From positions 1 through 39,213 of IMG/VR virus record IMGVR_UViG_3300020160_002376: DNA of 39,213 nt; one strand, 5' to 3'. Within the stretch, counting starts at the first letter, position 1. Every line of letters starts with the position of its first letter. The notes under the pieces are model-generated. The model made no database searches. It worked only from the letters and a program-made list of their open reading frames with translations, and was not told the origin of the DNA. A program made the translations under genes and the position numbers. Positions 1 to 39,213 of the stretch are shown piece by piece. This DNA is from a virus.

Positions 1-378
1 GCTAACTTCTTAGTATGTTCTCCTTCAGTAGCAACTATCATTGAATCAATCCCAGGATTTGCTTCATCTTCTGATGGTGATGTTACTAAAGCGTCTTACG
101 CATTTGGTATCCAAAAAGCTGGACAAATGAACAGCCGTTACACAGTTTACAAAAACCCTTACATGACTGAAAACGTTATTTTGATGGGTTATAGAGGAGC
201 TCAATTCCTTGAAACTGGTGCTGTATTTGCTCCATACGTTCCATTAATCATGACTCCATTAGTTTACGATCCAGAAACGTTTACACCACGTAAAGGTTTA
301 TTGACTCGTTATGCTAAGAAAATGATCCGTCCAGAATTCTATGGTCGTATCTTTGTTAATGATTTAGCTAGCATTTAA
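1..378 (+). CDS. gp23: Major capsid protein, gp23-like (C-terminal part)
   Basis: The frame is open from the first base, so this is the last 125 residues of a gene that begins outside the window. The end contains V-F-A-P-Y-V-P-L followed by D-P-E-T-F-T-P-R-K-G and L-T-R-Y-A, matching the conserved C-terminus of T4-type capsid proteins (A-P-Y-x-P-L ... D-P-x-x-F-x-P ... G-x-x-T-R-Y). In the T4 family this protein forms the hexameric shell of the head. The ATG at 127 is internal, because conserved-looking protein continues upstream of it. A strong terminator follows 25 bases after the stop codon, as expected for a very highly expressed gene. The family assignment is secure from the C-terminal motif, but most of the protein is not visible. 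Confidence 0.88.
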   Translation, partial: ANFLVCSPSVATIIESIPGFASSSDGDVTKASYAFGIQKAGQMNSRYTVYKNPYMTENVILMGYRGAQFLETGAVFAPYVPLIMTPLVYDPETFTPRKGLLTRYAKKMIRPEFYGRIFVNDLASI

Positions 379-403
379 TAGCAAACAATAACCAAATATA
401 AAG

Positions 404-428
404 AGCCGGACGAAAGTCCGGCTTTTTT
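404..428 (+). terminator. Rho-independent terminator after the capsid gene
   Basis: A perfect 8-bp stem, AGCCGGAC (404-411) paired with GTCCGGCT (416-423), closes a GAAA tetraloop and runs into a T tract (423-428, with more T after AG). It is unusually GC-rich for this AT-rich sequence. It separates the capsid gene from the phoH promoter. The terminator at 23793 has the same loop. Confidence 0.9.
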
Positions 429-439
429 AGTTTTTCTTG

Positions 440-456
440 AATATTTATTATTAAAC
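440..456 (+). promoter_or_regulatory. Putative late promoter of phoH
   Basis: AATATTTATTATTAAAC contains the invariant core ATATTTAT (441-448), 16 nt before the phoH start. The 3' half departs from the commonest form (AATAAAAT). It lies just after the capsid terminator, so it would restart transcription. Confidence 0.55.
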
Positions 457-464
457 ATAGTTAT

Positions 465-1163
465 ATGACCGATTTTAATAGAACGCCACAGGCACAAGAA
501 GCTTTTAAAGCAAAACGTAAACCTAAAGGACCCATTAAGTTTGCAATCCAATTAAATGAAGAACAAAAAAGAGCAAAAGAACAAATCCTATACAACACAG
601 TTACAGTATTAAAAGGTAAAGCAGGTTCAGGTAAATCTTTATTAGCTGCAAATATAGCCCTAGATTTATTATTTAATAAAGAAATTGAAAAAATTATTAT
701 CTCTAGACCTACTGTAGTAGCAGGACAAGACATTGGTTTCCTACCAGGTGATGTTAATGAAAAACTAGCTCCATTTACAGCCCCAGTATATGAAAATATG
801 CACCGTTTATATAATAAAGAAAAAATTGAAAAATGTATAGCGGAAGGTGAGATAGAAATTGTACCTGTATCATTTATGCGAGGTAGAAACTTTACTAACT
901 GTTTAGTTGTAATTGATGAGGCACAAAACTTAACTGATACACAAACCGAATTACTTTTAACTCGTATATGTCATGGTTCCAAAATGATATTTTGTGGTGA
1001 TGCTGCTCAAATTGACTTAAAAGACCGCAAAACTTCAGGATTTGATGTTGTATGTAAACATATGAAAGAAGTACCTGGATTTGAAGTTATCACGTTAGAG
1101 AAAAATCATAGACACGAGATAGTTGAACATATTTTAGATGTATATAAGAATCTTAGATCATAA
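465..1163 (+). CDS. phoH: PhoH-like P-loop ATPase
   Basis: At 232 residues this is close to the ATPase core of the PhoH family. The Walker A motif GKAGSGKS is at residues 51-58, followed by the family signature R-P-T-V-x-x-G-Q-D-I-G-F-L-P-G-D (81-96). The Walker B motif VVIDEAQN is at 148-155, a G-D-A-A-Q-I-D sensor-like motif at 178-184, and an N-H-R-H arginine near 216. PhoH proteins are predicted nucleotide hydrolases related to superfamily 1 helicases, and they are common in marine phages. Their role there is unsettled: phosphate-stress ATPase, RNA helicase and toxin-antitoxin ATPase have all been proposed. It sits alone between the capsid gene and the neck genes with its own promoter-like element, so it is probably expressed late. 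There is no Shine-Dalgarno sequence before the ATG. Confidence 0.9.
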   Translation: MTDFNRTPQAQEAFKAKRKPKGPIKFAIQLNEEQKRAKEQILYNTVTVLKGKAGSGKSLLAANIALDLLFNKEIEKIIISRPTVVAGQDIGFLPGDVNEKLAPFTAPVYENMHRLYNKEKIEKCIAEGEIEIVPVSFMRGRNFTNCLVVIDEAQNLTDTQTELLLTRICHGSKMIFCGDAAQIDLKDRKTSGFDVVCKHMKEVPGFEVITLEKNHRHEIVEHILDVYKNLRS

Positions 1164-1185
1164 GATTAAAATTAAGGGTTTTGTT

Positions 1186-1202
1186 AATATTTATAACAAA
1201 AA
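1186..1202 (+). promoter_or_regulatory. Putative late promoter of the neck gene cluster
   Basis: AATATTTATAACAAAAA has its core at 1187-1194, 14 nt before the ATG at 1209. No further copy occurs until 4584, so it may drive the genes from 1209 to 4578 as one unit. Confidence 0.55.
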
Positions 1203-1208
1203 CTCGGG

Positions 1209-1634
1209 ATGGCTAATCTATACATAAACGTTACTGAAGAGATTACTTTAGCTAATAATGAAACTCAAAAAGTAATTACACCAAATACAATTTCCAATAT
1301 CAATTATGTTGATGTTCGAAATATGAATTGCCCTACAGGATCGCAAATTTCAATTTTTTCCTTAGGTGCAACACCTGGTGCTGGTACTTTTGTAACTAGC
1401 AGTTTACAATACGCTAGAATAACTAATTTATCGACTAACTCTATAAAATTATCTATAGAATCTCCAACAACAGAAACTAGTTTTCTAGTATCTGCAGGTA
1501 ATTCATTCTATATATCTACTAGTAAAATAACAGGTAGTATTGATAATAATTTTACTTTAGAGGATATTCAGTCTGTTTATGTACAATCCTCTGGATCAGC
1601 AGCAACTATTGAATATTTTATCGCTACAAACTAA
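1209..1634 (+). CDS. Beta-rich hypothetical virion protein
   Basis: This 141-residue protein is not recognised. It is rich in Ser, Thr, Ile and Asn, with alternating hydrophobic stretches that suggest an all-beta fold, and it has no signal peptide or membrane segment. It lies between the phoH-like gene and the neck genes and is the first gene after a late-promoter-like element. That position suggests a head or neck component, for example a decoration or head-fibre protein, but the placement is the only support. The ATG at 1209 has no Shine-Dalgarno sequence, and the stop is seven bases before the next gene, implying cotranscription with it. Confidence 0.6.
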   Translation: MANLYINVTEEITLANNETQKVITPNTISNINYVDVRNMNCPTGSQISIFSLGATPGAGTFVTSSLQYARITNLSTNSIKLSIESPTTETSFLVSAGNSFYISTSKITGSIDNNFTLEDIQSVYVQSSGSAATIEYFIATN

Positions 1635-1641
1635 TTAAATT

Positions 1642-2793
1642 ATGAATATTCCAATTTGGCCAGGCTCAAGTTCATTCCAACCAGGAGAAACTCCATTTGG
1701 TTTTTATGACTATGATACACAATTTCAAGTAGATGCTGATAAATTTGCTAAATTTGCTTCACAACGTTTAGGATATCCTTTAGTTGAGGTTGAATTGCAA
1801 GATATTAACTTTTATACTGCACTTGAAGAGGCTGTTACAACATATGGAAATGAATTATATGCTTATCAAGTAGCAGAAAATTTATTATCTTTCCAAGGAG
1901 CTTCTACAAACATAGCACCGGGGAATAATGAATTAGTCCAAGAAAATTTAGCAGCTGTAGCTCGTTTATCTAATCAATATGGTGAGGAATCAGGAGTTGG
2001 AGGTACTATTACATACCATACTGGATCTATTAAATTATCCCCAGGAATACAAAACTATGATTTGAAATCTTGGGCAACTTCTCAAGGTATTCAAGGTGGT
2101 ATTGAGGTAAAACGTATATTTTACGAAGCACCTCCCGCAATTACTCGTTACTTTGATCCATATGCTGGTACAGGTACTGGAATGATGCAAATGATGGATT
2201 CATTTGGGTGGGGATCATATTCACCTGCTATTAACTTCATGTTAATGCCTATCAGTTATGATATGCAAAAAATCCAAGCAATTGAATTAAACGATCAAAT
2301 CAGAAAATCACAATATACTTTTGAATTAGTTAATAATGTATTAAGGATTTTCCCAATCCCAACAGGAGGAGGGATTCGTGAATTGCATTTTGAATATATT
2401 CTACTTACTGATCGCAATCAACCATACGTGGATAGAAACGGTCAAAATATAATTACCAACGCTTCTAATGTACCATATAATAACCCAACATATTCTACGA
2501 TAAACTCGATTGGTCGTCAATGGATATTTGAATATGGATTAGGTATTGTTAAAGAGATTTTAGGATATGTTAGAGGAAAATATGCCTCTATCCCTATCCC
2601 AGGAGCTGAGGTAACATTAAATCAAAATGATTTAATTGCTGCTGCAACAAGTGAAAAAGCAGCATTAATAGAACGTTTAAGAACATATTTTGATACAACT
2701 TCCCGTAAAACATTACTTGCTAATAAAGCAGAGGAAGCACAAAGTCAAATGAGTATATTAACAGATGTTCCAATGACAATTTTTATAGGATAA
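1642..2793 (+). CDS. gp13: Neck protein, gp13-like
   Basis: This 383-residue protein has an N-terminal block T-P-F-G-F-Y-D-Y-D-T-x-F-Q-V-D-A-D-K-F-A (about 17-36), followed by G-Y-P-L-V-E-V-E-L-Q-D-I-N-F-Y and E-E-A-V (about 44-65). These resemble proteins annotated as gp13 neck proteins in T4-like marine phages. In T4, gp13 and gp14 form the collar connecting the filled head to the tail. A Gly/Met-rich stretch (G-T-G-T-G-M-M-Q-M-M, about 177-186) may be a flexible loop. The downstream neighbours look like gp14 and gp15, which fits the T4 order 13-14-15. It ends one base before the ATG of the next gene, so translation is probably coupled. The assignment comes from recalled similarity plus gene order and is moderate. 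Confidence 0.6.
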   Translation: MNIPIWPGSSSFQPGETPFGFYDYDTQFQVDADKFAKFASQRLGYPLVEVELQDINFYTALEEAVTTYGNELYAYQVAENLLSFQGASTNIAPGNNELVQENLAAVARLSNQYGEESGVGGTITYHTGSIKLSPGIQNYDLKSWATSQGIQGGIEVKRIFYEAPPAITRYFDPYAGTGTGMMQMMDSFGWGSYSPAINFMLMPISYDMQKIQAIELNDQIRKSQYTFELVNNVLRIFPIPTGGGIRELHFEYILLTDRNQPYVDRNGQNIITNASNVPYNNPTYSTINSIGRQWIFEYGLGIVKEILGYVRGKYASIPIPGAEVTLNQNDLIAAATSEKAALIERLRTYFDTTSRKTLLANKAEEAQSQMSILTDVPMTIFIG

Positions 2794-2794
2794 T

Positions 2795-3304
2795 ATGGCA
2801 TTATTTGGTACACAACGTGACGTTTCTTTATTAAGACATCTCAACCGAGAGTTGATATGGGATATTATTTCCCAAGAATGTGCTTATTACCAATTTAATT
2901 ATGGTGATACTAAAGTAAACATGTACGGTGAATCTACAGGTGCCAAATATTATAGAGATCCTGTTCTTTTAAATACTCTTGTTGAAAGAGGTGATGCTAC
3001 AAGTCCAACTAGTGATATGGGTATTGATTATGAACGTCCAATGGTGTTTAGATTCCTTAGAGATGATTTAGTTGATGCTAATTTAGTTCCTCAAGTTGGA
3101 GATATTATCATGTGGTATGAAGGATATTGGGAAATTGATAATACAAATGATAACCAATTATTTGTAGGTAAAGACCCTGATTACCCATACAATGAAAACC
3201 CATTGAATCCAGGACTAGAAAACTTTGGTACAAATTTATCAATTATTTGCTTTGCTCATTATGTACCTGCAGATAAAGTACAAATTACAAGAGAAAGATT
3301 ATAA
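2795..3304 (+). CDS. gp14: Neck protein, gp14-like
   Basis: At 169 residues this is shorter than T4 gp14 (256). The middle reads V-G-D-I-I-M-W-Y-E-G-Y-W-E-I-D (about 108-122), then a D-P-D-Y-P-Y segment. This resembles the T4 gp14 stretch where a G-D-L-I-Y-F-P motif precedes an F-E-I-x-W strand and a D-P-F-Y segment. The N-terminal half has V-N-M-Y-G-E-S and K-Y-Y, also seen in neck proteins of this type. In T4, gp14 acts with gp13 in the collar through which DNA passes. The gene is tightly packed: one base after its upstream neighbour and two bases before the gp15-like gene. Position supports the call, but sequence similarity is limited. Confidence 0.6.
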   Translation: MALFGTQRDVSLLRHLNRELIWDIISQECAYYQFNYGDTKVNMYGESTGAKYYRDPVLLNTLVERGDATSPTSDMGIDYERPMVFRFLRDDLVDANLVPQVGDIIMWYEGYWEIDNTNDNQLFVGKDPDYPYNENPLNPGLENFGTNLSIICFAHYVPADKVQITRERL

Positions 3305-3306
3305 AA

Positions 3307-4578
3307 ATGCCAGCTGCTAGAAAACCAAATCCCAAAAGCCAAAAGCAGATCTCAAATGATCAGGTAGAACCATATATCTTTCCTGAAACAAATGAATCGT
3401 TAGGTAACCCTAACATACCATCTAATTTTAATCAATTTACTCCTGTAAATCAAAGTGGAATCGATTTCAATCGTTCACTTCAAATGTCATTTAAGGGTGA
3501 TTCGGTTAAACCATTTACAATAGGTCTACAAGATATTGATGAGTCTATAATGTTTTATTTTCAAAATGTTATACGTCCATTTGTTTATCAAAATGGTGTT
3601 AGAATAGAGGTACCTATTATATATGGCTCCCCAGAGAAATGGAAATCAGTACAAAAAGACGGCTACTACAAGGATAAAAATGGTGCTATTATGTCTCCTT
3701 TAATTATGTTTAAAAGAGATACGATGGATAAAAATCGTTCCTTGACAAATAAAATAGATGCTAATACACCCCATTTATATACATCTTGGAAAAAAACATA
3801 CAATCCCAAAAATGCATATTCTAACTTTAGTGTATTAACAAATCGTATTCCCGTAGATCAATTCGTAGTAAATGTTGTACCGGACTATGTTAATTTAACA
3901 TATAGTTGTGTTATTCAAACGTATTATGTTGAACAATTAAATAAAATTATTGAGGCAGTTAACTATGCCTCTGATTCATATTGGGGTGATCCTGAACGCT
4001 TTAAATTTAAAGCATCAATTGATTCATATTCTACGGTAGTAGAAATGTCGGATAACTCAAATCGTATTGTAAAAGGAACATTTACCATCAAGTTATTTGG
4101 TTATATGATCCCCGATACAGTACAAAAAGAGGTAACAGCTCTAAAAAAATATAATAGTAAAGCACAAGTTATAATTGGATTAGAAACCGTAAATGGTATA
4201 TCCGAATTTGTATCTTCAGGTAAAAAAGCAACTTCCCCAGTTATTATTCCATCCGGTGGAGGTGGTGGAGGTGGTGGAGGTACTATAACTCTAGCAACTA
4301 TAGCGTATTTAAATACAAATGTACAACAATTAGGTACTTTTGTTAATACTACAACTGTAACATTTGCTAGTGGATGGTTAGCAGCTCCAACAGGTTTACC
4401 TGCAACTTCTATTAATAATTTCACCATTTTTGTTAATGGACAATTAATAGAAAAAACCGCTATTGTATCTTTTACAGAAAGTGGAAATATAACAACATTA
4501 GTAATTAATGAAAGTGAATTGGGGTTTGGATTTGACTCTAATGACGAGGTTATTGCAATTGGGAAATTTAATAGTTAA
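3307..4578 (+). CDS. gp15: Tail completion / sheath terminator protein, gp15-like, with extra C-terminal domain
   Basis: The protein is 423 residues against 272 for T4 gp15. The core (about 60-300) contains V-R-I-E-V-P-I-I-Y-G-S-P-E-K-W, a block reading T-Y-Y-V-E-Q-L-N-K-I-I-E-A-V and K-G-T-F-T-I-K-L-F-G-Y-M-I-P. These correspond to gp15 elements where V-P-I-T-Y-A-S precedes the F-x-x-I-V-E-Q-I helix and the strand ending G-W-M-Y-P. T4 gp15 caps the contracted tail and joins it to the neck. After the core comes a run of nine glycines (317-325), then about 98 residues of beta-rich sequence (V-T-F-A-S-G-W-L-A-A-P; F-T-I-F-V-N-G-Q-L-I) that T4 gp15 lacks. It looks like an added, tethered surface domain. 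The gene closes the neck cluster. Confidence 0.68.
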   Translation: MPAARKPNPKSQKQISNDQVEPYIFPETNESLGNPNIPSNFNQFTPVNQSGIDFNRSLQMSFKGDSVKPFTIGLQDIDESIMFYFQNVIRPFVYQNGVRIEVPIIYGSPEKWKSVQKDGYYKDKNGAIMSPLIMFKRDTMDKNRSLTNKIDANTPHLYTSWKKTYNPKNAYSNFSVLTNRIPVDQFVVNVVPDYVNLTYSCVIQTYYVEQLNKIIEAVNYASDSYWGDPERFKFKASIDSYSTVVEMSDNSNRIVKGTFTIKLFGYMIPDTVQKEVTALKKYNSKAQVIIGLETVNGISEFVSSGKKATSPVIIPSGGGGGGGGGTITLATIAYLNTNVQQLGTFVNTTTVTFASGWLAAPTGLPATSINNFTIFVNGQLIEKTAIVSFTESGNITTLVINESELGFGFDSNDEVIAIGKFNS

Positions 4579-4583
4579 CGTTT

Positions 4584-4600
4584 AATATTTATATCAAAAT
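4584..4600 (+). promoter_or_regulatory. Putative late promoter overlapping a start codon
   Basis: AATATTTATATCAAAAT has its core at 4585-4592, and the element runs into the ATG at 4599. If the octamer TATTTATA (4586-4593) sits at -13 to -6 as in T4, transcription would begin on or next to that ATG, giving a nearly leaderless mRNA. Confidence 0.5.
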
Positions 4601-4742
4601 GGCAAAAGCAAAAGGACAATCAACAGCTACTTTTTTAAGCAAACCACCTAAAAAAAGACCAGGGGTTCATGCAAAATCAAAAACTAGTAAAAGCAAAAAC
4701 AGCAAAAACTACGTAAAATCGTACGCAGCACAAGGAAAATAA
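4599..4742 (+). CDS. Small lysine-rich protein with R-P-G-V-H-A-K motif
   Basis: This 47-residue gene begins ATG-GCA-AAA-GCA and ends TAA at 4740-4742. It is very basic, with about 14 Lys and one Arg. The central K-K-R-P-G-V-H-A-K-S-K is followed by a K-S-K-N-S-K-N-Y run and a Y-A-A-Q-G-K end. From memory, similar tiny R-P-G-V-H-x-K proteins occur in many phages of Bacteroidota and related marine viruses; their function is unknown. The charge suggests binding to nucleic acid or to an acidic protein surface. A promoter-like element touches its start, and the next gene begins two bases after the stop. Length, start context and packing support a real gene. Confidence 0.7.
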   Translation: MAKAKGQSTATFLSKPPKKRPGVHAKSKTSKSKNSKNYVKSYAAQGK

Positions 4743-4743
4743 G

Positions 4744-5073
4744 ATGGCATTAATTAAACCAGAACAGTTAAGAGAAGGGTTTTACTCAATAACAGGATCG
4801 TTATTCGGAACCTCATCATATGCAGATTTTGCATTGACTGCTTCTTATGCTTTAAACTTATCTGACCCTTTTAGAATAGTAACAGGGAGTATTATAGCTA
4901 GTGTAGATGTTGGTTCAACCATATTTTTGATTAAAAGTGCTAGTAGAGATATTTTATCTATTAATAGTACAGGTGTAATTACATTAACCACTCAATCTAC
5001 TCAATTAACAACCCCCGCACCTAATGGTGGGATATACTTTACCTCCAACTCATTTTTTGTTGGACTAGACTAA
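4744..5073 (+). CDS. Small fibre-type structural protein
   Basis: The protein has 109 residues. Residues 17-38 (I-T-G-S-L-F-G-T-S-S-Y-A-D-F-A-L-T-A-S-Y-A-L) are nearly the same as the G-S-L-L-G-T-A-S-Y-A-x-x-A-L-x-S-S-Y-A-L segment of the giant fibre at 6711. That segment is a low-complexity shaft typical of trimeric phage fibres. The rest is predicted beta-rich, ending in G-G-I-Y-F-T-S-N-S-F-F-V-G-L-D. No catalytic motif is visible. It follows the small basic gene by one base. It may be a short fibre, a fibre-attachment subunit, or a remnant of a longer fibre; the sequence does not decide between these. Confidence 0.6.
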   Translation: MALIKPEQLREGFYSITGSLFGTSSYADFALTASYALNLSDPFRIVTGSIIASVDVGSTIFLIKSASRDILSINSTGVITLTTQSTQLTTPAPNGGIYFTSNSFFVGLD

Positions 5074-5080
5074 TAGAATA

Positions 5081-5097
5081 CATATTTATAATAAAAT
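5081..5097 (+). promoter_or_regulatory. Putative late promoter of the first WKKVI fibre
   Basis: CATATTTATAATAAAAT is a full-length copy with its core at 5082-5089, 20 nt before the ATG at 5110. It is one of only three copies starting with C; the others are at 18059 and 19711. Confidence 0.65.
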
Positions 5098-5109
5098 AAA
5101 AAAAGAAAC

Positions 5110-6171
5110 ATGGCAGAATGGAAAAAGGTAATAGTCTCGGGTAGTGCAGCGAATTTAGCTACATTACAAGTAAGCAACCTTACATCAGGACAAGTAGTAA
5201 TTGGTGGTGGTGCCTCCAACTTATCTACCACAGCGATTAATGGTACCGGAAATATTGTAGCAACAACAGGAGCTACAGGATTATCAGCATCTGGTTCATT
5301 CAGCGGTTCATTCCAAGGTAACTTTGTTGGGACAACTAACTTACCTGATTTAACACAAGGTGCAGGTATTACAGCATTTACTTATGATGGTGCTACAACA
5401 GCTACTGTTGCTGTCTCTGGTGCATCTGCTTTAAGTACAAACAATATTTCAAAATGGACAGGTGCCGCATTTGCTAACTCATCATTAACCGATAATGGTA
5501 CAGCAATTACAGGTACAACTTCCATTCAATTAACAGGTGCTAACTCAAACTTATCGGGTTCATTTAGTGGCTCATTCCAAGGTGATGGTTCAGGTTTAAC
5601 AGGATTAACTCTTGTTTTCCCTACAACAGCTAAAACTGATTTAGCATCTACTGATCAATTCTTTATTAACGACGGTGCTAACAAATATGTTACTTATGGT
5701 AACTTATTAACTGATTTAGCTGGTACCAACTTAGTAGTTGAGGGAACTGATAGTTTAGCATTAGCGAATACAATTACAGGAGATAAAACATTCTCAAATA
5801 GTGTAGTTATTTCGGAAAATTTAACAGTATTAGGTACTGCATCTTTCCAAAACACAACCAATTTAGAGGTATCAGATAGATTCGTATTATTTGCTTCTGG
5901 TTCAAATACAGCAGGAGATGGTGGTATTGTTATACAACAAGGTATACAAAACGTAGGTGAATTATTTGGATATGAGAATTCAATCAATCGTTGGGGTTTC
6001 ACTTCTTCATTTAATGCATCTGGCCCTTCATTTACAGCAGCTGCTTATATTACAACAACAGAAACAAGCACATCAATCCCTTCAGCGGCTCCATTATATG
6101 GTGGATCTTCAAACGGATATGGTAATATACATGTGAAAACAGATACAGGCGATATTTATATTTACGCTTAA
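5110..6171 (+). CDS. Tail fibre / structural protein with WKKVIVSGS N-terminus
   Basis: The 353 residues begin M-A-E-W-K-K-V-I-V-S-G-S-A-A, close to the start of the giant fibre at 6711. A shaft of G-S-F-S-G-S-F-Q-G-type repeats appears twice (about 57-70 and 150-163). It is followed by beta-rich segments with F-Q-N-T-T-N-L-E-V-S-D-R-F-V-L-F-A-S-G and ending in N-I-H-V-K-T-D-T-G-D-I-Y-I-Y-A. The whole is Ser/Thr/Gly/Ala-rich without cysteine, as is usual for trimeric fibre shafts. Cyanophage and other marine T4-like phages carry comparable structural proteins near their tail genes. The exact place on the virion is unknown; the shared N-terminus suggests a common docking site with the 6711 product. 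Confidence 0.7.
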   Translation: MAEWKKVIVSGSAANLATLQVSNLTSGQVVIGGGASNLSTTAINGTGNIVATTGATGLSASGSFSGSFQGNFVGTTNLPDLTQGAGITAFTYDGATTATVAVSGASALSTNNISKWTGAAFANSSLTDNGTAITGTTSIQLTGANSNLSGSFSGSFQGDGSGLTGLTLVFPTTAKTDLASTDQFFINDGANKYVTYGNLLTDLAGTNLVVEGTDSLALANTITGDKTFSNSVVISENLTVLGTASFQNTTNLEVSDRFVLFASGSNTAGDGGIVIQQGIQNVGELFGYENSINRWGFTSSFNASGPSFTAAAYITTTETSTSIPSAAPLYGGSSNGYGNIHVKTDTGDIYIYA

Positions 6172-6188
6172 TAAAAATTAAAATAGTT

Positions 6189-6386
6189 ATGGGCTTTACA
6201 GCAAACCACTTTGAGGGACAAACCTCACAAAATAATAATCCTCTATCTTCAAACCAATTAACGGTAATGGAGATAGAGGTTTTACTTTCTATGATAAAAC
6301 GAACAACTTTCCTTGGAGAGGATATAGAACCTTTGTACAATTTGGTTAACAAATTACAAAATCAACATATCGAACAATCCAAATAA
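6189..6386 (+). CDS. Small hypothetical protein in fibre module
   Basis: This 65-residue protein has no recognised family. Its second half is predicted helical (M-E-I-E-V-L-L-S-M-I-K-R-T, then I-E-P-L-Y-N-L-V-N-K-L-Q-N-Q) after a polar N-terminus. It starts 17 bases after the first fibre stop with AGTTATG, a start context used repeatedly in this genome. The next gene follows after seven bases. A small helical protein next to fibre genes could be an assembly chaperone, as T4 gp38 and gp57A are, but nothing in the sequence shows that directly. Confidence 0.6.
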   Translation: MGFTANHFEGQTSQNNNPLSSNQLTVMEIEVLLSMIKRTTFLGEDIEPLYNLVNKLQNQHIEQSK

Positions 6387-6393
6387 CTAAGTT

Positions 6394-6630
6394 ATGAATA
6401 TTTTTTCAATAGATTTAACTCACCCGGAAATAAACTTTATCCGACAAGCTTTAGAAACAGTAAATATTCAAGGTAGAGATGCTAAATTTTGTGCTAGTTT
6501 ACAAATCAAATTAGAGCAAGAATTGGAGGAAATTACCCGCATGTTAAAAGAGGAAGAAGAAAACAAACTCTTGGGTCTGCAACAAATCATAGAATCTGAA
6601 CAAACCAAAACACGTTCCAGAAAATCATAA
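6394..6630 (+). CDS. Small coiled-coil hypothetical protein
   Basis: The 78 residues are almost entirely predicted helical. They are charged with heptad-like spacing from about 30 to 70 (L-Q-I-K-L-E-Q-E-L-E-E-I-T-R-M-L-K-E-E-E), and a basic tail ends T-R-S-R-K-S. It starts with AAGTTATG and stops at the edge of the promoter-like element for the giant fibre. The size, helicity and position just before a very large fibre gene fit a fibre-folding chaperone, but that is inference from context. Family membership is not recognised. Confidence 0.6.
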   Translation: MNIFSIDLTHPEINFIRQALETVNIQGRDAKFCASLQIKLEQELEEITRMLKEEEENKLLGLQQIIESEQTKTRSRKS

Positions 6631-6645
6631 TATTTATAACTATAT
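6629..6645 (+). promoter_or_regulatory. Putative late promoter of the giant fibre
   Basis: AATATTTATAACTATAT has its core at 6630-6637, overlapping the stop of the preceding gene. The ATG it would serve is 73 nt downstream, much farther than for any other copy, leaving room for a structured leader. Confidence 0.5.
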
Positions 6646-6650
6646 TATAG

Positions 6651-6684
6651 GCCCGTAAGGGAAGTGGGCACAGCATTTTCTGTG
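6651..6684 (+). promoter_or_regulatory. Structured leader of the giant fibre mRNA
   Basis: Between the promoter-like element and the ATG at 6711 lie two possible hairpins. The first is CCC (6652-6654), GTAA loop, GGG (6659-6661). The second is CACAG (6669-6673), CATTTT loop, CTGTG (6680-6684). GCCC (6651-6654) can instead pair with GGGC (6666-6669). No other late gene here has such a leader, so translational control is possible. Helices this short could be chance. Confidence 0.35.
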
Positions 6685-6710
6685 TAACCAACCAATGATA
6701 AAAAGATATT

Positions 6711-9700
6711 ATGCCAAATTGGAAAAAAGTCATTACCTCGGGCTCTGACGCTGCCCTGAATTCTCTTCTAGTCACAAACGGTATTACCGGATCACTTTTA
6801 GGAACAGCCTCAACTGCCTCTTTTGTAACAGGATCAAATGTATATGGACCATATGGTTCAAATAGTGTTATATCTGCATCATATGCTGCTAACGGTGGTG
6901 TAACTCAACTTTTAGCAGGACCTAATATAACTCTTTCCCCAACAAATGGTTTAGGACAAGTTACAGTTACTGCTACATTAAGTGGAAGTAATTCTTATAA
7001 TACATCAACAGGATCTTATGGATCCTTTTATGATACAACCACCCAAACAAATCCTATAGCTAATATAGCTCGTTCAATGTCTTTCAATTCAACAGACATA
7101 ACAAACGGTGTATCAATATCAGGTTCAACATCCCCATTTGACACATATATTAAAACAGAAAATGCAGGTGTATATGATATACAATTTTCAGCACAAGTAG
7201 ATAAAATAGATGGTGGTACTGATGATATTGTTATTTGGTTACGTAAAAATGGAATTGATTTAACAGATACAGCAACTACATTAACATTACCAACAAATAA
7301 CTCAAAAGTAGTAGCAGCTTGGAACTGGTTTGTATCCTCAGCAACAGGAGATTATTACCAAATTATATGGAGATCTGCTGATACTGATTTAAGATTACTA
7401 GCCGAACCCATTTCAGGCACCCACCCAGGTATCCCTTCAGTAATATTAACTGTAAATAGAGTAGATCAATTTTTATCAAACACTGGATCATTTAGTGGTT
7501 CATTCACAGGAGTCTTCACAGGATCTTTATTAGGTACCGCTTCATATGCTTCTCAAGCATTATCAAGTTCATATGCATTAAGTGCTTCACATGCTACATC
7601 AACAGCGGCTGTTGCAGGTACAACAAACTATGTATCTAAATTTACTAGTGGTACAACTATTGGGGATTCATTGATATATGATACTGGTACTAATGTTGGT
7701 ATTGGAAATACATTACCTAATGAAAAACTAGAACTCTCAGTAGGTAATGGAGTGGCAGGTGGTTTGCGTATTAATTATGCATCAACAGCTACTAGCGAAG
7801 GTATGGATATTACATATCTTAATACAGGAAATACAGTAACAAGTTTCGATAGTAGATACAATTCTAATAATGCAGTAATGCAGTTTAGAATGAAGACTGC
7901 TGCTACTGCGGTTACCGCTATGACTATATTAGGTAGTGGTAACGTAGGTATTGGACAACCAACACCAACATCACTATTACACTTATTTAAAAGTACATTC
8001 CCCGTATTTACAATAGAGAGCACCTCAATTCTTGGTAATATGGGAATTGATACATCAAATAACTTTTTAAATTTAGGGACAACAACAAACCACCCACTTG
8101 TTTTAGCAACAAATAATACAGAACGTTTGCGTATTTCAAATGCGGGTGCAATTAAATTCAACGCATACGGTTCAGGCACATTCACAGGAACAGCTACTCA
8201 AAAACTAGCAGTAGATAGTTCCGGAAATGTAATAGAAATCCCAATTGGAGCAGGACCAGTAGATGGTTCCGGTACAACAAATTATATTACAAGATGGTCA
8301 GATTCTGATACTATTACAACTAGTAGTATGTATGAAACTGGTGGAAACATTGGTGTTGGTACAACTACTGCCCCTTATAGATTAACCGTTTCCGGTAAAA
8401 TGGATCTAAATGATGGTGGTAGTGTTTTCATTGGTACTAGTGCTGGTTTAGTTGATGATGCAACATCAAATAATAATGTTGGTATTGGTGTTAATGTCTT
8501 AAAATCAAATATAATAGGAGATAATAATACTGCTGTAGGTAGAAATTCTATGGAATTTAATCTAGCATCTGGAAATACAGCCATTGGTTCATATTCCCAA
8601 GCTAGTGCTAGTTTAGGTACTTTTAATACCTCAGTAGGTACAAATACTTTATTTGCCAATGCTTCAGGTTCAAACAATGTTGCTTTTGGTAGTAGTGCTT
8701 TAAGAAATCTAACTTCAGGAAGTAACAATGCCGCTTTTGGAACATCAGCATTATTTACCACAGTTTCAGGTAGTGGTAACACTGCAATAGGTGTTGCTGC
8801 ATTGATTAATACATCGGGTAATGAAAACGTTGCCCTAGGTAGAAGTGCTGGTAGATACTTTAGTACCGGTACATCAATTAACGCGATTTCAAGTGGATCT
8901 ATATTTATAGGTTTTAACTCTAGAGCAAATGCTTCTGGTGAAACAAACCAAATTGTAATTGGTAACGAGGCTTTAGGTTTAGGTTCAAATACAGTTGTAT
9001 TAGGTAACGATAATATTGTTACAACAGCATTAAAAGGTAATGTAGGTATTGGAACAACAAATCCATCCTCTAAATTTCATGTGCGTGGAGAATCTACTGA
9101 TAATGTAGGTTTAGCATATTTTGAAAATAATCATAGTGCCGGCGGATTATACTATCCTGCAGCCCAATTTGTAAATTCATACGGTAATCATAGTTATGGT
9201 ATTGTAGCAGGATTTAAAACGGGAAATGCAAGTGGAGCTGATAGACCAAGCATATTATTTTATAATGATACTGCTGCTAAAAGTTGGCAAATTGGACAAA
9301 TAACATCTGGTTGGGGATCTGATGATGATTTTGGTATTGGATATAGAGCATCAAATGACCCTAATAGTTTTGGTGCTTGGCCAACTAATTATTTCACCAT
9401 TACTTCAGCTGGTAATGTAGGTATAGGAACATCAAGTCCATCATTAGCATCTACAGGAATTGGATTAGATATTCTTAATTCTGCTTATACTCAGCTTAGA
9501 GTTCGTTCTTCAACAGATTCTGCAGGAATAGAATTTAAACCTAGCACAGGTGATAATTGGGAAGTTCAAGCAAATAATTCTAGTCAATTTTTTATATATA
9601 ATAGAACAGATTCTGAATATAGATTTTTAATTTCAGGTGAAGGTAACGTAGGTATTGGAACAACCACCCCAGCCTCTGATTCAGGATATAAATCTCTTAC

Positions 9701-12515
9701 TATAGATGGTACAACAGGTACATTTACAGAATATAGACAAAGTGGAACCGCATTATTTAGAGTAGGTGTAGATGGAAGTAGACCATTCTTCTATGGAATG
9801 ACTAATGCCGCAATGGATTTCTTTACAAACACATCTTTAAAGATGCGTTTAACCTCTGGTGGTTCATTACTTTTAGGAGATACAATAGTACCCAATGAAA
9901 CAGCTTGGTTTGGAACTTCGGTTTTCGGTAAAAACGGAACCAATAAAGTAATTACAGGATATTTAGCATCATCAACAAACGGTGCTGTGATTGGAGGACA
10001 TAACTCAGCATTAGATGGTTGGGCTCCATTGAATATAGATGGAACCGAATTAAGATTTAACATCCAACAATCCAGAAAAATGACACTAACCTCTGGTGGT
10101 TCATTACTTGTTGGAGCAACAAGTTCAATCTGGGAAACCTCAGGTAGAGGTGTTGTTGAGGTAAATGGTAGTTCAACCTCATTAATTGGATTATCAATAG
10201 CAGGGGCTAATTCTAGTTATCTTTATAATGATGGTACTAATTTGTTCTTATGGAATACCTTAAATGGTTACATGGCTCTTGCTACCAACAATACCACTAG
10301 AATGACTATCGCCGCTGGTGGTGCTCTTAGATTACATACATATGGTTCCGGTACAAATACAGGAACAGCTACTTATAATTTAGCAGTTGATTCATCTGGT
10401 AATGTTATCGAATCAACCCCTCTTACCAACCCGGTAACAGGTACCGGAGTAGACAATAGAGTAGCTATATGGAGTGGTACAACAACACAGGATTCAAGCG
10501 CTAATTTAACATTTGATGGATCTACATTAGGATTAACAGGTGCCCTTCAATTCCCACAAAACCCAGTTGGTACAACATATGGTAATGGTGTATCAGCATC
10601 TCCACCATATGCAATTTCTCAAGGTGCTGGTGATAGTGATGCTATAAAATTATATGCAGAATCTGCCGCTACCAATCAGGTAAGCATGGTATTTGAGGTA
10701 AACGATGATATTGAAACCGCAGGTAGTGAGTGGATATGGAGAAATAAAAAAACTTATGATACATATGCTGCTACAACTCCAATGTTGCTTAGCGGAACAG
10801 GAAACCTTACAACAATAGGTAATGCTACATTTGGACAAGGTGCTAATAGACCTGTAACATATGATAGTTCCGGAGGTAACTTTAGAATCACCGCAAATGC
10901 TGGTGGTTGGTCTACTGGTTATTTATTTAATGGTAGTGCAGGTACATATAAAGGTGGATTTGGAGGATTTGGTTCAAGCGACTCTTTAACATATTTTTGG
11001 ATAGGAGATGATTATAACGCTCCTACAATGATACTAAAACCTAGCCAAGGTTATGTAGGTATTGGAACAACTAATCCAGGGTATAAACTAGATGTAAACG
11101 GAGATATTAGCCTTAGCATTGGTTCTTATTATAAAGTGGGTAGTACAAATTTAGTAAATGATTCACAATATATACCAAAAGCAACACTATCAGGCATCTT
11201 TGTAAATAGCTTGATTTATGAAGATAATAGTAAAATTGGTATTAACACTACAAGCCCATCTCAACTTTTACATGTATCTGGTAGAGCATTAGTTGATCAA
11301 TTCCAATATACAAAAGCTATAAATTATACTAGTGGAGATTTAGATACATTGACTTTAGCCGGGTTCTATGAGGGATCTGGTATGACAAATGCCCCAAATT
11401 CTGGTTGGTTTTATGTTACTATAGAAAAACACGCAGATGGCACTACTCAATGGGTACATCAAACAGCAACTTCTTTTGGTTCTGGTAATACACCAAATGA
11501 AGTATATACTCGTGTTAGAGTAGGTTCTGCATGGGGAGCATGGAAACAATTAGGAGATGCTGCTAGTATTTCAGGTACAACAAACTATGTATCTAAATTT
11601 ACAAGTGGTACAGCTATTGGAAATTCCATAATTCAAGATGATGGAACTTATGTAGGTATAGGTATCGCAGGTAGTCCTTTTAAATTAGGAGTAAATGGTA
11701 CTATTGGAGCTATGTCAACTCTTAATAGCACCTTGGGTAGCTACTCCATTGACCACCCTGGTGTAAACACATGGAAAATTGGAATTACAAATACCAACAC
11801 ATCAACACTCCATATTGGTAATGATACTGGTGGTTCTTTTGTTAATAAAGTTATTAATATAACAAATGCAGGTGACGTAGGTATTGGTACTACTGGTCCT
11901 AGCACTAGATTACATGTAGTTAAAGGATCCCAATCCAATACAGTATCAATTGCTAATGCAGCTGCATACTTTGTCGGATCTGATATAGGTTTAATTGTTG
12001 GTCAAGATAATGGAGGTGGTGGATATGGAACTTGGATCCAATCAACTAGAGCAGATAATATTGCTTATTCACTTTCTATAAATCCAAATGGAGGAAATGT
12101 TGCCATAGGAACTCTAGACCCAGGATCATATAAACTAAATGTAAATGGTAATACAAATGTAACAGGAACATTTACAGCAACTGTTAAATCCTTCATCATT
12201 GATCACCCAACCAAAGAAGGTAAAAAATTACAATATGGTGTACTTGAGGGACCTGAACATTCGGTTTATGTTCGTGGTAAATTAACGAATACCAACGTAA
12301 TTCAATTACCGGATCACTGGCACGCACTAGTCCATGAAGATTCAATTACGGTAAATTTAACCGCTATTGGAAAACCACAAGAAATATGGGTAGAGGAAAT
12401 AACTGATACGTATATTACAGTAGGTTCATTAGCTGAGAATGTAAATTGTTTTTACACTGTGTTTGCTGAACGTAAAGATATAGATAAATTAGTTACCGAA
12501 TTTGATAAAGAATAA
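6711..12515 (+). CDS. Giant mosaic tail fibre (1934 residues)
   Basis: The N-terminus M-P-N-W-K-K-V-I-T-S-G-S matches the fibre at 5110. Residues about 100-252 resemble a C1q/TNF-like jelly roll (Y-D-I-Q-F-S-A-Q-V-D; D-D-I-V-I-W-L-R-K-N-G; V-V-A-A-W-N-W-F-V). Shaft sequence with eleven xVGIGTxxPxxxLxV-type repeats follows. Residues about 570-775 are YadA-head-like (N-N-V-A-F-G-S-S-A-L; N-T-A-I-G-V-A-A-L). Residues about 1527-1617 look like a pyocin-knob domain (L-A-G-F-Y-E-G; W-F-Y-V-T-I-E; R-V-R-V-G-S-A-W-G-A-W-K-Q-L). The last 110 residues (H-P-T-K-E-G-K-K-L-Q-Y-G; L-E-G-P-E-H-S-V-Y-V-R-G) match a cap found on marine T4-like phage fibres. There is no S74 peptidase motif. It is probably the main host-recognition fibre, acting as a trimer. 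Confidence 0.8.
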   Translation: MPNWKKVITSGSDAALNSLLVTNGITGSLLGTASTASFVTGSNVYGPYGSNSVISASYAANGGVTQLLAGPNITLSPTNGLGQVTVTATLSGSNSYNTSTGSYGSFYDTTTQTNPIANIARSMSFNSTDITNGVSISGSTSPFDTYIKTENAGVYDIQFSAQVDKIDGGTDDIVIWLRKNGIDLTDTATTLTLPTNNSKVVAAWNWFVSSATGDYYQIIWRSADTDLRLLAEPISGTHPGIPSVILTVNRVDQFLSNTGSFSGSFTGVFTGSLLGTASYASQALSSSYALSASHATSTAAVAGTTNYVSKFTSGTTIGDSLIYDTGTNVGIGNTLPNEKLELSVGNGVAGGLRINYASTATSEGMDITYLNTGNTVTSFDSRYNSNNAVMQFRMKTAATAVTAMTILGSGNVGIGQPTPTSLLHLFKSTFPVFTIESTSILGNMGIDTSNNFLNLGTTTNHPLVLATNNTERLRISNAGAIKFNAYGSGTFTGTATQKLAVDSSGNVIEIPIGAGPVDGSGTTNYITRWSDSDTITTSSMYETGGNIGVGTTTAPYRLTVSGKMDLNDGGSVFIGTSAGLVDDATSNNNVGIGVNVLKSNIIGDNNTAVGRNSMEFNLASGNTAIGSYSQASASLGTFNTSVGTNTLFANASGSNNVAFGSSALRNLTSGSNNAAFGTSALFTTVSGSGNTAIGVAALINTSGNENVALGRSAGRYFSTGTSINAISSGSIFIGFNSRANASGETNQIVIGNEALGLGSNTVVLGNDNIVTTALKGNVGIGTTNPSSKFHVRGESTDNVGLAYFENNHSAGGLYYPAAQFVNSYGNHSYGIVAGFKTGNASGADRPSILFYNDTAAKSWQIGQITSGWGSDDDFGIGYRASNDPNSFGAWPTNYFTITSAGNVGIGTSSPSLASTGIGLDILNSAYTQLRVRSSTDSAGIEFKPSTGDNWEVQANNSSQFFIYNRTDSEYRFLISGEGNVGIGTTTPASDSGYKSLTIDGTTGTFTEYRQSGTALFRVGVDGSRPFFYGMTNAAMDFFTNTSLKMRLTSGGSLLLGDTIVPNETAWFGTSVFGKNGTNKVITGYLASSTNGAVIGGHNSALDGWAPLNIDGTELRFNIQQSRKMTLTSGGSLLVGATSSIWETSGRGVVEVNGSSTSLIGLSIAGANSSYLYNDGTNLFLWNTLNGYMALATNNTTRMTIAAGGALRLHTYGSGTNTGTATYNLAVDSSGNVIESTPLTNPVTGTGVDNRVAIWSGTTTQDSSANLTFDGSTLGLTGALQFPQNPVGTTYGNGVSASPPYAISQGAGDSDAIKLYAESAATNQVSMVFEVNDDIETAGSEWIWRNKKTYDTYAATTPMLLSGTGNLTTIGNATFGQGANRPVTYDSSGGNFRITANAGGWSTGYLFNGSAGTYKGGFGGFGSSDSLTYFWIGDDYNAPTMILKPSQGYVGIGTTNPGYKLDVNGDISLSIGSYYKVGSTNLVNDSQYIPKATLSGIFVNSLIYEDNSKIGINTTSPSQLLHVSGRALVDQFQYTKAINYTSGDLDTLTLAGFYEGSGMTNAPNSGWFYVTIEKHADGTTQWVHQTATSFGSGNTPNEVYTRVRVGSAWGAWKQLGDAASISGTTNYVSKFTSGTAIGNSIIQDDGTYVGIGIAGSPFKLGVNGTIGAMSTLNSTLGSYSIDHPGVNTWKIGITNTNTSTLHIGNDTGGSFVNKVINITNAGDVGIGTTGPSTRLHVVKGSQSNTVSIANAAAYFVGSDIGLIVGQDNGGGGYGTWIQSTRADNIAYSLSINPNGGNVAIGTLDPGSYKLNVNGNTNVTGTFTATVKSFIIDHPTKEGKKLQYGVLEGPEHSVYVRGKLTNTNVIQLPDHWHALVHEDSITVNLTAIGKPQEIWVEEITDTYITVGSLAENVNCFYTVFAERKDIDKLVTEFDKE

Positions 12516-12518
12516 GTT

Positions 12519-13259
12519 ATGGCATTGAATTATGGTCCCATATACACATCTGTTTCTGATATTGTAGGCCCTTCTGGGTTCTATAATATCAAGTACAATA
12601 ATTCATATATAACTGCCTTTATTGATCAAGAATATGATGGTGGAGGTTGGGTTTGTGTTATAGCAAACCGTAGAAATACGGGTGGTATTACCAATCTTGC
12701 ATATAATGATGCAGTAAATACTTGTAATTACCGTGCAGGAACCAGCCCTGGTACTAATACAATAGTTTCAGGAACATCGGGGCTCTCAGGTTTAGCAAAT
12801 TATAATATTTTTGTAGGTACAGCATATTGGCAATTTCTTGCTAGTAGACTTGTAACTGGAAAAGTTACAGTAGTGCAATTTGTATCAAATACTGATGGAA
12901 CGGCATTAGGTAACACGGGTGCTCATACTAAACGATATCGTTGGAGATTTGATTCATTTACCGGCACCTATGGTATGACAAATGCTATTGCTGTTAGTGA
13001 TGAAACCGGTACTGGTGCACCCGGTTTTTTTAACTATCACGCAGCAAATGCTTTTCCATTATCTACATTCGATAATGACCAAGATCCTTATGGTCCTGGA
13101 AACTGTTCAACATTTTATAGCAATACAGCATTTTGGTATGGCCAGTGTTGGAGTGGGAATGTATGGGGTGGAGGACCTAGTAATGCTTATGCCGATGCAT
13201 ATTACTGGGAAGGTTCAGGAGGAGATTATCACCAATATGGAGCAGTTTATATAAAATAA
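12519..13259 (+). CDS. Fibrinogen-like domain protein, candidate receptor-binding lectin
   Basis: The 246 residues contain the landmarks of a fibrinogen C-terminal (FReD) domain. G-G-G-W is at 41-44, followed by N-R-R-N. L-S-T-F-D-N-D-Q-D at 181-189 matches the calcium-binding F-S-T-x-D-x-D-N-D loop. N-C (195-196) and C210 match the conserved disulphide pair about 13 residues apart, with aromatic F-W-Y between them. The C-terminus has H-Q-Y-G-A-V-Y-I-K. Animal FReD proteins such as ficolins and tachylectins bind acetylated sugars or other surface groups. In a phage fibre module the natural reading is a glycan-binding tip or accessory adhesin. There is no signal peptide. It starts three bases after the giant fibre (AAGTTATG), suggesting coupled expression. 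The domain call is by motif only. Confidence 0.72.
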   Translation: MALNYGPIYTSVSDIVGPSGFYNIKYNNSYITAFIDQEYDGGGWVCVIANRRNTGGITNLAYNDAVNTCNYRAGTSPGTNTIVSGTSGLSGLANYNIFVGTAYWQFLASRLVTGKVTVVQFVSNTDGTALGNTGAHTKRYRWRFDSFTGTYGMTNAIAVSDETGTGAPGFFNYHAANAFPLSTFDNDQDPYGPGNCSTFYSNTAFWYGQCWSGNVWGGGPSNAYADAYYWEGSGGDYHQYGAVYIK

Positions 13260-13263
13260 TGTT

Positions 13264-13479
13264 ATGGATATACAACTAAAACCAATGAAATTAATCTTCT
13301 CTAGAAATGAAGATACATGGAATAAAATAGTAATTACTTTAGATGGTACAACTATCATAGAACAGTTAGGACTTAAGTTATTTCCGGAAATGATAAACAA
13401 AGAATATTTTGATGGATGGGAAAATCAATTAAAAAACAACCCATCGTTTAATATAGTAGAAGTAGAAAGATTTATATAA
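13264..13479 (+). CDS. Small hypothetical protein between adhesin genes
   Basis: This 71-residue protein is unrecognised. It mixes beta-prone (L-I-F-S-R; K-I-V-I-T-L-D-G-T-T-I-I) and helical sequence, with D-G-W-E-N-Q-L in the last third, and it ends V-E-R-F-I. It begins four bases after the fibrinogen-like gene (ATGTTATG context) and stops one base before the first LamG-type gene. It is embedded between two putative receptor-binding proteins, so a role as a chaperone or adaptor is conceivable. No motif supports a specific function. Confidence 0.6.
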   Translation: MDIQLKPMKLIFSRNEDTWNKIVITLDGTTIIEQLGLKLFPEMINKEYFDGWENQLKNNPSFNIVEVERFI

Positions 13480-13480
13480 T

Positions 13481-14704
13481 ATGCCATCATCAGCAGGACC
13501 AAATACAGCAGGAGAAAGTAATATCGTATTTTCATATGATACAGGAGATACTTCAAATTCATATAAAGGAGAACCTACTGTAAATTATTATGGAGATATA
13601 GATACTTCAATTGCATTAAGAACCCCATCAACAGAATATAATACATCCAATTGGACCGCCAATTTTCCCCCACCACCAGAAAATATAGGTAGAGTCTATA
13701 AAAATACCTCAGGTGCTTTAAGTTCAACTTGGAGTGGAAATTCATATGGATACACCTTAAAAAACTATACATACCCCGCAGGCGCTATATATACATTAAG
13801 TGCTTGGGTATATGTAAGTCCTGATTGTAATATAAGTCAACTTAATGTTTCAATTGAAGGTGGTGGTAGCTGGATTGATTACAATTACCAATATGATTTA
13901 GGCAATAAAGGAACATGGCAAAGGATTTGGCTAGAAATCAATACTCTTAGTGGATTTTCAGGAAATGCAATTCCCATATATCCACAACGTTGGGGTGTAA
14001 CTGATGGTAGTTTTACTGGATTTTATGCTTGGGGTGGGGTAATGCTAGAAGCTAAAGACCATATTACTCAATATACTGTATCTTCTAGGTCTGCTACACA
14101 AGGTTTATTACCTTTAATCAGTAATACTTCCATAAATTTATCAAGTGTATCATTCAATTCAAATGCGCAAATGGTATTTGATGGAACAGATGATAGAATT
14201 GATCTAGGAAATTTAGGAACTATAGGAACAACTTATACTATAGAATGTATATTTAATTCATCAAACGTTGTCAACTATAGAAATGTATTTGACATGAATT
14301 ATGAAACATATCCTGGAGTTACAGGAAATACTGGCCCTCGATTAGAACAATACTCAGATGGAACTATTAACATTGCCTGGTCTGGGATTACAACTAATAA
14401 TAACCCCTTTAATAGCACCTCCAACATTGCCATCTCAGCAAACACCAATTATCATGTAGTATTTGTACAAAATGGTAGCTCAGGTGCTATATATGTAAAT
14501 GGTATACTTCGAAGTCAAGTAAATAACACATACGGTTATTTACAAACATTTGGTGATGTAAATTTAGGTAGAGGATTTTCTTTAGCGGGTGATAGATATT
14601 TTACCGGAACCTTACCGATATTTAAAATATATAATACAGCACTCACACCAAATCAAATTAAACAAAACTATCAACAATATAAATCACGTTTCAATTTAAG
14701 TTAA
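13481..14704 (+). CDS. LamG/concanavalin-like adhesin, first paralog
   Basis: The protein has 407 residues. The N-terminal Y-D-T-G-D-T-S-N-S-Y-K-G-E-P resembles the D-A-G-N-x-x-S-Y-x-G opening of phage concanavalin-like proteins. A middle beta domain (about 80-200; Y-T-L-S-A-W-V-Y-V and G-T-W-Q-R-I-W-L-E-I) looks like a carbohydrate-binding jelly roll. The last 180 residues resemble a LamG domain: M-V-F-D-G-T-D-D-R-I-D-L-G, Y-T-I-E-C-I-F, H-V-V-F-V-Q-N-G, I-Y-V-N-G, F-T-G-T-L-P-I-F-K-I-Y-N-T-A-L-T. These folds commonly bind polysaccharide. A paralog with the same order follows at 14708. The product is most likely a tail-associated sugar-binding protein. Confidence 0.72.
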   Translation: MPSSAGPNTAGESNIVFSYDTGDTSNSYKGEPTVNYYGDIDTSIALRTPSTEYNTSNWTANFPPPPENIGRVYKNTSGALSSTWSGNSYGYTLKNYTYPAGAIYTLSAWVYVSPDCNISQLNVSIEGGGSWIDYNYQYDLGNKGTWQRIWLEINTLSGFSGNAIPIYPQRWGVTDGSFTGFYAWGGVMLEAKDHITQYTVSSRSATQGLLPLISNTSINLSSVSFNSNAQMVFDGTDDRIDLGNLGTIGTTYTIECIFNSSNVVNYRNVFDMNYETYPGVTGNTGPRLEQYSDGTINIAWSGITTNNNPFNSTSNIAISANTNYHVVFVQNGSSGAIYVNGILRSQVNNTYGYLQTFGDVNLGRGFSLAGDRYFTGTLPIFKIYNTALTPNQIKQNYQQYKSRFNLS

Positions 14705-14707
14705 GAT

Positions 14708-15907
14708 ATGGCAGTAGCAAATGGATTTGGAAAAGTAGTAACATCGGGTTCGGTGTTTATGTATGATACGGGTGATAATTTTAATTCATATAAAGGTAAA
14801 CCGGGATATAATATAACAGGAATACCTGTTGCTTGGGTAGGTAATAATAATACCTCTGATTTTAAGACAACTACAGGAACTACTACAGTAAATATCCCCG
14901 CTATAGGAACTAGAGAAGTTTATTATGTAGATATATGGAATACTGGGACTCCAAACTGCTGCCCATCATTATGGAGATATGGAGATTGGGGTACCTCAAC
15001 AGGAGTATCGGGAAACACATTATACACATACTCTATAATATATAAAACTAATTCAGGATATACACATCCTAATTTTATGTACCGTTATGAATTTAATGGA
15101 GGAAGCTATATTACAGAAGTTGGAGTATTTGATAATGCTAAAAGAATAGATTTAGGAGATGGATGGTACCAAGCATATAATACATTTACTACAAATGCTT
15201 CTACAAATACACTATACCTAGGTATGTGGTACTATCAATATAACGTATATGATACAGTATATTTATATAAAGCATCACTTACCCAAGGCAATCATGTATT
15301 CCCCTCAGAACAAATAATCCCCCCAATAACAACACGTTCATCAACACAAGGTTTATTACCTATAATAAGTGATTCATCTATAAATTTATCAAATGTATCA
15401 TTTGATTCAAATGCACAAATGTATTTTGATGGTACCGATGATTATATTAATCTTGATTTTACCTCAGGACCAAATGGGACTGTAGAATTAATATTAAAAA
15501 GTAGTTCTTATCCTTCCAAAATCCCTATTTCTATTAATAGTGATAATTATAGTTCAGGCCCAAATATTTATTTTGATTCTGGAGTCATATGTTGGAATAC
15601 GGGAGATAGTGCAACTAATTTCTTTTCCAATTCATCATACCCAAATTCAAACTACCACCATTTAGTAATTACTAATGTAAACGGGGGGGTAGCAACTTTA
15701 TATATTGATGGTGTGTTAATAGGAACAGCAAATGGATTAAATATGACAACTACGGGTGCTAATAAATTATGGATAGGTAGATATCATGATGGAAGTTATA
15801 ATTTTAATGGAGAAATCCCCATTACAAAAACTTATAATAGAGTACTTTCATCATCCGAAGTCAAACAAAACTACAACAAATATAAAACACGTTTTAATTT
15901 AGCATAA
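14708..15907 (+). CDS. LamG/concanavalin-like adhesin, second paralog
   Basis: This 399-residue paralog of the preceding product opens with G-F-G-K-V-V-T-S-G-S, echoing the W-K-K-V-I-x-S-G-S start of the fibres, then Y-D-T-G-D-N-F-N-S-Y-K-G-K-P. The join T-Q-G-L-L-P-I-I-S-D-S-S-I-N-L-S and the LamG start M-Y-F-D-G-T-D-D-Y-I-N-L are almost the same in both. The C-termini are similar too (Q-N-Y-x-x-Y-K-x-R-F-N-L). The central domain differs strongly between the paralogs, which suggests swapping or fast divergence of the binding part. It probably also recognises surface glycans. It starts three bases after the first paralog. Confidence 0.72.
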   Translation: MAVANGFGKVVTSGSVFMYDTGDNFNSYKGKPGYNITGIPVAWVGNNNTSDFKTTTGTTTVNIPAIGTREVYYVDIWNTGTPNCCPSLWRYGDWGTSTGVSGNTLYTYSIIYKTNSGYTHPNFMYRYEFNGGSYITEVGVFDNAKRIDLGDGWYQAYNTFTTNASTNTLYLGMWYYQYNVYDTVYLYKASLTQGNHVFPSEQIIPPITTRSSTQGLLPIISDSSINLSNVSFDSNAQMYFDGTDDYINLDFTSGPNGTVELILKSSSYPSKIPISINSDNYSSGPNIYFDSGVICWNTGDSATNFFSNSSYPNSNYHHLVITNVNGGVATLYIDGVLIGTANGLNMTTTGANKLWIGRYHDGSYNFNGEIPITKTYNRVLSSSEVKQNYNKYKTRFNLA

Positions 15908-15919
15908 TATTTATCACAT
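15906..15919 (+). promoter_or_regulatory. Putative late promoter of a short fibre-module gene
   Basis: AATATTTATCACAT has its core at 15907-15914, only 5 nt before the ATG at 15920. It overlaps the end of the preceding gene. With T4-like spacing the transcript would be nearly leaderless. The core keeps ATATTTAT but lacks the usual A after it. Confidence 0.45.
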
Positions 15920-16255
15920 ATGGATACATTCGAAAATAGAAGATGGCTGGTTATACCAGCAGAGCTTACCGGTTCTATAAATTTTAACCAGGTTTTGGAG
16001 GCTAGCCCCTCTACTCTACGTTATAGTGTAGATCAAACTGAAACATTTATAAAATATGATGTGACTGTAGTAACAGCAAGTTATACACAAAGTTATGTTG
16101 ATGCTGGAACTGGAGAAACTGGTTCATATATTGTAGAGGCTGGAACATATGGAAGACCAGATATATATTCCCCAATATACCCAGAATATTTATACCAACC
16201 TATGCTAGATTTACTATCAACACCAGAATGGACTTTACCATTTCCAACAGAATAA
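15920..16255 (+). CDS. Hypothetical fibre-module protein
   Basis: The 111 residues are unrecognised. N-terminal F-E-N-R-R-W-L-V-I-P-A-E-L-T-G-S-I-N-F is followed by beta-prone repeats (Y-D-V-T-V-V-T-A-S-Y-T-Q-S-Y-V-D-A) and a Tyr/Pro-rich end (D-I-Y-S-P-I-Y-P-E-Y-L-Y-Q-P) with T-P-E-W-T-L-P-F-P. There is no cysteine, signal peptide or membrane segment. It has its own promoter-like element and a start three bases before the next fibre gene. The composition fits a small structural or adaptor protein of the tail-fibre region. Confidence 0.6.
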   Translation: MDTFENRRWLVIPAELTGSINFNQVLEASPSTLRYSVDQTETFIKYDVTVVTASYTQSYVDAGTGETGSYIVEAGTYGRPDIYSPIYPEYLYQPMLDLLSTPEWTLPFPTE

Positions 16256-16258
16256 GAC

Positions 16259-17311
16259 ATGGCAGATATTAGAATAACACCCGCTTCATCCGTAATGGCT
16301 TTCACGAGCTCATTAAACTATAAGGAAACATTAACACAAGAGGCTTCTGGCTCTCTTACATTGCTAGGTTCTGGCTCAACAGGTAGAACAGATATATTCT
16401 CGGTTGATGGAAATAACGGACGGTTATTTTCCGTATCTGATGATTTATCCAATTCCCTATTCTCGGTTAATACAATTGCGGGTTTACCTGTAATTGAGGC
16501 ATTTGCTGATAATACAGTGGTGATGGGTCAATATGGTCAAAATGTATTGGTTGTAACGGGAAGTAATGTAGGGGTTGGTACATCATCACCAAATAAGCAA
16601 TTAACATTTTCCCAAGATGATGATGATGCCATTCAAATAAGAAGATTAACAACAAGTCAAGGTAACCCATCAATTGGTACCGGCATTTCATGGACTTGGG
16701 CTGATTCTTCATCTAACAATGAAACATGGGCCGCAATTAGAGTCATAATGCCTGGCAGTGGTAATTCAAATATGACTTTTAGTACAACACCAAGTGGAGG
16801 TGCTTCTGGTTTAACTGAAAGAATGCGTATTACAGATGCTGGTAACGTAGGTATAGGAGTAACATCCCCAACAACTAAATTACATGTGCTTAATGAAGTT
16901 TTTATAGGAAATTCTTCCGCACTTCGAGGTATAATAATTTCTGGTGATACTAATTCTCGAATTGACTTTAATTATAACTCCATTTCAACAGGTCAAATTA
17001 CTTGTGGTAATACTAGTAATCTATTTATAGATGCATTAGGAAGTAGAGCTATTGAATTTGCTATTGCTGGTACATCAAAAATGGAAGTTTCTCCAAATGG
17101 TAACGTAGGTATTGGAACCGCAGGATCAGTAGACCCATCAGCGGCATTAGAGGTAAAATCAAATACTCAAGGATTTTTACTCCCACGAATGGATGATGGA
17201 GAAATGAATTCCATACCAGCACCCGCAATTGGATTAATGGTTTATAATACAAGTGATGATTACGTGTATGTTTTTGGTGGTGCTTCTTGGGCTAAACTTG
17301 CATATGTGTAA
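16259..17311 (+). CDS. Fibre protein with NVGIGT repeats and GFLLPRM C-terminal domain
   Basis: The protein has 350 residues. Three xVGxGxxxPxxxLxV-type repeats occur (about residues 100, 198 and 280), separated by beta-rich blocks. The C-terminus reads A-L-E-V-K-S-N-T-Q-G-F-L-L-P-R-M, then P-A-I-G-L-M-V-Y-N-T and A-S-W-A-K-L-A. This closely resembles the ending of many surface proteins of Bacteroidota (L-x-V-x-S-x-x-x-G-F-L-x-P-R-M ... G-x-x-V-Y-N-T ... W), so it may be borrowed from, or shared with, host adhesins. The N-terminal half (D-I-F-S-V-D-G-N-N-G-R-L-F-S-V; S-N-S-L-F-S-V) is a repeated strand motif of fibre shafts. It is likely a secondary fibre. Confidence 0.72.
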   Translation: MADIRITPASSVMAFTSSLNYKETLTQEASGSLTLLGSGSTGRTDIFSVDGNNGRLFSVSDDLSNSLFSVNTIAGLPVIEAFADNTVVMGQYGQNVLVVTGSNVGVGTSSPNKQLTFSQDDDDAIQIRRLTTSQGNPSIGTGISWTWADSSSNNETWAAIRVIMPGSGNSNMTFSTTPSGGASGLTERMRITDAGNVGIGVTSPTTKLHVLNEVFIGNSSALRGIIISGDTNSRIDFNYNSISTGQITCGNTSNLFIDALGSRAIEFAIAGTSKMEVSPNGNVGIGTAGSVDPSAALEVKSNTQGFLLPRMDDGEMNSIPAPAIGLMVYNTSDDYVYVFGGASWAKLAYV

Positions 17312-17356
17312 AAAAAACTTGTTTCCCCAAAAAATATATCATATAATAAACAAACC

Positions 17357-17373
17357 AATATTTATAATAAAAT
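17357..17373 (+). promoter_or_regulatory. Putative late promoter of the 123-residue protein gene
   Basis: AATATTTATAATAAAAT is an exact copy of the commonest form, with its core at 17358-17365, 14 nt before the ATG at 17380. It lies in a 68-bp gap that holds nothing else recognisable. Confidence 0.7.
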
Positions 17374-17379
17374 AAAACT

Positions 17380-17751
17380 ATGGAATTTAATTGGATAATA
17401 TCCGCTATGGATTGTAAAATTCACGAAGGTGAAATGACAGATGTTGTACAAACAGTACACTGGAGATACAATGCAACAGACATCATACCTGCAACATCTG
17501 GATCAACAGAAAAAACATACTTTGCAGAAATGTATGGTGCAACAGGAGTTGGAGAACCAACCCCAGAGGACTTTACTTCATACCCAGACTTAACTAAAGA
17601 ACAGGTAGTTGGATGGTTAGAGGCAGTTTTGGATGTTGAATCTATGCAAGAAAATTTAACAAATCAGATAGAGTTACAAATTAACCCAATTGATGTGACT
17701 TTACCTCCACCATTTAGCAATAACCCAGTTACAGGATCTATACCTGAATAA
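17380..17751 (+). CDS. Conserved phage protein, DUF7936-like
   Basis: The protein has 123 residues. It begins M-E-F-N-W-I-I-S-A-M-D-C, with V-V-Q-T-V-H-W-R-Y-N-A-T-D at about 23-35. Later come E-D-F-T-S-Y-P-D-L-T-K-E-Q-V-V-G-W-L-E (about 63-81), then a helical segment and a Pro-rich tail. This layout (N-W, V-H-W-R, P-F/Y-x-D-L-T-x-x-Q-V-x-G-W) is recalled from a phage protein family catalogued as DUF7936 and found near tail-fibre genes. Its function is unknown. It is likely cotranscribed with the coiled-coil gene 27 bases downstream. The family name is from memory and should be treated as tentative. Confidence 0.62.
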   Translation: MEFNWIISAMDCKIHEGEMTDVVQTVHWRYNATDIIPATSGSTEKTYFAEMYGATGVGEPTPEDFTSYPDLTKEQVVGWLEAVLDVESMQENLTNQIELQINPIDVTLPPPFSNNPVTGSIPE

Positions 17752-17778
17752 TAGTAAACAAACAAAAACAAAATAAAA

Positions 17779-18042
17779 ATGGAAACAGTTACAGACAAAA
17801 AGTTCTTAACAGACGAGGAAAAAACAAGTTTGAAAGAAATTCAAACAAACACTCAAAAACTTATTGGTGAGTTAGGAGAAATTGAACTAGTAAAACTTCA
17901 ATTAGAGAACCGCCACAATGCAGCAAAAACTTTCTTAAGTGAATTAGCTGAGAAAGAAAAAGAATTTACAAAAGCTGTATTTGAAAAATATGGTAAATCT
18001 AACATTGACCCTGAAACAGGTGAGATTACGGTGATAGATTAA
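17779..18042 (+). CDS. Coiled-coil protein of fibre module
   Basis: The 87 residues are almost all helical. A heptad-like core (I-G-E-L-G-E-I-E-L-V-K-L-Q-L-E-N-R, about 34-50, then F-L-S-E-L-A-E-K-E-K-E-F) resembles a prefoldin-like hairpin. The tail reads Y-G-K-S-N-I-D-P-E-T-G-E-I-T. Similar small coiled-coil proteins are recalled from phages of Bacteroidota, without a known function; a fibre or sheath assembly chaperone is possible. A degenerate copy of its last ten codons, stop, intergenic spacer and promoter reappears at 19661-19727, just past the next gene. It is followed by a promoter-like element 17 bases after its stop. Confidence 0.65.
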   Translation: METVTDKKFLTDEEKTSLKEIQTNTQKLIGELGEIELVKLQLENRHNAAKTFLSELAEKEKEFTKAVFEKYGKSNIDPETGEITVID

Positions 18043-18075
18043 TTGAATTAAATAACACCATATTTATAATAAAAT
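18010..18075 (+). repeat. Left copy of a gene-end plus promoter repeat
   Basis: This runs from the codon for Pro78 of the coiled-coil gene through its stop, spacer and promoter-like element. It aligns over its whole length with 19661-19727 with one length difference. The last 21 nt are identical. Confidence 0.7.
18059..18075 (+). promoter_or_regulatory. Putative late promoter of the SHAEG fibre
   Basis: CATATTTATAATAAAAT has its core at 18060-18067, 15 nt before the ATG at 18083. It and the preceding four bases are identical to the copy before the first sheath gene. Confidence 0.65.
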
Positions 18076-18082
18076 ATATTAG

Positions 18083-19651
18083 ATGGCAAAAGTATTAAAA
18101 AAGATATTTATCCCTACCACGGATGAAGTAGTTCAAAATTTTCCTATTGAATCGTGGCACGTTTCACAATCTGTAGATGCATTTACAGGTACTGAGGCCT
18201 ATGATATTCTTCTTTCAGGATCATTAACTGTAACTGGCTCTGTATCTATAAATGGTTTAAGTGATACATTACAAACTAGTGTATTAACTTATGATGATCT
18301 TACAGGGCTTATTTACTATACCTCTTCTAATACTTTTGCCGTTAATAATTTCTATACAAGTAGTGTTACTCAAAGTATTACTAGTAGTGTAGTAAATAAT
18401 ACAATTAATCAAAGTACCATTAATCAAACCATCATTAGTAGTAGTGTAAATAACGTTGCCCCTTCAGACAAATATATCCAATATAATAGTGCTAGTGCTT
18501 TTGGTGCAGATGCATCACTCCAATGGAATTATACCATTTCATCTCTCCAACATGGTACTAATACCTCAGCAACCGGTGATTTTTCACATTCTGAAGGTTT
18601 AGATACAGTAGCTTCTGGTGATGGGTCTCATACCGAAGGACGTGAAACTCTATCCTCTGGACCTTCATCACATGCTGAAGGTTACCAAGCAACATCCTCA
18701 GGTGCAGGAGCCCATGCTGAAGGTCTTATCACTACAGCAACAGGTAATTATTCTCATACTGAAGGTTTTATTACTTCAACAACAGGTATTTATTCTCATG
18801 CCGAGGGTGAAAACACCAGTGCTAGAGGAACATCAGCCCATGCTGAAGGACTTTCAACTATTGCTGCGGGGTATGCATCACATGCTGAAGGATATAATAC
18901 ATCTGCTGAGGAAACAGGTTCTCATGCCGAAGGTGGAGCTACTTCCGCACAAGGTTTATACTCACATGCTGAGGGATATGGTACTATAGCATCAGCTCTT
19001 GGTTCTCATGCTGAAGGTTCAACCACTAAAGCCCAAGGACAATATTCTCATGCTGAAGGATTTTCAACATTAGCTCTAGGTGGTTTTTCTCATGCCGAAG
19101 GATATTTTACTACATCTTCTGTTAATGCTAATTATGCGCATGTTGAAGGTGTTGGAACAGTAGCTAATGGAAACTATCAACATGTGATGGGTAGTTACAA
19201 TATATCATCATCTAATGCTGCGGCATTCATTATAGGAAATGGTACTAGTAATTCTACTCGAAGAAATTTAGTATATGCTTCTGGTTCATCTGTTCAAATC
19301 TCAGGAAGTTTAAATCTTTCAGGTTCATTTGCTCCACAATTTAGAGACATGGGGAGTGCTAATACAACATTTGGTGGATCAGGTATCCCTATTTTACCAA
19401 CTGATTATAATGTTATATTTTCAGCAGGTTCTCCAGTCCCTCCAAATTTAGTAAATAGAATCAGACTCCCATTAGGAGTTCCAACAGGTACAGTAATATA
19501 TTTACAAAGAACCTCAGGAACAAATAATTGCCAAGTATCTGGATCTTCTGGGAGTACTATTAATGGGGCTGCTGGATATGCTTTCCCAACTACTTTATAT
19601 ACTAGAAGAATGTTTGTATTTGATGGGGCTAATTGGTTTGTAGAAGCATAA
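18083..19651 (+). CDS. Tail fibre with fifteen S-H-A-E-G repeats
   Basis: The protein has 522 residues. After an N-terminal region with L-S-G-S-L-T-V-T-G-S-V-S and a polar Ser/Thr/Asn helix or stalk (about 90-125), residues about 157-370 hold repeats built on S-H-A-E-G-x-x-T-x-A-x-G-x-Y. His lies at 169, 183, 197 and so on to 337 with an exact 14-residue step (13 copies), then at 353 and 367. This is the left-handed beta-roll repeat of YadA-type trimeric heads, also common in phage fibres. The C-terminal part (N-R-I-R-L-P-L-G-V-P-T-G-T-V-I-Y-L and R-M-F-V-F-D-G-A-N-W-F-V-E-A) looks like a beta-sandwich tip. It is probably an adhesin, and the flanking repeats suggest it moves as a cassette. 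Confidence 0.78.
   Translation: MAKVLKKIFIPTTDEVVQNFPIESWHVSQSVDAFTGTEAYDILLSGSLTVTGSVSINGLSDTLQTSVLTYDDLTGLIYYTSSNTFAVNNFYTSSVTQSITSSVVNNTINQSTINQTIISSSVNNVAPSDKYIQYNSASAFGADASLQWNYTISSLQHGTNTSATGDFSHSEGLDTVASGDGSHTEGRETLSSGPSSHAEGYQATSSGAGAHAEGLITTATGNYSHTEGFITSTTGIYSHAEGENTSARGTSAHAEGLSTIAAGYASHAEGYNTSAEETGSHAEGGATSAQGLYSHAEGYGTIASALGSHAEGSTTKAQGQYSHAEGFSTLALGGFSHAEGYFTTSSVNANYAHVEGVGTVANGNYQHVMGSYNISSSNAAAFIIGNGTSNSTRRNLVYASGSSVQISGSLNLSGSFAPQFRDMGSANTTFGGSGIPILPTDYNVIFSAGSPVPPNLVNRIRLPLGVPTGTVIYLQRTSGTNNCQVSGSSGSTINGAAGYAFPTTLYTRRMFVFDGANWFVEA
18584..19192 (+). repeat. Tandem 42-nt coding repeats (SHAEG)
   Basis: This is the DNA for the fifteen S-H-A-E-G-type repeats. Spacing is 42 nt for the first thirteen copies. 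Codons vary between copies (CATGCTGAAGG, CATGCCGAGGG, CATACTGAAGG), so the array is old or under protein-level selection and not freshly amplified. Confidence 0.85.
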
Positions 19652-19660
19652 TTAATCTAA

Positions 19661-19693
19661 CCGGAAACTGGTGAAATTACACCAATGAATTAA
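19661..19693 (+). pseudogene. Vestigial 3' end of the coiled-coil gene
   Basis: Codons P-E-T-G-E-I-T-P-M-N-stop match the last codons (P-E-T-G-E-I-T-V-I-D-stop) of the gene at 17779. They are preceded by an in-frame TAA and have no start. AATCTAA just upstream also matches the functional gene after a short deletion. It is a fossil of a duplicated or recombined gene end. Confidence 0.7.
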
Positions 19694-19710
19694 TTTGGTT
19701 TTAAGTACAC

Positions 19711-19727
19711 CATATTTATAATAAAAT
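19711..19727 (+). promoter_or_regulatory. Putative late promoter of the first sheath gene
   Basis: CATATTTATAATAAAAT has its core at 19712-19719, 19 nt before the ATG at 19739. It lies in an 87-bp gap that also holds the vestigial gene end. Confidence 0.68.
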
Positions 19728-19738
19728 AAATTATTACA

Positions 19739-21484
19739 ATGGCAGAAACAATTGTATCACCTGGTGTATTAGCAATAGAGAATAATCAATCATTTGTAAC
19801 TCAACAACCTGTACAAGCGGGAGCCGCTATTATAGGACCAGCAGTTAAAGGTAAAGTAGGTATACCTACGATAGTAACATCTTATTCAGATTATTTAAAT
19901 AAATTTGGTGCTACTTTCCTTAGTGGAAGTAATACATATACTTATTTTACATCAATTACAGCATATAACTACTTTAATAGTGGAGGAAGCTCATTACTTG
20001 TAACTCGTGTAGTTAGTGGTGCATTCTCTTCTGCTACCTCATCTTTTATCTCAGCCTCAGCTCACCCATCAGGTTCTCCATACAATTCAAATGTATTTGT
20101 ATTAGAAACTATTTCTAAAGGAGAAATCATGAATAGTGTAGGCCCAACAGGTAATTACAATACCTTATTGAGTGGCTCAGCTGATAACCTTAGATGGCAA
20201 ATCACAAACTCAGATCAAACCAACGGTACTTTTTATTTATTGGTACGTCAAGGTAATGATACATCAATAGCTCCTTCAGTATTGGAAAATTGGGGTCCAT
20301 TATCATTGGATCCATATTCATCAAATTATATTGAAAAAGTAATTGGTAATCAAGTTGAAAATGTTGCTGTTGATAATGGTGAATATTATATTCAATTATC
20401 TGGAAGTTATCCAAATAATTCATCATATGTTCGTGTTAAAACAGTTAATCAAACAACCCCAAATTACTTTGATAATGTAGGAATTGCAAAACCACAATAT
20501 ACTGGTTCAATTCCAATTAATATGAGTGGTTCATTTGGAAATGCAACCGGAAAAAATATTCCTACTGGTGTAGCCGGAGCATATTATGAAAATATTATAG
20601 CTGATACAAATATTCAAGGTTTAAGAGCAAACGATTATACTCAATCAATCTCTTTATTAGCAAATAAAGATGAATTTAAATACAACTTACTAGTTGCTCC
20701 TGGATTAATGTCAGATATAGGATCTACTTCATTTGGTGCTATTAGTTTAATGAACTCTATCGCTCAAGACAGAGGAGATATGATGGTAGTATTTGATTCA
20801 TCAAAATATAATTCCCAAATAGGATCAGTATTAACTAATACAGCAGGATATGATACTTCATATTCCGCAACATATTGGCCTTGGGTAAGAACAATTGACC
20901 CAACCACAGCTAATCAAGTTTGGGTACCTGCATCAACTATGATCCCTGGAGTATATGCATTTAATGATAATGCAGCCGCTCCTTGGTTCGCACCAGCGGG
21001 TGTAAATAGAGGTGTTTTAACTACAACTATACAAGCAGAACGTGTTTTAACTCAAGGTAATAGAGATACATTATATCAAGCAAATGTAAATCCAATTGCA
21101 ACATACACATCAAATGGTGTAGTAGTATTTGGACAAAAAACATTAGCTAAGAAAAAAAGCGCTTTAGATCGTATCAATGTACGTCGTTTATTAATTGAAT
21201 TAAAATCTTATATTTCTCAAGTAGCTGATACATTTGTATTTGAACAAAATGATACTGTTACTAGAAATAATTTCTTATCTGTTATTAACCCATATTTAGC
21301 TTCTGTTCAACAACAACAAGGTTTAACAGCATATAGAGTTATAATGGATGAAACAAATAACCCACCAAACGTGGTAGATAATAATCAATTAGTAGGACAA
21401 ATTTTCTTACAACCAACAAGAACAGCAGAATTTATTCTATTAGATTTCAACATATTACCTACAGGTGCAACATTTCCTGCTTAA
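19739..21484 (+). CDS. gp18: Tail sheath protein, gp18-like, first copy
   Basis: The protein has 581 residues. The N-terminus has I-V-S-P-G-V-L-A-I-E-N, then A-G-A-A-I-I-G-P-A-V-K-G and a segment T-S-Y-S-D-Y-L-N-K-F-G, the standard opening of contractile sheath subunits. The C-terminal third (W-P-W-V-R; W-V-P-A-S; P-G-V-Y-A-F-N-D; A-P-W-F-A-P-A-G-V-N-R-G; N-V-R-R-L-L-I-E-L-K) is the conserved sheath domain near the tube. The subunit forms the contractile outer cylinder of the tail. A paralog follows directly. T4 gp18 is 659 residues, so this copy is somewhat shorter. It has its own promoter-like element and no Shine-Dalgarno sequence. Confidence 0.93.
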   Translation: MAETIVSPGVLAIENNQSFVTQQPVQAGAAIIGPAVKGKVGIPTIVTSYSDYLNKFGATFLSGSNTYTYFTSITAYNYFNSGGSSLLVTRVVSGAFSSATSSFISASAHPSGSPYNSNVFVLETISKGEIMNSVGPTGNYNTLLSGSADNLRWQITNSDQTNGTFYLLVRQGNDTSIAPSVLENWGPLSLDPYSSNYIEKVIGNQVENVAVDNGEYYIQLSGSYPNNSSYVRVKTVNQTTPNYFDNVGIAKPQYTGSIPINMSGSFGNATGKNIPTGVAGAYYENIIADTNIQGLRANDYTQSISLLANKDEFKYNLLVAPGLMSDIGSTSFGAISLMNSIAQDRGDMMVVFDSSKYNSQIGSVLTNTAGYDTSYSATYWPWVRTIDPTTANQVWVPASTMIPGVYAFNDNAAAPWFAPAGVNRGVLTTTIQAERVLTQGNRDTLYQANVNPIATYTSNGVVVFGQKTLAKKKSALDRINVRRLLIELKSYISQVADTFVFEQNDTVTRNNFLSVINPYLASVQQQQGLTAYRVIMDETNNPPNVVDNNQLVGQIFLQPTRTAEFILLDFNILPTGATFPA

Positions 21485-21507
21485 TAATATATTTTAGAGA
21501 AACTATC

Positions 21508-21524
21508 AATATTTATAATAAAAA
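21508..21524 (+). promoter_or_regulatory. Putative late promoter of the second sheath gene
   Basis: AATATTTATAATAAAAA has its core at 21509-21516, 14 nt before the ATG at 21531. The two sheath genes therefore appear to be transcribed from separate promoters. Confidence 0.68.
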
Positions 21525-21530
21525 TATAAA

Positions 21531-23237
21531 ATGGCAAATTTTACATCTTCTCCAGGAGTAGCAATTAGTGAAATAGACAACACATACTTAACAGGTTTAC
21601 CTGTACAAGCTGGTGCTGCTATTATAGGTCCAACGGTTAAAGGTCCTGTTGAAAAACCAACTTTAGTAACTTCATATTCTGATTTCCAAACTGTGTTTGG
21701 AGATACTTTTATTAGTGGTGGTAATTCATATTCTTACCTTACTTCAATTGCAGCTTATAATTACTTCAATTATGGAGGTACTTCATTATTGGTAGCTCGA
21801 GTAGCAACTGGATCTTATACTTCTGCAACAAGTTCTAGAATCGAAAACTACTTCACATCAGAATCATTTTCATTAGAAACTATTTCTGAAGGAACGATCA
21901 TGAACAACTCAGGATCTGCAGTTTTAGGTGCTCTAATATCAGGATCAGCAGATAACATCAGATGGCAAATTACCCAAACTAACACAGGTTCAGGTACATT
22001 TAATCTATTGATTAGAAAAGGAAATGATACTACACAAAGCCCACAAGTTTTAGAAGCTTGGAATAATTTATCATTAGATCCTAACTCATCACGCTTTATT
22101 TCTTTAGTAATTGGAGATCAGAAATATAATTATGACAGTAATAATATTCAAATGTCTATTTCTGGAAGTTATCCAAATAACTCAAGATATGTACGTGTTA
22201 AAGCTGTTAATTACCCAACACCAAACTATTTAGATGCTAATGGTATTGCAGTAAATGCATATACTGGTTCTCTTCCAGTTGTAGGAAGTGGTTCACTTAA
22301 TGGATGTTTTGGAGGTGCTACAGGAACAGTAAGCAACAATGTTAAATTATATAATGAAATATCTTCAGCTAATACACAGGGTGTAATGGGATATGATTAT
22401 AATAACATGATTGCATTATTTGGAAATCCTGAAGCATATAAATTCAATGTATTGTTTACACCTGGATTAACAAATGCTGATAACTCAACTCAAGTATCTA
22501 ACATTCTTACAAATACTATTTCTAGAGGAGATAATTTATATGTAATGGATTTAACTCCATTTGGTGGTGGTATTCCAGAAGCATTAACTCAAGCTAATAC
22601 TAGAGATACTTCATATGCTGCTACATACTGGCCTTGGGTTCGTATTATTGATCCAGCAACAGGAAAACATGCTTGGGTACCAGCTTCAACAGTAGTACCA
22701 GGTGTATATGCTTTCAATGATAAAGTAGCTGCTCCATGGTTTGCACCAGCAGGTATTAACCGCGGTGGATTAAGCACAGTATTACAAGCTCAATATAAAT
22801 TGACACAAGGAAATAGAGATACTTTATATGCGAATAATATCAATCCAATTGCGACATTACCTAAACAAGGTGTTGTAGTATACGGACAAAAAACATTACA
22901 AAAATCTCAATCTGCTCTTGATCGTGTAAACGTACGTCGTTTAATGATTGAATTGAAATCATATATTCGTCAAATTGCGGATGCAGTAGTATTTGAACAA
23001 AATACAATTGCTACAAGAAATTCATTCATAGCAAAAGTTAACCCATATTTAGCAGCAATCCAACAAAAACAAGGATTATATGCTTACCAAGTAGTAATGG
23101 ATGATACAAATAACGGACCAGCAGTAATTGATCAAAACCAATTAGTAGGACAGATTTATATTCAACCAACACGCACAGCTGAATTTATTTCATTAGATTT
23201 TATTTTGCAACCAACAGGAGCTGAATTCCCTGGATAA
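21531..23237 (+). CDS. gp18: Tail sheath protein, gp18-like, second copy
   Basis: This 568-residue paralog of the preceding gene opens with S-S-P-G-V-A-I-S-E-I-D-N and A-G-A-A-I-I-G-P-T-V-K-G. It shares the motifs W-P-W-V-R, W-V-P-A-S, P-G-V-Y-A-F-N-D, A-P-W-F-A-P-A-G, Q-G-N-R-D-T-L-Y and a Q-P-T-R-T-A-E-F-I near the end. The C-terminal third is very similar between the copies. The middle, which is the outward-facing domain in sheath structures, is much more divergent. Both copies keep all the conserved sheath motifs I can see, so both look functional. Two subunits might mix in one sheath or give two tail variants. The tube gene follows after 47 bases. Confidence 0.93.
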   Translation: MANFTSSPGVAISEIDNTYLTGLPVQAGAAIIGPTVKGPVEKPTLVTSYSDFQTVFGDTFISGGNSYSYLTSIAAYNYFNYGGTSLLVARVATGSYTSATSSRIENYFTSESFSLETISEGTIMNNSGSAVLGALISGSADNIRWQITQTNTGSGTFNLLIRKGNDTTQSPQVLEAWNNLSLDPNSSRFISLVIGDQKYNYDSNNIQMSISGSYPNNSRYVRVKAVNYPTPNYLDANGIAVNAYTGSLPVVGSGSLNGCFGGATGTVSNNVKLYNEISSANTQGVMGYDYNNMIALFGNPEAYKFNVLFTPGLTNADNSTQVSNILTNTISRGDNLYVMDLTPFGGGIPEALTQANTRDTSYAATYWPWVRIIDPATGKHAWVPASTVVPGVYAFNDKVAAPWFAPAGINRGGLSTVLQAQYKLTQGNRDTLYANNINPIATLPKQGVVVYGQKTLQKSQSALDRVNVRRLMIELKSYIRQIADAVVFEQNTIATRNSFIAKVNPYLAAIQQKQGLYAYQVVMDDTNNGPAVIDQNQLVGQIYIQPTRTAEFISLDFILQPTGAEFPG

Positions 23238-23252
23238 AAAATAAAAATATTT

Positions 23253-23269
23253 AATATTTATAATAAAAT
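23253..23269 (+). promoter_or_regulatory. Putative late promoter of the tail tube gene
   Basis: AATATTTATAATAAAAT is an exact copy of the commonest form, with its core at 23254-23261, 23 nt before the ATG at 23285. Confidence 0.7.
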
Positions 23270-23284
23270 TAAAACAAAAATAAG

Positions 23285-23773
23285 ATGCCAATTTTAAATC
23301 CAAACGAAATATTCTTTACGGCGTTTGAACCAAAACAAAGTAACCGTTTTATCCTTTATATGGATGGTGTTCCATCATATTTGGTAAAAGGAGTAGGAGC
23401 TGTATCATTAACACAAACTGCAGTTGCTCTTAACCACATCAACGTTCAACGTTATGTAAAAGGAAAAACAATTTGGAATACGATCCAATTTACAATGTAT
23501 GAGTCAATCACACCAAGTGGAGCTCAAGCAGTAATGGAATGGGTACGTTTAGGCCATGAGTCAGTAACAGGTAGAGATGGATATTCGGATTTTTATAAAA
23601 AAGATATTACATTCAACGTATTAGGACCTGTAGGTGATATCGTTTCTGAATGGGTAATCAAAGGAGCTGTAATTACAGAAGTTAACTTTGGTGATTATAA
23701 CTGGGATGATGACGGAACACCAGTAAACATCCAAGTAACTGTTCAACCAGATTATTGTATCTTGAATTACTAA
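23285..23773 (+). CDS. gp19: Tail tube protein, gp19-like
   Basis: At 162 residues it is the same size as T4 gp19 (163). It has F-E-P-K-Q-S-N-R-F-I-L-Y-M-D-G-V-P-S-Y-L (about 14-33), the typical strand pair of tube proteins. Residues about 80-120 read A-V-M-E-W-V-R-L-G-H-E then G-R-D-G-Y-S-D-F-Y-K-K-D-I-T. The end carries W-V-I-K-G-A-V-I-T-E-V-N-F-G-D-Y-N-W-D-D, the family's conserved C-terminal block. Hexamer rings of this protein form the inner tube through which DNA passes. It directly follows the sheath genes, as in T4 (18-19), and ends in a strong terminator. Confidence 0.94.
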   Translation: MPILNPNEIFFTAFEPKQSNRFILYMDGVPSYLVKGVGAVSLTQTAVALNHINVQRYVKGKTIWNTIQFTMYESITPSGAQAVMEWVRLGHESVTGRDGYSDFYKKDITFNVLGPVGDIVSEWVIKGAVITEVNFGDYNWDDDGTPVNIQVTVQPDYCILNY

Positions 23774-23792
23774 GAAATACAAATTTTACAAG

Positions 23793-23817
23793 AGCTCCAA
23801 AGAAATTTGGAGCTTTT
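23793..23817 (+). terminator. Rho-independent terminator after the tail tube gene
   Basis: AGCTCCAAA (23793-23801) pairs with TTTGGAGCT (23806-23814) around a GAAA tetraloop, followed by TTT-A-TTTTT. The stem is nine base pairs, perfectly matched. It uses the same loop as the capsid terminator. Confidence 0.9.
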
Positions 23818-23869
23818 ATTTTTCTATTGTATTTTAATGAGTAAACACGTTAATTAAATTAGACCATAC

Positions 23870-23886
23870 AATATTTATAGCATATA
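23870..23886 (+). promoter_or_regulatory. Putative late promoter of the chaperone cluster
   Basis: AATATTTATAGCATATA has its core at 23871-23878, 15 nt before the ATG at 23894. It is the only element between the tube terminator and the tape measure promoter, so it probably serves 23894-25321. Confidence 0.55.
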
Positions 23887-23893
23887 CCACTAT

Positions 23894-24265
23894 ATGAAAT
23901 TAGACAATTTACGTACGTTAGTAAGAGAAGAATTAAGTAAAACACTTAATGAAGAATACCAAGACAAATTTAAAATGGTTGGTATGCTTATTACTAACAT
24001 TAAAAAACGCCCACAAAAAGAAATATTTTCGGATATTCGTTCACTCCCAGGTATTACAGTAGCATCTGTAAAAGAACCTATGGAATATAGTGAACAAGAT
24101 ACTGAAAAATTTCAATCAATATTGACTGTAAAAGTTGATGGTCATCCTTGGATTACAAAAGGCGGATTTGATCGCTCAAAAATGGAATTAATTCGTAAAG
24201 AAATATTAAAAGTAGAAGGAGTTTTATCATTTAATGTAAATTCTGATAATATTACTTCTCTTTAA
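23894..24265 (+). CDS. Small protein with LRTLVREEL N-terminal motif
   Basis: The protein has 123 residues. The N-terminus M-K-L-D-N-L-R-T-L-V-R-E-E-L-S-K-T-L is an amphipathic helix. It is the same pattern as the start of the unrelated protein at 36134 (L-K-Q-I-I-R-E-E-I-Q-K-V-L). The remainder (I-F-S-D-I-R-S-L-P-G-I-T-V-A-S; S-I-L-T-V-K-V-D; I-R-K-E-I-L-K-V-E-G-V-L-S-F-N-V) alternates helix and strand like a ferredoxin/ACT-type fold. Family and function are not recognised. The helix may be a removable or targeting tag, for example for entry into the prohead or virion; this is inference from its recurrence. It lies between tail tube and tail chaperone genes. Confidence 0.62.
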   Translation: MKLDNLRTLVREELSKTLNEEYQDKFKMVGMLITNIKKRPQKEIFSDIRSLPGITVASVKEPMEYSEQDTEKFQSILTVKVDGHPWITKGGFDRSKMELIRKEILKVEGVLSFNVNSDNITSL

Positions 24266-24306
24266 TATATGTATATAGGACAATTAAGTTATAACAAATA
24301 AAAATT

Positions 24307-25035
24307 ATGGACGAATTTAAATTACCTACAGAAACCATTGAATTACCCTCAAAAGGTTTACTTTATCCCGAAGGTTCTGAATTAGCAAAAGGTACTCTTG
24401 AAATGAAATATATGACCGCTAAGGAAGAAGATATCCTTACTAATCAATCATATATTAGAAATGGTACCGTATTGGATAAATTAATGAAATCGTTAATTGT
24501 ATCTAAAATCAATTATGATGATTTGTTAATTGGTGATAAAAACGCAATCATGGTTGCTGCTCGTATTTTAGGATATGGCTCAGAATATAAATTTGACTAT
24601 GCTGGTGAAGAACAATTAGTTGATTTATCTGCTTTAGATAATAAACAATTAGATGAAAAATTATTTTCATCTCGCACAAATGAATTTGTATTCACATTAC
24701 CAAAATCAAAAAATAATATCTCATTTAAACTTTTAACCCACAAAGATGAACAAGACATTAACCGTGAGCTAGAAGGTTTAAAGAAAATCAATAAAGACGC
24801 TTCCCCAGAATTATCAACACGATTAAAATATATGATCGTTTCAGTAGAGGGAAGACGAGACAAAAAAGATATAAGGGAATTTGTCGACAATTATCTCTTA
24901 GCACAAGATTCACGAGCATTAAGAGAATATGTTCGCGAGATTCAACCCGATGTTGATCTAACTTTTTTTCCCAACGGAAGCGAAGATAGAGTCTCTCTCC
25001 CAATTGGGCTTAAGTTTTTTTGGCCTGACATATGA
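24307..25035 (+). CDS. gp26: Tail/baseplate assembly protein, gp26-like (short product)
   Basis: The protein has 242 residues. The opening I-E-L-P-S-K-G-L-L-Y-P-E-G-S and M-K-Y-M-T-A-K-E-E-D-I-L-T (33-45) are the marks of the T4 gp26-type baseplate protein family. So is the ending L-P-I-G-L-K-F-F-W-P-D. The middle is predicted helical (I-N-R-E-L-E-G-L-K-K-I). In T4, gp26 is needed for hub assembly; comparable proteins in other phages are chaperones of the tape measure. Here it sits between tube and tape measure, exactly where tail chaperone pairs usually lie. Its last 32 bases overlap another frame that continues to 25321. T7 runs at 24963 and 25015 offer slip sites, so a longer fused product is likely. 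Confidence 0.8.
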   Translation: MDEFKLPTETIELPSKGLLYPEGSELAKGTLEMKYMTAKEEDILTNQSYIRNGTVLDKLMKSLIVSKINYDDLLIGDKNAIMVAARILGYGSEYKFDYAGEEQLVDLSALDNKQLDEKLFSSRTNEFVFTLPKSKNNISFKLLTHKDEQDINRELEGLKKINKDASPELSTRLKYMIVSVEGRRDKKDIREFVDNYLLAQDSRALREYVREIQPDVDLTFFPNGSEDRVSLPIGLKFFWPDI

Positions 25036-25321
25036 TACAGCTCCAATAGCGAGAGCAAATCTATTTAAACAAATTCATGAAATAGTTTTCCACGGTAAAG
25101 GTGGATATGATTGGCATACGATTTACGATATGCCAATCTGGCTTCGTAAGTATACTTTTAATGAAATTAAAAATTATTACGAAGAAGAAAAAGATGCTGC
25201 CGAAGGAAAATCAAGCTCTAAAGGTGGAAAACAAACTGTAATTGATTCTGATGGTAAAGTAAAATTACCTGAAGTACTACAAAAGGCCGCTAATAACAAA
25301 AAACCTATCAAATATAGCTAA
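25004..25321 (+). CDS. Chaperone extension in +1 frame, probably made by frameshifting
   Basis: This frame is open from 24962 to its stop at 25319-25321. No ATG occurs until residue 43 of the listed frame (M in Y-D-M-P-I-W); the listed start is a TTG at 25004 with no supporting signal. The protein-like sequence before that ATG (F-G-L-T-Y-D-T-A-P-I-A-R-A-N-L-F-K-Q-I-H) looks conserved. This indicates entry from the upstream gene by a +1 or -2 shift at the T7 run 25015-25021. The fused product would have about 337 residues: 238 from the gp26-like part plus 99. M-P-I-W-L-R-K-Y-T-F-N-E-I is typical of small tail-chaperone C-terminal parts. A Lys/Ser/Gly linker and a basic end follow. It lies 37 bases before the tape measure. 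Confidence 0.7.
   Translation: MGLSFFGLTYDTAPIARANLFKQIHEIVFHGKGGYDWHTIYDMPIWLRKYTFNEIKNYYEEEKDAAEGKSSSKGGKQTVIDSDGKVKLPEVLQKAANNKKPIKYS
25015..25021 (+). other. Candidate slippery site (T7) for +1/-2 frameshift
   Basis: TTTTTTT is read as Phe-Phe in the gp26-like frame (AAG-TTT-TTT-TGG), four codons before its stop at 25033. A +1 or -2 shift here continues as GGC-CTG-ACA into the downstream frame. A second T7 run at 24963-24969 also allows entry. Transcriptional slippage on the run would give the same result. Confidence 0.55.
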
Positions 25322-25335
25322 AAATATTACTCTTT

Positions 25336-25352
25336 AATATTTATAATAAAAT
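25336..25352 (+). promoter_or_regulatory. Putative late promoter of the tape measure gene
   Basis: AATATTTATAATAAAAT is an exact copy of the commonest form, with its core at 25337-25344, 14 nt before the ATG at 25359. Confidence 0.7.
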
Positions 25353-25358
25353 ACTTCA

Positions 25359-27722
25359 ATGGCTAGTGCAGATGATAAAAGAAGAGACATAGAAGCTCAA
25401 ATTAATAAACTTAGTGGAGATACCGCTAGACGTTATAGAGATCAACTTGATATTCTAGTTCAAAATAATGCCGCTCTTTCTGAATTTGATGACCTTCTTG
25501 TAGATGTTAACAATAGAGTCTCAGCCATATCTGAAGGTTTCGCCGGAGTTGAAAGCCAATTAAATAGTATAGTATCAGAATTAAAACATGCTAATACTAA
25601 TTCTAAAGATATAACCAAATCATTTACTAGTTTAAGATCTATTGCACAAAAATTAAAATATGATCAACAAGGTATTAATGAATTAAGTAGTGATCAACTA
25701 AAAAAAGAAAAATCTAGAATAAAAATTCTTCAAGATCAATTAAAAGTTGCAGCTCAGCAAGCTCGTGAAAAACAACAAAATTACCAAATTCTGACTGCAC
25801 AAGAAGATGCAGTACTACGAGCAGAACAAGAACAATATGGAGTTATTCGAGATATAAATGCTTTATTAGATAAAAGAATTGAACAAGAAGATAAATTAAA
25901 TAAAAAATTAGGTGTAACAGGTGCTCTTTTAACAGGAATGAGTAAAATTCCATTAGTAGGACCGTTACTTAAAACAAATGAAGCACTAGATGCTGCTAGA
26001 GAAAAAGCTAAAGCTGGAGGAAACGCCTTCCAAGCAATGGGTGCAGGTTTATCCAGTGTAGGTAAAAGTTTAGTATCATCTTTAGCCGATCCTTTAGTTT
26101 CTATAGGTTTGCTAGTAAAAGCTTTTCAATTTTTATTAGAATTAGGATTTAAAGTAGATAAACAAGTAGTAGGTTTACAAAAAAGCCTTTACCTTTCAAA
26201 AGAAGGTGCTGAAGGTCTTCGAGCAAATTTCCAATATATTAAAGAAAATAACCAACTACTGGTTAAAGGATTAGATAATGCATATCTTAGTGTTCGAAAT
26301 CAAGAGGAAGCAGTATTACAGCTATCTGAATCTATGGGGGCTGTATCATTAGCTACTAATAAAGAAATACAAGGTCAAATATTGTTAACTAAACAATTTG
26401 GTCTTACTAATGAAGAAGCAGAACAAGCTTATGTTTTAGCTCGTCAAAATAATATGGTGGTAACTGATGTTACTGATGAAATAATAGGACAAGTTAAAGC
26501 TAACCAAAAACAAACCGGTGTTTTATTAAATTCCAAAAAAATAATCCAAGATACATTAAAAATCTCAGGCCAATTACGTTTACAATATGGAAATAATGTT
26601 AAACAATTAGCATCTGCGGTAATTCAATCAAATAAATTAGGATTTTCATTAGAACAAACTAAAAAAATAGCTGAAGGATTACTTAACTTTGAAGAATCAA
26701 TTGAAAATGAATTAGCAGCTGAATTATTAATTGGTAGAGATCTTAATCTAGAACAAGCACGTTTACTTGCCTTAAATGGTGAATCTGCAAAAGCAACAGC
26801 TTTAATAGCTGAAAATATGGGTGGATCAGCTGGATTTGCTGCAATGAATGTTCTTCAACAGGAATCTTTAGCAAAAGCTTTAGGTATGAATGCGGATGAA
26901 TTGGCTAATTCAATAATGCATCAAGAAAATTTAAACCAGTTAGGAGAAGAAGATAAAAAACGATTAGAAGATCAATTAAATTATCTTAATTCTATAGGAG
27001 CGGTCGAACAAGCCCAACAATTAGAAAGAGCAATTGCTAATGGAGACAATATAGAAGCAGCTCTAACTGCTTCTGAAGCCCAAGCAAAATTTTATGAATC
27101 TATAGAAAAAATTAAAGAAACACTTATTGATATAGTAGATGGCCCAGCTTTAAAATTTGCAAATGGATTAGTAAATTTATTATCTAATGCTCAAGCTCTA
27201 AAAGGAGTTATATATGAGGTTGGGGTGGCATTTGCTACTATAAGTCTTGCATCTTTTATAAGACAATTAGCAGTAGCAGCAGTTTCAGCTGGTACTCTTT
27301 CTATAGCTTCAGCTGCTATAGCATCAGCAGTATCTTTTGGACTAGCTGCAACCGCTGTAATATCAGCTATATATTCTATAGGATCAGCAATTAATAATGC
27401 CCAAGATAAATCAGCATCAAATACTGAACAACTAACAAAAAAGAAATTCAATGAAGGTGGTATTGTTGGAGGTAACTCATTAACTGGAGACAATGTTGGA
27501 ATTAATGTCAATTCAGGTGAAATGGTTTTAACTAGAAAACAACAAGCTGAATTTTATAATATGATTAAAAATGGCGGTGGAGCTGGAGATAGAAATTCTC
27601 CAATAACAGCTAATTTAATATTAGATGGTAAAGTATTAGCTACTACTATGGCAAATACTGAAGAAAGATATTCCAACCAATTAGGTTCATCTAGATCAAT
27701 AGCAAATCACCAACCAAGTTAA
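25359..27722 (+). CDS. Tape measure protein
   Basis: The protein has 787 residues. The first 200 are mainly helical coiled coil (Q-L-N-S-I-V-S-E-L-K; K-K-E-K-S-R-I-K-I-L-Q-D-Q-L-K). A hydrophobic Ala/Ile/Ser-rich stretch lies at about 616-680. The C-terminal F-N-E-G-G-I-V-G-G-N-S-L-T-G-D-N-V (about 697-713), followed by N-S-G-E-M-V-L-T-R-K-Q-Q, is the classic ending of phage tape measure proteins. It sets tail length, fills the tube, and may help cross the host membrane on ejection. T4's counterpart gp29 is 590 residues, so a longer tail is expected if length scales. It follows the chaperone pair directly and has its own promoter-like element. Confidence 0.88.
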   Translation: MASADDKRRDIEAQINKLSGDTARRYRDQLDILVQNNAALSEFDDLLVDVNNRVSAISEGFAGVESQLNSIVSELKHANTNSKDITKSFTSLRSIAQKLKYDQQGINELSSDQLKKEKSRIKILQDQLKVAAQQAREKQQNYQILTAQEDAVLRAEQEQYGVIRDINALLDKRIEQEDKLNKKLGVTGALLTGMSKIPLVGPLLKTNEALDAAREKAKAGGNAFQAMGAGLSSVGKSLVSSLADPLVSIGLLVKAFQFLLELGFKVDKQVVGLQKSLYLSKEGAEGLRANFQYIKENNQLLVKGLDNAYLSVRNQEEAVLQLSESMGAVSLATNKEIQGQILLTKQFGLTNEEAEQAYVLARQNNMVVTDVTDEIIGQVKANQKQTGVLLNSKKIIQDTLKISGQLRLQYGNNVKQLASAVIQSNKLGFSLEQTKKIAEGLLNFEESIENELAAELLIGRDLNLEQARLLALNGESAKATALIAENMGGSAGFAAMNVLQQESLAKALGMNADELANSIMHQENLNQLGEEDKKRLEDQLNYLNSIGAVEQAQQLERAIANGDNIEAALTASEAQAKFYESIEKIKETLIDIVDGPALKFANGLVNLLSNAQALKGVIYEVGVAFATISLASFIRQLAVAAVSAGTLSIASAAIASAVSFGLAATAVISAIYSIGSAINNAQDKSASNTEQLTKKKFNEGGIVGGNSLTGDNVGINVNSGEMVLTRKQQAEFYNMIKNGGGAGDRNSPITANLILDGKVLATTMANTEERYSNQLGSSRSIANHQPS

Positions 27723-27738
27723 TACCCTTTAATAACAT

Positions 27739-27755
27739 AATATTTATAATAAAAT
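27739..27755 (+). promoter_or_regulatory. Putative late promoter of the central baseplate cluster
   Basis: AATATTTATAATAAAAT is an exact copy with its core at 27740-27747, 16 nt before the ATG at 27764. It is the last intergenic copy in the window, so it may serve the genes up to 34401. Confidence 0.7.
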
Positions 27756-27763
27756 AATTTACT

Positions 27764-28060
27764 ATGGGACTATATGATCTACTAACAACTCAAGGTTCAA
27801 CATTAACTGCTTATAACGGTACTACCCCACCAGTTAATCCCCTTGCAACACAACAATCAAAATTACATGCTGATGGAAATACACCTGGATATTCATTAGA
27901 TGGAACTAATGCTGTATTAGTAAATGGACAATATAATGCTTATTTAGATGGTGTAGGTAACCAAATTCCATTACCTTCATTACTTGATACTAACGGAACT
28001 GTTCCCCCTTCAACAGCAGGTGGACAAGCATTGCCTTATTTAGCTAATTTACCTCAATAA
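27764..28060 (+). CDS. Small hypothetical baseplate-region protein
   Basis: The 98 residues are rich in Gly, Pro, Asn and Thr. The start M-G-L-Y-D-L-L-T-T-Q-G resembles the start of the next gene (M-G-L-F-K-L-L-T-D-P-G). The centre has N-P-L-A-T-Q-Q-S-K-L-H-A-D-G and G-Q-Y-N-A-Y-L-D-G-V-G-N; the end is Pro/Leu-rich. Little regular secondary structure is expected, which fits a small structural or plug protein. It lies between the tape measure and a baseplate protein. No family is recognised. Confidence 0.62.
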   Translation: MGLYDLLTTQGSTLTAYNGTTPPVNPLATQQSKLHADGNTPGYSLDGTNAVLVNGQYNAYLDGVGNQIPLPSLLDTNGTVPPSTAGGQALPYLANLPQ

Positions 28061-28069
28061 ATAAATTAA

Positions 28070-29911
28070 ATGGGGTTATTTAAACTTTTAACAGACCCGG
28101 GGAACTTTCAATTCTATTGGCAAAATCAAAAACCAGGAAGTGAATCCCCCAATGTTGTTAACCCTAGGAAAATTCCTTTTGGGAAGGATAGATTCAAAGG
28201 TGGTTCAAGTAAAGAACCTTATATTGTTAAATCACCTACTTTTGCAGATGATGATACTAAAAGTGCTCCTTTTTATAATGATTTTATATTAAGAGGTGGA
28301 ATTTTAGCTCCTTCATCAGCTACAGAAGATGTTACTCGATTAACAAGATATTTTTCTGATTTAAATAACCCAAAAGGTGCTCTTTTTGTTACTAAACAAA
28401 ATATACTATCCAAAACAGGAGTAAAAACAGAAGCAACAAAGGGAACCGCATATTTAGGAAGCACTTCAAATGAGGGATATTATAATCCTTTATCTACATT
28501 AACACAAGCTGGAGTTGGATTTTTAGGAACCCATGTAAATAAACAAGGTGGGTTATTTCATTCTAACTCAATAAAAACATATCAAGATGCTATTATTGAA
28601 AATAATCAAACTGTTAATGTTTTTCGTAATAGATTAGTAGCCCTCCAATCTCAAATTAATAGACCATCTTTTGATGGAGTTAATAAATATAATCTAAACC
28701 CAAATGTATCTACTCTAATCCAATATTCTGGTGGGCCCGATTCAATAGCGGGAGTTGGTTTTACTAATATTAGATTTGCTACAAATAATGATGGAAATAT
28801 TTTAAAAGTTTTAAATAATTCACCATCATCAACCTCTGATTCAAATTCACGTTTTAAAACTTGGGGTTCTAAAGAATTTAATGACATCCAAAGAACCCAA
28901 ACCAACCCAGATAGTCTTATCACAGAAGACTTTAGAAAAATATTAACTCCTGACCAAGCATACCAAAATTCTTTTTTAAGTAAATCTCCGGATTATGTAA
29001 CTAAAAATATTGAAGATAAGTTAGGTTTAAGTAATCCTGGAAGTCGGTTAAGAAATCGATCAAACTATGCAACAGGTAGTATATATAATGGGGTTTCAAC
29101 AGCTGTAGATAAAGTAAATGCTTCATACATTTATAAAAATGAATCTAATGTTGGTTCACAATATGGTAAAGATAAAAACTATAACGATCTTATCAATTTT
29201 AACATTGCTATCTTAAATAATGAACTTCAAGTAGGAGGCCCTTACAAGAAATACATGCATTTTAGAGCATTTATAGATGGAATTTCAGATTCTTATAATG
29301 CTGATTGGAATGCTATCAATTATATGGGTCGTGCTGAAAAATTTTATAAATACAAAGGATTTGACAGAAAAATGTCATTAGCCTTTACGGTTGCTGCTCA
29401 ATCAAAACAAGAGATTACAGCAATGTATGATAAATTAAACTTCCTTGCCTCCTCACTTGCTCCTGAGTACCTTGATAGTGTAACATCAGGATATATGGCT
29501 GGAAACATTGCATACATAACATTGGGGGGATATATAAATGATCAACCCGGTATAATTACATCATTAGATTTTACTATACCTGAGGAATCACCATGGGAAA
29601 TAGCTATAGATGAAAGCGGAGGACCTGCAGAATCTAAGGATGTTAGACAATTACCTCATATTATACGAGTTTCATTGCAATTCACCCCAATCCATAAATT
29701 CAGACCAGAAAAACAATCATTCCTAAATGATAAATTAGGTACAGATAGTGTAAAATTATTAGAACCAGGAAATCAAAAATATATTGACCAAAATAGACCA
29801 TTCACTACTAATTATGATAATGAAGGGAAATATACAAACCAAGAAAACACCACCCCAATTAACGTCCCTATCCAATTACAACCACTCCGAACATCAAACG
29901 ATTTAGTTTAA
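28070..29911 (+). CDS. Baseplate protein, possible tail-tube initiator (gp48/gp54-like)
   Basis: The 613 residues include a long N-terminal region, rich in Asn, Ser and Gly, with no recognised family. The C-terminal region (about 395-565) resembles the tube-like domain of baseplate proteins that start tube assembly: M-H-F-R-A-F-I-D-G, then Y-M-G-R-A-E-K-F-Y-K-Y-K-G-F, a helix with Y-D-K-L-N-F-L-A-S-S-L, and I-I-R-V-S-L-Q-F-T-P-I-H-K. In T4 these roles belong to gp48 and gp54, which cap the hub and nucleate the tube. The position, between tape measure and a LysM-type gene, matches contractile tail operons. It may instead be another hub-associated subunit. Confidence 0.6.
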   Translation: MGLFKLLTDPGNFQFYWQNQKPGSESPNVVNPRKIPFGKDRFKGGSSKEPYIVKSPTFADDDTKSAPFYNDFILRGGILAPSSATEDVTRLTRYFSDLNNPKGALFVTKQNILSKTGVKTEATKGTAYLGSTSNEGYYNPLSTLTQAGVGFLGTHVNKQGGLFHSNSIKTYQDAIIENNQTVNVFRNRLVALQSQINRPSFDGVNKYNLNPNVSTLIQYSGGPDSIAGVGFTNIRFATNNDGNILKVLNNSPSSTSDSNSRFKTWGSKEFNDIQRTQTNPDSLITEDFRKILTPDQAYQNSFLSKSPDYVTKNIEDKLGLSNPGSRLRNRSNYATGSIYNGVSTAVDKVNASYIYKNESNVGSQYGKDKNYNDLINFNIAILNNELQVGGPYKKYMHFRAFIDGISDSYNADWNAINYMGRAEKFYKYKGFDRKMSLAFTVAAQSKQEITAMYDKLNFLASSLAPEYLDSVTSGYMAGNIAYITLGGYINDQPGIITSLDFTIPEESPWEIAIDESGGPAESKDVRQLPHIIRVSLQFTPIHKFRPEKQSFLNDKLGTDSVKLLEPGNQKYIDQNRPFTTNYDNEGKYTNQENTTPINVPIQLQPLRTSNDLV

Positions 29912-29916
29912 CAATA

Positions 29917-30231
29917 ATGGCAAGATACAATAACATACCAATAGTTACAACAACAACAGATTCTAATAGAAGATACACTGTTGTAAAATATCCAAAAATC
30001 CCCCTTGGACCCTCAGATATTTATGTGTATACTACAAAAGGTGATAGATTCGATATCTTATCTTTAAATTATTATGGAGATTCTTCATTATGGTGGATCA
30101 TTAATAGAGCAAATCCTGGACAAAGTTCAGACTCTATTTATCCATCTATAGGAGCACAGATTAGAATACCATCACCACAAAGAGTAGCAACTATATTATC
30201 ACAATATAGTGCAATAAATGATACAATATAG
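29917..30231 (+). CDS. gp53: LysM-type baseplate protein, gp53-like
   Basis: The protein has 104 residues. The middle reads Y-V-Y-T-T-K-G-D-R-F-D-I-L-S-L-N-Y-Y-G-D-S-S-L-W-W-I-I (about 37-63), then N-R-A-N-P-G, then G-A-Q-I-R-I-P-S-P at 79-87. This is the LysM-like fold of contractile baseplates (T-K-G-D-x-x-x-x-L-x-x-x-Y-Y-G-D-x-x-L-W-W-x-I), shared with T4 gp53 and the small LysM proteins of R-pyocins and other contractile systems. In T4, gp53 clamps wedge units around the hub. It sits five bases after the preceding baseplate gene and two bases before the hub gene, so the three are probably translated in concert. Confidence 0.82.
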   Translation: MARYNNIPIVTTTTDSNRRYTVVKYPKIPLGPSDIYVYTTKGDRFDILSLNYYGDSSLWWIINRANPGQSSDSIYPSIGAQIRIPSPQRVATILSQYSAINDTI

Positions 30232-30233
30232 TT

Positions 30234-33200
30234 ATGGGAAATATTATTGGGGAACCTTTAGATGATTATGTAGCTAATCAAATTAAAGCTAGACAAAAAC
30301 TTCATGGTAGTGGGGTTAGATTCGACCAAAACACAAGAACTGAAGATCAGCTTAATATTTTAAATTCAAATACTTCTTGGATTAAATTAGCTTCTGGAGT
30401 TTCTATTAGTGATGAAGAGAGATTAAAAGATCTAGGATTTACATCCACAGAAAGACCTAACCTCCTAAAGAGAGGATTAGCCCAAAAATATGTCTTATTC
30501 AATGGAATTTCAGAATATAATGAGGGAGTATTAACACAAAGACAAGGTTTTAAACCATCAACTTTCCAAAATGTTTTTAACGATAATGGTAAAGTAATAG
30601 GTGCTACTATTAGAGATTCCGAAGATAGTTCATATATCTATAGCAGATATAGAAATGCAGGTAGTGAAACTCACGGTTCTGATTCAGGATATTCTCCAAT
30701 GCCTGGTATTATCAGTATGGAGGTTAAAGCCTTAAAGCGTGGTTCAATAGAAAAAGCATTCGTTAAAATTAAAGCCCAAAATAGACAACAACTTGATATT
30801 TTAGATACATTATACATGCGTTTAGGATATACAGTTTTACTTGAATGGGGAAATACTTTATATACTACTTCAGGAGGAGATAAACAAGTTGTCCGTAATA
30901 CTATTATTGAAGATAAATTTTTTGAATTTGAAGGAAATAGATCTTATTTAGATTTTATTGGTGGGTCAAATGATCCATTAATTAAATCATATAAGGAAAA
31001 ATATAATGGAAACTATGATGGGATGTTAGCAGTAATATCTAATTTTAGTTGGACATTCAATAATGACGGATCATATGATATTGATTTAACCTTAATTAGT
31101 TTAGGTGATGTTATTGAATCTTTAAAATCAAATATTTCCATTAATAGTAAAGTTAGTGAATTCATCTCATCAAACACATTAGCATCAGGATCTATAGAAA
31201 ATCCAATAATTGAAACTAGTAAAGATTTAAATAATATTAGTTCAATGCTTTGGCTATTTACTCGATTTGGACCCACTAAAAAAGAAATAAATATTTTCTT
31301 ACCGGGAATGAAAGAAAATGTTGGAAAAAGAACTGTTGGTTATTTTTTAAATAAAGGAAAAGTTGAACTTGTTAATCAAACAGGTGTATATACTTTCTAT
31401 GAAAAAACTAGTACTTCTAAAGAATACCTCCCATTAACCCCCCAAACCTACACAACCATAAACCCAGATCAAAATGCTGAACAATATTTAATTAATCGAT
31501 TTCATACTATTGGAAATAATAAATATGCCACTGTTGGTCCATCTTCAGACCCTACTAAAGGATATGTTCTCAGTGGAAATGGTAAAAAGAGAATGCTTAC
31601 TTACTATATTCCTTATACAGTAACAGCTTATGTGGACAATAGTGTTCCTGGGAGTGGATTAGCTGGTGTAGGAGCAGGAGCAACTGAACAAGAATTTACT
31701 CGTTATCATAAATATATAATTTATTATACCAGAAAACCACTTAAATCTAATGAGTCCATTAGTAACCCTATAGCTGCTGCCCCTGGATTTACTGCTTTTC
31801 AACTAGATTCTACAGAAAAACAATATTATCTAAGATTTGCTTATCTTTTAGAATTCATTCAAGAAAATATTATCCCAGAAATTTCATCTTCACCTGATAA
31901 TGCTCCCCTATTTTCTATAGATTATGATACCTGGAGTAATTACATGTATTCTCTTCCAAATCAAATTTCCCTAGATCCTACAAAATGTATAGTTAGAAAT
32001 GATCATTTTGTAAAACTTTATGGGGAAAAAAATCCATCAAAATCTTTTCCTGAATTACAACCATTTAGGATAGTAGATACCAATGCTGATAATAATTTTG
32101 CTAAAAATCAAAATTTAGCTTATCCTTTAAATATTTATTTAAATTTTAACTTTATTCTTGAAAGTTTAAAGAGTAATCAAAATGAAAGAGGAGATACTAA
32201 TTTATATGGATTTATATCATCTATATGCACAGGTCTTAATAAAGCTTTAGGTGGAGTAAATAATCTTGAACCTATTATAAATAAAGATACTAATACATTA
32301 ACTATAATTGATTCAACTCCTATACCTGGTGTAAGTTGCCCTGAAGATAGTTCTTATGAATTAATGTTATATGGATATAAAGGATCCAATCTTAACCCAG
32401 ATAAACAATCTTTTACTACATATGAGTCTAATTTCATTAGAGATATTAATTTAAAAACAACCATCTCCCCAGATTATGCTACTATGGTTACTGTAGGAGC
32501 AACCGCTAACGGATATGTTAAAGGAACAGAAGCTACTGCATTCTCAGTATGGAATGAAGGTATAGTTGATAGATTTAAAAATGAATTAATACCACCACCT
32601 CAACAGGTTGAATCTGATCCAACAGACTATCAAAAAGAAGCATTAACCAATTATGGTAAAGAATTTTTATATCCTCTAACACATTGTTATGGGTTTGATG
32701 GTAATTTATATCCATCTCCCCCATCTGTAGGAAATCTTAATAGTGATATAATAGGTAAAAATATTTCTATAGTAACAGAATTTTACAAATATATTATTGC
32801 TAAAAAAGGACAAAAAACACAACAAGCCGGAACTATTGGTTTTATTCCATTTAAATTAAGTATTACAATGGATGGTATTTCGGGTATTAAAATTTATAAT
32901 AAATTAAATGTAAATTCTTCTTTCTTACCTGTAAGATATGGAAAAACTTTAAACTTTATTATTACTGGAGTGAACCACAGATTGCAAAATAATGATTGGG
33001 AAACAACATTAGAGACAATAGTAATGCCCAAAACAAGTCAACTTGAGATTTCCGACTATGATATCTCATCAATTGCCCAAGATATATCACTTTCCGAAGC
33101 CTCTATCCCATCATCAGCAATTCCTACTGTTCTTACTTCAGGAAATGGTTTAGACCCTATTAAAAATCTTATTGCAAAACTTGAATCATTTGGAGGAGAT

Positions 33201-33824
33201 TATAACGCATATAATTGGGCCAATGGTAAATTCTCCAGATCATCCACTGAAAATAGTCCTATTTATAGTCCAAAAGCTATAACATTAACTAATACTAAAA
33301 TTAGTACACTAACTGCCCCATATAAGGGTCCAGGTACTGATGGTATTAAAATAAATGCTATGGGAAAATATCAAACTATCGTTTCAACCTTAAGAGCGGC
33401 CGCCAAATATGCAGGTATATCTAATGAATTATATTCTAAACAAAACCAGGAAATAGTAATTGAATATCTACTCCTTTATACTCCCATTAGACCTAGCTTA
33501 ACATCATATTTAAAAGGTAAAAATAAGGGAACTATTGAAGATCTTACCCGTGCTGTTCAAGATATCGCTCAAACGTGGTCAAGTTTCCCTACCGTATTTT
33601 TAAGAGATAAAAAAACCAAAGTTGGATATATAGCTAAAGGAGGAGGAAATATTACCTATAACTTTGGAAAAGGAATTAATCCTAGAAAATCTAAAATAAA
33701 AATAGCAGATGTAGTTCAAGCTCTAATAACATCTAGAATTCAATATACTGGTGTAGATTCCTTAGACTTATATAAACCATCATATTATAATCCAACATAT
33801 GTATTTTCCAAAGTCCCAAATTAA
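30234..33824 (+). CDS. Baseplate hub protein fused to a lysozyme-like domain
   Basis: The protein has 1196 residues. An early section (about 160-300) contains M-P-G-I-I-S-M-E-V-K-A, a long Q-x-D-I-L-D-T-L-Y-M-R-L-G-Y-T-V-L-L-E-W-G helix-strand unit and a strand W-T-F-N-N-D-G-S-Y-D-I-D-L-T. This looks like a hub barrel scaffold in the manner of T4 gp27. After a large middle part, about 970-1150 reads as a peptidoglycan-degrading domain. I-A-K-L-E-S-F-G-G-D-Y-N-A-Y supplies a likely catalytic Glu, and G-K-Y-Q-T-I-V-S-T-L-R-A-A-A matches the G-x-Y-Q-x-x-x-x-T-L motif of lysozyme or transglycosylase folds. T4 places these functions in two proteins, gp27 and gp5. The C-terminus overlaps the next gene by 26 bases. 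Confidence 0.72.
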   Translation: MGNIIGEPLDDYVANQIKARQKLHGSGVRFDQNTRTEDQLNILNSNTSWIKLASGVSISDEERLKDLGFTSTERPNLLKRGLAQKYVLFNGISEYNEGVLTQRQGFKPSTFQNVFNDNGKVIGATIRDSEDSSYIYSRYRNAGSETHGSDSGYSPMPGIISMEVKALKRGSIEKAFVKIKAQNRQQLDILDTLYMRLGYTVLLEWGNTLYTTSGGDKQVVRNTIIEDKFFEFEGNRSYLDFIGGSNDPLIKSYKEKYNGNYDGMLAVISNFSWTFNNDGSYDIDLTLISLGDVIESLKSNISINSKVSEFISSNTLASGSIENPIIETSKDLNNISSMLWLFTRFGPTKKEINIFLPGMKENVGKRTVGYFLNKGKVELVNQTGVYTFYEKTSTSKEYLPLTPQTYTTINPDQNAEQYLINRFHTIGNNKYATVGPSSDPTKGYVLSGNGKKRMLTYYIPYTVTAYVDNSVPGSGLAGVGAGATEQEFTRYHKYIIYYTRKPLKSNESISNPIAAAPGFTAFQLDSTEKQYYLRFAYLLEFIQENIIPEISSSPDNAPLFSIDYDTWSNYMYSLPNQISLDPTKCIVRNDHFVKLYGEKNPSKSFPELQPFRIVDTNADNNFAKNQNLAYPLNIYLNFNFILESLKSNQNERGDTNLYGFISSICTGLNKALGGVNNLEPIINKDTNTLTIIDSTPIPGVSCPEDSSYELMLYGYKGSNLNPDKQSFTTYESNFIRDINLKTTISPDYATMVTVGATANGYVKGTEATAFSVWNEGIVDRFKNELIPPPQQVESDPTDYQKEALTNYGKEFLYPLTHCYGFDGNLYPSPPSVGNLNSDIIGKNISIVTEFYKYIIAKKGQKTQQAGTIGFIPFKLSITMDGISGIKIYNKLNVNSSFLPVRYGKTLNFIITGVNHRLQNNDWETTLETIVMPKTSQLEISDYDISSIAQDISLSEASIPSSAIPTVLTSGNGLDPIKNLIAKLESFGGDYNAYNWANGKFSRSSTENSPIYSPKAITLTNTKISTLTAPYKGPGTDGIKINAMGKYQTIVSTLRAAAKYAGISNELYSKQNQEIVIEYLLLYTPIRPSLTSYLKGKNKGTIEDLTRAVQDIAQTWSSFPTVFLRDKKTKVGYIAKGGGNITYNFGKGINPRKSKIKIADVVQALITSRIQYTGVDSLDLYKPSYYNPTYVFSKVPN

Positions 33825-34401
33825 ACCAAATTTATACACTAATGGTGGAGAATATATTCTTTCAACAACAAATGAAGAATATAAAGGATATTATTATAAA
33901 ACATCTACTGGTAAATTTTATACTGGAAAAAATCCCCAACAAGGTCCCAATATTTTACTTACCACCCAACCCCAAGAAAACATTGATACTAGGTATTCTG
34001 ATACAAATCCATTTTTATTTCAAGAAATCACATTAGAACCTGATCTTGAATATAACTCTCTTACTTATCAAACTAGATCTATCCCACAATTTAATCCTAC
34101 AACACCAAACCAACAGGAAAAAACAAATGGGCAATTTACTAGATATTTCTGTAAACGAAATAATGAATTAAAGTATATGGAAATTAGTCTAGATACTTAT
34201 ACCCAACTAGACATTCAAGACCCACAAATTGCTTGGGATCTATACACCCCAGCATCTGTAACATGGCAAATTCAAGGTGATAAAAATACAGTATATGCAT
34301 CAAATCAATCATCTGTTTATTTAGTAGAAAAAACCCAAACTTGGTATGGTTTCTCTCAATACTTTAAAGGTGATTTCTTAAAATATTACTTGGGATCCTA
34401 A
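33799..34401 (+). CDS. Hypothetical baseplate-associated protein
   Basis: The 200 residues start at an ATG inside the hub gene's end (26-base overlap, different frame), so coupled translation is likely. The N-terminal block has P-K-S-Q-I-K-P-N-L-Y-T-N-G-G-E-Y and G-Y-Y-Y-K-T-S-T-G-K-F-Y-T-G-K-N-P, a tyrosine-rich hairpin-like unit. From memory, proteins of this type are common near the tail genes of marine phages. The second half carries F-C-K-R-N-N-E-L-K-Y-M-E-I and V-E-K-T-Q-T-W-Y-G-F-S-Q-Y-F. It is most likely structural. The exact function is unknown. It is the last gene of the tail block. Confidence 0.68.
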   Translation: MYFPKSQIKPNLYTNGGEYILSTTNEEYKGYYYKTSTGKFYTGKNPQQGPNILLTTQPQENIDTRYSDTNPFLFQEITLEPDLEYNSLTYQTRSIPQFNPTTPNQQEKTNGQFTRYFCKRNNELKYMEISLDTYTQLDIQDPQIAWDLYTPASVTWQIQGDKNTVYASNQSSVYLVEKTQTWYGFSQYFKGDFLKYYLGS

Positions 34402-34424
34402 AATATAGTTTGTATCTTTAAAGC

Positions 34425-35672
34425 ATGTATTGGCTTATAGAAGATATTAAACATATAGAAACAATTTGTCGCATTAAACACAAGTCTGCTTATGTTGATG
34501 TGATTCCTTGTTCCCATAACTTACACCCTGTTGAAAACAGTGTATGTGCTTTATATTTTCGATTTGAAAGAGATGATAAAGGATACATTATTCCAATTAA
34601 CCATAGTGAAACAATAAATTTTGAGCTAGAGGAAGTAGAAAAAGTATTACAAAGTATAGGAAAAATATATGTAAGAGATAGAAAAGAATTTTTACATTAT
34701 TTCCCTATAAAGCACTGTTACCAACCATCACCCTCCCCCTATACGTATATACCTCAATTAACACAAGCTCACACGCAATTATACAATAGGTATCCGGAAA
34801 TACAAAATCTAAACACTATTGTACCCATCGTGAAACACTATGAGGTATGTGAGCAAAACTATGCTAACACCAAATTTGATATAAACCCGTTTTACAATAA
34901 GGCGGCATTGGTGTTCAATCAACTCGAACAAGCGGGTATAAAAGTGGACCCAATTAAATTCGAGCAACACTACGATAAAGAGGTAAACGAGTTTATATAC
35001 ACGCAATATAATTTAAATACATTAACAACCCGCCCTTCAAATGCATTCGGGGGCATTAATTTTTCAGCTTTAGATAAAAACAATGGAGAAAGAGAATGTT
35101 TTATACCACGCGAGGATATTTTTGTTGAAATGGACATTTCTGCTTATCATCCTACCCTTCTTGCTAATTTATTGGACTATACTTTCGATAGTGATGATAT
35201 TCATGGCAGTTTTGCTAAAATGTATGGAGTGGACTATGCAAAAGCCAAAGAGATTACGTTTAAACAAATTTACGGTGGGGTTTGGAAAGAATACCAACAC
35301 CTCGAGTTCTTTAAAAAAGTCATAGCATATACAGATGGTCTTTGGGATGATTTCCAATATGGGGGAGCAATTGAGTGCCCCATTTCAGGATATAGGTTCA
35401 ATCGAAAAGAACTGGAAAACATGAATCCACAAAAACTTTTGAATTACGTGTTACAAAACTTGGAGACCGCAAATAATGTTTGTATATTATATGAAATATT
35501 TAAGGTTTTACGCGGAAAAAATACAAAACTTGTATTATATGTGTATGATTCATTTTTGTTTGATGTAGATAAGAACGAGAAAGAGGTATTGCAACAAATT
35601 GCAAAAATAATAAACAGTAGGAATCTACAATTTAAAGTTAAAAAAGGAACAAATTATCACAATATAAAATAA
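34425..35672 (+). CDS. Compact family A DNA polymerase-like protein
   Basis: The protein has 415 residues. T-T-R-P-S-N-A-F-G-G-I-N-F (about 205-217) stands where Pol I has T-G-R-L-S-S-x-x-P-N-L-Q-N-I-P. Motif A is V-E-M-D-I-S-A-Y-H-P with Asp237. D-I-H followed by A-K-E-I-T-F-K-Q-I-Y-G-G (about 270-286) matches the O-helix K-x-x-x-F-x-x-x-Y-G. Motif C is L-Y-V-Y-D-S with Asp375 in place of V-H-D-E. The N-terminal part (A-L-Y-F-R-F-E; G-Y-I-I-P-I-N-H-S) recalls a 3'-5' exonuclease domain, but the D-x-E pair is not apparent, so proofreading may be lost. Both metal-binding Asp residues are kept. T4 itself uses a family B enzyme. No late-promoter element precedes it. Confidence 0.82.
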   Translation: MYWLIEDIKHIETICRIKHKSAYVDVIPCSHNLHPVENSVCALYFRFERDDKGYIIPINHSETINFELEEVEKVLQSIGKIYVRDRKEFLHYFPIKHCYQPSPSPYTYIPQLTQAHTQLYNRYPEIQNLNTIVPIVKHYEVCEQNYANTKFDINPFYNKAALVFNQLEQAGIKVDPIKFEQHYDKEVNEFIYTQYNLNTLTTRPSNAFGGINFSALDKNNGERECFIPREDIFVEMDISAYHPTLLANLLDYTFDSDDIHGSFAKMYGVDYAKAKEITFKQIYGGVWKEYQHLEFFKKVIAYTDGLWDDFQYGGAIECPISGYRFNRKELENMNPQKLLNYVLQNLETANNVCILYEIFKVLRGKNTKLVLYVYDSFLFDVDKNEKEVLQQIAKIINSRNLQFKVKKGTNYHNIK

Positions 35673-35675
35673 GTT

Positions 35676-36137
35676 ATGTATAGTACTCTTGAACAGCCCC
35701 CATATATGTATAATCAATATGATTATGATCAACTATTAGATTTTACATCCATGAACAATAGACTGTTTTGTACCTTTACGCCTCTTTTAGAGTTAGATAC
35801 TCTTATTGAGAGTTTGGCTAACAAATATGTCATCATGTATGACAAAATGTTTGTATTGCATATCAAAAGCAATAACGAATATGTTGTAACATATAATGTG
35901 GACCAAGGGAACGTTAATGATATTCCTGAAAATACCATTTTGGTACACAGAAAAAAAGAATCAAATACTCTATATACAATAAACGCACTAAACGAATTAA
36001 TCAAAAGATTAAATGGTGGAGTTGTTGATACCCACTTCCCAGTGAATTGGCAACATTATAAAAATTGTATATTGTTAACTCAACACAATGAAATCAAGCA
36101 ACTAAACACAAAGATTTTTAAAATTGTTGAATTGTGA
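35676..36137 (+). CDS. Conserved-looking hypothetical protein
   Basis: The protein has 153 residues. The centre reads Y-V-I-M-Y-D-K-M-F-V-L-H-I-K-S-N-N-E-Y-V-V-T-Y-N-V (about 51-75), then T-I-L-V-H-R-K-K-E-S-N-T-L-Y-T-I-N-A-L-N-E-L-I and N-W-Q-H-Y-K-N-C-I-L-L-T. It is a mixed alpha/beta protein with no catalytic motif I can name. It lies three bases after the polymerase gene (AAGTTATG start) and overlaps the next gene by four bases (GTGA). The tight linkage to the polymerase suggests an early or replication-related role, which is inference. Confidence 0.68.
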   Translation: MYSTLEQPPYMYNQYDYDQLLDFTSMNNRLFCTFTPLLELDTLIESLANKYVIMYDKMFVLHIKSNNEYVVTYNVDQGNVNDIPENTILVHRKKESNTLYTINALNELIKRLNGGVVDTHFPVNWQHYKNCILLTQHNEIKQLNTKIFKIVEL

Positions 36138-36652
36138 AAAAATCTCAATTAAAACAAATTATTAGAGAAGAAATACAAAAAGTATTATCTACTATCCCAA
36201 CTATTGAATTAAATACTTCTTTTCTTCAATCCCAAGATGATTTTGAAAGAGGAGGGGATACAGGATATACTATATGGAAACCCGAATTCAAAAATGGTTT
36301 AAAAGCAACCCAACAAAATTTTAAATCATCTGGTAAACCTGCTATTCCTGCTCAAAAAATACCATTTGAGATGATAGATACTATGAGTGATGAAGGAGGA
36401 GATATACCTTATATTAATATTAAATTTAAAAAACCATTAAATGAGATTTTTATAGATTTAGATGATTATGATCCTGAAGAGTTTGGTGTAGAAGATTTTG
36501 ATAAATTTGATGAAATAGTTGAATCTAAACCCAACCCAACATTACAGGATGTTTCTGAATTGATTGATTTAAAAAATAAAAATTTAAGTTTCTATGGATG
36601 TTATGTTTTGGATATTAAACCAAACGAAATAATTAAAGTTTCAAAAAAATAA
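36134..36652 (+). CDS. Hypothetical protein with LKQIIREEI N-terminal motif
   Basis: The 172 residues start with GTG at 36134. This start overlaps the TGA of the upstream gene (GTGA), so reinitiation or coupling is expected. It is chosen because it places K-K-S-Q-L-K-Q-I-I-R-E-E-I-Q-K-V-L at the very N-terminus, as in the protein at 23894. The rest is acidic toward the middle (D-D-Y-D-P-E-E-F-G-V-E-D-F-D-K-F-D) and ends with Y-V-L-D-I-K-P-N-E-I-I-K-V-S. Beyond the N-terminal helix it shares no visible similarity with 23894. The helix may be a modular tag. Function unknown. Confidence 0.68.
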   Translation: MKKSQLKQIIREEIQKVLSTIPTIELNTSFLQSQDDFERGGDTGYTIWKPEFKNGLKATQQNFKSSGKPAIPAQKIPFEMIDTMSDEGGDIPYINIKFKKPLNEIFIDLDDYDPEEFGVEDFDKFDEIVESKPNPTLQDVSELIDLKNKNLSFYGCYVLDIKPNEIIKVSKK

Positions 36653-36657
36653 AATAG

Positions 36658-36689
36658 TTTGGCTTATTAAATAAAGGTTATTATATTTA
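36658..36689 (+). promoter_or_regulatory. Possible host-type promoter before the gp32 gene
   Basis: TTTG (36658-36661), a 20-nt spacer, then TATATTTA (36682-36689) approximate the Bacteroidota vegetative promoter (TTTG, 19-21 nt, TAnnTTTG) with one mismatch. The gap before gp32 has no copy of the AATATTTATAA element. This would fit expression by host sigma factor before late genes. Confidence 0.35.
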
Positions 36690-36716
36690 AGTTGTAAACA
36701 AATAAATTAGTTATAT

Positions 36717-37535
36717 ATGAATTTAGATGCTATCAAGAAGAAACTTGAGTCTATGCAAAAGACACCTTCAACAGGAGGTAACAATCAAAACAATTCCAAG
36801 AGATTTAAACCTCAAATCGGAAAACAAACGGTTCGTGTTGTCCCTTTCAAATACAACAAAGAGTTCCCATTCACGGAAATGAAATTTTACTACGGTATCG
36901 GAAGTAAAAAAGTTATTGCTTCTCCATTAAACTGGGGTGAGAAAGATCCAATTGCTGAATTCGCAAAACAATTACGTGGTACAAATGACAAAGAAAACTG
37001 GCGTTTGGCTAAGAAATTAGATCCTAAAACTCGTATCTTTGCTCCTGTAATTGTACGTGGTGAAGAATCTGAGGGAGTTCAAATGTGGGAGTTTGGTAAA
37101 GAAATTTACGAGGCGTTCTTACAAATGGCTGCTGATGAGGAAGTAGGAGATTTCACAGACATCATGACTGGTCGTGATATCAAATTAGTGACTGTAGGAC
37201 CTGAATCAACAGGAACAGCTTACAACAAAACAACAATTCAACCATCTATGAAAACATCTGTTTTATCTGATGATGATAAAGAATTGGAATTGTGGTTGGA
37301 AGAACAAGTTAACCCAAAAGAATCTTACAAAATGTTACCTTTTGATGATATCAAAGCAGCATTACAAGAATGGTTAGCTCCTGAAAACGATGAAGGATCA
37401 ATTGAAGAATCTTTAGATTTTACTAAAGAAGAACCTAAAACAAACTATAGCTTATCAGCTAAACCAGCTGCAAAGAAATCAAAAGCGGAAGCATTTGACG
37501 ATTTGTTTGAAGAAGATGATGATATGCCATTTTAA
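36717..37535 (+). CDS. gp32: Single-stranded DNA-binding protein, gp32-like
   Basis: The protein has 272 residues (T4 gp32: 301). The N-terminus L-D-A-I-K-K-K-L-E-S-M-Q corresponds to the basic, cooperative-binding arm. The core has R-V-V-P-F-K-Y, F-Y-Y-G-I-G, A-S-P-L-N-W-G-E-K-D-P-I and Y-x-P-V-I-V-R-G-type strands. A conserved F-G-K-E-I-Y-E-A-F follows at about 126-134. The tail F-D-D-L-F-E-E-D-D-D-M-P-F is the acidic hydrophobic peptide that binds replication partners. There is no cysteine, so the zinc site of T4 gp32 is absent. It coats single-stranded DNA during replication and recombination, and the UvsX gene follows after 12 bases. Confidence 0.88.
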   Translation: MNLDAIKKKLESMQKTPSTGGNNQNNSKRFKPQIGKQTVRVVPFKYNKEFPFTEMKFYYGIGSKKVIASPLNWGEKDPIAEFAKQLRGTNDKENWRLAKKLDPKTRIFAPVIVRGEESEGVQMWEFGKEIYEAFLQMAADEEVGDFTDIMTGRDIKLVTVGPESTGTAYNKTTIQPSMKTSVLSDDDKELELWLEEQVNPKESYKMLPFDDIKAALQEWLAPENDEGSIEESLDFTKEEPKTNYSLSAKPAAKKSKAEAFDDLFEEDDDMPF

Positions 37536-37547
37536 TTTAATTAAATT

Positions 37548-38636
37548 ATGGCTAAGACAACAAGAAAATCACTAACTGAAGCGGCTAGTAAGGAACTGAA
37601 GACCGCTTTCAGTTTAGACAAATTTAAAGCTAATAAGGGTTTATCATCTAATGTTAAATTCAAGGAGCAAAAATGGATTCCATTTTCTCCGGCTTTACAA
37701 GAGGCATTATCTATTCCTGGTATTCCTATGGGTCATAATTCAATGGTTCGAGGAAAATCAAACACAGGAAAATCTACAATGACCATTGAGGTAGCAGTTA
37801 ATGCTCAAAAAATGGGAATCTTACCTGTATTGATCGTTACAGAGATGAAACACGATTGGAATCACTGGAGAACAATGGGGTTCGAAATGGATGATATAGT
37901 GGATGAGGAAACAGGTGAAATTGTAGACCAAACAGGATTCTTTATCTATCGAGATAGAAGCTCATTAAATTCAATTGAAGATATTGCAGCATTCATTATC
38001 GATTTATTAACAGAACAGAAGAAAGGTAATCTACCATACGACTTACTATTCATCTGGGATTCAGTTGGTTCAATCCCTTGCCAAATGTCAATTGAACAAG
38101 GTAAAAACAATCCAATGTGGAATGCAGGAGCTATCGCAACTCAATTCGGGAATTTTATCAATCAACAGATTGTAATGTCTCGTAAGGAAAGCTCAAAATA
38201 CACGAATACATTGTTTATTGTGAACAAAGTAGGTGTTGCTCCGGCTCTAACCCCAATGTCACAACCTAGAATGACAAACAAAGGTGGAGATACGTTCTAC
38301 TACGATGTTTCATTATGTTTAACATTTGGTAACGTTACAAACGCTGGTACTTCTAAAATTAACGCTGTTAAGGACAAGAAGAAAGTCGAATTTGCATTAC
38401 GTACAAAAATTGCTTGTGATAAAAATCATATTAATGGAATCACTACAATGGGAACTATCGTTTCAACAGTACATGGATTCATTAAAGATGATCCGAATGT
38501 AATTAAAAAGTACAAAGATGCACATACCCACGAATGGGCAGACATCTTAGGACAAGGTACATATTCTGTACAAGAAGACAATAGTGAATGGGACGAGAAA
38601 GCCCCAACACCTGATTTATTTGAAAACGAAGATTAA
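37548..38636 (+). CDS. uvsX: UvsX-like RecA recombinase
   Basis: The protein has 362 residues (T4 UvsX: 391). Walker A GKSNTGKS is at 69-76, a likely catalytic Glu near 99 (V-T-E-M-K-H-D-W-N-H-W), and Walker B L-L-F-I-W-D-S at 166-172, followed by S-I-P. P-G-I-P-M-G-H before the Walker A site is the usual RecA-type lead-in. It forms filaments on single-stranded DNA and drives strand exchange, in T4 for recombination-dependent replication. It works with gp32, whose gene lies immediately upstream. A start two bases after the stop marks the next gene, so gp32, uvsX and the nuclease look like one replication-recombination operon. Confidence 0.92.
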   Translation: MAKTTRKSLTEAASKELKTAFSLDKFKANKGLSSNVKFKEQKWIPFSPALQEALSIPGIPMGHNSMVRGKSNTGKSTMTIEVAVNAQKMGILPVLIVTEMKHDWNHWRTMGFEMDDIVDEETGEIVDQTGFFIYRDRSSLNSIEDIAAFIIDLLTEQKKGNLPYDLLFIWDSVGSIPCQMSIEQGKNNPMWNAGAIATQFGNFINQQIVMSRKESSKYTNTLFIVNKVGVAPALTPMSQPRMTNKGGDTFYYDVSLCLTFGNVTNAGTSKINAVKDKKKVEFALRTKIACDKNHINGITTMGTIVSTVHGFIKDDPNVIKKYKDAHTHEWADILGQGTYSVQEDNSEWDEKAPTPDLFENED

Positions 38637-38637
38637 T

Positions 38638-39213
38638 ATGAAAAAAGACCTTTTAAACCTTTTAGACAATATACAAGAACACGGGGAAGAAACCCCAACA
38701 TCTGAACGCTACTTACTAATCGATGGACTAAATTTATTCTTCAGAAACTTTAGTGCTATAAACGCAGTAAATTCAAACGGAGTTCATATTGGAGGTTTAG
38801 GAGGCTTTTTTCGATCTTTGGGAGCATTGATCCGCACCATCCAACCTACACAAGTTTATGTGGTGTTTGATGGTGTGGGTTCCTCCAACAACAGAAAAAA
38901 CATTATTCCCGAATACAAATCAAATAGAAATGTATCTCGAGTAACTAAACACGAATTGTTTGATAATTTAGAAGAGGAAGACGATTCTAAAGTAGATCAA
39001 ATTGTTCGTATCATCCAATACTTAAAAACGTTACCTGTTAAAACAGTATCGTTACCTAGAGTAGAAGCAGATGATATTATCGCTTATTTAAGTGATACTT
39101 TAATTACAAAACCCGAAGACAGAGCATTCATAGTATCCAGTGATAAAGATTATTTACAGTTGGTAAGCGAGCAAGTAATTGTATATCGTCCAATTGAAAA
39201 AGAATACTACACA
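38638..39213 (+). CDS. rnh: 5'-3' exonuclease / RNase H-like flap nuclease (5' part of gene)
   Basis: The frame is open from the ATG at 38638 to the window edge (192 residues), so the gene is cut off. Metal-binding acids of the FEN/PIN-like 5' nuclease fold are in place: Asp29 (L-L-I-D-G-L-N), Asp78 (V-V-F-D-G), Glu143, Asp145 and Asp146 (V-E-A-D-D-I-I-A), and Asp169/Asp171 (V-S-S-D-K-D-Y). N-R-K-N-I-I-P-E-Y-K-S-N-R (85-97) is the typical basic R-x-x-x-x-P-x-Y-K helix. In T4 the rnh product removes RNA primers and adjacent DNA from lagging strands. The polymerase at 34425 has no 5' nuclease domain, so this protein would supply that activity. Confidence 0.85.
   Translation, partial: MKKDLLNLLDNIQEHGEETPTSERYLLIDGLNLFFRNFSAINAVNSNGVHIGGLGGFFRSLGALIRTIQPTQVYVVFDGVGSSNNRKNIIPEYKSNRNVSRVTKHELFDNLEEEDDSKVDQIVRIIQYLKTLPVKTVSLPRVEADDIIAYLSDTLITKPEDRAFIVSSDKDYLQLVSEQVIVYRPIEKEYYT

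Follow-up and report, generated by a model that had tools for sequence, protein, structure and literature searches.

Frameshifting in tail chaperone genes, mostly in the −1 direction, is classical. The chaperone genes of the T4-like phages were reportedly identified by Vladimirov et al. 2022 (Virology 566:9-15), who are said to have proposed a route other than frameshifting. A 2016 review described tail-chaperone frameshifting as widely conserved except in T4, with the chaperone of archaeal HSTV-2 likely expressed by a +1 shift and Listeria phage PSA using +1 shifts in other genes (PMC5009743). Of two later articles, one summarises the T4-like chaperones as a short gene and a long fused gene (PMC10885494), and the other credits Vladimirov et al. 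with poly-T −1 signals in T4-like phages (PMC12846349).

The chaperone pair reported here, from a T4-related phage, is of a known kind, while the +1 form, which is common among its relatives, seems to be undescribed; a search of the open-access literature yielded no account of a +1 site in this T4-related branch. A −1 shift, as in lambda gpG/gpGT and other long-tailed phage chaperones, is commonest in such pairs but does not define them, and here the geometry is +1. The N domain is gp26-like and not lambda gpG-like in sequence. It is homologous to that of T4 gp26 and gp51, both of which match PHROG 150, and in gp51 it is followed, in the same frame, by an extension similar to the frameshifted one; T4, however, has two genes and no frameshift, whereas this phage has one gene and a +1 shift. 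That T4 has a duplicated gene in place of a frameshift was a conclusion reached here independently and is already published. The chaperones of marine cyanophages and jumbo phages have the same two domains, joined at the same place (Phe-Phe), but their second domain follows a U_UUU_UUY heptamer and is in −1. In the Vandenendeviridae, e.g. Pseudomonas phage Adele, a conserved chaperone shift missed by annotators was recognised by comparative genomics, although it is a −1 shift on GTTTTT (PMC12846349).

The known +1 cases (PSA, HSTV-2, prfB and Ty1) are not homologous to this locus; they involve a forward slip in the P site at a slow A-site codon, as proposed here. The +1 site of yeast Ty1 is CUU_AGG_C, one base apart from the CUU_UGG_C of phages of the type of Flavobacterium phage immuto. 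Bacterial prfB has CUU_UGA, where the A-site codon is a stop, with a Shine-Dalgarno-like stimulator just upstream, whereas the A-site codon here (UUU_UGG or CUU_UGG) is a sense codon. In PSA the +1 shifts occur at Pro codons (CCC) of the capsid and tail shaft genes.

Organisation of the chaperone locus

The window is the whole stretch of DNA analysed, 39,213 nucleotides, and corresponds to a record that is a 39-kb fragment; it holds a single copy of the N domain with the +1 ORF behind it (Table 1). Frame 0 (24307-25035, with the C-terminal end ...LPIGLKFFWPDI) and the second frame (open 24962-25321) were both confirmed as originally predicted, and the latter is +1 relative to the former (24307 = 1 mod 3; 24962 = 2 mod 3). 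The two T7 runs (24963-24969 and 25015-25021) were also found, the second lying four codons ahead of the zero-frame stop; the shared bases read CTT AAG TTT TTT TGG CCT GAC ATA TGA in frame 0 and TTT TTT GGC CTG ACA in +1. The fused product, put at about 337 residues, was computed as 337, and the first ATG of the +1 frame, placed at 25129, is at 25130.

Table 1 Features of the chaperone locus and its flanks (positions in the window).
Feature	Position	Strand	Evidence or remark
Tail tube gene, upstream	23285..23773	+	PHROG 4542, E 9e-23
Short tail assembly chaperone (TAC-N), T4 gp26-like, 242 aa	24307..25035	+	PHROG 150; AlphaFold2/Foldseek
First T7 run; not the conserved shift site	24963..24969	+	
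Candidate +1 shift site TTT TTT TGG CCT	25015..25026	+	132 representatives; frozen codons; DNA-pattern retrieval
P-site codon, predicted to slip to 25019-25021	25018..25020	+	
Zero-frame A-site codon TGG	25021..25023	+	
+1-frame extension GLTYDTAPIAR...IKYS, 99 aa then TAA; C-terminal domain of the putative long chaperone (TAC-NC)	25022..25321	+	
Frame-0 stop TGA	25033..25035	+	5 codons past the P-site codon; 4-9 in relatives
Tape measure gene, downstream	25359..27722	+	PHROG 24676, E 2e-5

The locus had been placed between tail tube and tape measure genes, which is borne out by the flanking genes, and the order is identical in immuto and Mel-JY01. A 123-aa ORF (23894-24265) separates the tail tube gene from the chaperone gene; it gave no convincing family match, with weak tail terminator hits only (E about 0.08). 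Before the tail tube gene are two adjacent, similar tail sheath-like genes, 19739-21484 (581 aa) and 21531-23237 (568 aa), the first of which matches Pfam sheath domains. Further upstream, in the tail fibre region, 18083-19651 encodes a protein rich in SHAEG repeats, which recall the head repeats of trimeric adhesins; these repeats probably account for the alternative-frame ORF 18618-18989.

The frame-0 protein matches PHROG 150 (baseplate hub) with an E value of 2e-7, a family that contains T4 gp26 (7e-71) and gp51 (3e-84). The N and C parts were folded separately with AlphaFold2. The model of the first domain (pLDDT 89.8) has as Foldseek matches in BFVD the baseplate hub subunit of Bacillus phage SP-15 (E 2e-16) and T4-like baseplate hub assembly proteins. 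Differences between relatives fall on positions 1/2/3 of the +1-frame codons at 0.29/0.20/0.42, a pattern indicating that the +1 frame is coding. The second domain begins at F-G-L exactly at the site and has an invariant F-G-L...P...R; its model is helical (pLDDT 76), and no relative was found for it in the PDB. A PDB fold search for the chaperone gave no significant match, and its hit to the HK97 tail chaperone 2ob9 (E 2.0, prob 0.33) is not evidence. On its own the C domain matches a PHROG tail assembly chaperone family weakly (E 0.04). The fused +1 profile, however, aligns end to end with that of the −1-fused relatives, an alignment that includes T4 gp26 and gp51 (hhalign E 1.6e-25, 288 columns). 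Comparison of the +1 family by hhalign with single T4 gp26 or gp51 was not significant, and its homology to T4 rests on PHROG 150 and the −1 intermediates, which connect them. These profile matches indicate that the N and C domains are both homologous to known tail chaperones.

Conservation of the candidate shift site and alternative explanations

The comparison set comprised 80 close IMG/VR relatives, extended to distant ones via Microcystis phage Mel-JY01 and a huge phage, and was reduced to 132 representatives (<90% identity). A long +1 ORF continues beyond the frame-0 stop in 177 of the 183 testable loci. The six exceptions are three jumbo phages (L088, L089 and L090), where the second domain is in −1; L192, a distant Firmicute-phage-like fragment with no +1 geometry; and the sister loci L182 and L187. 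A +1-slippable codon is present at the site in 132/132 representatives, and as the site was located by searching for such a codon its presence is partly by definition, while its fixed position and sequence are not. The P-site/A-site pair is TTT_TGG in 118 representatives and CTT_TGG in three; the other 11 have TTT followed by TAC, TAT, TTC, CTA, CGC, CGT, CAC, CAG or TTT. The variants (TTTCTTTGG, TTCTTTTGG, CTGTTTCGC and AACTTTCTA) all retain YTT followed by T or C, and the site is 4-9 codons from the frame-0 stop (5 in 85 representatives).

The site is also frozen at synonymous positions, its codons being the three least variable among 69 conserved degenerate positions of frame 0. The second Phe is TTT in 125/125, the Pro CCT in 125/126 and the first Phe TTT in 122/126, while other conserved Phe residues are TTT in 81-88% and TTC in 12-19%, and other conserved Pro residues CCT in 18-46%; the representatives are related by descent, so these counts are not independent events and are given without a P value. 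The constancy of CCT reflects dual coding, its bases also specifying Gly-Leu in +1, and not a nucleotide signal, whereas the freezing of TTT would follow from the need of a slip for the Phe wobble base. A DNA-only pattern, TTYTTTGGCCTGACNNNNGARTA, run against the whole of IMG/VR matched at least 80 loci. Among the matches listed, the pattern falls in frame, and at the end of a frame-0 ORF recognised by the first-domain profile, in 80/80, and the +1 frame fits the second-domain profile in 78/78 testable cases, the other two running off the contig. The occurrence of the shift site with a +1 ORF downstream is far beyond chance.

The first T7 run was considered as the site and rejected: an upstream TTT[T/C] is found in only 60/132 representatives, in four of which a +1-frame stop follows before the site. 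Several relatives have +1-frame stops 26-38 nt ahead of the frame-0 stop, just before the second run, which identifies the second run as the site. The length of the overlap is unremarkable per se, and several relatives have a +1 frame that opens only shortly ahead of the site.

The 132 non-redundant relatives thus support the predicted programmed frameshift that fuses a tail chaperone pair. Its direction, +1 or −2, had been left open. A −2 shift on the T7 run, of the kind used by phage Mu, reaches the same frame, and the P-site tRNA would re-pair two bases back in 123/132 representatives. This re-pairing is lost in the other nine, e.g. TTC TTT TGG (UCU) and CTG TTT CGC (UGU), whereas +1 re-pairing holds at 132/132, so that +1 is favoured and a −2 shift is improbable. 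Slippage of RNA polymerase on the T7 run, yielding mRNAs minus one U that are read in the fused frame, must be judged similarly improbable as the general explanation. T runs can cause slippage and 114/132 sites contain a run of exactly T7, but at 11 sites the T runs are only 3-4 long, three of them broken by a C (TTTCTTTGG), and the +1 ORF is kept regardless. The interrupted runs TTTCTTTGG, TTCTTTTGG and CTGTTTCGC disfavour both −2 shifting and polymerase slippage, although the latter may contribute where the T run is intact.

A separate second gene, initiated at TTG 25004 or at another start codon nearby and coupled to termination of the first ORF, is very improbable. An ATG, GTG or TTG does exist upstream in the +1 frame in 98/132 representatives (ATG in 48), but there is none in 34/132, a stop lies within about 8 codons upstream in 26/132, and 18/132 have no start either upstream or within 20 codons past the site. 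TTG 25004, at which independent initiation would have spoken against a shift, is not conserved among the relatives. Moreover, the conserved domain starts exactly at the site, with F-G-L invariant, and a separate gene leaves the synonymous freezing of TTT TTT unexplained. A well-placed ATG of the second frame, also named beforehand as contrary evidence, does occur, and is clear in L182 and L187, but only in these sister loci, where the +1 link is lost and the second domain starts at an ATG of its own with a new N-terminus. They are a natural replacement of frameshifting and act as a natural control, because the own ATG occurs only where the +1 connection is lost. Finally, a sequencing error or pseudogene, which a one-base deletion would repair by joining the frames, is refuted by conservation, the same break being present in >170 contigs and in isolate genomes.

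Proposed mechanism of the +1 shift

Programmed +1 ribosomal frameshifting at this site is thus very probably, judging from comparative sequence evidence, the source of both the short and the long chaperone. On reaching TTT_TGG, or CTT_TGG in the relatives that have it, a ribosome translating the gp26-like gene would carry tRNA-Phe (or, at CTT, tRNA-Leu) in its P site while the single Trp codon awaits decoding in the A site. In a fraction of ribosomes the P-site tRNA would slip one base forward, from YUU to UUU, and reading would continue with GGC CUN in +1 to give the 337-residue long chaperone; unshifted ribosomes would read W-P-D-I and stop, giving the 242-residue short chaperone. If the pair works like lambda gpG/gpGT, the short form would coat the tape measure protein in many copies and the few copies of the long form would recruit tail tube subunits. 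We infer both the shift and its one-base character at this codon from the geometry, its conservation, the coding nature of both frames and the tail chaperone homology, which were obtained directly.

What raises the efficiency may most simply be the single Trp codon in the A site, whose slow decoding would drive the shift. CUU_U and UUU_U are known +1 contexts (PMC5009743; PMC10885494), of which CUU_U is the stronger in E. coli (PMC5009743). Around the site, RNA structure showed no excess stability over control windows (mean z −0.3), and among the listed sites no Shine-Dalgarno-like element was seen to be conserved; without either, the efficiency of the shift may be low. Avoidance of TTT-TGG elsewhere was uninformative, the codon-pair counts being dominated by repeated conserved genes.

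A more speculative proposal, which we regard as possible but doubtful, is that YUU_UGG_C is a self-contained bacterial sense-codon +1 cassette convergent with that of yeast Ty1, that Trp pausing sets the short-to-long ratio, which would then respond to host Trp-tRNA charging, and that the chaperone family switched between +1, −1 and gene duplication in the evolution of T4-like phages.

The wider chaperone family

The extension is also in +1 in RM378, SP-15, LIS04, GXN1 and the Streptomyces phages BRock, LuckySocke and GiJojo, and in −1 in cyanophages S-CAM9 and AG-345 and jumbo phages Munch, BF, Vibrio 2.275.O, Atu_ph07, XacN1 and RAS14, whose heptamer is T_TTT_TTC or T_TTT_TTT. In the first-domain tree the three modes cluster (3 changes vs 10.3 in shuffles), and L182 lies beside L067 and immuto, both with the CTT_TGG variant; long branches make the deep placements uncertain.

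In the huge phage L088 (LR756511), upstream of 3769, the second domain is in −1 and 21 codons separate the heptamer TTTTTTC from the frame-0 stop, a far greater distance than most members show. In the cyanophages S-CAM9 (around 3194) and AG-345 (around 3203), gp51 lies in −1 behind T_TTT_TTC at the end of gp26, and the extension corresponds to database gp51 (PHROG 634, E 8e-26). Although annotated as a short gene of its own, cyanophage gp51 is probably a −1 frameshift extension of gp26. T4 gp51 holds both parts in one frame, with gp26 as the short form. Cyanophage gp51 has been noted to resemble only the last 20% of T4 gp51 (PMC3037559), and its probable origin as a −1 extension of gp26 suggests why.

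In isolate records the +1 extension is unannotated or given as a short internal ORF, and in Mel-JY01 and some Streptomyces phages part of it is annotated as a hypothetical protein; the reading proposed here corrects the annotation for immuto, Mel-JY01, SP-15, LIS04, GXN1 and the Streptomyces phages. The natural variants of the site form a series on which sense-codon +1 frameshifting can be measured in bacteria. Both chaperones appear to be made via a +1 shift at a near-invariant site in a large branch of T4-related phages that is mostly unannotated.
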